Assembly (NCBI RefSeq): GCF_028712425.1
Contig: NZ_JAQTQD010000023.1
Location: forward strand, 1 to 35,024
DNA: 35,024 bases
Source of the DNA: Methanoregula sp.
GTDB taxonomy: Archaea; Halobacteriota; Methanomicrobia; Methanomicrobiales; Methanospirillaceae
Reading direction: 5' to 3'
Shown here: piece after piece, positions 1 to 35,024 of the stretch
How positions within the stretch are numbered: position 1 is the first letter of the stretch
Layout of the letters: every line of letters starts with the position of its first letter
The notes under the pieces: generated by a model
Database searches by the model: none
What the model saw: only the letters and a program-made list of their open reading frames with translations
What the model was told of the DNA's origin: nothing
Translations under genes and position numbers: made by a program

Positions 1-138
1 CAAAAGACTTATGAGTATGGCCCCCATATTTTGATACTATCCCAATTTGGGGTTGATTTCATTAAAAAAAGCTGGAATGAAGCGGATTCTAACCAGCTAA
101 AAGGTAGCTCCATAGCAGCACTTCTTCTGATGGTTTGA
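1..138 (+). CDS. C-terminal fragment of an unknown protein (cut by window edge)
   Basis: A frame is open from base 1 to a TGA at 136-138 and encodes 45 residues ending in SIAALLLMV. The residues are a plausible mix (GVDFIKKSWNEAD, hydrophobic end) and nothing in the other frames competes. The family is not recognised and the start lies outside the window, so this could also be chance open frame. No terminator is obvious after the stop. Confidence 0.35.
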   Translation, partial: QKTYEYGPHILILSQFGVDFIKKSWNEADSNQLKGSSIAALLLMV

Positions 139-219
139 TTCTCTAACAATTTTCAAAGAGCGCCAGCAAGAGTCAAATCCTGGCCGGGGCGCCTACACAT
201 TTCAAGTCCAAGTCTTTTC

Positions 220-342
220 TCAAAAGAAGTGGTTCTTATTGTCAAAATAAAACCAGAGGGCTGCGACGAAAACATCAGATTTTGTGTTAAACTCTTCATT
301 TTCAATTAATGCATTGACCTTCCGCTCAATATCGGGGGGCAT
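220..342 (-). CDS. short ribbon-helix-helix (CopG/Arc-like) ORF, possibly 5'-truncated
   Basis: The minus strand encodes 40 residues from an ATG at 342: it starts MPPDIERKVNALIE and continues with TKSDVFVAALWFY. The pattern (R-I-R-M-P-P-D-I-E, a first helix, a short turn, then S-D-V-F-V-A-A-L) is that of RHH DNA-binding proteins, which are commonly antitoxins or small regulators. The residues that would form the DNA-contacting beta strand (HRIR) lie just upstream of the ATG in the same frame. That frame runs back to a stop at about 394-396 without ATG, GTG or TTG. The gene is therefore either decayed at its 5' end or uses a rare start. No toxin-like partner is visible next to it. Confidence 0.45.
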   Translation of the reverse strand: MPPDIERKVNALIENEEFNTKSDVFVAALWFYFDNKNHFF

Positions 343-505
343 CCGGATCCGATGTGAGTTTTCATCTTTCCAGCCAGGGTAAGCAATAAAAAATCACCGG
401 TTGTTAAGATTTGATTAAGTTGACCATGTGTAGAACATTTGGACAACAATATATAGGCACAAAATAGTACATTTTTTAAAACAGCATTTCAATTCGGGAA
501 ATTTG

Positions 506-514
506 TATTTAAAA
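506..514 (+). promoter_or_regulatory. TATA box for the lipoprotein gene
   Basis: TATTTAAAA lies about 32-40 nt upstream of the ATG at 546, the spacing expected for an archaeal promoter with a short leader. A GGGGAG element directly precedes the start region. Confidence 0.55.
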
Positions 515-545
515 TGCAATTTTATTAAGGAAAAAACTGGGGAGT

Positions 546-1169
546 ATGATGGACGATATGTCAAATTATTCAAAATTGGTGTTTTTAATCGGGTGTCTGT
601 GTATTTTTGCTACAGTATCGTTGGCAGGCTGCGTAAATACCAGTGCAACAAGCACTGTCGATAGTGCTAATGAGGTAGTTAATTCAATGAACCATTACAT
701 CGAAAATCAAAAAAGTTTTGATAATATGGTTGGAAAGAACATCGATTTTTGGAATGCCCACATCAACTCAGGGGATAAGACATATTACGCGTTTATGAAG
801 GTTGGGATAAACAATGAGCTGAAGGCAATAGATGGTTTACAGACCGACTTAGAGGATGCTGACAATAAAATCATTGATTTTTCCGGGCAGACTGTGAATC
901 TGAACGGCAATGTGAAAACATATGCTGATCAATCGTTGACCAAGATGCGGTTGTGGCAATCGAATATGGAGGAATACTGTAACAGTATGAGTGCATATGC
1001 TCAGGATCGTCGGTCATATCTTAATTCAGTGGAAGCTGGATATCCGGATGACACCCTTCTGGCGTCTATGAATAATGCAAAAAATAAAGCGCTATCTGCA
1101 ATCACTAAGGCGAATGACGCAAGATCTGATATGAATGATCTTCTGAAAAAAATAGAGAAATTACAGTAA
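546..1169 (+). CDS. small helical lipoprotein of unknown function
   Basis: The 207-residue product begins with a hydrophobic signal (residues ~9-27) ending in the lipobox LAGC, so Cys28 or so would be lipidated and the protein anchored outside the cytoplasmic membrane. The rest is predicted largely helical and rich in Asn, Asp, Ser and Lys, with no recognised catalytic motif. It ends in a Lys-rich helix (NDLLKKIEKLQ). ATG codons at 546, 549 and 558 are all possible; the GGGGAG at about 540 favours one of the first two. The gene stands alone with its own TATA box and is more AT-rich than the core genes further right, which fits an accessory gene. The function is unknown. Confidence 0.8.
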   Translation: MMDDMSNYSKLVFLIGCLCIFATVSLAGCVNTSATSTVDSANEVVNSMNHYIENQKSFDNMVGKNIDFWNAHINSGDKTYYAFMKVGINNELKAIDGLQTDLEDADNKIIDFSGQTVNLNGNVKTYADQSLTKMRLWQSNMEEYCNSMSAYAQDRRSYLNSVEAGYPDDTLLASMNNAKNKALSAITKANDARSDMNDLLKKIEKLQ

Positions 1170-1228
1170 TTTTTTAGAGATTGTCCTTTTTTATACTCCG
1201 TGCCCTTTTCACTTCCCGTACTATATTC

Positions 1229-1272
1229 GATCCATCAGAGTCCTGAATGGTAACACATCATCATGATGGATC
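1229..1272. repeat. 9-bp inverted repeat downstream of the lipoprotein gene
   Basis: GATCCATCA at 1229-1237 pairs perfectly with TGATGGATC at 1264-1272, with a 26-nt spacer. It lies 60-100 nt after the lipoprotein stop, so it could fold in the 3' end of that transcript or be an operator. No gene is visible from 1273 to 1376. Confidence 0.4.
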
Positions 1273-1376
1273 ACCAATGCAGCATTCGTTTTATTATTTT
1301 TTCTGACAGGGACACTTGCTCATGAAAATGCGATTCCCCCCCACCTCGCTTATGATCGGAATCGCTCGGGGGAGTC

Positions 1377-1500
1377 GAAGCCTGATGGCTTCTCTAATCG
1401 AGCCTCGCTGATGCGACGCTCGATTTCTGCCGGCCCCTCACTGGGCAACGGCCTGTCCGCATGTTCGCGTACAGGTAAGTGAGTTGCGCAAAAGTCGCAA
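1377..1500. other. GC-rich structured element with tandem TGAT-loop hairpins
   Basis: The first hairpin is GAAGCC-TGAT-GGCTTC (1377-1392). The second spans 1396-1425: AATCGAGC pairs with GCTCGATT, then one C/C mismatch, then TCGC pairs with GCGA around another TGAT loop. A weaker third stem pairs TTGCG (1484-1488) with CGCAA (1496-1500). The block is clearly more GC-rich than its surroundings. A 63-codon ORF on the minus strand (1350-1541) overlaps it but has no recognisable family. A structured RNA or a paired-site DNA element is more likely than a protein gene, but neither is proven. Confidence 0.45.
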
Positions 1501-1549
1501 GACCTTTTACGCGTGACCCTCACATTATCCACACGAGCCATTCATTTCG

Positions 1550-1966
1550 CAATCAAGGTCTGCTCAACTTTTTTCAATCAAAGTCCGGTTGATCCGGATC
1601 ACAAAATCAATCGCGGTCGCGATCGCGTTTGAACATTTTTCAGCAGGATCCGTTCAAAAATTTTCACGCAGACTCCGCACAAAAAATTTCAATCAAAGTC
1701 TACTCATAAAATTTTCAGCAGGGTCTGCTTGAAAATTCGGACCATTTTTCGACGGTGACCAATTTCTCGGTTTTCCGATTCATACAGATCCGGTTAACTT
1801 TTGTCAGGCAGGGTCCGCTCATTTTTTTTCAAGCAGGGTCTGCCAGAAAAATCTTAAGCAGGGTCCGGTTGATCCGGATCAGGTTTTCCATCGCGATCAC
1901 GATCACGATTATTGTTTTTCAGGCAGGATCCGATAGAACATTTTCCCCAAAATCTGGTAGTATCTT
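1550..1966. repeat. array of degenerate ~25-bp repeats
   Basis: Units resembling CAATCAAAGTCTGCTC or CAGCAGGGTCTGCTTG followed by an A/T tract occur near 1550, 1575, 1641, 1665, 1690, 1716, 1781, 1805, 1830, 1856 and 1920. They are often spaced 24-26 bp, with some replaced by insertions such as GATCCGGATC or runs of CGATCA/GATCGCG. The stretch 1542-2327 has no convincing gene: frames crossing it are made of repeat translation. The rest (1967-2327) is plain intergenic sequence with a GC-rich patch at 2200-2280. Confidence 0.6.
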
Positions 1967-2327
1967 CTCCACCTCAGGGCACGATTACCTGTTGCACATC
2001 ATAACACACCCCCGTTTCAGACATGCGCCAATCCGGGCCCGTTACGGGCTCCGTTTCCCCCCTTTTCCGGATCCAGAGGGAATAATTCTGCAAAATGAGG
2101 GAATAATTTAGAGAAAATCCCCATTTTTACGCCGGAGAGGAGAGGTAAATTTTTGCCACATTCTTTTGGCCGAAAAGAGGGCATAACGGGTTTTGGCCTG
2201 CGGACAGGCATCCGGAGAGCGCCGGCAGCCGCCATGCCCCCTCCGGCAGGGGATCGCCGGTACCGACGGACGGAAGCGCCGCTGAACGGGCATTTTTTAA
2301 AGTCGAAGAAACCTGATACAGGATTTT

Positions 2328-2379
2328 CAATCAAAGCCTGGCTGAAAAAATTTCATCAGGCTCTGATTGATCCGGCTCA
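2328..2379. repeat. two further copies of the ~25-bp repeat
   Basis: CAATCAAAGCCTGGCTG (from 2328) and CATCAGGCTCTGATTG (from 2354), 26 bp apart, match the array at 1550-1966. They directly abut the 3' end of the minus-strand gene ending at 2377. Confidence 0.5.
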
Positions 2380-2565
2380 CATTGCCCGGAACCGCTTCAC
2401 CACCGTGTCCATGCCCTTCTTCTTGATCTCGATCCTGAACTTCGTTTCCTTGTATTTCACTTCAAAGATCCCGAGCTTGCCGCTCTTGACCAGCCGCTCG
2501 ACCGCAAGCATATCCGCACGGGGCATCCGCTTGAAATCATCGCCTTCATAGATCACTTTTCCCAT
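2377..2565 (-). CDS. small conserved-looking basic protein, function unknown
   Basis: The 62-residue product starts MGKVIYEGDDFKRMPRAD and has an alternating charged/hydrophobic pattern (FEVKYKETKFRIEIKKKG) suggesting two beta strands after a helix. It is basic, with no Cys or catalytic motif. The ATG at 2565 is preceded by GGTGGG at a suitable distance. There is no partner on its strand; its 3' end runs into two copies of the ~25-bp repeat. It could bind nucleic acid, but that is only a guess from charge. Confidence 0.6.
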   Translation of the reverse strand: MGKVIYEGDDFKRMPRADMLAVERLVKSGKLGIFEVKYKETKFRIEIKKKGMDTVVKRFRAM

Positions 2566-2659
2566 TCTTTCCCACCATCCAATATGTTCTAGAATTGACC
2601 AGCGGGCTTATCAACATTGCGCGATGGCGATTTTGAAGGCTCCGTACAATCCGGATTAC

Positions 2660-2719
2660 AAATAGCGCGCAGAATACCCGTAAATCCCCCGGTTTACAGA
2701 GGAACCATTAAATAGCGCG
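2660..2719 (+). promoter_or_regulatory. promoter region with duplicated AAATAGCGCG
   Basis: AAATAGCGCG occurs at 2660-2669 and again exactly 50 bp later at 2710-2719. The second copy is part of ATTAAATAG, a good TATA box about 35 nt before the ATG at 2747, so transcription would begin close to the start codon. The first copy may be a second promoter or a duplicated factor site. Confidence 0.45.
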
Positions 2720-2746
2720 TCCCGGCATATCCCTATACGAGAAGTT

Positions 2747-3124
2747 ATGAGCAGGGAGAAGATCAAAGTCCCCGGAAAAGTCTATGAGGAGCTGGAGGCT
2801 CTGAAGCGTGAGATCCATTTCACGCTCGACCACGAAGACACCATCAAGAAGGCGGAAGACCGCGGGTACATGGCCGCCGCAAACTGGATCCGCGAGAACG
2901 AGCGGGATTACAAGATCGGGTTCTCGTGGGGCTATGAGCCTTCCGGCGAAGAACCGCGGGGCATGCTCCAGGACATTCCCGATCCGAAATCTCCTCCCAC
3001 GAAACGGACCATTGCAAAACCCATGGCAACCATGGAGCCCCGCTCGCAGAAGAAAGGGTCCGGCTCCAAGAGTTCCGGTGGGTTTTTTGCCGGGATAAAG
3101 AACTGGCTGGGCAAATATTTCTAA
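2747..3124 (+). CDS. hypothetical soluble protein
   Basis: The 125-residue product has a charged helical N-terminal half (KVYEELEALKREIHFTLD, then residues ~35-60). A Pro/Lys/Ser-rich low-complexity linker (residues ~75-110) follows, and it ends with an aromatic, possibly amphipathic helix (FFAGIKNWLGKYF). That last helix could touch a membrane. No known family is recognised. A TATA box lies 32-40 nt upstream. It heads a run of four plus-strand small genes (to 4167) with short gaps, probably co-transcribed in part. Confidence 0.75.
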   Translation: MSREKIKVPGKVYEELEALKREIHFTLDHEDTIKKAEDRGYMAAANWIRENERDYKIGFSWGYEPSGEEPRGMLQDIPDPKSPPTKRTIAKPMATMEPRSQKKGSGSKSSGGFFAGIKNWLGKYF

Positions 3125-3174
3125 ACCTTTTTTTCACAAAAGAATCATTGCACAGGAATTCCATAGAGAAGCAT

Positions 3175-3318
3175 ATGCCAACCTGTGCCGATTGCATCAG
3201 TTATACACCAACGTCAGGCAATGCAGGCGAGTGCCGCATCAACGGCCCGGTCCCCGCGGACCGCGACAGCGACCGGTGCCCGTCCCGCACGTTTATTCCA
3301 AAGCCCGTAAAACACTGA
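3175..3318 (+). CDS. 47-residue Cys4 protein, probable metal or Fe-S cluster binder
   Basis: An ATG at 3175 opens a 47-codon frame ending at TGA 3316-3318. The product has Cys4 and Cys7 (CADC), Cys20 and Cys35, i.e. C-x2-C-x12-C-x14-C, the spacing of a small zinc- or iron-sulfur-binding module. The segment around Cys20 (GECRINGP) and Cys35 (DRCPSRTF) resembles small high-potential-like Fe-S domains known as accessory subunits of glycyl radical enzymes, but a direct relation is inference. It sits 50 bp after the previous gene and 15 bp before the next. Confidence 0.65.
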   Translation: MPTCADCISYTPTSGNAGECRINGPVPADRDSDRCPSRTFIPKPVKH

Positions 3319-3333
3319 TCGGGTACAACCATC

Positions 3334-3681
3334 ATGCCACGCGAACTTGACGAGAAGGATATCGCGATCTTAAAAAAACTCGCGCCGGAATGCGGCGACC
3401 TGACCTGCTTGGGATCGGGCCACATGTTCCACTCCATCCTCCCCCCGGTCTCCAACCATTTTGCCGAGGATTCCGAGGATTTTCTCCGGCGCATCAGCCG
3501 GCTCGACAAGGAGGAGCTCACCTACCTCACCGACCTTATCCGAAAAGGTGATGAGAGCCTCGGCTGCATGCCGGTGGAGGATGTCGAGGCGCTCGTCCAC
3601 TTTATCCACGATACAATTTCCCCTGAAGTGGCACAGAACGTGATCTCCGTGTACGAGTCCGGCGGCTCCTGCGAGCGCTGA
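3334..3681 (+). CDS. hypothetical protein with conserved Cys/His residues
   Basis: The 115-residue product starts MPRELDEKDIAILKKLAP, is mainly helical and acidic, and contains CGDLTCLGSGHMFH (two Cys and two His close together) plus Cys in SLGCMP and near the C terminus. The middle part (DKEELTYLTDLIRKG and VEALVHFIHDTI) looks like paired helices. No known family is assigned. It follows the Cys4 protein by 15 bp and precedes the HEAT protein by 18 bp, so the three are probably one transcript. The Cys/His cluster could bind metal, but this is not shown. Confidence 0.7.
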   Translation: MPRELDEKDIAILKKLAPECGDLTCLGSGHMFHSILPPVSNHFAEDSEDFLRRISRLDKEELTYLTDLIRKGDESLGCMPVEDVEALVHFIHDTISPEVAQNVISVYESGGSCER

Positions 3682-3699
3682 CCATCTCTCCCCTTTTCC

Positions 3700-4167
3700 A
3701 TGACCGGGATCACAACGCTTCTCTCCGACCTCCAGAATGGCAGCATCGCAAAGCGGAAGGCTGCAGCAAAGGCGCTTGCGACCATGAGCGACGACCGTGC
3801 CCTTGCTGCACTTTCCGCTGCTCTTGACGACCCTCACCCGGCAGTCCGCTGCGAGGCCGCCCGTGCGCTCGGCCGCAGGGAGGATGCCGCTGGCATTCCC
3901 GCGCTCGCAAAAGCCCTCCGCGACAATGAGCCGGCAGTCCGGGCCGCCGCGCTTGAGGCACTGGGAAGGATCCGCGATCCCGGATCCGCCACGCTCGTCA
4001 TCCCCCTCCTCCGGGACCGGGAACAGGAGATCCGGATTGGGGCTGCCGTGATCCTCGGGAAACTGGGCAACCGGCAGGCCGTTGCACCGCTCGCCGCATT
4101 GAAAGACGATCCGTTTTCCGAAGTCCGCGAAGCTGCGGAAGAGGCACTGCTCCGCCTCCGCAGGTAA
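3700..4167 (+). CDS. HEAT-repeat (PBS lyase type) protein
   Basis: The 155-residue product consists almost wholly of about five short HEAT repeats of ~30 residues. Each has the pattern D-x2-V-R-x2-A-x2-A-L-G-x-[IL]-x-[DN] (for example DPHPAVRCEAARALG, DNEPAVRAAALEALG, REQEIRIGAAVILG). Such solenoids act as protein-protein scaffolds. There is no signal peptide or membrane segment. The ATG at 3700 directly precedes the first repeat helix. The client protein cannot be told from context. Confidence 0.88.
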   Translation: MTGITTLLSDLQNGSIAKRKAAAKALATMSDDRALAALSAALDDPHPAVRCEAARALGRREDAAGIPALAKALRDNEPAVRAAALEALGRIRDPGSATLVIPLLRDREQEIRIGAAVILGKLGNRQAVAPLAALKDDPFSEVREAAEEALLRLRR

Positions 4168-4184
4168 ATCCTCCTCCCAGCATC

Positions 4185-4192
4185 TTTTATAT
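4185..4192 (+). promoter_or_regulatory. TATA box for the PsiE-like gene
   Basis: TTTTATAT lies 45-52 nt upstream of the ATG at 4237 in the gap after the HEAT gene, giving a short leader. Confidence 0.5.
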
Positions 4193-4236
4193 CTTCGCCA
4201 TGCCACACTAGGTTAACAATTCATCGGGGTTACAGC

Positions 4237-4659
4237 ATGGAAAAGAACTCACCGGTAATGGAATACCTGATCAACTTCTTCTCGCTCGTGCCCATGATCC
4301 TGTACACGATCGTGGCGATCCTTCTGACCATCATCGCCGTCTTCTCGATCCTGGACGCAGTCCAGCTGATCCTGCAGATGATACTCTCCCATGACTTTGC
4401 CAACGGGCTTGTCAGTGTCCTGTATGCCCTCCTCCTGACCATCACCATCATCGTTCTCTTCGAGACCGTGACGGTCTATTTCAAGACCAAACATGTCGAG
4501 GTCCGGGCCCTCCTCATTGCCGGCCTGACCGCAGTTGTCCGGCATGTGCTGATCTACAATGTTGCCACGGTGGACCCCTTTACCCTCATGGGAACCGTAG
4601 CCCTTCTTGCGGTGCTGATCGTCGGCATTGTTTTTGTCAAGCCGGAGCCACTCCCGTAA
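4237..4659 (+). CDS. PsiE-like integral membrane protein
   Basis: The 140-residue product has four hydrophobic segments (about residues 10-35, 45-75, 88-108 and 114-134). The pattern, including the FETVTVYFKTKHVEVRALLIAGLTA-type segment and RHVL, is characteristic of the phosphate-starvation-inducible PsiE family. The biochemical role of the family is unknown; the name comes from its regulation in enteric bacteria. Nothing here (no pho genes) links this copy to phosphate. It has its own TATA box and precedes the ABC exporter genes by 100 bp. Confidence 0.8.
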   Translation: MEKNSPVMEYLINFFSLVPMILYTIVAILLTIIAVFSILDAVQLILQMILSHDFANGLVSVLYALLLTITIIVLFETVTVYFKTKHVEVRALLIAGLTAVVRHVLIYNVATVDPFTLMGTVALLAVLIVGIVFVKPEPLP

Positions 4660-4759
4660 CGCCCATCCTTCCATCTTTTTTTTGATTCTGGTTTCCTTGT
4701 CCCAAACACGAGCATTTTGTAGTACGCAGAACAGAGATCCACTGCACGGAAGATCGCTG

Positions 4760-5674
4760 ATGACGGCAATCATCGAGGCCCATGACCTGAAGAAGAACTA
4801 TAACAGCACGGTTGCAGTCGACGGCATTCACTTTACGGTAAAAAAAGGGGAGATCTTCGGATTTTTAGGCCCGAACGGCGCCGGCAAGACCACGACCATG
4901 AAGATGATCACCTGCGTCTCGCCCCGCACCTCCGGCTCGCTCACGGTCCTTGGAATGGACCCGGAAGAAAAACCTGCGGAGATCAAACAGAGCCTCGGCG
5001 TTGTCCCGCAGGAGACCAACCTCGACCCCGACTTCACCTGCTTTGGCAACCTCTTCTACTACTCGCGGTACTTCGACATACCAAAAGACGAGGCAACACG
5101 ACGCGCTGACGAACTGCTGGAGTTCGTCCAGCTCACCGAGAAGCGGGACGTTTCGGTGGACAAGTTATCCGGGGGGATGAAGCGCCGGCTCATCCTTGCC
5201 CGGGCACTCGTGAACCGTCCCGACCTGCTTATCCTGGACGAGCCGACCATCGGCCTCGACCCGCAGGCCCGTCACCTGATCTGGGAGAAACTGAGGAACC
5301 TTCAGGCAAAGGGAAACACCATCGTGATGACTACGCATTACCTTGACGAAGCTGCCCGGCTCTGCGACCGGCTGGTCATCATGGACAACGGGAAGATCCT
5401 GGTGGAAGGGGCGCCCGCGGACCTTGTCCGTGACCATGCCGGCCACGAGATTGTCGAAGTGGAGGGAAGCGACGATGTCGTCACCTGCCTCAGCGAACTC
5501 GGGGTCCCCTTCGAGAAGACCGGCGACATGGTCCAGGTGGCCGCAACAACAGAGAACGCCCGCGAAGTTGCGAGGACCATTCTCGAACGCTGCCGGCCGG
5601 AGCGGATGATCACAAGGCCGGCAACGCTCGAAGACGTGTTCCTGAAACTGACCGGGAGGACCCTCAGGGAGTGA
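4760..5674 (+). CDS. ABC transporter ATP-binding protein (DrrA/ABC-2 type)
   Basis: The 304-residue ATPase energises the exporter formed with the next gene. Walker A is GPNGAGKTT (residues 37-45), the signature is LSGGMKRR (~136-143) and Walker B is LLILDEP (~156-162), followed by TTHYLDEA with the switch His. The C-terminal ~80 residues match the extra domain of drug-export (DrrA-like) ATPases and end with EDVFLKLTGR. The ATG at 4760 begins the first beta strand (TAIIEAHDLKK); the frame is open further upstream, but those codons do not resemble the family. The stop overlaps the permease start (GTGA). Substrate unknown. Confidence 0.93.
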   Translation: MTAIIEAHDLKKNYNSTVAVDGIHFTVKKGEIFGFLGPNGAGKTTTMKMITCVSPRTSGSLTVLGMDPEEKPAEIKQSLGVVPQETNLDPDFTCFGNLFYYSRYFDIPKDEATRRADELLEFVQLTEKRDVSVDKLSGGMKRRLILARALVNRPDLLILDEPTIGLDPQARHLIWEKLRNLQAKGNTIVMTTHYLDEAARLCDRLVIMDNGKILVEGAPADLVRDHAGHEIVEVEGSDDVVTCLSELGVPFEKTGDMVQVAATTENAREVARTILERCRPERMITRPATLEDVFLKLTGRTLRE

Positions 5675-6462
5675 CCATGCCGCACATCTTCTCGATCCCG
5701 AGCGTAACCCGCCGTGCGGGAACTGTCTGGTACCGGAACCTCGTGGTCTTTGTCCGGACCTGGCAGGTGAACTTCTTTCCCCCGCTAGTAGAGGCGCTCC
5801 TCTACCTCTTTGCCATCGGGATCGGTATCGGCACCTACGTGCAGCAGATCGACGGCATCCCGTACATCAACTACATCGCCCCGGCCATCCTTGCCATAGC
5901 GGTGATGAACTCCGGGTTCTTCGAATGTACCTTCGGTTCGTTTGTCCGCATGTATTACCAGAAGACGTTCGATGCCATGATCGCGACCCCGCTCTCGATC
6001 GAGGATGTGATCGCGGGCGAACTCTTGTGGGGGGCTACCCGGAGCGTCATCTACGTGCTCATCATGCTGCCGGTGCTCGCGGTGTTCGGCGTCGTCTCCC
6101 TCCCCCTCGCCCTCCTCACGATCCCGCTCGCGTTTCTCGGCGGCCTGATGTTTGCCGGCATCGCGATGGGCTTCACGTCCGTCACGCCCGGCATCGATAC
6201 GCTCAATTACCCGTCGTTCCTCTTCATCACGCCCATGGCACTCTTCTCGGGCACATTCTTCCCGCTCACGCTGATGCCGGTCTTCCTCCAGTACTTCGCG
6301 CTTGCCGTGCTGCCGCTCACGCACCTTGTCGCCATCATGCGGATGCTGACCCTGCCATCACTCTCGTGGACTCTCCTTCTTCACCTTGCATGGATCGCAG
6401 TCATCACTGCCATCACCTGCATTATCTCGATCAACCTGATGCGGAAGCGCCTGATCGTGTGA
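5671..6462 (+). CDS. ABC-2 type transporter permease
   Basis: The product of about 261-263 residues has six hydrophobic segments and the ABC-2 pattern: a cytoplasmic N-terminal stretch (TVWYRNLVVFVRTWQ), helices from residue ~30, an intracellular loop (MYYQKTFDAMIATPLSIEDVIAGEL) that contacts the ATPase, and a FPLTLMP region before the last helices. It forms the membrane channel for the preceding ATPase. The start is either GTG 5671 (overlapping the ATPase stop) or ATG 5677; GGGAG just upstream fits both. Typical substrates of the family are drugs or surface polymers; none is indicated here. Confidence 0.92.
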   Translation: MTMPHIFSIPSVTRRAGTVWYRNLVVFVRTWQVNFFPPLVEALLYLFAIGIGIGTYVQQIDGIPYINYIAPAILAIAVMNSGFFECTFGSFVRMYYQKTFDAMIATPLSIEDVIAGELLWGATRSVIYVLIMLPVLAVFGVVSLPLALLTIPLAFLGGLMFAGIAMGFTSVTPGIDTLNYPSFLFITPMALFSGTFFPLTLMPVFLQYFALAVLPLTHLVAIMRMLTLPSLSWTLLLHLAWIAVITAITCIISINLMRKRLIV

Positions 6463-6470
6463 GGCACACC

Positions 6471-7019
6471 TCAGCGGGTGAACCGGAGGACAAGGAGGGA
6501 CTCGTCCTCCACCTTCTCTTCGCGGACAAGCTCCGCATGTAACCCGTGCGTGGCAAAGAGTTCCTTTACTTCTCCCGGCCCGGTAAGCGACGAGATGAGG
6601 ATTAGGATCCTGCCACCGGGCGCCAGCACACGTTTCACGTCCGCGGCAAATCGTTCAAGGGTCTCCCGCCCGGATTTCCCGCCGTCAAGGGCATACTCCA
6701 GCCAGTCATCGATCCGCTCATGGGATTCGGTGGGAAGGTACGGGGGATTGAAAAGAACGAGATCGAATTTTCCCCGGATCGGGTCGAGGAGGTTGCAGCG
6801 GATGACGTCCACGCCGGCCTTCTGTGCAGCAATTGCCGCGTGGGGATTGATATCGGTGGCAATGGTGCGGGCACCCTTCCGCATCGCGGCTGCAATCAGT
6901 CCCGAACCGGTCCCGACCTCCAGTACCCGGTCACCGGGCCTTACTTCGCCCCGTGCAGCATCGAGCAGGAGATACGTGTCGGCTTCGGGCTGGTACACCT
7001 GCGAGGGATCGTAGTCCAT
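6471..7019 (-). CDS. HemK/PrmC-like (archaeal Mtq2-type) methyltransferase
   Basis: The 182-residue class I methyltransferase uses S-adenosylmethionine. Motif I is EVGTGSG (34-40) and the catalytic motif is NPPY (91-94), which in this family binds a glutamine side chain. Archaeal members are the size of eukaryotic Mtq2 and methylate the GGQ glutamine of release factor aRF1. The ATG at 7019 opens the conserved N terminus (VYQPEADTYLLLDA); the longer frame upstream lacks similarity. It is separated from rsmA, its common neighbour in archaeal genomes, by thiC and a DUF1848 gene. It converges with the ABC permease, 8 bp apart. Confidence 0.88.
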   Translation of the reverse strand: MDYDPSQVYQPEADTYLLLDAARGEVRPGDRVLEVGTGSGLIAAAMRKGARTIATDINPHAAIAAQKAGVDVIRCNLLDPIRGKFDLVLFNPPYLPTESHERIDDWLEYALDGGKSGRETLERFAADVKRVLAPGGRILILISSLTGPGEVKELFATHGLHAELVREEKVEDESLLVLRFTR

Positions 7020-7077
7020 ACGGTACGGAATGGTTGGCTGGTATCTGAAAAAAAGGGATGGGATGGAGACCGGAAGA

Positions 7078-7105
7078 GGGATAAACAGATCGCGATCCGG
7101 ATCGC
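7078..7105 (-). promoter_or_regulatory. TATA box and adjacent 14-bp palindrome between divergent genes
   Basis: On the minus strand TTTATCC around 7078-7084 is a TATA-like element ~60 nt before the methyltransferase start. Directly upstream of it is the perfect palindrome GCGATCCGGATCGC (7092-7105), where TFB or a regulator would sit. The rest of the gap to thiC (7106-7248) has a TATA-like AGTTTATC near 7190 on the plus strand. Confidence 0.4.
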
Positions 7106-7248
7106 ATAATGAAATCCGGCCCCGATACAGTGCCAGATTAACGCCTGACACGAAATGCTGCGTGATCCGGTTATCATAAACCTGCCGGTAGTTTATCGGG
7201 TGGATACAGTGTAGTTTCGTACCAGAGGAACGCACTGTACCAGAACGG

Positions 7249-8541
7249 ATGCGGATGTCAGGTATCCATATGGCCGAAACGCCAAGGATACCGGCACGGA
7301 GCACTGCAAAAGCAATGAAGACCCTGGTTGATTCTGCCCGCGAAGGGAGACTGACCCGCGCGATGAAGACCGTTGCCGCAGAAGAGGGTATCGATCCCAG
7401 CGAACTCCTCCAGCGGATAGCCGCAGGAAGCGTTGTCATCATGCAGCGCGGCAATCGCTGCACGGGCATTGGAACCGGCCTCCGCACGAAGATCAATGTC
7501 AACATGGGGACTTCGGCGGGAAAAGTCTCTGTCAGCGATGAACTCAGGAAAGCGGAGATCGCCGAAACGTTCGGCGCTGACACTATCAGCGACCTCTCGA
7601 TGGGGGGAGACATCGACGCCATCCGCCGGGAGATCCTCGCATGCACCACCCTCCCGGTCACTACCGTACCGGTCTACCAGGCGGTTGTCGAATGCGGCCT
7701 TGATAACATGACGGCAGAAGATATCCTTGCCACCCTCAAACGACAGGCCGGACAGGGAATCAGTTCAATTGTCATCCACTGCGTGACACAGAAAATGCTC
7801 GGGGTTTTCAAGAAGAAGAAACGGGTTCTCGGGATGGTCTCCAAAGGCGGGTCGATCACCAGCGCATTCATGCTTACCCACGATTGCGAGAATCCTTTTG
7901 TCGAACACTTCGATGAAGTCCTCTCGATCTGCCGGAAGCATGACATTGTCCTTTCGCTCGGGAACACAGCACGGAGCGGCTGCATCCACGATCGACCGGA
8001 CGCATTCCAGCAGACCGAGATCCGCCAGAACTGCACCCTCGCACACCAGGCACTTGCAGCGGGAGTCAAGGTGATCATCGAAGGCGCCGGCGGGCATATT
8101 CGCAAGGACCGTATCGCTCCGATGGTTCGCATGTACAAAAAGCGTTCCCCGTTCCCGCTCTTTGTTGCCGGGCCCCTGCCAACCGATATTGCGGCAGGAT
8201 ACGACCACATTGCCGGTGCCATCGGGGCCAGCACCGCAAGTGCGGCAGGGGCAGATTACCTCTGTTACATCACCCCGGCAGAGCACCTCGGGCTTCCGGA
8301 TCCCGAAGCGGTGAAAGAGGGGCTCATCGCGTTCAGGATTGCTGCCCATGTCGGCGATACCGTCAAGCAGGGCAGGGAGAACGAAGATGAAGAAGTTGCG
8401 GTCCACCGTGCTGCACTCGACCGGGAAGCACAGATCCGGTGTGCCATGGACCCGGAGAGGGCACGGCAGTTCTGCGGGGAGGAGACGGAGTGCACGATGT
8501 GCGGGAAGTTCTGTGCGATAAAGGTAATGCGGAATTTCTAA
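7249..8541 (+). CDS. thiC: phosphomethylpyrimidine synthase ThiC
   Basis: ThiC is a non-canonical radical SAM enzyme that turns aminoimidazole ribotide into hydroxymethylpyrimidine phosphate for thiamine. Family blocks are present throughout the 430 residues: GNRCTGIGTGLRTKINVNMGT-type N terminus, DLSMGGD, TVPVYQA, SKGGS, HDCENPF, EGAGG, AGPLPTDIA and CYITPAEHLGLP. The C-terminal cluster motif is Cys415, Cys418, Cys422 (CTMCGKFC), that is C-x2-C-x3-C, one residue shorter than the usual bacterial C-x2-C-x4-C. ATG 7249, 7255 and 7270 are possible starts; 7270 has AGGT just upstream. No TPP riboswitch is seen in the 230-bp leader region. It stands alone among minus-strand genes. Confidence 0.95.
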   Translation: MRMSGIHMAETPRIPARSTAKAMKTLVDSAREGRLTRAMKTVAAEEGIDPSELLQRIAAGSVVIMQRGNRCTGIGTGLRTKINVNMGTSAGKVSVSDELRKAEIAETFGADTISDLSMGGDIDAIRREILACTTLPVTTVPVYQAVVECGLDNMTAEDILATLKRQAGQGISSIVIHCVTQKMLGVFKKKKRVLGMVSKGGSITSAFMLTHDCENPFVEHFDEVLSICRKHDIVLSLGNTARSGCIHDRPDAFQQTEIRQNCTLAHQALAAGVKVIIEGAGGHIRKDRIAPMVRMYKKRSPFPLFVAGPLPTDIAAGYDHIAGAIGASTASAAGADYLCYITPAEHLGLPDPEAVKEGLIAFRIAAHVGDTVKQGRENEDEEVAVHRAALDREAQIRCAMDPERARQFCGEETECTMCGKFCAIKVMRNF

Positions 8542-8553
8542 CGGCCCGTTACC

Positions 8554-9603
8554 TTACCCGACAATCGTATCGTGGAACATCCCGCTTTCGCGATCTGCGA
8601 GATAGTGTGAATAATTCCTGCGCACGGCCGCGGCGGACGTATTGGCATAGCAGTATGCGCAGAGATGCATGCAGGTGGAGTACTGCCCGATATCCTTCGA
8701 CACAATGCAGCGGCAGGTGTTCCGCTGGCCGGGATCCTTCAGGCGCCGCGAGGGATCCGGTGAGGACCCGTCAAGTGCCTGCTGGCCTTCGGGCCGCAGG
8801 AACGCCATCAGGTCCCTGTCGTGAGCAAACTCCGTTGTCATCAGGTCATAACTGATGCACTGCCCCCGGCCGATACCAAACTGCGAGAGATCGCGGTCCT
8901 CGGCGCAGGCGGAAAGAGTAATGCCCCAGCGTTTGTTGAGGCGCCGGAGACCCTCGCAGAACTCTGCGACGTCTGCGTCAGAGAATTCGCGTGCGCCCCG
9001 GCACCCGGCTGCGTCCAGGTTCCGCCGCACTTTCGTGTATTTCTCGATGTCCACGAAACTGAAGACCATTCGTTTCGTGAACGGGGCGATCCGGTCGCCG
9101 ATGCGTTCCACCCGGTCCAACAGATCGCTGACCGTGATGGTCTCCGTAAGGATAAGGGGATCGTACCGCCACACGACCTTTCCCGGCCCGATCCGGCGGG
9201 AGAGCCGGATGAACGTCTCAATCCGTTCATCGAGCGGCGGTACGTTCGGTTCAAGGTGTTCCTTATCGTAGTCGTTTACGCTGTAGAGAAAATAGTACCC
9301 GTGCCCGAGACGATCGAGCGCGTCAAGACAGGGAAGGAACGGCGCGGGATTCTTGGACCAGAAGACGAAGATGCGTGTGCGGGCAAACGAGACAAAGACC
9401 GGTCTGCCGCCAAAGGGGCTCTTCCACCGCACGTATCCTTCTTTCAGCCGGCTTTGGAACCAGTCGCCATAGAAGGCCGGAATATCCGTGGACCGGCTCG
9501 CCGAGACGATGACCGGGGCAATTGCCTCAACAGGCAGCCTGCCGGAAGGGACCGTTGGGTCAGCAACTTCGAGCGATACCTTCTCCCAGCCCCTCCATTT
9601 CAT
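8554..9603 (-). CDS. DUF1848 family protein, probable Fe-S protein
   Basis: The ~349-residue protein has DUF1848 hallmarks: SASRSTDIPAFY near residue 30, FVFWSKNPAPF, YFLYSVNDY and WRYDPLIL. The C terminus carries CRC and then CMHLCAYC (near residue 314), a C-x3-C-x2-C motif identical in spacing to that of radical SAM enzymes but placed at the C-terminal instead of the N-terminal end. The family is functionally uncharacterised; a SAM-dependent radical reaction is an inference. The ATG at 9603 lacks a strong Shine-Dalgarno; a more downstream start is possible. It follows rsmA by 56 bp and may be read from the same transcript. Confidence 0.88.
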   Translation of the reverse strand: MKWRGWEKVSLEVADPTVPSGRLPVEAIAPVIVSASRSTDIPAFYGDWFQSRLKEGYVRWKSPFGGRPVFVSFARTRIFVFWSKNPAPFLPCLDALDRLGHGYYFLYSVNDYDKEHLEPNVPPLDERIETFIRLSRRIGPGKVVWRYDPLILTETITVSDLLDRVERIGDRIAPFTKRMVFSFVDIEKYTKVRRNLDAAGCRGAREFSDADVAEFCEGLRRLNKRWGITLSACAEDRDLSQFGIGRGQCISYDLMTTEFAHDRDLMAFLRPEGQQALDGSSPDPSRRLKDPGQRNTCRCIVSKDIGQYSTCMHLCAYCYANTSAAAVRRNYSHYLADRESGMFHDTIVG

Positions 9604-9659
9604 GGCAGTCCCAGAAGAAGTATTCAGCGGGGAATGGGCAAAAACCGTTCGGCCTTGAG

Positions 9660-10427
9660 TCACGGGATATTTGCGATGGTGGCAAAGTCCTCGAGATACA
9701 GTGCCTCGGGACGGCTTGCCAGGATCTCTTCCGGCAGGGTCGAGAGCACCCGCTTCACCCATTCGGCGCCCAGCATGGTGCCGGCCGATCCCTTCAGGCA
9801 GTTTCTCACCGTCTTTCTCCGGTGCGAGAAGAGCGCCCGCACAACATTCGCATACAGGCGCCGGTCGTTGATGTAAAAGATCGGCTCACGGGGAAAGATC
9901 TTCACGACCGCGGAGTGCACCTGCGGTTTGGGCGAGAAGCACTGCGGGGGGAGCCGGAAACAGTGCTGGACTGCGGCATAGGTCTGGACCATGATCGAGA
10001 GCCGCCCGCAGTCCTTGGTCCCCGCTTTTGCCACCATGCGGTCGGCAAACTCCGCCTGGTACATCAAAACGCCGACCTCGAACGTGTGTTCCAGGAGCCG
10101 GAACGTTATTTTGGATGAGGCCGAATAGGGGAGGTTTGATACCGTGACATCAAACGGGGGGTATTCGCACCGGGTGGCATCGCCGTGCTGGAGCACAAGC
10201 TGGCCGGATGCAATCTCGCGAGAAAAGTCCTCGCTGAGCTGTTCCACGAGCCGGGCATCCAGCTCGATCGCATGCACGAAGGCTCCGCGATCGAGCAGGG
10301 CACGGGTCAGCGCCCCGTTGCCCGGCCCGATCTCGAGCACCTTCTTTCCCTGCACTTCTGTTATGTCCGCGATGCGGTTCACCGCATTCGGGTCGATGAG
10401 GAAGTGCTGGTCGTGCTGGGCTCTCAT
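9660..10427 (-). CDS. rsmA: 16S rRNA adenine dimethyltransferase RsmA (KsgA/Dim1)
   Basis: The 255-residue enzyme dimethylates two adjacent adenines in the 3' terminal helix of 16S rRNA late in small-subunit assembly. It starts with the RNA-binding QHFLID motif, has SAM motif I EIGPGNG (32-38) and the catalytic NLPY (98-101), then VLMYQAEFADR and the C-terminal helical domain (FSHRRKTVRNCL). Length and layout are typical. Its ATG overlaps the stop of the DUF655 gene (ATGA), so translation is coupled. It is the eighth gene after pfdA in the information cluster. Confidence 0.96.
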   Translation of the reverse strand: MRAQHDQHFLIDPNAVNRIADITEVQGKKVLEIGPGNGALTRALLDRGAFVHAIELDARLVEQLSEDFSREIASGQLVLQHGDATRCEYPPFDVTVSNLPYSASSKITFRLLEHTFEVGVLMYQAEFADRMVAKAGTKDCGRLSIMVQTYAAVQHCFRLPPQCFSPKPQVHSAVVKIFPREPIFYINDRRLYANVVRALFSHRRKTVRNCLKGSAGTMLGAEWVKRVLSTLPEEILASRPEALYLEDFATIANIP

Positions 10428-10987
10428 TTCGTGGTGAAGAGGTGGTACTTGGTCTCCTTGTCCTGGAGCTCTTCAAGAATCCGGGCCTGGATCATCTTCT
10501 CCGGGCGGGGAAGTGCCTTGATCCGTGCCGAGATATCGGCAAAACTCTCGAAGGGCTTCCGGTTCCGGGACTCTAAGATCTCCCACATCAGCTTCTTGCC
10601 GATGCCCGGGAGGAGGTGGAGCATGTGGAACTTGGGCGTTATCGAGATTGACTTGTTGAAGAACGTGACAAAATCCGGCTCGCGGTCCTTCACAACACTC
10701 TCGATGATGAACGGGAGCTCGCCTCTCGCCGTCTGGGTCAGCTCCTCGTACCCGATCCGCCGCTTGACACGCTCGATCTTGTCACGCTCGGCATCGCCGA
10801 TGTAGACCTTGTCATGCAGCTCGATCTGGACGCCGGGCTTTGGCACAAGCTCGAGAAGTTTGAACTGCTCAAGTCCAATGGCCTGGACGATCGGCTCCCT
10901 CTTGAACGGGGGACGCGGGTCGTCCGGGTGGCCCTTCAGCAGGACATCCAGCACTATCGCGTTGACCTCTTTCTTCTCCGCCTTCAT
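10424..10987 (-). CDS. DUF655 family protein, putative nucleic-acid binder
   Basis: The 187-residue product is the archaeal DUF655 protein. The N-terminal part (residues ~5-75) looks like a beta barrel with VLLKGHPDD and KVYIGDAERDKI. The C-terminal part contains a helix-hairpin-helix signature, LHLLPGIGKKLMWEI (near residue 130), as in DNA/RNA-binding proteins. The exact role is unknown. In archaea it commonly sits between the genes for RNA polymerase subunit F and RsmA, as here, hinting at a role in RNA or ribosome processes. GAGGTG precedes the ATG at 10987; the frame continues upstream without similarity. Confidence 0.9.
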   Translation of the reverse strand: MKAEKKEVNAIVLDVLLKGHPDDPRPPFKREPIVQAIGLEQFKLLELVPKPGVQIELHDKVYIGDAERDKIERVKRRIGYEELTQTARGELPFIIESVVKDREPDFVTFFNKSISITPKFHMLHLLPGIGKKLMWEILESRNRKPFESFADISARIKALPRPEKMIQARILEELQDKETKYHLFTTK

Positions 10988-10997
10988 GATCAGCACC

Positions 10998-11348
10998 TCA
11001 GTAGTGTGTGATGACCAGTTCGATGATGGAGTCGATCTCTTCGGGAGATAAGGTGAACCGCTCTTTTGCAAAAATTGCCCTGACCTCATCGCGGGTCTTG
11101 GGCATGATATTGGCGATCCGGTACGCGATCTCGGGTTTCATCTTCTCCATCTTTACAAGTTCAGAAACCAGATCGCGGGATTTCTCGGGGTCCGTCTTGG
11201 AAAGCTGATTGGCATGCTCGATACTGCGCCTGAACTCGTAGGACATCTCCTTCTCGGCAGCCAGCCTCTCCGATTCGACACGGAGGAGGACGCTGCGCAT
11301 CTCGGGGAGCGTGACCTTCTCTTCGCTAATAATACCCTTAACTTTCAT
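10998..11348 (-). CDS. rpoF: DNA-directed RNA polymerase subunit F (Rpb4 homologue)
   Basis: The 116-residue protein matches archaeal RpoF: beta strand MKVKGIISEE, then helices with LTLPEM-like EKVTLPEMRSVL, and a C-terminal HRDC-like part (KPEIAYRIANIMPKTRDEVRAIFAKE). With subunit E it forms the polymerase stalk that contacts nascent RNA and initiation factors. AGGTGA five bases before the ATG at 11348 decides the start over a GTG at 11357. It lies between eL21 and DUF655, a standard euryarchaeal order. Confidence 0.94.
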   Translation of the reverse strand: MKVKGIISEEKVTLPEMRSVLLRVESERLAAEKEMSYEFRRSIEHANQLSKTDPEKSRDLVSELVKMEKMKPEIAYRIANIMPKTRDEVRAIFAKERFTLSPEEIDSIIELVITHY

Positions 11349-11369
11349 GCCAATCACCTGACAGTGAAT

Positions 11370-11660
11370 TTACTTCTGCGCTTTTAGATGTTGTGGTCTT
11401 GCAATGACGACTTTTTCGGCGTCGCCATCGCGGATGGTGAGCATCCATGCACGGCCGCGCTGGCCGATGACGGTGCCGGTCTTTCCGTGGAAGCGGCGGT
11501 GGGGCATCCCTTTCTGGATGCTCGGCTCGACAACAACGTGGACACGGTCGCCGATCTCGAACCGCTGGATAACCGAGGTTACCGGCGGAAGGCCGCGCTT
11601 TCTTAACTCTTTCTTGTACTTATACCGTGTCTTCTTCCTTGGACCATTGTGATGTGCCAT
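11370..11660 (-). CDS. rpl21e: large-subunit ribosomal protein eL21
   Basis: The 96-residue basic protein shows eL21 features: N terminus MAHHNGPRKKTRYKYKKEL, then a KOW-like barrel (FEIGDRVHVVVEPSIQKGMPH, HGKTGTVIGQRG) and the end RPQHLKAQK. It is part of the 50S subunit. Only 3 bp separate it from pus10 upstream and 21 bp from rpoF downstream, so it is co-transcribed with both. Confidence 0.96.
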   Translation of the reverse strand: MAHHNGPRKKTRYKYKKELRKRGLPPVTSVIQRFEIGDRVHVVVEPSIQKGMPHRRFHGKTGTVIGQRGRAWMLTIRDGDAEKVVIARPQHLKAQK

Positions 11661-11663
11661 GGT

Positions 11664-12896
11664 TTATTCTCCCTCCTTTGCTCCTTCCACCTGCGTAACG
11701 TCGAGGCTGGTGACGTGAGCCGTTCTGTTCAGGATCTCGGCAAGACTTGGACGGGTTCGCCCCGAGTCCCCGGACACGAGTTCTTTGATGTAGAGGCCGG
11801 CTTCGCCCAGGACTTCGACAATAAATTTGTCGTCCTGTTGCCCCACACACTCGATACCAAGGACCGTTCTCTCGCGGACTTTGTCGGCCCGGCGATGTGC
11901 AACCCGTTCGGGCGTGCGCTGGTGTATTGTGACGCCCTCCAGGGTTTTTACGGCTTTTGCGAACTCATCCGCCGCTATTTCGCCGTCAACCTCGACCAGG
12001 ATCCTGTATTTTTTATGCGCTTTGTTTGATTTAAGGGTTTCCACCTCCGCACGGTCTGCCCAGCGCCTGATCGCAACGGAGATCCTGCCATCGGCAGTGA
12101 TGTTGATGGTTTTTTCCAGTTCCGTAAGGTCGATGGAACGCTTCCTTGGCGATACCACTTCCAGGATGAACGGACGCCCCGTCCCGACCATGCGGGCATC
12201 GATGTCCTCACGGCCCGCGCCGTGCAGGACCGCGTTCTCCGCGTTGAACATCTCAATCACGGGCCGCCCGATCAGTTCCTCGACCGAGTCGAGGTACTGG
12301 GCGCCGGTAAAGTTACACTTCTCGCAGCCCGCCCCCCTGCAGGCCCGGCAGTCCCAGTGCGTCTGCGGGATCCCCCGCTCGAATTTCTGGTATCGTCCGT
12401 AGAAGAAGACCGAGTTGATCTGGACCTCCACGCTGCCCGTTGCAGGGTCGAGGATGGTGACAACCTCGGGTTTTTTGAAGTCCACGACCTTCCCGGACCG
12501 TGCCGACACGGCCTTGCCGACCTCCCGGTTCACTTCCGATTTGAAGGGTTCCGGCTCGGCAAGCGAGAGATCGCTCCAGACCATCTCCTCGTTCTCGGCA
12601 ATCATGGGCGGGACGCGGCAGCCCACGAGAAACGTGGTGTGCTCGATATCCTTTGTTGCTTCAATCACGCGGTCAGCCCAGAGCGGCACGTCATCGAAGA
12701 AGTTGCCACAGACCCAGCAGGTGCCGGCAAACTTTTTGTACGGCTGGTTCTCGTCAAGGGCAAGGGCAATCTTCAGCCCTCTCCCCCGCTCGTCATCCGA
12801 GAGACCATGCGAGCGTTTCCCGAAGAACCGCCCGAGGCAGTGGTCGCAGGTCTCGCCGTACGCGAGGATCGCCTTCACCTGTTCGTTTATTGCCAT
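11664..12896 (-). CDS. pus10: tRNA pseudouridine synthase Pus10
   Basis: Archaeal Pus10 makes pseudouridine at tRNA positions 54 and 55. The 410-residue protein has an N-terminal zinc-binding part with CDHCLGRFF and CWVCGNFF (THUMP-containing region), another Cys group CRACRGAGCEKC near residue 180, and the catalytic core with EDIDARMVGTGRPF, where the Asp is the nucleophile, followed by VSPRKRSID. Length is normal. Its start overlaps the end of trmY by 10 bp, coupling it to the enzyme that methylates the pseudouridine it makes at position 54. Confidence 0.95.
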   Translation of the reverse strand: MAINEQVKAILAYGETCDHCLGRFFGKRSHGLSDDERGRGLKIALALDENQPYKKFAGTCWVCGNFFDDVPLWADRVIEATKDIEHTTFLVGCRVPPMIAENEEMVWSDLSLAEPEPFKSEVNREVGKAVSARSGKVVDFKKPEVVTILDPATGSVEVQINSVFFYGRYQKFERGIPQTHWDCRACRGAGCEKCNFTGAQYLDSVEELIGRPVIEMFNAENAVLHGAGREDIDARMVGTGRPFILEVVSPRKRSIDLTELEKTINITADGRISVAIRRWADRAEVETLKSNKAHKKYRILVEVDGEIAADEFAKAVKTLEGVTIHQRTPERVAHRRADKVRERTVLGIECVGQQDDKFIVEVLGEAGLYIKELVSGDSGRTRPSLAEILNRTAHVTSLDVTQVEGAKEGE

Positions 12897-13465
12897 CCGT
12901 TTATCCTCCTGTCCAGTTCATTGTGCACTACGGTTATCGTGTGATCGGCATGCAGGCACTTTGGCCCCACGGAATATTTCAGGCAGGCACTGGTGAGTGC
13001 CTGTTCCGGTTCTGTGAAGTTCAGGTGATCCGAGAGGAGAAATGCCCCCGAAAGGTCCTTTGCCTTCCGGATATCCTCGCCGCTTTCATCGAGCACGCCA
13101 AACGGCATCTCCGAAAGGAGCCGCTCAAGTCCGCCTTTCCGGATCGAAATCCCGTCCGCCACCTCGCGGAACTCGCTGCCGCAGGGCACATCGATCACCT
13201 TTTTAATCAGCGCCGCGGCACTCCGCTCGTCCGGTGAGAGCGATCGTACCGTTGCCCCGGAGAAGCGTATCGTCTTCGGCCCTGACGGCGGCCCGAGCAG
13301 GACAAGAAAGCAGTCGACATCTCTCCTCAGGTCATGCGAGAGGAAGAGCGAGGCATTCACGCACCGGCAGAGCACATCCATCCGGCCCCCGCTGCCCGGC
13401 AGGTCGTTGATCGAGAATCCGCTGTCAGTCCGGGCAAGGTGCCCGACAATCGCAAACGCAGTCAT
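12887..13465 (-). CDS. trmY: tRNA (pseudouridine54-N1)-methyltransferase TrmY
   Basis: The 192-residue SPOUT-fold enzyme converts pseudouridine-54 of tRNA to N1-methylpseudouridine, the archaeal counterpart of m5U54. Recognisable parts are the N terminus FAIVGHLARTDSGFSINDLPG, the SAM-knot region (GFREVADGISIRKGG-like) and a C-terminal VGPKCLHADHTITVVHNELDR. The 3' end overlaps pus10 by 10 bp. Its ATG lies 13 bp after the srp54 stop, so it belongs to the same transcript. Confidence 0.93.
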   Translation of the reverse strand: MTAFAIVGHLARTDSGFSINDLPGSGGRMDVLCRCVNASLFLSHDLRRDVDCFLVLLGPPSGPKTIRFSGATVRSLSPDERSAAALIKKVIDVPCGSEFREVADGISIRKGGLERLLSEMPFGVLDESGEDIRKAKDLSGAFLLSDHLNFTEPEQALTSACLKYSVGPKCLHADHTITVVHNELDRRINGWQ

Positions 13466-13478
13466 AACAACGAAGGTC

Positions 13479-14807
13479 TCACTGCATCCCGGAGAAGCGT
13501 TTCATCAGGCGCTGCATGTTGAACTTGCCGCCGCCCTGGCCGCCCCGCAGGCCCTTTAAGGTGCGCTGCATCATCTTGTAGTACTTGATCAGTTCCCTGA
13601 CCTCGTCGGGCGTTGCACCGGCCCCGTGGGCGATCCGCTGCATACGCGAGCTGTTGATAAGCGAGGGCTCGTCGAGCTCGGCCGAGGTCATCGAGTCCAT
13701 GATGATGCGGTAGCGCACCATTTTTGTGCTCGTGACATCGTACACCCCTTCGGGCAGCTGCATGTTCCCGAGCGGGAGCATCCCCATGATCTGTTTTAAG
13801 GGGCCCATCTTGTTGAGGGCCTCGATCTGCTTGTACATGTCGCGGAGGGTGAACTTCCCCTTCATCATCGCGTTGACGTCCACGTCCTCGGGATTGATCG
13901 CCTCGTTTGCACGCTCCACGAGGGCCTTCAAGTCGCCCATGCCAAGCAGCCGGGAGATGAACCCGTCGGGATCGAACCGTTCGAGATCCTCGATCGTCTC
14001 CCCTGAACCGATGAACGCGATCCCGCTTTTCGTCTCGGCAACGGCCGACATGGCGCCACCGCCTTTTGCGGTACCGTCCATCTTGGTGATGATGACGCCG
14101 TCGATCCCAATCGCCTCGTGGAACCGGCGTGCCTGTTCGCTTGCCTGCTGGCCGAGTGCGGCATCGATGACGAGCCAGCGGTGGGTGGCTTTCGTCAGCA
14201 CATTGAGATCGATGATCTCTTTGATCAGGTCTGCCTCAAGGGCATGCCGCCCCTGGGTATCGACGATGATCAGTTCCTGCTCCTTTAATGCTGCAAGACC
14301 CTCGCGGGTGATCTTCAGGGCGTCTTTCTCCTGCGGGTTGCCAAAGCAGGGGACATTGATCTTGTTACACAGCGTCGAGATCTGGTCGAAGGCACCGGGC
14401 CGGAACGTGTCGGCGCAGATGACACCGACCTTCATCCCCTTCTTCTGGAAGTAGCGGGCGAGCTTCGCCGTGGTCGTGGTCTTGCCGCTCCCCTGCAGGC
14501 CGGCCATCAGGATGATCTGGGGTTCGAGCCTGACTTCGGTCGATGCCCAGACAAGGCGGACCAGCTCCTGGTACACGATACGGAGCACGTGCTCGCGGAC
14601 GTTCATCCCCTTGGGGGGCTCCTCCTCGAGGGACCGGGTGCGGATCGCTTTGGAGAGCTCCATCACGAGCTTGACGTTTACGTCCGATGAGATGAGCGCA
14701 CGCTGGAGGTCTTTTACCAGGTCGTCAACTGCTGCCCGGTCGACAACGGTCTTGCCAGCAAGTTTCTTGAGAGCATCCTTTAACGACGAGGAGAGGTTGT
14801 CGAGCAT
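13479..14807 (-). CDS. srp54: signal recognition particle GTPase SRP54
   Basis: The 442-residue protein binds signal peptides and 7S RNA and delivers ribosomes to FtsY. An N domain (residues 1-~95) precedes the G domain with G1 [10 protein letters not shown] (~105-114), [11 protein letters not shown]4 TKMDG and the closing GMGDL, then the M domain with a Gly/Met-rich tail ([17 protein letters not shown]). The G3 motif is DTQGRH, with Gln185 where nearly all SRP GTPases have Ala (DTAGRH). AAGGAGGTG precedes the ATG at 14807, which overlaps the ftsY stop by one base (TGATG). Confidence 0.96.
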
Positions 14808-15889
14808 CACGCACCTCCTTCCAGCAGCTCTTCGACAACCGTTGCCGGATCGAAGGGCATGATGTCGTCATAGGCCTGCCCGACTCCAAGGAACATCAGC
14901 GGCTTGCCGATGGTGTGAGCGATTGAGATCGCAGCACCGCCCCGTGAGTCCATGTCTGCCTTGGTCAGCACAACGGCATCTGCGCCCACGGTCCGGTCGA
15001 ACTCGAAGGCACGGGTGACGGCGTCATTGCCGGCAACAGCCTCGTCCACGTACACGACAAGGTCTGGCTTCATGACGCGTTTGATCTTCTCGAGCTGGCT
15101 CATCAGGTTCGCCTTGTTGTGGAACCGGCCGGCGGTGTCCGCGAGGACCACATCGATCTTGTGCGCCTTTGCATAATCCACGGTATCGAACAGAACCGCT
15201 GAAGGATCGGCACCTTCCTGGTGCTGGATGACCCGGATCCCGATCCGTTCTGCATGGACGGCAATCTGCTCGATTGCCCCGGCGCGGTAGGTGTCACCGG
15301 CGCCAATGACAACCGTGAAGCCCTCCTTCCGGAGCCAGGACCCGATCTTGGCAACAGTCGTGGTCTTCCCGGTGCCGTTTACGCCCGTGAACAGGATCTT
15401 CACGGGGCGCTCGTGCTTCGCGATATACGCTTTGAGATCGAACCCCTGCCCGAGCACATCCAGCAGGGCGGCTTTCAGCGCATGGACAACAAGGTGGTCG
15501 ACCGATTCGCCGATCTTTCGGTGCCTGCCGACAAGGTTCTTCTCAACGCTGCTGATGATGGCATCAGTAGCCGGAAGGGCCACATCGCTTTCAAGGAGCG
15601 TGAGTTCCAGCTCGGAGAGAGCATCATCGAGGTCTTTTTCCGAGACAATCAGTTCGCGGTCGATGATGAGCGTCTTCATCTTCTGGACAAGGGTCGGGGC
15701 AGAAGGTTCCGGTGCAGGTGCAGCGGCAGTGCCGGGCGCTGCATCCGGTTTTGGTGCGGGGACGGGAGGTTTCGCTGAATCAGCGGGGATTGTCTCTCCC
15801 CCGGGTTCAGCCCGGGCTGCTGCGGCATTGATACTGCCGCCAAGGCGCTCGCGTGCCGCTTTGAGCTTCTCCCGCAGTCCCCCGAACAT
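14807..15889 (-). CDS. ftsY: SRP receptor FtsY
   Basis: The 360-residue membrane-associated GTPase is the docking partner of SRP54. A short Ala/Pro-rich acidic linker (residues ~20-65) follows the amphipathic N terminus [18 protein letters not shown], which can bind the membrane. The NG domain then has [20 protein letters not shown], a normal [17 protein letters not shown] and GVGQAYDDI. Its stop overlaps the srp54 start, giving tight co-expression of particle and receptor. Start chosen at ATG 15889. Confidence 0.96.
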
Positions 15890-15905
15890 GGGCAGGTGCT
15901 CCGGT

Positions 15906-16358
15906 TCAGCCGAGATCCTGCCCGGCAGCCATAGCCTGCTGGTAGCCGGACTCGATCCGTTTGTTGATCTCGTTCATCTGGGCACGGAGACGGTCGATTG
16001 TCTCGGCAACTTTCTTCTGCGAGGCTTCCATCTCCATGATCCGCTCTTTTAAGAACTCCACGGCGTCCTTGTTGGAGCGTTCCACGACAACTTCGGACCC
16101 GATTGCAAGGAGGACCTTCTCGGGTTCCAGGACCTTTGCGCGGACACTTGCCCCTCCGCCAATCTGGAGAAGGACGGTCCCGTCTTCCGATGCGAGCATT
16201 CCTTCGAGCGATTCGATGGCAGCATGCGCCTCCATCCTCCCGTTCTCCAGCATCTGCAGCTGCTGGACAAAGAGTTCAGCCTGCTGCCCGTACTCCTGCA
16301 GGTAATTCTGGAGGGTCATCAGTTCGCGCTGGTCCATTGGTGCATTTTTGTCTGCCAA
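15906..16358 (-). CDS. pfdA: prefoldin alpha subunit
   Basis: Prefoldin is a jellyfish-shaped hexamer that holds unfolded proteins for the thermosome; alpha subunits form the central pair. The 150-residue product has two long coiled-coil helices (residues ~8-52 and ~100-140) joined by a beta hairpin region (GTVLLQIGGGASVRAKV, KVLLAIGSEVVVERS). The start appears to be TTG at 16358, preceded by GGGTGG; ATG 16337 would remove the first seven residues. It is the first gene of the minus-strand information cluster. The gene for eL20 (rplX), often found just upstream, is absent here. Confidence 0.93.
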   Translation of the reverse strand: MADKNAPMDQRELMTLQNYLQEYGQQAELFVQQLQMLENGRMEAHAAIESLEGMLASEDGTVLLQIGGGASVRAKVLEPEKVLLAIGSEVVVERSNKDAVEFLKERIMEMEASQKKVAETIDRLRAQMNEINKRIESGYQQAMAAGQDLG

Positions 16359-16383
16359 GATCCGCCACCCCGTAAAAAACCAC

Positions 16384-16434
16384 TATTGTGGTGATTGTGA
16401 CTCCTGATATGTATGTTCTCCACCACAATAAATA
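16384..16434 (-). promoter_or_regulatory. promoter with 10-bp inverted repeat upstream of pfdA
   Basis: TATTGTGGTG (16384-16393) and CACCACAATA (16421-16430) are perfect inverted repeats 27 bp apart. The second arm overlaps the minus-strand TATA-like TATTTATT (16427-16434), which lies ~70 nt before the pfdA start. A third partial copy (ACCAC-TATT-GTGGT, 16379-16392) forms a small hairpin. The layout suggests an operator controlling the information cluster, since no other good promoter is seen inside it. Confidence 0.5.
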
Positions 16435-16531
16435 CATCATTGTGACCGGATGCCGGTCCGGGATGGTAAGCAGGGGAGCAGATAACCCGTTGGGGTGAGA
16501 CCCGCCTCTGCGGTATTTTTGCCGTGTGTTT

Positions 16532-17626
16532 TTACTCGCTCGCGGCAACGACCCTGTGCTTTCCCTCAGGGATACGAATCTCGAACCGGACTCCCTCCCC
16601 ATAGATCCCGTTCTCGGTGATCGTGAGATCGGTGATGGCAAGGATCTCCCGGGAGAGGAACATGCCAAGACCGGTATTCTTCCCGAATCCTTTCACAAAG
16701 ACCCGTTCCTTGTCTTCGTTCCGGATCCCGACACCATCGTCCTGGTACACCAGCGCAAGCCCGCCATCCGGGTCCGGCCGGGCAAAAATCGTGATCTGCT
16801 TCACCCGCTCCCCGTGACGGAGTGAGTTCTCGGCAAGGTTCTCGAAGACCTTCTCCAGCAGGGGATCGGCGTACACCTCGGTCCCCGCATCCGGGAGGGT
16901 GAGGGTCACTCCCTCCCGGGGGAGCCGGGCCCGGAGGCGCTCCCCCACAGTGCGGATATCCTGCCATTGCGGGGCAACCACGCCGATCTCCTCGTAGGTC
17001 TTCATGAAATCGAGCTGCCGTTCGATTGCATGGGCCGTTATCTGCTCCTTCTCGATCCGCGCTATTGCGGCAGGGTCGGTGACCTGCATCCGGGAGAGTT
17101 CCAGGTACGAGAGAAGGGCGGAGAGCTGGTTCCGGATGTCGTGCCGCGTAACGCTTGACAGCAGGTTCAGTTTCCGGTTTGCAGTCTGGAAGGCATGTTC
17201 GGATGCGGCCAGCCGTTCGTTCACCTCCCGCAGGTCCCGGTTCTGAGCCCCGACCATACTGTAGTAGCTGTTCAGTGTGTCGGCAATGTACCCGATGATG
17301 TACGCCACGACAAAGAACATCGCGGCCCGGACAAGGGAATCGGGCGTTATGGATCCGGAGATCAACCAGCCAACTGCGATCTGGAGCCCGCCGAAAAAGA
17401 GGGCGAGCAGGATCGCTTTTTTCCCGTACCACAGGCCGGCAACGGCGATGACCAGGTAGAAGAAGTGGGTGTATGCAACGGAGATCTTCAGCTGGTAGTG
17501 GACGACATACTCAAGGAGAAGGGCAGTGAAGATGAGGAGGGCAAGCGCATACGGTTTGATTGTCCCAAACGATGCCATAAGGGCTTCCCGGGACAGGAGC
17601 AGGTCCATCTCCTCTTTTGCGCCCAT
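16532..17626 (-). CDS. membrane sensor histidine kinase
   Basis: The 364-residue protein has four transmembrane helices (about residues 24-42, 50-66, 70-90 and 98-117), a short coiled coil (QNRDLREVNERLAASE) and a kinase core. The H box is TRHDIRNQL (His ~165), the N box NLAENSLRHG, then DDGVGI and FGKNTGLGMFL for ATP binding. There is no PAS or HAMP domain, so sensing likely occurs in or near the membrane. No response regulator is adjacent, as is common in Methanomicrobiales. ATG 17626 has AGGA upstream; a TATA element is at 17661-17667. Confidence 0.92.
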   Translation of the reverse strand: MGAKEEMDLLLSREALMASFGTIKPYALALLIFTALLLEYVVHYQLKISVAYTHFFYLVIAVAGLWYGKKAILLALFFGGLQIAVGWLISGSITPDSLVRAAMFFVVAYIIGYIADTLNSYYSMVGAQNRDLREVNERLAASEHAFQTANRKLNLLSSVTRHDIRNQLSALLSYLELSRMQVTDPAAIARIEKEQITAHAIERQLDFMKTYEEIGVVAPQWQDIRTVGERLRARLPREGVTLTLPDAGTEVYADPLLEKVFENLAENSLRHGERVKQITIFARPDPDGGLALVYQDDGVGIRNEDKERVFVKGFGKNTGLGMFLSREILAITDLTITENGIYGEGVRFEIRIPEGKHRVVAASE

Positions 17627-17660
17627 GCCGCACTTCCTGACGGAACAGTTGGCCGGACAG

Positions 17661-17667
17661 GATAAAA
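17661..17667 (-). promoter_or_regulatory. TATA box for the histidine kinase gene
   Basis: TTTTATC on the minus strand, ~35-40 nt before the ATG at 17626; a near-leaderless transcript would result. Confidence 0.45.
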
Positions 17668-17749
17668 TGATTTGGTATACCCTGATACCGGGGCCCGGAC
17701 CACTACCCCTGCGTTCCTGCCATGAGATTAGTTCCCGTGCGGTTCATTG

Positions 17750-17758
17750 TTTTTAATA
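17750..17758 (+). promoter_or_regulatory. TATA box for the polyamine operon
   Basis: TTTTTAATA lies ~55 nt before the ATG at 17812, divergent from the histidine kinase promoter about 85 bp to the left. Confidence 0.5.
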
Positions 17759-17811
17759 CAATTCACTCACAAAACAATCTGGCAGGTACTCCAGTCCTGT
17801 TTGAGGAGAGA

Positions 17812-19254
17812 ATGGAATTCAAAAACAAGGTCCTGATCATCGGATATGGCGCTGTCTGCAAATGCATGCTCCCGATCCTGCTCCGTCATGTAACCATCCC
17901 GCTGGAGCAGATCACCATCATCGACTTCAAGGACAAGTCCGCCGACCTGAAGGCGTGGACTGCCGGCGGGCTGCGCTTTGTAAAAAGGAAAATAACCCGC
18001 GATAACCTTGCCAGGACACTTGCGGAATATCTCTCCTCCGGCGGGCTTTTGATCGACGAAGCGTGGAACATCGACAGCTGCGATCTTGCCCAGTGGTGCC
18101 ATGACCACGATGTCCTGTATGTCAATACCTCGGTCGAGGCATGGGACCCGGACGCCGGCATTGAAACGGCAAGCCCCTACGAGAAGACCCTGTACTTCCG
18201 GCAGATGCGGCTCATGGAACTGACAAAGGAGTGGGATGACGCCCCCACCTGCGTTGTCGACCATGGCGCTAATCCCGGGCTCATCTCCCACTTTGCCAAG
18301 CAGGGGCTTGTGGACATTGCCCAGCGGATGATTGCTGACAATATCGCACAGGACCCCGCACGGATCCGGCAGTTGATCGCAGAGCAGAAATTCGGGGAAC
18401 TGGCAATGGAAGCCGGCGTGAAGGTGATCCACTGCTCCGAGCACGACACCCAGATCTCAAGGACACCAAAGAAAGTGGGCGAGTTTGTCGGCACCTGGTG
18501 TATCGAGGGGCTCCGCGAGGAGGGGGTAGCCCCGGCAGAGGTTGGCTGGGGCACGCACGAGAAGACCCTGCCCCCGCTTGCCATCGTGCCACCGGTCGGC
18601 CCCAAGAACGGCATCCTCATCCCCCGGATGGGGCTCAATACCTGGGTGCGGTCCTGGATCCCCAACCAGGAGATCATCGGCATGGTGATCCGCCACGGGG
18701 AGGCATTCGGCATCTCCGAGCGCTGGACCGTCTGGAAGGACGGGGAGGCCATCTACCGGCCAACGGTCCACTACGCATACATGCCCTGTGATGCCACCAT
18801 TGCATCCATCCACGAGCTCCGCGCCCGGAACTACGAGCTCCAGCCCAAGCTGAGGATCATGAGTGACCGTGAAATTGTCTCCGGTGCCGATATCCTGGGC
18901 GCCCTCCTGATGGGCCACCCCTACAAGTCCTGGTGGACGGGGAGCATCCTTTCGATCAGCGAGGCAAAGAAACTCGCTCCCGGGCAGAACGCGACAACCA
19001 TCCAGGTAGCGATCGGGGTTGTCAGCGCCATCATGTGGATGATCAAACACCCGCGGGAAGGATTCTGCCTCCCGGACGATCTCCCGCACGATTTCGTGCT
19101 GAATATTGCAAAGCCGTACCTGGGCGAGTTCCGGTCCACCCCGTCCGACTGGACGCCCCTGAAGAACCGCGTGGTCTTCTTCAAGGAGAACCCGGAGAAC
19201 GATTATGACCGCGAAGATATCTGGCAATTCAAAAACTTCTTATTCGTACAGTAA
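17812..19254 (+). CDS. hss: homospermidine synthase
   Basis: The 480-residue NAD-dependent enzyme joins two putrescines (or putrescine and spermidine) into sym-homospermidine. The length fits the bacterial-type enzyme of ~475-480 residues. It begins with a Rossmann strand and loop (VLIIGYGAVCKCMLPILL) and has the family blocks YVNTSVEAW, VVDHGANPGLISHFAKQGL, WGTHEK, PRMGLNTWVRSW and GALLMGHPYKSWWTGS. GAGGAGA directly precedes the ATG at 17812; the open frame further upstream is not coding. It is followed after 12 bp by an ornithine-type decarboxylase, which would supply putrescine. Confidence 0.93.
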   Translation: MEFKNKVLIIGYGAVCKCMLPILLRHVTIPLEQITIIDFKDKSADLKAWTAGGLRFVKRKITRDNLARTLAEYLSSGGLLIDEAWNIDSCDLAQWCHDHDVLYVNTSVEAWDPDAGIETASPYEKTLYFRQMRLMELTKEWDDAPTCVVDHGANPGLISHFAKQGLVDIAQRMIADNIAQDPARIRQLIAEQKFGELAMEAGVKVIHCSEHDTQISRTPKKVGEFVGTWCIEGLREEGVAPAEVGWGTHEKTLPPLAIVPPVGPKNGILIPRMGLNTWVRSWIPNQEIIGMVIRHGEAFGISERWTVWKDGEAIYRPTVHYAYMPCDATIASIHELRARNYELQPKLRIMSDREIVSGADILGALLMGHPYKSWWTGSILSISEAKKLAPGQNATTIQVAIGVVSAIMWMIKHPREGFCLPDDLPHDFVLNIAKPYLGEFRSTPSDWTPLKNRVVFFKENPENDYDREDIWQFKNFLFVQ

Positions 19255-19266
19255 ATCAATCATATA

Positions 19267-20493
19267 ATGACAAAAGTCGCGGTTGATACCAAGAAGAAGC
19301 GGAAGAAAAAACCGGAAGGCGATGCTCCCCTTCCGGTCCCTCATATCGGTCATGTGAAAAAGAAATATCTGCTGGACCTTGCGGCGCAGCACGGATCCCC
19401 TATTTTTGTGATTGACCATGAGAGACTCCGGGAGAATTATCACGAATTCCAGAGACACCTTCCCGATGTGCAGGTCTATTTTGCTGTCAAGGCCAACTCC
19501 AATCCCGAGATCGTGAAGACCCTGTACGATATCGGGTGCAGCTTCGATGTAGCCTCGATGCCCGAGTTCATGATCGTATACGAGAACATCAGGCACCTGC
19601 CCAAAAAAGAGCAGCAGGCGTTCATCTGGGACAAGATCATCTACGCAAACACCATCAAGCCCATCGAGACCTTAAAAGCGCTGAATAAGTACAAGCCCCT
19701 TGTCACGTTCGACAACCACTACGAGATCCTGAAGATCCGCGACTATGCTCCCCATGCCGGTCTCGTCTTGCGCATCCGCGTCCCGAATACCGGCTCCATG
19801 GTGGAACTCTCCAGCAAGTTCGGGGCCCACCCGGGCGAAGCAGTGGACCTGATCATCGAGGCCTTTGAGAGCGGCCTTGTTGTGGAAGGACTGAGCTTCC
19901 ATGTCGGGAGCCAGTGTACGAACTTCGAGAACTACATGCAGGCGCTCCAGATTGCCGCAAGCATCATCAGGGAGGTCGAGTACCGGACCGGGAAGAAGAT
20001 CCGCATCCTCGATATCGGGGGCGGTTTCCCGGTGAAGTACCACACGGGTATCCGGTCGATCCGGACGCTTGCCCGGAAACTGAACGCCGAGATAAAGCGG
20101 CTCTTCCCAAAAGACATGCAGATCGTGGCCGAGCCGGGAAGGTTTCTGGTGGCGAACGCCTGCACTGTTGTCGCAAAAGTGGTGGGGAAAGCGGTCCGGG
20201 ACGGCAAGCCCTGCTATTACATCAACGACGGGGTGTACCACTCCTACTCCGGGCAGGTCTTCGACCATATCAACTACCCGGTATTGTCTTTCAAGAAGGG
20301 GGGGGAGACGCAGATCTCCGCGGTGTTCGGGCCCACCTGCGATGCCTTTGACACCATCACGCTCTCCGCGGAACTGCCGGACCTCGACATCGGTGACTTT
20401 GTCTATTCCGAGAATATCGGGGCATACTCGCATGCTTCGTCCACGTACTTCAACGGGTTCCCGCCGGCTAAAGTCGTGCACATCAATAAGTGA
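19267..20493 (+). CDS. fold-III PLP decarboxylase, probably ornithine decarboxylase
   Basis: The 408-residue enzyme has the alanine-racemase fold of eukaryotic-type ornithine decarboxylases. The PLP lysine is Lys75 in YFAVKANSNP; HVGSQ, GGGFP, AEPGRF and the active-site GPTCDAFD (near 355-362) follow. The Cys-Asp-x2-Asp pattern favours a diamine substrate such as ornithine or lysine over carboxynorspermidine or diaminopimelate. An unusual Lys-rich N-terminal tail (residues 8-15) precedes the barrel. Lying 12 bp behind homospermidine synthase, it most likely makes putrescine for it, although many archaea make putrescine from arginine instead. Exact substrate unproven. Confidence 0.9.
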   Translation: MTKVAVDTKKKRKKKPEGDAPLPVPHIGHVKKKYLLDLAAQHGSPIFVIDHERLRENYHEFQRHLPDVQVYFAVKANSNPEIVKTLYDIGCSFDVASMPEFMIVYENIRHLPKKEQQAFIWDKIIYANTIKPIETLKALNKYKPLVTFDNHYEILKIRDYAPHAGLVLRIRVPNTGSMVELSSKFGAHPGEAVDLIIEAFESGLVVEGLSFHVGSQCTNFENYMQALQIAASIIREVEYRTGKKIRILDIGGGFPVKYHTGIRSIRTLARKLNAEIKRLFPKDMQIVAEPGRFLVANACTVVAKVVGKAVRDGKPCYYINDGVYHSYSGQVFDHINYPVLSFKKGGETQISAVFGPTCDAFDTITLSAELPDLDIGDFVYSENIGAYSHASSTYFNGFPPAKVVHINK

Positions 20494-20560
20494 CGCTCCC
20501 GTTGCCGGGGGCATCCCCTCCTCCGGATAGTTCCTCCCTTTTTCCCTGCCTGCGGGAACC

Positions 20561-20569
20561 TTTTTATCG
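20561..20569 (+). promoter_or_regulatory. TATA box for the transglutaminase-like lipoprotein
   Basis: TTTTTATCG with an upstream GGGAACC (TFB-element-like) lies 26-34 nt before the ATG at 20595, so the transcript is probably almost leaderless. Confidence 0.6.
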
Positions 20570-20594
20570 AATCCCGTTACAACAAAAAAAACCT

Positions 20595-21695
20595 ATGCGA
20601 ATTCGAACTTCACTCCTGTTTTCAGGATTCATCATAATCCTCATCCTGCTTGCCGGCTGCACAGAAGACACCCCAAACACCGTATCGCCGGGTACCGGGA
20701 GTGCCGCAGGAGCCGGCCCTGCCGGCATCCGTGCCGGTGTCGCAGCAATGGACTCCATCCTTCCCTCAACGTACCTCCAGTTCGCCAACCTTGACGTGAC
20801 CTACATCGATTTCGAGCTCACGAACCCGACGGGCACTGCACGAACGGTTGTCGTGGAATCGGAGGTCCCGGGATTCACGGAAAAGGCGATCAACACCGTG
20901 GAAGTCCCCGCGTACGGGAATGTCACGGTCGGCCAGACACCCATGCTCCGCACCGGCGCGATCCCTGCGGAGGTAAAGACCGCCGCGCTCCATTACAAGG
21001 TCAGCCTTGCAGACGGGACACGCATCGATGAACAGACATATCCCGTGAAGGTATTCCCGAAAGATACGATGGTCTGGGAAGTGAAAGACGGGGACGAAGA
21101 GTACGACATGGCGCAGTACATCGCCGCATGGGTGACCCCGCATGCTGCTGTGATCGACCCGCTCATGCGCAAGGCGGCGGAGTACCACCCCGAGAAGTCG
21201 ATTGCGGGATACCAGTGCGGGGAGAGCTGCTCGGAGCGGGAATGGGCCGATTACTCGAACGCCCAGGTGAAGGCCATATTCACCGCGCTCAAGAACGACT
21301 ACCGGATCACCTACATCAACTCGCCGATTGCCTTTGGGAGCGGTGGCGACAATCCCCAGCGTGTCCGGCTGCCAAAAGACGCCATAGCCGCGAACTCCGC
21401 CAACTGTATCGATGGGACGGTCCTCTATGCTTCCGCGCTGGAGTCCATCGGCATGAATCCCCACATCATCATCCTGCCCACTCACGCTTTTGTCTGTTAT
21501 GACACGAAGCCCGACGCTGAGGGGATCACCTGCATCGAGACCACGATGACCGGTTCAGCAACATTCGAGGAAGCAGTTGCCGCCGCAGAGGAGGAGTACC
21601 AGGAAGAGATAACAAACGGGAACTTCAGGTCCGGTGCCTCCCGGGATTACTCGCTTGCGGAGCTGAGAGCAGAAGGCATCCTGCCCATGGAATAA
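20595..21695 (+). CDS. transglutaminase-like lipoprotein
   Basis: The 366-residue product has a signal peptide (residues ~5-20) with lipobox LAGC, followed by a Gly/Ala/Pro linker and a beta-rich domain (TYIDFELTNPTGTARTVVVESEV; residues ~55-165). The C-terminal half holds a transglutaminase-like core: Cys in NSANCIDGTVLYASAL, His in LPTHAFVCYD and an acidic ETTM strand that would complete the Cys-His-Asp/Glu triad. Many archaeal members act as cysteine peptidases rather than cross-linkers. It would work outside the membrane. The ATG at 20595 is set by the TATA distance and signal peptide; the frame is open upstream. Confidence 0.85.
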   Translation: MRIRTSLLFSGFIIILILLAGCTEDTPNTVSPGTGSAAGAGPAGIRAGVAAMDSILPSTYLQFANLDVTYIDFELTNPTGTARTVVVESEVPGFTEKAINTVEVPAYGNVTVGQTPMLRTGAIPAEVKTAALHYKVSLADGTRIDEQTYPVKVFPKDTMVWEVKDGDEEYDMAQYIAAWVTPHAAVIDPLMRKAAEYHPEKSIAGYQCGESCSEREWADYSNAQVKAIFTALKNDYRITYINSPIAFGSGGDNPQRVRLPKDAIAANSANCIDGTVLYASALESIGMNPHIIILPTHAFVCYDTKPDAEGITCIETTMTGSATFEEAVAAAEEEYQEEITNGNFRSGASRDYSLAELRAEGILPME

Positions 21696-21754
21696 CAGGA
21701 TACTTTCGCCCCCCATACCATTCTTTTTTCCTCCTGCTGACCAACGGATTTTCC

Positions 21755-22396
21755 ATGAGTACGATCTACTTTGTGATTCCCGATACACTCTCCGACTGGG
21801 AAGCAGGCCATGTCCTTGCAGAGCTTGGCTCGGGGCGCTACCTGAAAGACCCGTCACGAAGATATAATGTCGTCCTGTGCGGGGCAACGCCCGATACCAT
21901 AACAACCATGGGCGGCCTGCACCTGAAACCTGAAGTCCGCATCGGTGAGATCCAGCCGGACAAGGGAGACCTGCTCCTATTGCCGGGCGCGGACACCTGG
22001 CTTTTGCCTAAGCAGGAGCCTGTCATCGCAACAGTCCGCGAGGTGCTGGAGAGCAGAGCAACCGTGGGGGCCATCTGCGGTGCAACGCTCGGCCTTGCAA
22101 ACGCCGGCCTGCTGGACAACCGGCCGCACACGAGCAATGACCCGGGCGTTCTGAAGATGTTCTGCCCGAACTATCATGGTGAGCGGTTTTACGTAAACGA
22201 GCCTGCGGTAACGGATGGCAACCTCATCACGGCCTCCGGTCTTGCACCCGTGGAGTTCGCGTACCACATCTTCCGGCAGCTGGACGTGATGGCACCTGCA
22301 ACCCTCGAAGCATGGCACGGCCTCTTTACCACCCGGAGCCCCGAGTGTTTTTACGCGCTCATGGAATCGCTGCCCCGGCCGCAGGGAGCACGCTGA
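21755..22396 (+). CDS. DJ-1/PfpI family protein
   Basis: The 213-residue protein has the class I glutamine-amidotransferase-like fold. The nucleophile elbow is GAICGATLGLA with Cys108, and His125 (PHTSND) is placed like the second catalytic residue. The acidic residue that modifies the Cys in DJ-1 may correspond to Glu or Asp early in the chain (SDWEAGH, residues 13-19). Members include peptidases, chaperones and glyoxalases; a YdeA-like role is possible. It stands between two unrelated genes with ~60-70-bp gaps. Confidence 0.9.
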   Translation: MSTIYFVIPDTLSDWEAGHVLAELGSGRYLKDPSRRYNVVLCGATPDTITTMGGLHLKPEVRIGEIQPDKGDLLLLPGADTWLLPKQEPVIATVREVLESRATVGAICGATLGLANAGLLDNRPHTSNDPGVLKMFCPNYHGERFYVNEPAVTDGNLITASGLAPVEFAYHIFRQLDVMAPATLEAWHGLFTTRSPECFYALMESLPRPQGAR

Positions 22397-22465
22397 CGGG
22401 CGGGAGGCAGGGCAAGGTTTATCGTCCGGCCCGGGCATCAGTCACATGTCGGGAGGGAGCCGACT

Positions 22466-22714
22466 ATGGAGACCGTGATTGGAAAAGTGACCCACTACTA
22501 CCCGAGAGTGGGTGTGGCCGCTATCGTCCTCTCGGACCATATCACACGGGGGGACCATATCCACATCCTGGGACCGCATGACGATCTGCACCAGATTGTG
22601 TCCTCGATGGAGTACAACCACGAACCGATTGTTGAAGCCGATCCGGGGCAGGACATCGGCATCCGGGTCAATGAGCGGGTCCACGAGGGCGACCTGGTGT
22701 ACCGCGAGTATTGA
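22466..22714 (+). CDS. solo EF-Tu domain-II-like beta barrel
   Basis: The 82-residue product is a translation-factor domain-II-like barrel: IGKVTHYYPRVGVAAIVLSD, GDHIHILGPHDDL, then SMEYNHEPIVEADPGQDIGIRV and GDLVYRE. The same barrel forms the C-terminal part of U32 peptidase-type proteins and EF-Tu domain II, but here it stands alone with no GTPase. GGGAGGG upstream supports the ATG at 22466. The role is unknown; binding to RNA or to a translation component is a reasonable inference from the fold. Confidence 0.85.
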   Translation: METVIGKVTHYYPRVGVAAIVLSDHITRGDHIHILGPHDDLHQIVSSMEYNHEPIVEADPGQDIGIRVNERVHEGDLVYREY

Positions 22715-22727
22715 AGAACACTCACTA

Positions 22728-22748
22728 TTTTTAAAAACGATTAAAAAA
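22728..22748. terminator. bidirectional A/T terminator region
   Basis: TTTTTAAAAA and AAAAAA tracts lie in the 43-bp gap between the convergent barrel gene and the RidA gene. They offer U-runs to both strands, the usual archaeal termination signal. Confidence 0.4.
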
Positions 22749-22757
22749 GGAAAATCC

Positions 22758-23243
22758 TCACCGATTCTCTGCAACCATCTCGATCTCAACGAGCGCACCT
22801 TTGGGCAGGCCGGCAACCTGCACCGTGGAGCGTGCTGGAAAGGTATCGGTGAAATACGCACTATAGATCCGGTTGACCTCAGTAAAGTCGTTCATGCTGG
22901 TAAGATAGATCCGTGTCTGGACCACATCCGCAAAGGTAAGCCCGGATGCTGCAAGAACCGCCTTCTGGTTCTCCATGGCACGGGTCGTCTGTTCTTCAAT
23001 TCCTCCGGTCAGGTTCCCCGTTGCCGGGTCGATGCCAATCTGCCCCGAGAGCCAGACAAATCCCCCGGACCGTATGCCCTGGCTGTAGGGGCCGATGGGC
23101 TCCGGTGCCTGCCGTGAATACACGGACTGTTTTTCCGGCTGTGCTGCCCCGGGCGAAAGGAAATGCGTGTATAAGGCACCGAGCAGAATCCCGCAGACAA
23201 AGATCAGGACAAGCAGTATCAGTTTCTTGTGCAGTGCGTTCAG
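22758..23243 (-). CDS. RidA family protein with apparent N-terminal membrane anchor
   Basis: The core (residues from the GTG at 23123) is RidA: IGPYSQGIRSGGFVWLSGQIGIDP, then a helix with MENQKAVLAASG, TRIYLTSMNDF and the catalytic Arg region FPARSTVQVAGLPKGALVEIEMVA. RidA enzymes hydrolyse reactive enamines/imines to 2-ketoacids. From GTG 23123 the domain would lack its first strand. The frame continues upstream through KKLILLVLIFVCGILLGALY, a clear membrane helix, to CTG 23243, which has GGAGGG at 23251-23256 upstream at normal spacing. There is no ATG, GTG or TTG in that stretch. The protein is probably exported or membrane-tethered with a CTG start, or the start has mutated. Confidence 0.75.
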   Translation of the reverse strand: MNALHKKLILLVLIFVCGILLGALYTHFLSPGAAQPEKQSVYSRQAPEPIGPYSQGIRSGGFVWLSGQIGIDPATGNLTGGIEEQTTRAMENQKAVLAASGLTFADVVQTRIYLTSMNDFTEVNRIYSAYFTDTFPARSTVQVAGLPKGALVEIEMVAENR

Positions 23244-23319
23244 GATAAAACCCTCCGCAGGTGTTGACTCACTACAATTCAGGGTTCTGAAACTATATGT
23301 TTCTGCATTGCGGTGACGG

Positions 23320-23790
23320 GGGGATCTGTTCTACCCCCCACCCGTCCTTTAAAATAATTCACCCATACCCCCCTGCCAGGGGGTGGGGGGGTATCCGAAA
23401 GACCCCTCCCCCCCATTGGCCGGATCAGACCCCCCCTTACCATTTTCGGGTAGGCTCATGGGAGAGGTATCCGGCGGAACGACCATGGAAAATCAGGAGG
23501 ATTCCGTGTGCAATACTGCGCACATCTCAAAAATGGAGAGGGGGGTATCCGGTATACCCCCTCCCCACGTTGCGTTTCAAATCGATCAGACCTCCCCCCC
23601 ATAGGGGGAGGGGGGTATCCCGGACACCCCCCTGCCGGGATCTGAAATTGCAGGATAAAATGGGTGACGGGTAGTCTGTAACATGCACGGTCACGTCAGG
23701 AACAGTGATGAAAAAGGGGGACAAGGCGGGTGCCCGTTGGGAGGGGGGTATGCAGGAGACCCCCCCTCCGTCAGAGAAGGTTGGGCTCCG
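23320..23790. repeat. cluster of poly-G/poly-C inverted repeats
   Basis: A motif GGGGGGTATCC, 4-6 bases, then ACCCCCCTCC-like sequence recurs near 23385-23414, 23537-23566, 23604-23636 and 23741-23769. ATCAGACC followed by a C tract occurs at about 23423 and 23584. G and C runs of 5-8 bases abound. No gene is supported in 23334-23903: frames here only translate the repeat. Related sequence is found at 34080-34165. Confidence 0.65.
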
Positions 23791-23903
23791 TTAATGGCAG
23801 AGGGTCACAATAAGGGATGACCTTTGGAAGTCTGCCGTGAGTCCCTGTTTAGTCGTGAGAGGAAATCGTCTGAAATATTTGGATGCAGGTCAATGCCTGC
23901 GGT

Positions 23904-26900
23904 TTATCTTCGTCCTTTCCGGATCTTGAAATATGGCTCATCCCGGAACAATGTCGGGTTCTTCCTGCGGGTCCACCACGTTCTTGCAAAAAATCCGGTG
24001 ACACAGAGGATGATGATACCAACGATTCCCACCGCGAATAATGGAATTGCCGATCCCGTCTCCTTTGGAACTTCCGTTTCCATCGGTGCGGCCATGGTGT
24101 GAGTCACTGTTGGCCGTGCGGTATTTTTTTCAGCGGAGATCGTTCTCGTTGGTACCGGCTCCGATTCCATTACTTGTGGTGCGGTCTCCGGAATTATCGT
24201 GGCATTTTTGATCAGTGCCGTAGCAAAGTAGGAAAAGCCTTCAGTCGTTGCTTTGAACATGAATTGCCCGTCTTTCTTCCCGACGTACTCGGTGGGCAGT
24301 TTCTCCCACGCCTTGTCGTGGTACCGCAGCAACTGGACATCGCGGAAGGTCATCTCCTGTTCGTTCAGCCAGCTCTCGCTGACGGTGAACTCGATTATCC
24401 CCTGATGGATGTCGTCTTCCGTTGCGTGATAGACGTCAATCTTCTGGTACTCGTACACCTTTGCACCCGTATAGGGCAGTCCCTGTGGCAGGGAGCTGAT
24501 CTTCTCCGAGATAACGAACATATCCTTGAGAGTCCCGATGGTCTGGACGGATATTTTCGAGATATGGGTCTGGCCGGTCATCTGGTACGTGGACCAGGGG
24601 CCGGTGCTGGGATCGATGGGGGCGAGCTGGAATTTGGAAACGGACGACACCGTCGAGGACGATGTTGAAGGACCGTCATCTCCTCCGTTGACGGAGGAGC
24701 TGCCGGAGGAGGGAGTATCGGGAGTGCTGCTTGTCGTTGAGATCGAGGCCACCGAGAAGACCGAGAGGCCGTTGGGCGAGATGACGGTGAGCGTGAAGAT
24801 GCCGGCGTCGGGACCGGTCACCTCCGGTATCAGGATCTCGGTCGTGCCGTCTTCGGCCTTCCGGAGGACCGCGAGCTCGCTGACGTCGCCGTGTTCGTTC
24901 ACCCACACCTCGCTGACGGTCATGGTCAGGGTGGCAGACTCGATGATCGCATTGGCACCGCCGTCCCCGGCATTGGCGAGCTCGGCCTTCTGGATGTTTA
25001 AGGTGTAGGCGATATCATTGATCTCCTTGCCTTTCTCTTCTACGAAGAGGGTAAACGAGGTCTGGGCCGCCGGGTCCGGGTCCTTGGTGATGGTCTGCGT
25101 TATCGCCGCATCCTCACCCGGCATGGCGCTCATGTTCAGCGCGATCTGGACGGTCGGCGATCCCACGGATGCGATGGGTTCCGTAACCGTGACCGGTTCG
25201 GTGACGGCCCTGACCGAGCCGACCGTGCCGTTGACGATCCCGGCCCCGGGCTCGGGCGTACCCGCGAGGGTGATGGCCATGGATGACCAGCTGCTCGTGT
25301 TCGTGATGGTGACGATGTTGCCGCTCTGCGTGACATTGGCGGTCATGTTGATCGAGACGTTCTGGACGCCGCCCACGATCGTGGCCTTCACGTCATGGAC
25401 AATGAACTTGTTCTTCTCGACCACCGGTGCGATCACCGTGATGAACGCCGTTTTCGTTGCGGTGCTGCTGCCTGCTGCATTGGTCGCGGTCAGGCGGACC
25501 GTGTACGTCCCGTTGGTCAGGTACCTGTGGACCGGGTTCTGTTCGTCTGAGGTGATGCCGTCGCCGAAGTCCCAGGACCACGAGGTCGGGGCATTGGTGG
25601 ACCCGTCGGTGAATTTCACCGCGAACGGCATGTCGCCTACCGTCCGGTTGGCGATGAACGCCGGCACCGGCTTTACCACTCCCGGGGTAGGTGTCGGTGT
25701 TACTTCTGCGCCCACCGTGACGCAGTCCGGTATCGCGAGGAAGGAACTGCCGGCCGCGTTTGTCACGGTCAGGTTGACCGTGTAGTTGCCATTCGCCGCA
25801 TACGTGTGGACCGGGTGCTGCACTGTAGCATTCACGCTGGTGCCATCGCCGAAGTCCCAGTGCCAGCTGGTCGGGCTGCCCGTGGATTTATCCGTGAAGA
25901 CGATCGTCACCGGGGCGGTTCCGGCTTTCTTGTCCACCGAGAAGATCGCCACCGGCGCCGATCCTGCCGGACCCACCGTGATGTAATTGGTGACCCGGTG
26001 GCTGCTGCCGCCGGCCGCGTTCGTCACCGTCAGGTTGACCGCGTATGTCCCGGCGTTCAGATACACATGCTCGACATCCTGGACATCCGATGTGCTGCCG
26101 TCGCCGAAGTCCCAGAGCCAGGCGGTTGGTTCGCCCATCGTGGAATCGTCGTGGAACAGTACCGCCAGCGGGGCCGGGCCGCTCGTTACATTGGCGCTGA
26201 ACGCTGCAACCGGCGGGACTGTTGCTGCGGTCACGGTGATGTAGCCCGTGACTCTCTTACTGTTGCTCCCGGCGGAGTTGGTGGCGGTCAGGTTCACCGT
26301 ATACGTCCCTGCTGCTACGTAGGTGTGGACTGGGTTCTGCTTCGTGGCATTCGTGGCATCGTTGTCGCCGAAATCCCAAAGCCAGCCGGTTGGGGTGTTC
26401 GTGGATGTGTCCGTGAATGTCACCGTCAGCGGTGCGGTGCCCGACGCCGGCGCGGCGCTGAATGCCGCTACCGGTGTTGTGGCGGGAGTGCCGGGATACC
26501 GGACCGCGAGGGTTGCAAGACTGATCTTAAACGAGGGACCGCCATTCGTGAAGGCAAAGGTATTGAGTTCAGCCGGCTTGAGTTCCCGTGTCACATTAAA
26601 CGAATTATACTTCCAGTAATCATTGGATCCAAGGTTCAACGGGGTGAGGGAATTACCATTGAGCGTATGGGTTGCATCGGCACTGGAATGGGCAACCTCA
26701 GTTATTGAGGCTTCGGTCCACCCGGGGGCAAACGATCCTGCATCCAACGCGGTTGAACTGCTCCCGGTCATCCAGTCATTGCCGTGGTTAACAACGTATT
26801 TCACCTGGTCGGTGTCGCCATCGTTATAAGCAGCCACAAGAGTGACTGCCTTGAGCCGGCCATCATAACCACCATCCTTGCCAACCGGCGCACCAATATT

Positions 26901-29900
26901 GGATGAGGTCACGCGAATCTTCGGGTGGGCAGATGTGATCAGGTTTGTCACATCATACCATGCTTCATAGTCTGAGAAGACTTTCGTGACATGGTCGTTC
27001 AACGGGTACGCATAAGGCTGCTTGTTCGGCGAATTGGTATTCGATTCGGACTGGATATCGCAGTCTTCGGTGCCAAGCACGGTCTCGAACGTTCCGTCGC
27101 CATCGCCATCGAACTCGGTAGTGATGCGAACCGGGAGGTTATTGAGCCCTGAACCGGAATAGTCGTTCACGAAAACCTGTGCCCACGTGATATTACTGCC
27201 GGATGCAGGCAGGTCGTACGTGTAGGTGGCAGTTGTTCCATCCCATGGGGACTGGGAAAGGATGTAGAGACCACCAGAGACGGTCCCATTCCGGATCGTT
27301 GTCAGGGTATCGTGCAGTTTCCCGGCGGTAAACGCGTGCCGAATGGTCTTGTTGCTGCTCCCGTACATGGCATTCGTAACCGTGAGACGAATATCGTATG
27401 TCCCGACACGGGGGAAGGCGAGATTTGACGGACTCCTTGCCCCGGATCCAAACGCAGTCCAGGCAGATTCATTATAGTTTCGGTATTCCCACAGGTACGT
27501 GTCAACGGTTCCGGTGGATGAGTCCGTGAACGAGACCGTGACAGGCGCGAGCCCATGCGGCATCTTCCCTTCACCGTCAAGGACTACCGTGAAGTTGGCA
27601 ACCGGGGCATCTCCACCGGGGGAGCCGCCAGTAACAGCGATATATTCCGACATTACTTTAAAGTTACTGCCATCCGCATTCGTTGCGGTGAGATTCACCG
27701 TATAATTGCCGGCGTTCGCATACGTGTGGACCGGATTCTGTTTGGTGGCATTGGTGTTGTCCCCGTCGCCGAAGTCCCAGAACCAGCTGGAGGGCGTGTT
27801 GGTGGATGCGTCGGAAAACTGCGCGGTAAACGGCGCGGTGCCGGAGGTTGTGGCAACGGTGAAACCGGCAACCGGGACGGATGAGGCAGAGCCTTCGTAC
27901 TCGACTTTGAGGATGGCAGTGGCGGCCGCGAACGTCTCCCCGTCGCATTCGAAGATCGCCTCGTTGCCGGACTCTTTCACAAGGCTTGTCACTTCGCGGG
28001 AGTTATACCCGACCTGTGCTCCGCCATAATTCCAGGATTTGGTCCACTCGTTGCCATTGAAATAGAGGTTGCCCCGATCGTCCGCGTGCGGAGCGATGGT
28101 CAGGAGATCGGCGCGTTTCATCGTCGTGGTACTGATCGCCGGGCCCGTGAACGGGGCATGCGCCATGCCCGTATCTCCGCTGGTCTGGTAGAAGAGATCG
28201 AATTCGTCGTTGAGGAAGATGACCTTCCTGGTTTCGGCCGGATTCTCGTACACAACCACCAGCACCATGCCCGTGATGGGCGGCCAGGAATCCGTTACTG
28301 TCACATTGTTGCCGGAGGGATCGAACACATCCGTCACGTTATACACAACGGAACCGAAGGGATAATCGTAGCCCGAGTATCCGCCGTATCCTTTACGATC
28401 GGTATAGTGGGCGCTCACCGGCACGCGAATATTATTGAATACCGCCGCATGGGTACCATCCGCGGACACGTTCTTCATCACTTCGCTGTTGTCCCAGTTA
28501 TAGAACGAATAGAGACGGGCGTCGATGATTTTCGCACCTGTCGGCACGGGGAGGTTGGAGGAGGTCCACTGCGTTGATGCCGATTTGTAAGCCGAATTCC
28601 CGAACGAGACAATGAGGTTACCGTTCAGGTCGTACGTTCTTCGGGTGATAAGATCGCTGCCATCGGTGTAGCGCTTGGAGCCGTACCCGTTGTATACAGT
28701 CGCGACATGCGTAGAGTAGATGTTGTTTGTCTCATCTGTCTCTGTAATAAGATTATCCGGATCGCAGGTCACGGTGTAGGGTACTGATTCCCCATAGCGG
28801 TATATCGTGGGATCAGATATGTACGTAGTGACGGTATTTCCCGGGGGGATCGTGAGATTGTCGAGGGTCCACCCATAGGACACCCAGGATCCCGCGCCCG
28901 CGCTGCCATAGGTGACGTTTATCATCGTACCGTTATACACGATGCTCGCGTTGACCGGGCCGACGATTGTTCCCGGGCCGTTGTTGCGCAGGTCTATGCG
29001 GATGCCGTTGCCCAGGTTCGCGAAGGGGCTGTATACCGGGGGATTGATCAGCAGGTTGCTCTGGAGATCGCCGGCATTTGAAGATACCTGGATAAAATCG
29101 GATTTGATTATACTGTTGGATCCGTCGGGTCCGGTAACGGTGAGATTGACCGTGTAATTTCCGGCAGTGTAGTACGTATGACTTGGATTCTGCTCGTTAC
29201 TGTCCATCGTTCCATCATTATTGAAATCCCAGCTCCAGTTCGTTATTGTGCCGGTCGACGAATCAGTGAAGGTGACTGTTAATGGGACATAGCCATCAGT
29301 TAATGCAGTAGAGAAATTAGCCAGTGGAGGTGAACTGGTTACGGAAATATAATCCGTTTTTACCAGTGAACTGCTGCCTCCGGCATTTTTCACAGTCAGA
29401 TTGATAGAATATATGCCGGTATTTGTATATGCATACGTCGGATTCTGTTCTGTGCTGTCCACAATACCATCGTTGTTAAAATCCCACATCCAGACGATCG
29501 GGGAATTCGTGGATTTGTCCGTGAAATGAACCGTAAATGGTGCGGCTCCACCCGTTTCGCCCGCACTGAAATCGGCGACAGGGGGCGTTACACCCTGTGA
29601 TGTGAAGACGAGCGCCGGTTCTGTGTCTGCGAGTTGCCGAACAAATATCCAGTCATAGTATCCGGTATTCGATCCGCTTGACATCAGACTGACCGGAAGG
29701 ACGACCACAGGATTGCTCGATCCTATGGTATATGGATTGGATTCTGTCTGGATTGCAGACTGGGACTTATTCCAGAATAACTCGATCTTTTGATAGGAGT
29801 TGGGCAGGCTTCCCACACTTACACCTGTGGTAGTTCCATCGACTTTAGTATATATTGTGCCTTTTTTTGCAGCCCCAACACCAAAGAAACAACTGTTACT

Positions 29901-30599
29901 GCCGGAATATTCTCCAAATGACATTCTCTGTGTGTGCCCGTACAGGTTGGCATATGCACGTATTGAAGCGTTGTTGAGGAACTGAGCCCGGGTATCGATG
30001 ACCCTGCTTCCCTTCATGACAAGTTTGGAATCGCTGATTGTGGGGGAACCGGATATTATGCTCCACTTAGTGGTATTCAGTGAAGCTTCATCGAAGTGAT
30101 CGAAAACCGGGAACGTTGCATCGCCGTTGGATTCACTTTCGATCGTTGCATTTCCATAAAAAATATGTATGGCAACCGAATTTTCTGAACCTGAAGGGAT
30201 CCTCGGAATTTTAACCCAGAAAATTGCATTGTCCGCACCGGTTGGAGTTTCCATCCAGTAGTTCAATGCAGTCCCGTCATCCAATGCAAACCGGATATCG
30301 TTGAAGCTTGGCTGGGAGATTGTAGGCAAGAAGATTTTTCTCCCGGAATTCTCTCCCGAAACATTGTAGAGATCCAGTTCAACCTGATAATCTGTCAGTA
30401 CCGCCGGCGTTCCATTGATGAATACCGTATACTGTGAAGCAAAATTGTCGTGAGTCCACCCAGCAGCAGTAACAAAGCCGGGAACAAGGAGGAGTGACAG
30501 GAAAAATACCAGCGCAACAGGAATGGAATGACGACGGTGTTTCTGTATCTCTCTTCTATATATATTACTTATCTTCGTGCTACTTTTTTTAATTTTCAT
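23904..30599 (-). CDS. giant PKD-domain surface protein (DUF2341, CARDB, DUF3344, PGF-pre-PGF)
   Basis: A 2231-residue exported cell-surface protein. Order of parts: signal peptide (~28-46); DUF2341/lectin-like N terminus (~50-340); two PKD domains (~345-510, WMWDF and WSWDF); CARDB-like domain (~515-630); DUF3344 (~635-905); PKD (~910-990, WFWDFGDG); a diverged PKD (~1000-1090); a second DUF3344 (~1095-1365); four PKDs (~1375-1720, WLWDFGD, WLWDFGDG, WHWDFGDG, WSWDFGDG); a beta-rich part; Ser/Gly linker (~1955-1985); PGF-pre-PGF domain (~2000-2125); and a C-terminal membrane helix (~2183-2205) with a basic tail. PKD and CARDB are adhesive Ig-like folds, so a role in surface contact is likely. 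The AT-rich 5' third differs from the GC-rich remainder. Confidence 0.93.
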   Translation of the reverse strand: MKIKKSSTKISNIYRREIQKHRRHSIPVALVFFLSLLLVPGFVTAAGWTHDNFASQYTVFINGTPAVLTDYQVELDLYNVSGENSGRKIFLPTISQPSFNDIRFALDDGTALNYWMETPTGADNAIFWVKIPRIPSGSENSVAIHIFYGNATIESESNGDATFPVFDHFDEASLNTTKWSIISGSPTISDSKLVMKGSRVIDTRAQFLNNASIRAYANLYGHTQRMSFGEYSGSNSCFFGVGAAKKGTIYTKVDGTTTGVSVGSLPNSYQKIELFWNKSQSAIQTESNPYTIGSSNPVVVLPVSLMSSGSNTGYYDWIFVRQLADTEPALVFTSQGVTPPVADFSAGETGGAAPFTVHFTDKSTNSPIVWMWDFNNDGIVDSTEQNPTYAYTNTGIYSINLTVKNAGGSSSLVKTDYISVTSSPPLANFSTALTDGYVPLTVTFTDSSTGTITNWSWDFNNDGTMDSNEQNPSHTYYTAGNYTVNLTVTGPDGSNSIIKSDFIQVSSNAGDLQSNLLINPPVYSPFANLGNGIRIDLRNNGPGTIVGPVNASIVYNGTMINVTYGSAGAGSWVSYGWTLDNLTIPPGNTVTTYISDPTIYRYGESVPYTVTCDPDNLITETDETNNIYSTHVATVYNGYGSKRYTDGSDLITRRTYDLNGNLIVSFGNSAYKSASTQWTSSNLPVPTGAKIIDARLYSFYNWDNSEVMKNVSADGTHAAVFNNIRVPVSAHYTDRKGYGGYSGYDYPFGSVVYNVTDVFDPSGNNVTVTDSWPPITGMVLVVVYENPAETRKVIFLNDEFDLFYQTSGDTGMAHAPFTGPAISTTTMKRADLLTIAPHADDRGNLYFNGNEWTKSWNYGGAQVGYNSREVTSLVKESGNEAIFECDGETFAAATAILKVEYEGSASSVPVAGFTVATTSGTAPFTAQFSDASTNTPSSWFWDFGDGDNTNATKQNPVHTYANAGNYTVNLTATNADGSNFKVMSEYIAVTGGSPGGDAPVANFTVVLDGEGKMPHGLAPVTVSFTDSSTGTVDTYLWEYRNYNESAWTAFGSGARSPSNLAFPRVGTYDIRLTVTNAMYGSSNKTIRHAFTAGKLHDTLTTIRNGTVSGGLYILSQSPWDGTTATYTYDLPASGSNITWAQVFVNDYSGSGLNNLPVRITTEFDGDGDGTFETVLGTEDCDIQSESNTNSPNKQPYAYPLNDHVTKVFSDYEAWYDVTNLITSAHPKIRVTSSNIGAPVGKDGGYDGRLKAVTLVAAYNDGDTDQVKYVVNHGNDWMTGSSSTALDAGSFAPGWTEASITEVAHSSADATHTLNGNSLTPLNLGSNDYWKYNSFNVTRELKPAELNTFAFTNGGPSFKISLATLAVRYPGTPATTPVAAFSAAPASGTAPLTVTFTDTSTNTPTGWLWDFGDNDATNATKQNPVHTYVAAGTYTVNLTATNSAGSNSKRVTGYITVTAATVPPVAAFSANVTSGPAPLAVLFHDDSTMGEPTAWLWDFGDGSTSDVQDVEHVYLNAGTYAVNLTVTNAAGGSSHRVTNYITVGPAGSAPVAIFSVDKKAGTAPVTIVFTDKSTGSPTSWHWDFGDGTSVNATVQHPVHTYAANGNYTVNLTVTNAAGSSFLAIPDCVTVGAEVTPTPTPGVVKPVPAFIANRTVGDMPFAVKFTDGSTNAPTSWSWDFGDGITSDEQNPVHRYLTNGTYTVRLTATNAAGSSTATKTAFITVIAPVVEKNKFIVHDVKATIVGGVQNVSINMTANVTQSGNIVTITNTSSWSSMAITLAGTPEPGAGIVNGTVGSVRAVTEPVTVTEPIASVGSPTVQIALNMSAMPGEDAAITQTITKDPDPAAQTSFTLFVEEKGKEINDIAYTLNIQKAELANAGDGGANAIIESATLTMTVSEVWVNEHGDVSELAVLRKAEDGTTEILIPEVTGPDAGIFTLTVISPNGLSVFSVASISTTSSTPDTPSSGSSSVNGGDDGPSTSSSTVSSVSKFQLAPIDPSTGPWSTYQMTGQTHISKISVQTIGTLKDMFVISEKISSLPQGLPYTGAKVYEYQKIDVYHATEDDIHQGIIEFTVSESWLNEQEMTFRDVQLLRYHDKAWEKLPTEYVGKKDGQFMFKATTEGFSYFATALIKNATIIPETAPQVMESEPVPTRTISAEKNTARPTVTHTMAAPMETEVPKETGSAIPLFAVGIVGIIILCVTGFFARTWWTRRKNPTLFRDEPYFKIRKGRR

Positions 30600-30887
30600 A
30601 GTAATTACTACTAACTTTTTTAATTAATTTGTTAACAATTAAAACTTTTCAAATGATGACGAGCAGAAAATAATAGAATAATTTCCCTTCATTTTTCTGG
30701 GTAAAAATAAAATGATATCTGCCTCTTGAAAACAAGATATCCGCCGTTTATTCAGTTCCCGGCAATGAGGAACAGTTGTCTCTTTATAAATGAAAAGAAA
30801 TTCTTGCACGTATCATCTGCGTTTACCTGGTGGGGTGGGGATTATATCCCCTAATCCGACCAGTGTTCTTCTCGCAACGCATTCAAA
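30600..30887. other. AT-rich intergenic promoter region
   Basis: This stretch between the giant gene and the DUF3344 gene is strongly AT-rich. On the minus strand TTTTAATTG and TTAATTAAAAAAG near 30620-30650 are TATA-like and would serve the giant gene at 30599. No ORF or RNA gene is seen. Confidence 0.4.
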
Positions 30888-31886
30888 TCAGGATCCGGAT
30901 TGGATCTTCAGGAACGCAAGGGGTAGTTTGTAGAAGTTGGCTGTCCTGTTGTAAGACAGGTAATTATTCGAACCTATCACGGTATCTGAAAGTGATTTCG
31001 ATGAGAGTCCTGTCTGGTTTCCTTGGATATTGGTCAGGCCTGTGAGGGATCTTCCATTCCACGTATATACGCCATCATTGCTTGCCAGGTAATTTGCATA
31101 GATCTTTGCGGCAACAAACGAATTGTTGGATGCTCCATTAAACCAAGTCTCCCCTGGGACCTGATTATTGGCCTTGTATGTAATCGGGTCTTGCCCCTCA
31201 TTCACCCAGTAGCGGGTAACGTAGGCGCTGGAAGAGACATTGTACGCAACGACCAATGTTGCCTGTTTGATCCTGCCGTCAAATTTCGGGCTCGTATTTG
31301 TAGTAACGATGTTGACATTGACGTCACTCGTTGTGATTAAATTCGTAACATCGAATGCCGAGACGTAATCGCTGGTGTCTCTTGAAAGGCTGACGAAATA
31401 ATCATCAGGATAAAATACACTTGTCGTGTTGATACCGGAGGTATTAAAATACTCCAAATCAAGAGGCTGGTTTTGTGCTAACGTGTATGCATTATTCGAT
31501 CTCAGAGTGACTGACTCGTATCCCTTATAATTCGACAGCATATTTCCGCTGTAGACCGTGACATAGAGTCGCGCGAATTTAACATTTCCCCCGGTTGCCG
31601 GTACCGTGAAATTCGCCCAGACATCCCGGTCGATCGCACCTGAGTTATCCCATGTCGTCGTCGATGTATTGACCCAGAAATCACCGTTTACCACACCGGG
31701 CATCCCTGCGATCGTTTCGGGCGGCAGTCCCTTGTAGTAGTCATCCGCCGACACCACGCCGGCCATCGACATCACCGCAACGATCACCAGCGCCATCATG
31801 AGCGCGAGCGACCTGCGCGGCCGGGCCCTGCCCTTCAGCAGGGCGGCAAACCGGCCGTGCCTGCTTTCTGTTCGTTTCGTTTCCAT
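30888..31886 (-). CDS. secreted DUF3344 domain protein
   Basis: The 332-residue product has a Lys/Arg-rich n-region with RPRR, a hydrophobic helix (LALMMALVIVAVMSMAGVV) and a likely cleavage after VSA, then one DUF3344 domain covering nearly all of the mature part (DVWANFTVPATGGNVKFARLYVTVYSG, FDVTNLIT, KFDGRIKQATLVVAYN, YWVNEGQDP). It ends in FLKIQSGS right after the domain, with no membrane helix or sorting tail, so it should be released or bound non-covalently. The same domain occurs twice in the giant neighbour. The signal-peptide codons are GC-rich, the domain AT-rich. GGAG precedes the ATG at 31886. Confidence 0.9.
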   Translation of the reverse strand: METKRTESRHGRFAALLKGRARPRRSLALMMALVIVAVMSMAGVVSADDYYKGLPPETIAGMPGVVNGDFWVNTSTTTWDNSGAIDRDVWANFTVPATGGNVKFARLYVTVYSGNMLSNYKGYESVTLRSNNAYTLAQNQPLDLEYFNTSGINTTSVFYPDDYFVSLSRDTSDYVSAFDVTNLITTSDVNVNIVTTNTSPKFDGRIKQATLVVAYNVSSSAYVTRYWVNEGQDPITYKANNQVPGETWFNGASNNSFVAAKIYANYLASNDGVYTWNGRSLTGLTNIQGNQTGLSSKSLSDTVIGSNNYLSYNRTANFYKLPLAFLKIQSGS

Positions 31887-32347
31887 TGGTTTTACTCCAT
31901 GTCCGCGAGGCCGGCCATGGATAGGATGGTGTAATCATCAGCAGACCGGTTGCGAACAGGTATGCCTCTGCGCAGAAGCTATTAATACGTTTCTGCTTAT
32001 TCGTAACACTTTATTTTACAATTTTTCTATTTATGATACTGAGCCGGGGATAATGGTATAAATAGTACATTATACGGATCCTCCTATACGATAGACGAAT
32101 TTGTATAGAATCTGCGGTATCTTCCGGAGGGGATTTTTCCAGCGGGCGGGGGCCTGTATTTAGGCTACGGCCCGGTGAAGCGAAGGACCGGGATCTCTCA
32201 TTGGCAGGGAAAACACAGAGCCGGGATCACGGGTGGGTGGCGCGTACAAACCGCAGGTCCGGACCGGGAAAATTCCGGACGGGCGTGGGCAGGATCAGGG
32301 TATTGATGTGCGGGCCGGCACCAGGTAACCGGTTTGGCCGGCATGCC
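31887..32347. other. intergenic region upstream of the DUF3344 gene
   Basis: On the minus strand TATTAATAG near 31985 and CATAAATAG near 32030 are TATA-like candidates for the DUF3344 gene. The part 32120-32345 is GC-rich; short frames on both strands there resemble no family and have no good start signals. Confidence 0.35.
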
Positions 32348-32365
32348 ATAACGAAGGTTCGTTAT
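32348..32365. promoter_or_regulatory. 18-bp perfect palindrome
   Basis: ATAACGAAGGTTCGTTAT is self-complementary over all 18 bases. It lies between the 3' end of the toxin gene and the DUF3344 promoter region. It may be an operator or, in RNA, a hairpin downstream of the toxin-antitoxin operon. Confidence 0.4.
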
Positions 32366-32397
32366 CCCGGTTTCCGTATGCAACGGGTATATGCTTT

Positions 32398-32406
32398 AAA
32401 AAAAAA
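32398..32406 (-). terminator. poly-T tract after the toxin-antitoxin operon
   Basis: Nine consecutive A on the plus strand give a T9 run on the minus strand, ~135 nt after the toxin stop. Such runs terminate archaeal RNA polymerase. Confidence 0.4.
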
Positions 32407-32539
32407 GTTCAGGCGCTTCGCGTGATCGTGGCAGTATTTTACCCGTACGGAGCTTGAAAAAACCAAAACCAGGATCCTGAAAATTCCCCGATGGCCACCA
32501 TCGTTGAAATCTCTCCCTAAACGCTGCACGGAAAGAGGA

Positions 32540-33052
32540 TTATTCCGGATCGGGATATTCCTCAACAGACGCCAGTGCTCTGCAATATAATTGATCGTCA
32601 ATATAAAAACCCATCCGTTCCCGGAGGGCATTGAGTTCGAACCGGAGCGAATCGATCGTTCCCTCCCGTTTTGCCCTCATGAGGATACCGATCACCCCAG
32701 TCTTACGAAGGCCAAACGTGGCGGCTACCCGACGCGCATCGGTTTCATCCAGGAGAATAAGATCTGCATTCAGCTCCAGGGCAAGCACTATTGCTTCTGC
32801 CTCCCCACGGTGCAGATCCTGACACAGCAGATTCACCAGATGGTTGTTATCAGGTTTCTTCCGGGAGATCCATCCCTGGCCACATGCCTCCCGGACTTCA
32901 GCCGCTCCCGGTAATATATCCCCCGAGGTGGCAATCTCATCCCATACCGACGGAGGGATAATGATCTCGCTGAACATTTCATGCAGGAGACCCCACCTGC
33001 CAATCCCCGCGAGATTGATCAGGGGAGACGAGTCACTGATCACAGCGGGCAT
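32540..33052 (-). CDS. PIN-domain toxin, DUF3368 family
   Basis: The ~170-residue protein has the PIN nuclease layout: the first acidic residue in AVISDSSPLINLA, Glu in HRGEAEAIVLALE and Asp in LILLDETDARR, which together bind the metal ion. Such toxins cut RNA when not held by their antitoxin. The ATG at 33052 begins one residue before the first strand; ATG 33064 would add four residues. The gene overlaps the end of the upstream UPF0175 gene by 20 bp, the usual type II arrangement with the antitoxin first. Confidence 0.9.
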   Translation of the reverse strand: MPAVISDSSPLINLAGIGRWGLLHEMFSEIIIPPSVWDEIATSGDILPGAAEVREACGQGWISRKKPDNNHLVNLLCQDLHRGEAEAIVLALELNADLILLDETDARRVAATFGLRKTGVIGILMRAKREGTIDSLRFELNALRERMGFYIDDQLYCRALASVEEYPDPE

Positions 33053-33293
33053 ATTCAATATCATCTTCGAGATCCTGGTCCGTGTAATGCCGGGGTATTT
33101 TTCGTGCCCTTAACAGGGTATTGAATTGCCAGCGATCCACTCCTGCAATCTGGCAGGCATTACCGGAAGACACTGCACCTCTCTGGTACAATGCCAGCGC
33201 CAGTTCTTTTTTAAGTTCGTACTCCAGATCATCAGGTGGAAAGCGGATCCCATGTAAGACATGTTCCGGAATTTTAAGACAGATATCTCCCAT
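33033..33293 (-). CDS. UPF0175 family antitoxin
   Basis: The 86-residue protein matches UPF0175: an N-terminal strand (DICLKIPEHVL), then ELKKELALALYQRGAVSSGNACQIAGVDRWQFNTLL, a helix-turn-helix that recognises DNA, and a C-terminal tail (YTDQDLEDDIEYA) that would cover the toxin. It probably represses its own operon. A TATA-like TTTATTA lies near 33346-33352 on the minus strand, ~55 nt upstream. Confidence 0.88.
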   Translation of the reverse strand: MGDICLKIPEHVLHGIRFPPDDLEYELKKELALALYQRGAVSSGNACQIAGVDRWQFNTLLRARKIPRHYTDQDLEDDIEYARCDQ

Positions 33294-33492
33294 AGATTCA
33301 CCGATCTGGAAATACTTTTCCTGATGATAGGATATGCCCCGTGCTTAGTAATAAATCCTAGTATGGGTGGAATCTGTCGGGCAGCCTGAGACAACGGATG
33401 CACGCGGATGTCAGGCCCGGAATCATGAGCCGGACGGGTATGCGGCAGGGGAATTTGTCAGGACACAGTACAACAATACAAAAAAGAAACCA

Positions 33493-33639
33493 TCAAGAAT
33501 CATCCGCCGAAACCACGCCGGCGAACGACATCACCGCAACGATCACCAGCGCCATCATGAGCGCGAGCGACCTGCGCGGCCGGGCTTGGAGCAGGTTCGG
33601 GAACCTCCCGGGCCTGCTTTCATTACGAGTTGTCTGCAT
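33493..33639 (-). pseudogene. orphan signal-peptide copy of the DUF3344 gene
   Basis: An ATG at 33639 opens 48 codons ending at TGA 33493-33495. The product is a signal peptide nearly identical to that of the DUF3344 protein: RPRRSLALMMALVIVAVMS, then FAGVVSADD, and stops two residues after the cleavage site. At DNA level ~85 bp (33500-33586) match 31741-31827 with only about three differences, including an identical run of over 50 bp. No DUF3344 sequence follows. It is a remnant left by deletion or recombination, or a parked cassette. Confidence 0.75.
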
Positions 33640-33797
33640 TGTAGTTTCACCACTTCCCGCAGAGGGTTTCTTTTTGCTGATGTCAAATTCCGCTTATTAC
33701 AAAACTCCAATACTTCACGATTTTTTCATGGACTTAAGAAACATGTAAGACATAACCAGATAGCGGGCGCCGGATTTGGTTATTCTGCGAAAATTTT

Positions 33798-33954
33798 CAA
33801 TCGCGATCATGATGTGTTAGTTATGGAGGCTACAATCGGATAATTATCCTACAAAATGCATGTACATGCTACAAAATTTTTGGCTCTCCTACGTGATCGC
33901 CCGGCTATTGCAATCAAGTGTTGCTTAAAAAAATTCGAGCAGGGTATGATGGGG
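33798..33954. repeat. outlying copies of the ~25-bp repeat family
   Basis: CAATCGCGATCATGATG (33799 on) matches the CGATCACGATCACGATT segment at 1890-1910. CAATCAAGTGTTGCTT (33911) followed 25 bp later by CGAGCAGGGTATGATG matches the array units at 1550-1966. No gene is seen in 33640-34165. Confidence 0.45.
33838..33877. promoter_or_regulatory. tandem 12-bp palindromes with flanking direct repeats
   Basis: GGATAATTATCC (33838-33849) and GCATGTACATGC (33858-33869) are both perfect palindromes, 8 bp apart. The second is flanked by direct repeats TACAAAAT. This looks like a protein-binding site, but no start codon is close; the orphan signal peptide starts 200 bp to the left. Confidence 0.4.
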
Positions 33955-34079
33955 TAATTTTTTTCCGGATATCGATTGCGATGGTAAGAGTGGTATAACT
34001 TTTCATTCAGATCTTTAGCAGGTAGCGTATATTGCCAGGATTCATGGAGGAATAATCAGGAAAGTTCTGAGGCTAGAGG

Positions 34080-34165
34080 GGACTGTCCCGAATCCCCCCA
34101 CCACCTTGTGATGAAAATCGATCAGACCCCCCCCCTCCGTGTTTTTTAGGAAAGGGGTTACCCCC
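34080..34165. repeat. poly-C repeat copy at right end of the island
   Basis: AATCCCCCCACC, then ATCGATCAGACC followed by a C tract, then GGGGTTACCCCCCTACC. The ATCGATCAGACC core matches 23581-23592, 10.5 kb away. It directly abuts the 3' end of the minus-strand gene ending at 34166. Confidence 0.55.
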
Positions 34166-34978
34166 CTACCGTACTACTACGTCCGCTTTCGGATCAAACG
34201 GGTTCTTCCGCATCGCGAGGCTGAATAAGTACGGGTAATGGTTCTTCAGGTACTCCATATACTTCAGCCACTCGGGCACGAGCCGGGAATAGACCCGCTC
34301 CATATCTCCTTCAAGGTGGGCGATATCGGCTGGAGGGAGGGTCGAGAGGTCGTCGCGTGCTTTCAGCTCCTCGGTCAGGTGGGTCACTGCCAGGATCAGA
34401 TCCGTGAAGGTCTCGTGCTCGAAAACCGTCGGATTCTCGATGATGCGAAGGAGGAAGTCCTCGTTGCCGTCAAGGAATGTGCGGAGCGATTCCCGGTCAA
34501 TCCCCGCCGGATCAACTTTACACTTCCACACGTCAAGGGATGCCTGCGCCTGGAAGAACCGGTCTGCTGTCCAGTCGGCGGGGCTGACCTCCAGCTCCTT
34601 CTGCATGGGGATGGTGCAGGGATCGGCTTTCGAGAGCCGGGAGAGAAGCGGTGTGCCGACGCGGGAGAAGAAGATCCCGATCACCATGTTCAGCTTCTCC
34701 ATGCGCTGCTGCTTCTCCCGGGATTCCAGCAGCTGGTCGATGATCAGCGTGACACAGAGAACCTCGACCGGTATGAAGACCAGGTCGCCGACAAAGAAGA
34801 TGCCAAGGTGGTGCAGGTCGTGGAATGCCAGGTAGTGGACGGTCATCAGGAGCAGCGTCAGGGTGACAAGTGCAAGCCCCACGAGCACCTTCCAGCGGGT
34901 GTATTCCTTCATGCCGGAGATATCCGGCACGATACGTGATAATGAATCCGGTACCGGTGACCGTCTGGTCAGGGCCAC
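34166..34978 (-). CDS. two-helix membrane protein of unknown function
   Basis: The 270-residue product (from GTG 34978) has two hydrophobic helices (about residues 29-48 and 56-80), a charged coiled-coil stretch (DQLLESREKQQRMEKLN) and a long cytoplasmic helical domain (residues ~95-260) with LTDLILAVTHLTEELKARDDL. No known family is recognised; the layout resembles small archaeal membrane proteins with a soluble helical tail. A TATA-like element lies only ~15-20 nt upstream of the GTG, so the transcript may start inside it and ATG 34912 (MKEYTRWKVL) may be the true start, giving 248 residues. Confidence 0.8.
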   Translation of the reverse strand: MALTRRSPVPDSLSRIVPDISGMKEYTRWKVLVGLALVTLTLLLMTVHYLAFHDLHHLGIFFVGDLVFIPVEVLCVTLIIDQLLESREKQQRMEKLNMVIGIFFSRVGTPLLSRLSKADPCTIPMQKELEVSPADWTADRFFQAQASLDVWKCKVDPAGIDRESLRTFLDGNEDFLLRIIENPTVFEHETFTDLILAVTHLTEELKARDDLSTLPPADIAHLEGDMERVYSRLVPEWLKYMEYLKNHYPYLFSLAMRKNPFDPKADVVVR

Positions 34979-34990
34979 AGGAAAAGACCG

Positions 34991-34998
34991 GATAAAAG
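34991..34998 (-). promoter_or_regulatory. TATA box for the last gene
   Basis: CCTTTTATC on the minus strand. Its distance predicts a transcript start near 34967, downstream of GTG 34978 and upstream of ATG 34912. Confidence 0.4.
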
Positions 34999-35024
34999 GA
35001 GAGAAAATGTGATGGATGTTATGC

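What the first reader, a model, noticed from the sequence alone, without database searches (positions are those of the whole stretch)
23320..23790. Poly-G/poly-C palindromic repeat family
Four copies of GGGGGGTATCC...ACCCCCCTCC alternate with ATCAGACC plus C tract. The runs could form quadruplex or hairpin structures, and the homopolymers are prone to slippage, so the region next to the giant surface gene could vary in length between cells.
Basis: partly seen in the sequence, partly recalled or inferred. Interest (0 to 1): 0.5.

Follow-up and report, generated by a model that had tools for sequence, protein, structure and literature searches.

The report
Archaeal mosaic intergenic palindrome element
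The G- and C-runs are not a loose slippery tract but one copy of a roughly 450-base, five-palindrome DNA element that sits between genes at about ten places in this methane-making archaeon and also in relatives; it is built like the mosaic palindromic repeats of bacteria, but what spreads it and what it does remain open.

Summary
The repeats are real, but they are one ordered unit. Window 23317-23765 (449 bp) holds five 23-bp dyads (GGGGGGTNT-N5-ANACCCCCC) spaced 69/154/70/133, with C-tract half-sites and conserved blocks between them. Its core recurs at about ten places in the host genome (Methanoregula) and in 18 of 39 genomes of the genus; of 199 genomes sampled in the order, only one outside the genus matched, weakly. 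None of 61 loci examined has a called gene across it. Some copies share place and orientation between species. An internal segment keeps its length (57-60 nt in 59 of 71 matches) while its sequence drifts. I found no target-site duplication, no excess RNA folding and no quadruplex motif in the window copy; Y1 transposase genes are absent from the host. Slippage is not supported. The locus did change otherwise: against a close relative, about 10.36 kb with the giant surface gene lies inserted at the last palindrome's C-tract, with a second element fragment at its far end. Reading: a BIME-like archaeal mosaic element acting as DNA, probably a protein-binding scaffold and recombination site. Protein and function are inferred, not shown.

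The parts
23317..23765 (+). whole composite element, 449 bp, orientation P1 to P5
   Evidence: local alignment to L128 ends at 23765
23317..23339 (.). dyad P1 (degenerate, score 15 of 18)
23365..23373 (+). half-site Q1 (ATACCCCCC)
   Evidence: inverted pairs I6, I9
23386..23408 (.). dyad P2
23423..23436 (+). half-site Q2 GATCAGACCCCCCC, beside the conserved block GGCCGGATCAGACC
23451..23507 (+). variable segment V: length constrained, sequence much less so
23506..23519 (+). conserved block GTGTGCAATACTGC
23540..23562 (.). dyad P3
23584..23597 (+). half-site Q3 GATCAGACCTCCCC
23610..23632 (.). dyad P4
23743..23765 (.). dyad P5; its 3' C-tract is the left junction of the 10.36-kb insertion
23766..34125 (.). 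segment absent at the orthologous place in L128, present here between element and gene X; carries the giant PKD/DUF3344 gene (23904-30599 -), a second DUF3344 gene (30888-31886 -) and a DUF3368 gene (32540-33064 -)
34074..34136 (+). fragment of a second element (P3-Q3 like) at the right end of the inserted segment; its C-tract runs into the sequence that follows P5 in L128

Best explanation
A BIME-like, genus-level mosaic of intergenic palindromes. It spread to many sites in the past (how is unknown), and several copies are now inherited in place. It most likely works as double-stranded DNA: the five dyads (half-site GGGGGGTNT) at fixed distances look like binding sites for one dimeric DNA-binding protein that assembles a nucleoprotein complex in gene gaps, and the repeated G/C half-sites also serve as exchange points for recombination. 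SHOWN: the unit, its copies, its intergenic placement, its regular spacings, shared places between species, and a 10.36-kb structural difference with a junction at a half-site. INFERRED: the protein, the complex, and that recombination between half-sites brought the insert in.
For: The layout P1-69-P2-155-P3-69-P4-133-P5 recurs. Where a dyad scored, P1-P2 is 67-70 in 40 of 40, P2-P3 151-157 in 51 of 59 and 144-145 in 8, P3-P4 66-70 in 26 of 27, P4-P5 132-135 in 16 of 18 (each dyad was sought within 8, 16, 8 and 30 bp of its expected place, and P1 failed to score in 19 of the 59, P4 in 32). No called gene spans the middle of any of 61 loci. V keeps 57-60 nt in 59 of 71 matches while identity there is 36% (25% shuffled) against 67-69% in the blocks. 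Dyad position 8 does not pair significantly with 16, although positions 7, 9, 15 and 17 are near-fixed, as in half-site recognition. Shared places in the same orientation: beside cbf5 and tRNA-Ser in six genomes and beside ridA in three. In the five diverged ortholog pairs blocks v V: 0.81 v 0.46, 0.76 v 0.61, 0.87 v 0.74, 0.78 v 0.56, 0.80 v 0.79. The insertion meets P5's C-tract with a 7-bp overlap in L128, and the far end carries an element fragment ending in the same kind of C-tract.
Against: No binding protein was sought or found. Regular spacing can also come from common descent of copies, although the drift in V argues against that alone. Conserved blocks could be kept alike by gene conversion. 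In the four pairs of near-identical genomes blocks do not clearly exceed V (0.97 v 1.00, 0.96 v 0.96, 0.98 v 0.95, 0.88 v 0.79), and pooled over nine pairs blocks do not exceed spacers (0.869 v 0.885). Single places can be empty: G002, nearest by Cbf5 (91%), lacks it beside cbf5, and 21 of 39 genus genomes, some incomplete, have no match. The breakpoint link is weak outside hand-picked pairs: 1 of 9 breaks in a 260-kb comparison fell in an element. The 10.36-kb junction lies at a repeat in a 56-contig assembly and could be a misjoin.
Confidence: 0.5

Rival explanations
1. Non-autonomous mobile element (MITE or REPIN-like) moved by a transposase, with hairpins as its ends and no role for the host.
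For: Many copies at non-orthologous places, palindromic ends, intergenic only, tandem and truncated forms. Some pairs within a genome are close: 93% in G002, 90% in G036. G037, with 12 matches, has one weak Y1 protein.
Against: No target-site duplication beyond chance in 18 full copies (p=0.50). Y1 family in 5 of 39 genomes, none in G000, G002 or G025. In the host genome the best pair is 84%, median 64%, over P2-P3 (8 copies). Shared old places and the length constraint on V. DDE transposases were not searched.
Confidence: 0.25
2. A multi-copy structured non-coding RNA gene.
For: Conserved sequence blocks, strong hairpins and a fixed order of the parts.
Against: No Rfam family at gathering score in the window; weak hits are miRNA models far below cut-off. 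RNAalifold on 22 sequences found 22 pairs, none with a two-sided change, covariation term 0.12. V does not fold better than shuffles (mean z -0.09 on + and -0.19 on -, 69 sequences).
Confidence: 0.1
3. Transcription terminator or gene-end insulator: hairpins P1 and P3 followed by T-runs stop transcription in one direction.
For: T4 or longer within 25 nt after P1 in 27 of 40 and P3 in 38 of 59, against P2 2 of 59 and P4 4 of 27. Convergent neighbours in 18 of 47 loci with both neighbours called; orthologous loci counted separately.
Against: 11 of those 47 loci lie between divergent genes. In the window neither neighbour is transcribed on the + strand into the element. Five dyads with regular spacing are more than a terminator needs.
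Confidence: 0.1
4. Slippage-prone homopolymer tract that varies in length.
For: Twelve G/C runs of at least 6 in the element.
Against: The longest run is 7 or 8 in 57 of 61 elements from many genomes.
Confidence: 0.05

Closest known systems
BIMEs (bacterial interspersed mosaic elements) and REP palindromes
   Same: Intergenic mosaics of short palindromes at regular distances; reported in bacteria as binding sites for several proteins (PMC2817692, start of abstract in listings; passages)
   Different: Archaeal; G6/C6 dyads; about 10-20 large units rather than more than 100 small ones; regular five-dyad layout; no Y1 transposase in the host or in two other element-rich genomes
REPIN/RAYT system
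   Same: Dispersed palindrome units in extragenic space
   Different: No Y1 protein in G000, G002 and G025; unit about 450 bp
BOX elements of Streptococcus (recalled, not looked up)
   Same: Modular intergenic repeat
   Different: Sequence and modules not compared here
Sulfolobus MITEs (recalled; PMC3718332 seen only in a listing)
   Same: Small non-coding dispersed repeats in archaea
   Different: No target-site duplication found here; DDE partners not searched

Membership tests
BIME/REP | palindromic units in extragenic DNA | tested here: met
   no called gene across any of 61 loci; dyads
BIME/REP | regular spacing of units with conserved sequence between them | tested here: met
BIME/REP | alternating orientation of units (PMC2817692 abstract) | tested here: inconclusive
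   the dyads are near-symmetric, so orientation is ill defined
BIME/REP | high copy number (more than 100 per genome, PMC2817692 abstract) | tested here: not met
   13 matches in G000 (ten places), 28 in G025
BIME/REP | binding by gyrase, IHF or polymerase I (recalled) | not testable with these tools
   needs a bench test
REPIN/RAYT | cognate Y1 (RAYT) transposase in the genome | tested here: not met
   PF01797 in 5 of 39 genomes, none in G000, G002, G025; one in G037, which has 12 matches
MITE | target-site duplication | tested here: not met
   18 full copies, mean 1.61 v 1.59 for shuffled flanks, p=0.50
MITE | recent near-identical copies | tested here: inconclusive
   host best pair 84%; G002 best pair 93%
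MITE | autonomous partner with the same ends | not tested
   only the Y1 family was searched
structured ncRNA | compensatory base changes | tested here: not met
   (pair 8/16: 62 v 53.9 expected, p=0.087)
structured ncRNA | expression | not testable with these tools
   no transcript data
G-quadruplex locus | four G-runs on one strand, conserved | tested here: not met
   none in the window element; 22 of 61 copies on +, 24 on -, 20 on neither

The most novel reading that the evidence does not exclude
A spacing-constrained, multi-dyad archaeal DNA scaffold, read by an unknown protein, whose half-sites double as entry points where large accessory segments (here one carrying a 2,231-residue surface protein gene) are exchanged between cells or loci.
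Probability: 0.2. Interest if true: 0.7.

Novelty: new variant of a known kind. Interest (0 to 1): 0.45.

Why it matters
Mosaic palindromic repeats with protein-binding roles are known from bacteria (PMC2817692, abstract in listing). An archaeal counterpart with a more regular architecture and no evident mobiliser would give a clean case for asking how such repeats spread and what they do. It also makes a practical point: three host contigs end or begin in such a unit, and one unit here marks a place where a large accessory segment differs between relatives.

Tried and rejected
RNA structure: by eye I saw variable hairpins in V; shuffles showed no excess, so I dropped it. Covariation of dyad positions 8 and 16: the table (95 dyads) gave no sign of it; with 161 dyads there was a small excess, not significant (62 v 53.9, p=0.087). 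Synteny breakpoints: of the 11 ortholog pairs several alignments end at a dyad arm (L193/L207 at +306, L200/L206 at +301, L185/L196 at -13 and +319, L188/L210 at +216, L140/L173 at P1, L142/L174 at P5), but many were picked because only one flank matched, and an alignment can also end through divergence; the unselected 260-kb comparison gave 1 of 9 breaks in an element and a break at 1 of 6 elements, so I do not claim enrichment. Helical phasing: two length classes differ by about one or two turns (V 48 v 58; P4-P5 112 v 133), but few independent events lie behind them. Block v spacer identity pooled over nine pairs fails to favour the blocks; at least two spacers there hold the tRNA gene (inferred from place). 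Plasmids, phages (449-bp query) and viral contigs (one 18-base pattern): no match. Window tRNA and Rfam at gathering score: none. In one search the script's own tRNA listing came out empty for all 30 loci (a parsing fault); searches replaced it for 13 loci. Literature: no paper on this repeat showed in the listings of seven searches; one search listed 10 of 11 and only 12 of 7,187 papers, mostly unrelated.

Full report
What is there. It has five dyads of 23 bp at 23317, 23386, 23540, 23610 and 23743, C-tract half-sites at 23365, 23423 and 23584, and conserved blocks between them. With a pattern taken from the element, 9 matches (both strands) face a mean of 0.01 in 100 shuffles.

Whose genome. 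In a scan with a neighbouring protein the first 33 of 61 rows bear Methanoregula or other Methanomicrobiales names, save one 'Euryarchaeota archaeon'. The window is a whole contig, C22, of a 2.67-Mb genome in 56 contigs. G025, of the same genus, is the Methanoregula sp. assembly OWC_0058, since its contig C1 has the length of NZ_JAJRCG010000001.1 (315,949). That G002 is M. formicica is recalled.

Copies. A strict pattern gives 8 matches on five contigs of G000, the window's included, and 0 for the reversed control. In the genus 13 of 39 genomes match, G025 with 57 (symmetric sites count on both strands), control 0 in all 39; three of the 13 (G010, G012, G024) have no match to the model below and are probably chance. 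A sequence-only model of P2-P3 (R1, built from 22 copies) finds 18 of 39 genus genomes at E up to 0.001 (10 of 23 among the more complete): 13 matches in G000, 11 in G002, 28 in G025. The 13 in G000 are ten places; two of these are fragments at contig ends. Over the order, with stricter filters, 14 of 199 genomes match; the only one outside the genus, G170, has two partial weak matches. No match in the plasmid and phage collections, nor for one pattern in viral contigs.

Layout. In the 59 of 61 loci with a scored P2, spacings cluster: P1-P2 67-70 (40 of 40 scored), P2-P3 151-157 (51) or 144-145 (8), P3-P4 66-70 (26 of 27), P4-P5 132-135 (16 of 18), each dyad being sought near its expected place. 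In G036/G037-type copies P4 and P5 are often not recognisable. Truncated and tandem forms occur. Segment V is 57-60 nt in 59 of 71 model matches (68 loci, one place present twice as L132 and L200) and 48-49 in 9, with mean identity 36% between same-length copies (25% when shuffled) against 67-69% in the blocks on each side.

Place. I put 61 loci through a simple codon-model gene call; other fetched loci with dyads (for example L108, L110, L113, L114, L122, L130, L141) were not. In none of the 61 does a called gene span the middle of the element; in five a neighbour overlaps the nominal bounds by 1 to 82 bp. Where both neighbours were called (47 loci), 18 are convergent, 11 divergent and 18 co-directional.

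The cbf5 place. cbf5 was found in 35 of 39 genomes and 30 of these loci were fetched. Strong matches (E 1e-12 or better) lie downstream of cbf5 in six: L213, L216, L220, L221, L225, L227; L224 is weaker (5e-8), and L238 and L239 weaker still (4e-5, 3e-4). tRNA-Ser(GGA) lies between cbf5 and the element in all six, and a DNA methyltransferase gene follows in five; in the sixth, L221, the fetched stretch ends too early, but the longer stretch of the same genome (L183) shows it. G002, nearest by Cbf5 (91%), has tRNA and methyltransferase but no element there (L214), and L232, L233 and L234 have a short spacer.

The ridA place. The window and L128 (G002) align at 81% from 22743 to 23765, the last base of P5. 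The next alignment joins window 34126-35024 to L128 2409-3304 (90.5% over 899 columns), while the first ended at L128 2415: a 7-bp overlap there, a jump of 10,360 bp here (L128 read on its reverse strand). L109 (G025) has the ridA-element-gene X order without the jump. The extra segment carries the giant PKD/DUF3344 gene, a second DUF3344 gene and a DUF3368 gene. At its far end, 34074-34136 is a P3-Q3-like fragment, nearest to L128's P3-Q3 (78% over 63 columns; the window's own comes close, 76%), and its C-tract leads into the sequence that follows P5 in L128. This is what an exchange between two C-tract half-sites would leave. A misjoin in assembly at these tracts is not excluded.

Constraint. 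Block identity exceeds V identity in L115/L178, L184/L199, L133/L183 and L123/L139 and equals it in L192/L183; in the four pairs from the near-identical G036 and G037 it is mixed; pooled over the nine pairs blocks do not exceed spacers. Within the host genome 8 copies are 64% alike at the median over P2-P3, best 84%; in G002 the best pair is 93%.

What it is not. No sign of slippage: longest run 7 or 8 in 57 of 61 elements. No quadruplex motif in the window copy. No Rfam family and no significant base-pair covariation. No Y1 transposase in G000, G002 or G025, though G037, with 12 matches, has a weak one. No target-site duplication.

Papers. PMC3733652, PMC2817692, PMC6006769 and PMC2686161 were seen as passages found by terms and as listings; in the first the terms archaea, Methano and euryarch occur only in the references, and PMC6006769 says that subclass 1.1 is the only Y1 subclass observed in Archaea. 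Others are named from listings.

Verdict. A genus-level archaeal family of mosaic intergenic palindromes, most like BIMEs in how it is built; I found no description of it in the searches named. Function inferred.

Noticed in passing
L070 / L143 (G000 contig C4, last bases): The contig ends inside an element with a sequencing-adapter-like tail (AGATCGGAAGAGC, recognised from recall); contigs C10 and C45 also begin within an element.
   Followed up: no
window 23766-34125: A 10.36-kb segment with two DUF3344 genes, one a 2,231-aa PKD surface protein, absent at the orthologous place in L128 and L109.
   Followed up: partly
L236, L238-L240, cbf5 spacer: A related but different family of G/C hairpins with TACTCATTTTTGAG-type boxes fills the same spacer in other genomes of the genus.
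   Followed up: no
L215 (G024), cbf5 spacer: Spacer of similar length full of other short G/C hairpins (GGTAGCTACC type); that genome has no R1 match.
   Followed up: no
P1 and P3 in 59 loci: T-runs often follow P1 and P3 but rarely P2 and P4, a terminator-like asymmetry.
   Followed up: partly

Follow-up and report, generated by a model that had tools for sequence, protein, structure and literature searches.

Probable exchange of a signal-peptide-coding segment between Methanoregula surface-protein genes, with an old, probably truncated copy of the segment

Introduction

Domain-limited gene conversion between paralogues has been described in methanogens for mtrA-1 and mtrA-2 (PMC4632066). That case also comes from the Methanomicrobiales, and in it one part of two paralogues is homogenised while a fused part stays different (PMC4632066). 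Such conversion is thus already known in this order (PMC4632066), and what would be new here is its small-scale form, limited to a signal segment. We analyzed a window consisting of the whole 35,024-nucleotide contig C22 of a Methanoregula genome (G000; 2.67 Mb in 56 contigs), in which signal-coding DNA of a DUF3344 surface-protein gene recurs in a short ORF without a mature protein, hereafter the orphan. In mtrA the homogenised part is the MtrA domain in a conserved operon, whereas here it is a 146-bp signal segment of variable, island-borne genes that also has a protein-less copy.

The sapA homologues of Campylobacter fetus are an S-layer gene family with a near-identical 5' end and a divergent remainder, and the present genes resemble them in being one surface-protein family of that build. 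The sap locus rearranges (PMC3887049). The genes studied here differ in being archaeal and few in copy number.

Antigen variation in Anaplasma (msp2) and Borrelia (vmp/vls) involves conserved expression 5' ends and silent copies (PMC4534519). The shared traits are a conserved 5' region, diverging surface-protein bodies, truncated copies, and homologous exchange (PMC4534519). In those bacteria the variable part resides in the silent copies and the 5' end in the expression site, whereas the orphan consists of the conserved 5' end alone and has no variable region of the kind that marks a silent copy. Also unlike them, G000 has no large silent repertoire but two complete module genes, one orphan, and one fragment, as known from the sequence of one genome per species. 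In Haloquadratum walsbyi, archaeal surface-protein genes lie in variable, strain-specific surface-glycoprotein islands, and halomucin genes have conserved ends and diverging centres; the part of that account drawn on here reports neither a signal-only orphan nor a signal segment common to paralogues (PMC3119063). As for DUF3344 itself, an adhesin survey lists it as a cluster whose function is ambiguous, another paper treats it as a likely plasmid-borne surface protein, and a literature search on archaeal signal-segment exchange found nothing. The locus offers a clear and testable case, in archaea, of a single gene whose export signal and exported domain would have separate histories, with a tract running from start codon to cleavage site. 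If general, this would help to explain how surface proteins of archaea can vary or be newly gained and still be secreted.

Results

A signal-peptide segment is repeated in an ORF without a mature protein

An unprompted repeat search returned a direct repeat of 86 nt at 31741–31826 and 33500–33585, with 83 of 86 bases identical (96.5%; E = 7e-35 in a search of the same genome). The original prediction had placed this repeat and a 48-codon ORF here, and both were recovered (Table 1). The orphan codes for a full signal peptide of Sec type, and its stop codon comes three residues (DDS) past the predicted VSA/D cleavage site, one more than had been proposed. The adjoining sequences, said to be unrelated, are so downstream but not on the 5' side, where the N-terminal 16 to 18 codons of the orphan and the window gene are homologous as protein (59% identity in DNA). 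Upstream of codon 1, the orphan resembles other sequences over only ~12 bp. A Pfam search gave no PF11824 match in the orphan; the window gene scored 142.5 bits and a second gene, on contig C48, 64.6 bits (cut-off 27.2).

The invariant twin arginines (PRRS(L/F)AL) led us to consider Tat export. A search for TatC (PF00902) gave no match in G000, which is 97% complete, and the control was positive in 11 of 14 genomes. Export by Sec with signal peptidase I was assumed because the genome has no TatC.

Table 1. Features of the window around the two signal-peptide segments
Feature	Position	Strand	Remarks
DUF3344 surface-protein gene (window gene)	30888..31886	minus	332 aa; signal 1-47, mature PF11824
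Signal-peptide segment of window gene	31741..31886	minus	98% to C48 gene, 97% to G033_a
Module leader/promoter region	31887..32152	minus	about -266 to -1; up to -164, 96% to G033_a
Orphan signal-peptide ORF	33493..33639	minus	48 codons, product MQTTRNESRPGRFPNLLQARPRRSLALMMALVIVAVMSFAGVVSADDS then stop; orthologues G033:C1:817495-817638, G061:C14:4677-4826
Orphan, 86-bp core	33500..33585	minus	83/86 with window gene; 85 bp identical to sister-species gene G033_a
Orphan, 5' part of different ancestry (about -12 to codon 18)	33586..33651	minus	~80% to G021 gene, 57-61% to G000/G033 genes
Orphan, conserved 3'-end sequence	33441..33499	minus	stop codon and T-rich ~56 bp, common to G033 and G061 orphans
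Large PKD/DUF3344/DUF2341/CARDB surface protein adjoining window gene	23904..30599	minus	different signal peptide
DUF3368 (PIN-type) protein between window gene and orphan	32540..33064	minus	Pfam
UPF0175 protein, probable antitoxin partner	33033..33293	minus	Pfam
Dispersed ~285-bp repeat between orphan and island edge	33784..34076		many copies in G025, several in G021, fragments in G033
10.4-kb segment missing from syntenic G033 site	23766..34125		matches to 23765 and 34126 adjacent in G033

The module is rare and occurs in several genes

The signal module was found in five of 39 Methanoregula genomes (one genome per species). A sequence search of G000 against itself located it in the window gene, in a gene at C48:3939–5051 (98% identity over the 146-bp signal region, C48:4906–5051), in the orphan, and in a broken N-terminal fragment at C48:6465–6539; with the copies in four other species, the two initially noticed are clearly not the only ones. 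In G000, the locus corresponding to that of G033 is cut short by the end of a contig (C24), and a further copy may lie in that assembly gap. G033, on a single contig, carries gene 'a' (G033_a) at 808 kb, an orphan at 817.5 kb, and fragments. In G061 one gene and an orphan are separated by 1.4 kb; G025 has two genes, of which one has a broken reading frame in the signal, and G021 has one. Very large surface-type proteins adjoin the module genes in G000, G033, G025, and G021. Among public contigs, a signal-peptide alignment search matched only the metagenome-assembled genomes Methanoregula OWC_0057 and OWC_0058.

Several irregularities were seen in these copies. On G025 contig C7 (L029 8623–8761), the signal of the DUF3344 gene has a 2-bp deletion that puts N-terminus and hydrophobic core in different frames. 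The G061 DUF3344 gene (L068 1846–3426) encodes ~150–190 more C-terminal residues than its relatives. At 808–818 kb of G033 contig C1, leader-only and N-terminus-only module fragments are scattered among toxin-antitoxin-type genes, and a DUF234 ATPase gene lies between the two copies of a 467-bp direct repeat (98%).

Leader, signal, and mature parts have discordant histories

The original prediction held that, if the signal region behaves as a separate exchange module, several genes should share it but differ in their mature domains. The window gene, the C48 gene, and G033_a do so, with 94–98% DNA identity in the signal and 33–37% amino acid identity in the mature part. The clearest single case is the C48 gene, which appears from its sequence to be a gene of another lineage with a 146-bp segment, from start codon to cleavage site, swapped in, as expected of such a module. 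Its leader is 80% identical to that of the G025 C7 gene and 62% to that of the window gene, its signal 77% and 98%, respectively (leader versus signal identity to the window gene, p = 5e-15), and its mature part is nearest to G061. The sharp tract ends and differently derived flanks of the C48 gene are the pattern of gene conversion.

In the signal, the window and C48 genes are 97.9% identical to each other and 96.5% and 94.4% identical to G033_a, and they share bases that G033_a lacks. Paralogues of one genome are thus closer in the tract than they are to orthologues, as in concerted evolution. The signal tree pairs the two on a starred branch (98/97), one of few such branches in a tree of only 144 columns, and places the G000 and G033 genes with the orphans, apart from the G061, G025, and G021 genes. 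The mature tree disfavours a grouping of the window gene, the C48 gene, and G033_a (AU 0.036), a modest rejection in which both G000 mature domains are long branches, so that the trees give only moderate evidence. Breakpoints vary by pair (-164..144, 0..144, 54..138, and -106..116).

Contig C24 of G000 (7.8 kb of DUF3344 genes) and C10 are 96–98% identical to G033 at 820–840 kb. Since the DUF3344 genes of C24 are 98% identical to G033 and SRP54 93%, a surface-protein region was probably exchanged recently between the two species.

The orphan is an old mosaic

The orphan is, judged from its orthologues, not a fresh duplication, since G033 and G061 each have an orthologous ORF that encodes the signal alone and is followed by the same ~56 bp. 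Over 560 bp (-66 to +493), the orphans of these two species are 93% identical, and between +18 and +198, stop codon and T-rich 56 bp included, that of G000 matches both at 87–89%. All three lie upstream of a DUF3344 gene on the same strand. Between orphan and gene, Pfam identified HEPN in G061, nucleotidyltransferase/HepT in G033, and UPF0175/DUF3368 in G000; such UPF0175 with DUF3368, or nucleotidyltransferase with HepT/HEPN, neighbours are by their families of toxin-antitoxin type. In G021, the locus syntenic with that of G033 and G061 contains the gene and no orphan. The G000 orphan is 80% identical to the G021 gene in codons 1–18 and matches G033_a exactly over 85 bp of its core, and its 3' end is orphan-specific. 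We consider it most likely that the orphan stems from the 5' end of a gene, which a toxin-antitoxin-type insertion severed long ago and which has taken part in exchange.

The original prediction saw in the orphan a possible donor for recombination. As a silent cassette kept to supply signal or 5' sequence to surface-protein genes, it could account for the 85-bp identity between the G000 orphan and G033_a. The two G061 copies differ in core type (RRSF..LVGMLSL in the gene, RRSL..IVAVMSF in the orphan), and the G000 and G033 genes have the orphan type, which may therefore have entered genes in the ancestor of these two species. That pattern could reflect orphan-to-gene transfer in their ancestor or the descent of both from one such gene; the comparison is unrooted for direction, and the orphan could equally be the recipient. 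The orphan may be a donor, but the tract most recently exchanged in G000, between the window and C48 genes, has ATG at the M/F codon, bases not present in the orphan. Swapping only a conserved signal peptide would also give no surface diversity. We regard a maintained silent donor as unlikely, though the least unlikely of the alternatives.

Slightly less probable still is a functional small gene, in which case the orphan would encode a signal peptide and have a start, a ribosome site, and a T-rich end of its own in three species. The ORF and the following ~56 bp are conserved in all three, and between the G033 and G061 orphans synonymous changes are in weak excess, with six versus three non-synonymous (p about 0.01–0.04), and all indels are in frame. 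These changes hint that the orphan's frame matters, directly or via conversion with genes, and conversion with real genes can also give a signal of purifying selection. The module leader/promoter is intact only in G033, broken by a dispersed element in G061, and gone in G000, a pattern that speaks against conservation as an expressed gene; the G061 orphan has a Gln within the hydrophobic core, and the N-terminus of the G000 orphan has been replaced. Searches near the orphan found neither a hairpin terminator nor a sigma-70-type promoter nor a structured RNA, and RNA around the stop codon folds no better than shuffled sequence.

Synonymous sites and the proposed explanation

Signal and mature parts of secreted paralogues can differ in evolutionary rate. 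Purifying selection could accordingly keep signals alike while the mature parts of ordinary paralogues diverge fast, with no exchange at all. This account is very improbable, as synonymous sites are near-identical too: the window and C48 signals differ by 2 synonymous changes in 37.8 sites (dS 0.055), whereas their mature parts are saturated (pS 0.81, 35% amino acid identity; signal versus mature, p = 4e-19). Codons are not frozen in the segment, in which the G061, G025, and G021 genes use many other synonymous codons. Signal dS between the window gene and G033_a is 0.053, and for four other genes 0.28–0.35, about six times higher (p = 0.002). The different nearest relatives of the C48 leader and signal also speak against it.

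These comparisons lend good support to an exchange of the module by short-tract gene conversion. Our overall reading, which we hold to be probable, is that the signal-coding segment is a recombination module and that the orphan is an old truncated copy of the 5' module whose core has been exchanged with functional genes. Short-tract gene conversion, or an equivalent homologous exchange, would move the segment, also between species, among genes with mature parts too dissimilar for recombination. The tract would be bounded at the cleavage site, where homology ends, and would sometimes take in leader and promoter. Before the split of G000, G033, and G061, a toxin-antitoxin-type insertion directly behind the 5' module would have severed the mature domain; the orphan, its product presumably without function, would then have been kept or inherited, its core exchanged with functional genes and its ends replaced.

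A toxin-antitoxin-type insertion behind the orphan fits better than a simple recent deletion. Of the suggested deletion scar, an old truncation is likely, but the orphan as a recent leftover of a second DUF3344 gene in G000, though it is indeed such a gene's 5' end without the rest, is hardly credible, as the same truncated form and junction recur in G033 and G061 and sequence searches found nothing similar to a decayed mature DUF3344 domain behind it. Orphan signal-peptide ORFs can, as a warning, be old recombining relics and not new small genes.

A bolder extension, which we think improbable, is a dedicated 5' cassette system of archaea, a conserved promoter-plus-signal module with a maintained protein-less copy that is routinely grafted onto divergent surface-protein bodies. 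If true, newly arrived or diversified domains would gain expression and export in a signal-exon-like manner.

The module sits in surface-protein islands

The module sits in mobile, or at least often relocated, surface-protein islands, since the 10.4-kb segment of the window and C48:1–8372 are both missing from syntenic G033 sites. The latter is a second PKD/DUF3344 segment, with nucleotidyltransferase/HepT genes, and homology to G033 starts at C48:8373. A tRNA-targeted island was considered and rejected, as the window has no tRNA. Rfam gave no match to a known RNA element in 22300–35024 at E up to 1. The dispersed ~285-bp repeat has about 20 copies in G025 and contains no transposase. Both island edges (flanks 23537–23592 and 34075–34128) carry a similar G-rich/C-rich repeat of the GGGGGGTATCCGG type, which is clustered at 23.36–23.75 kb.
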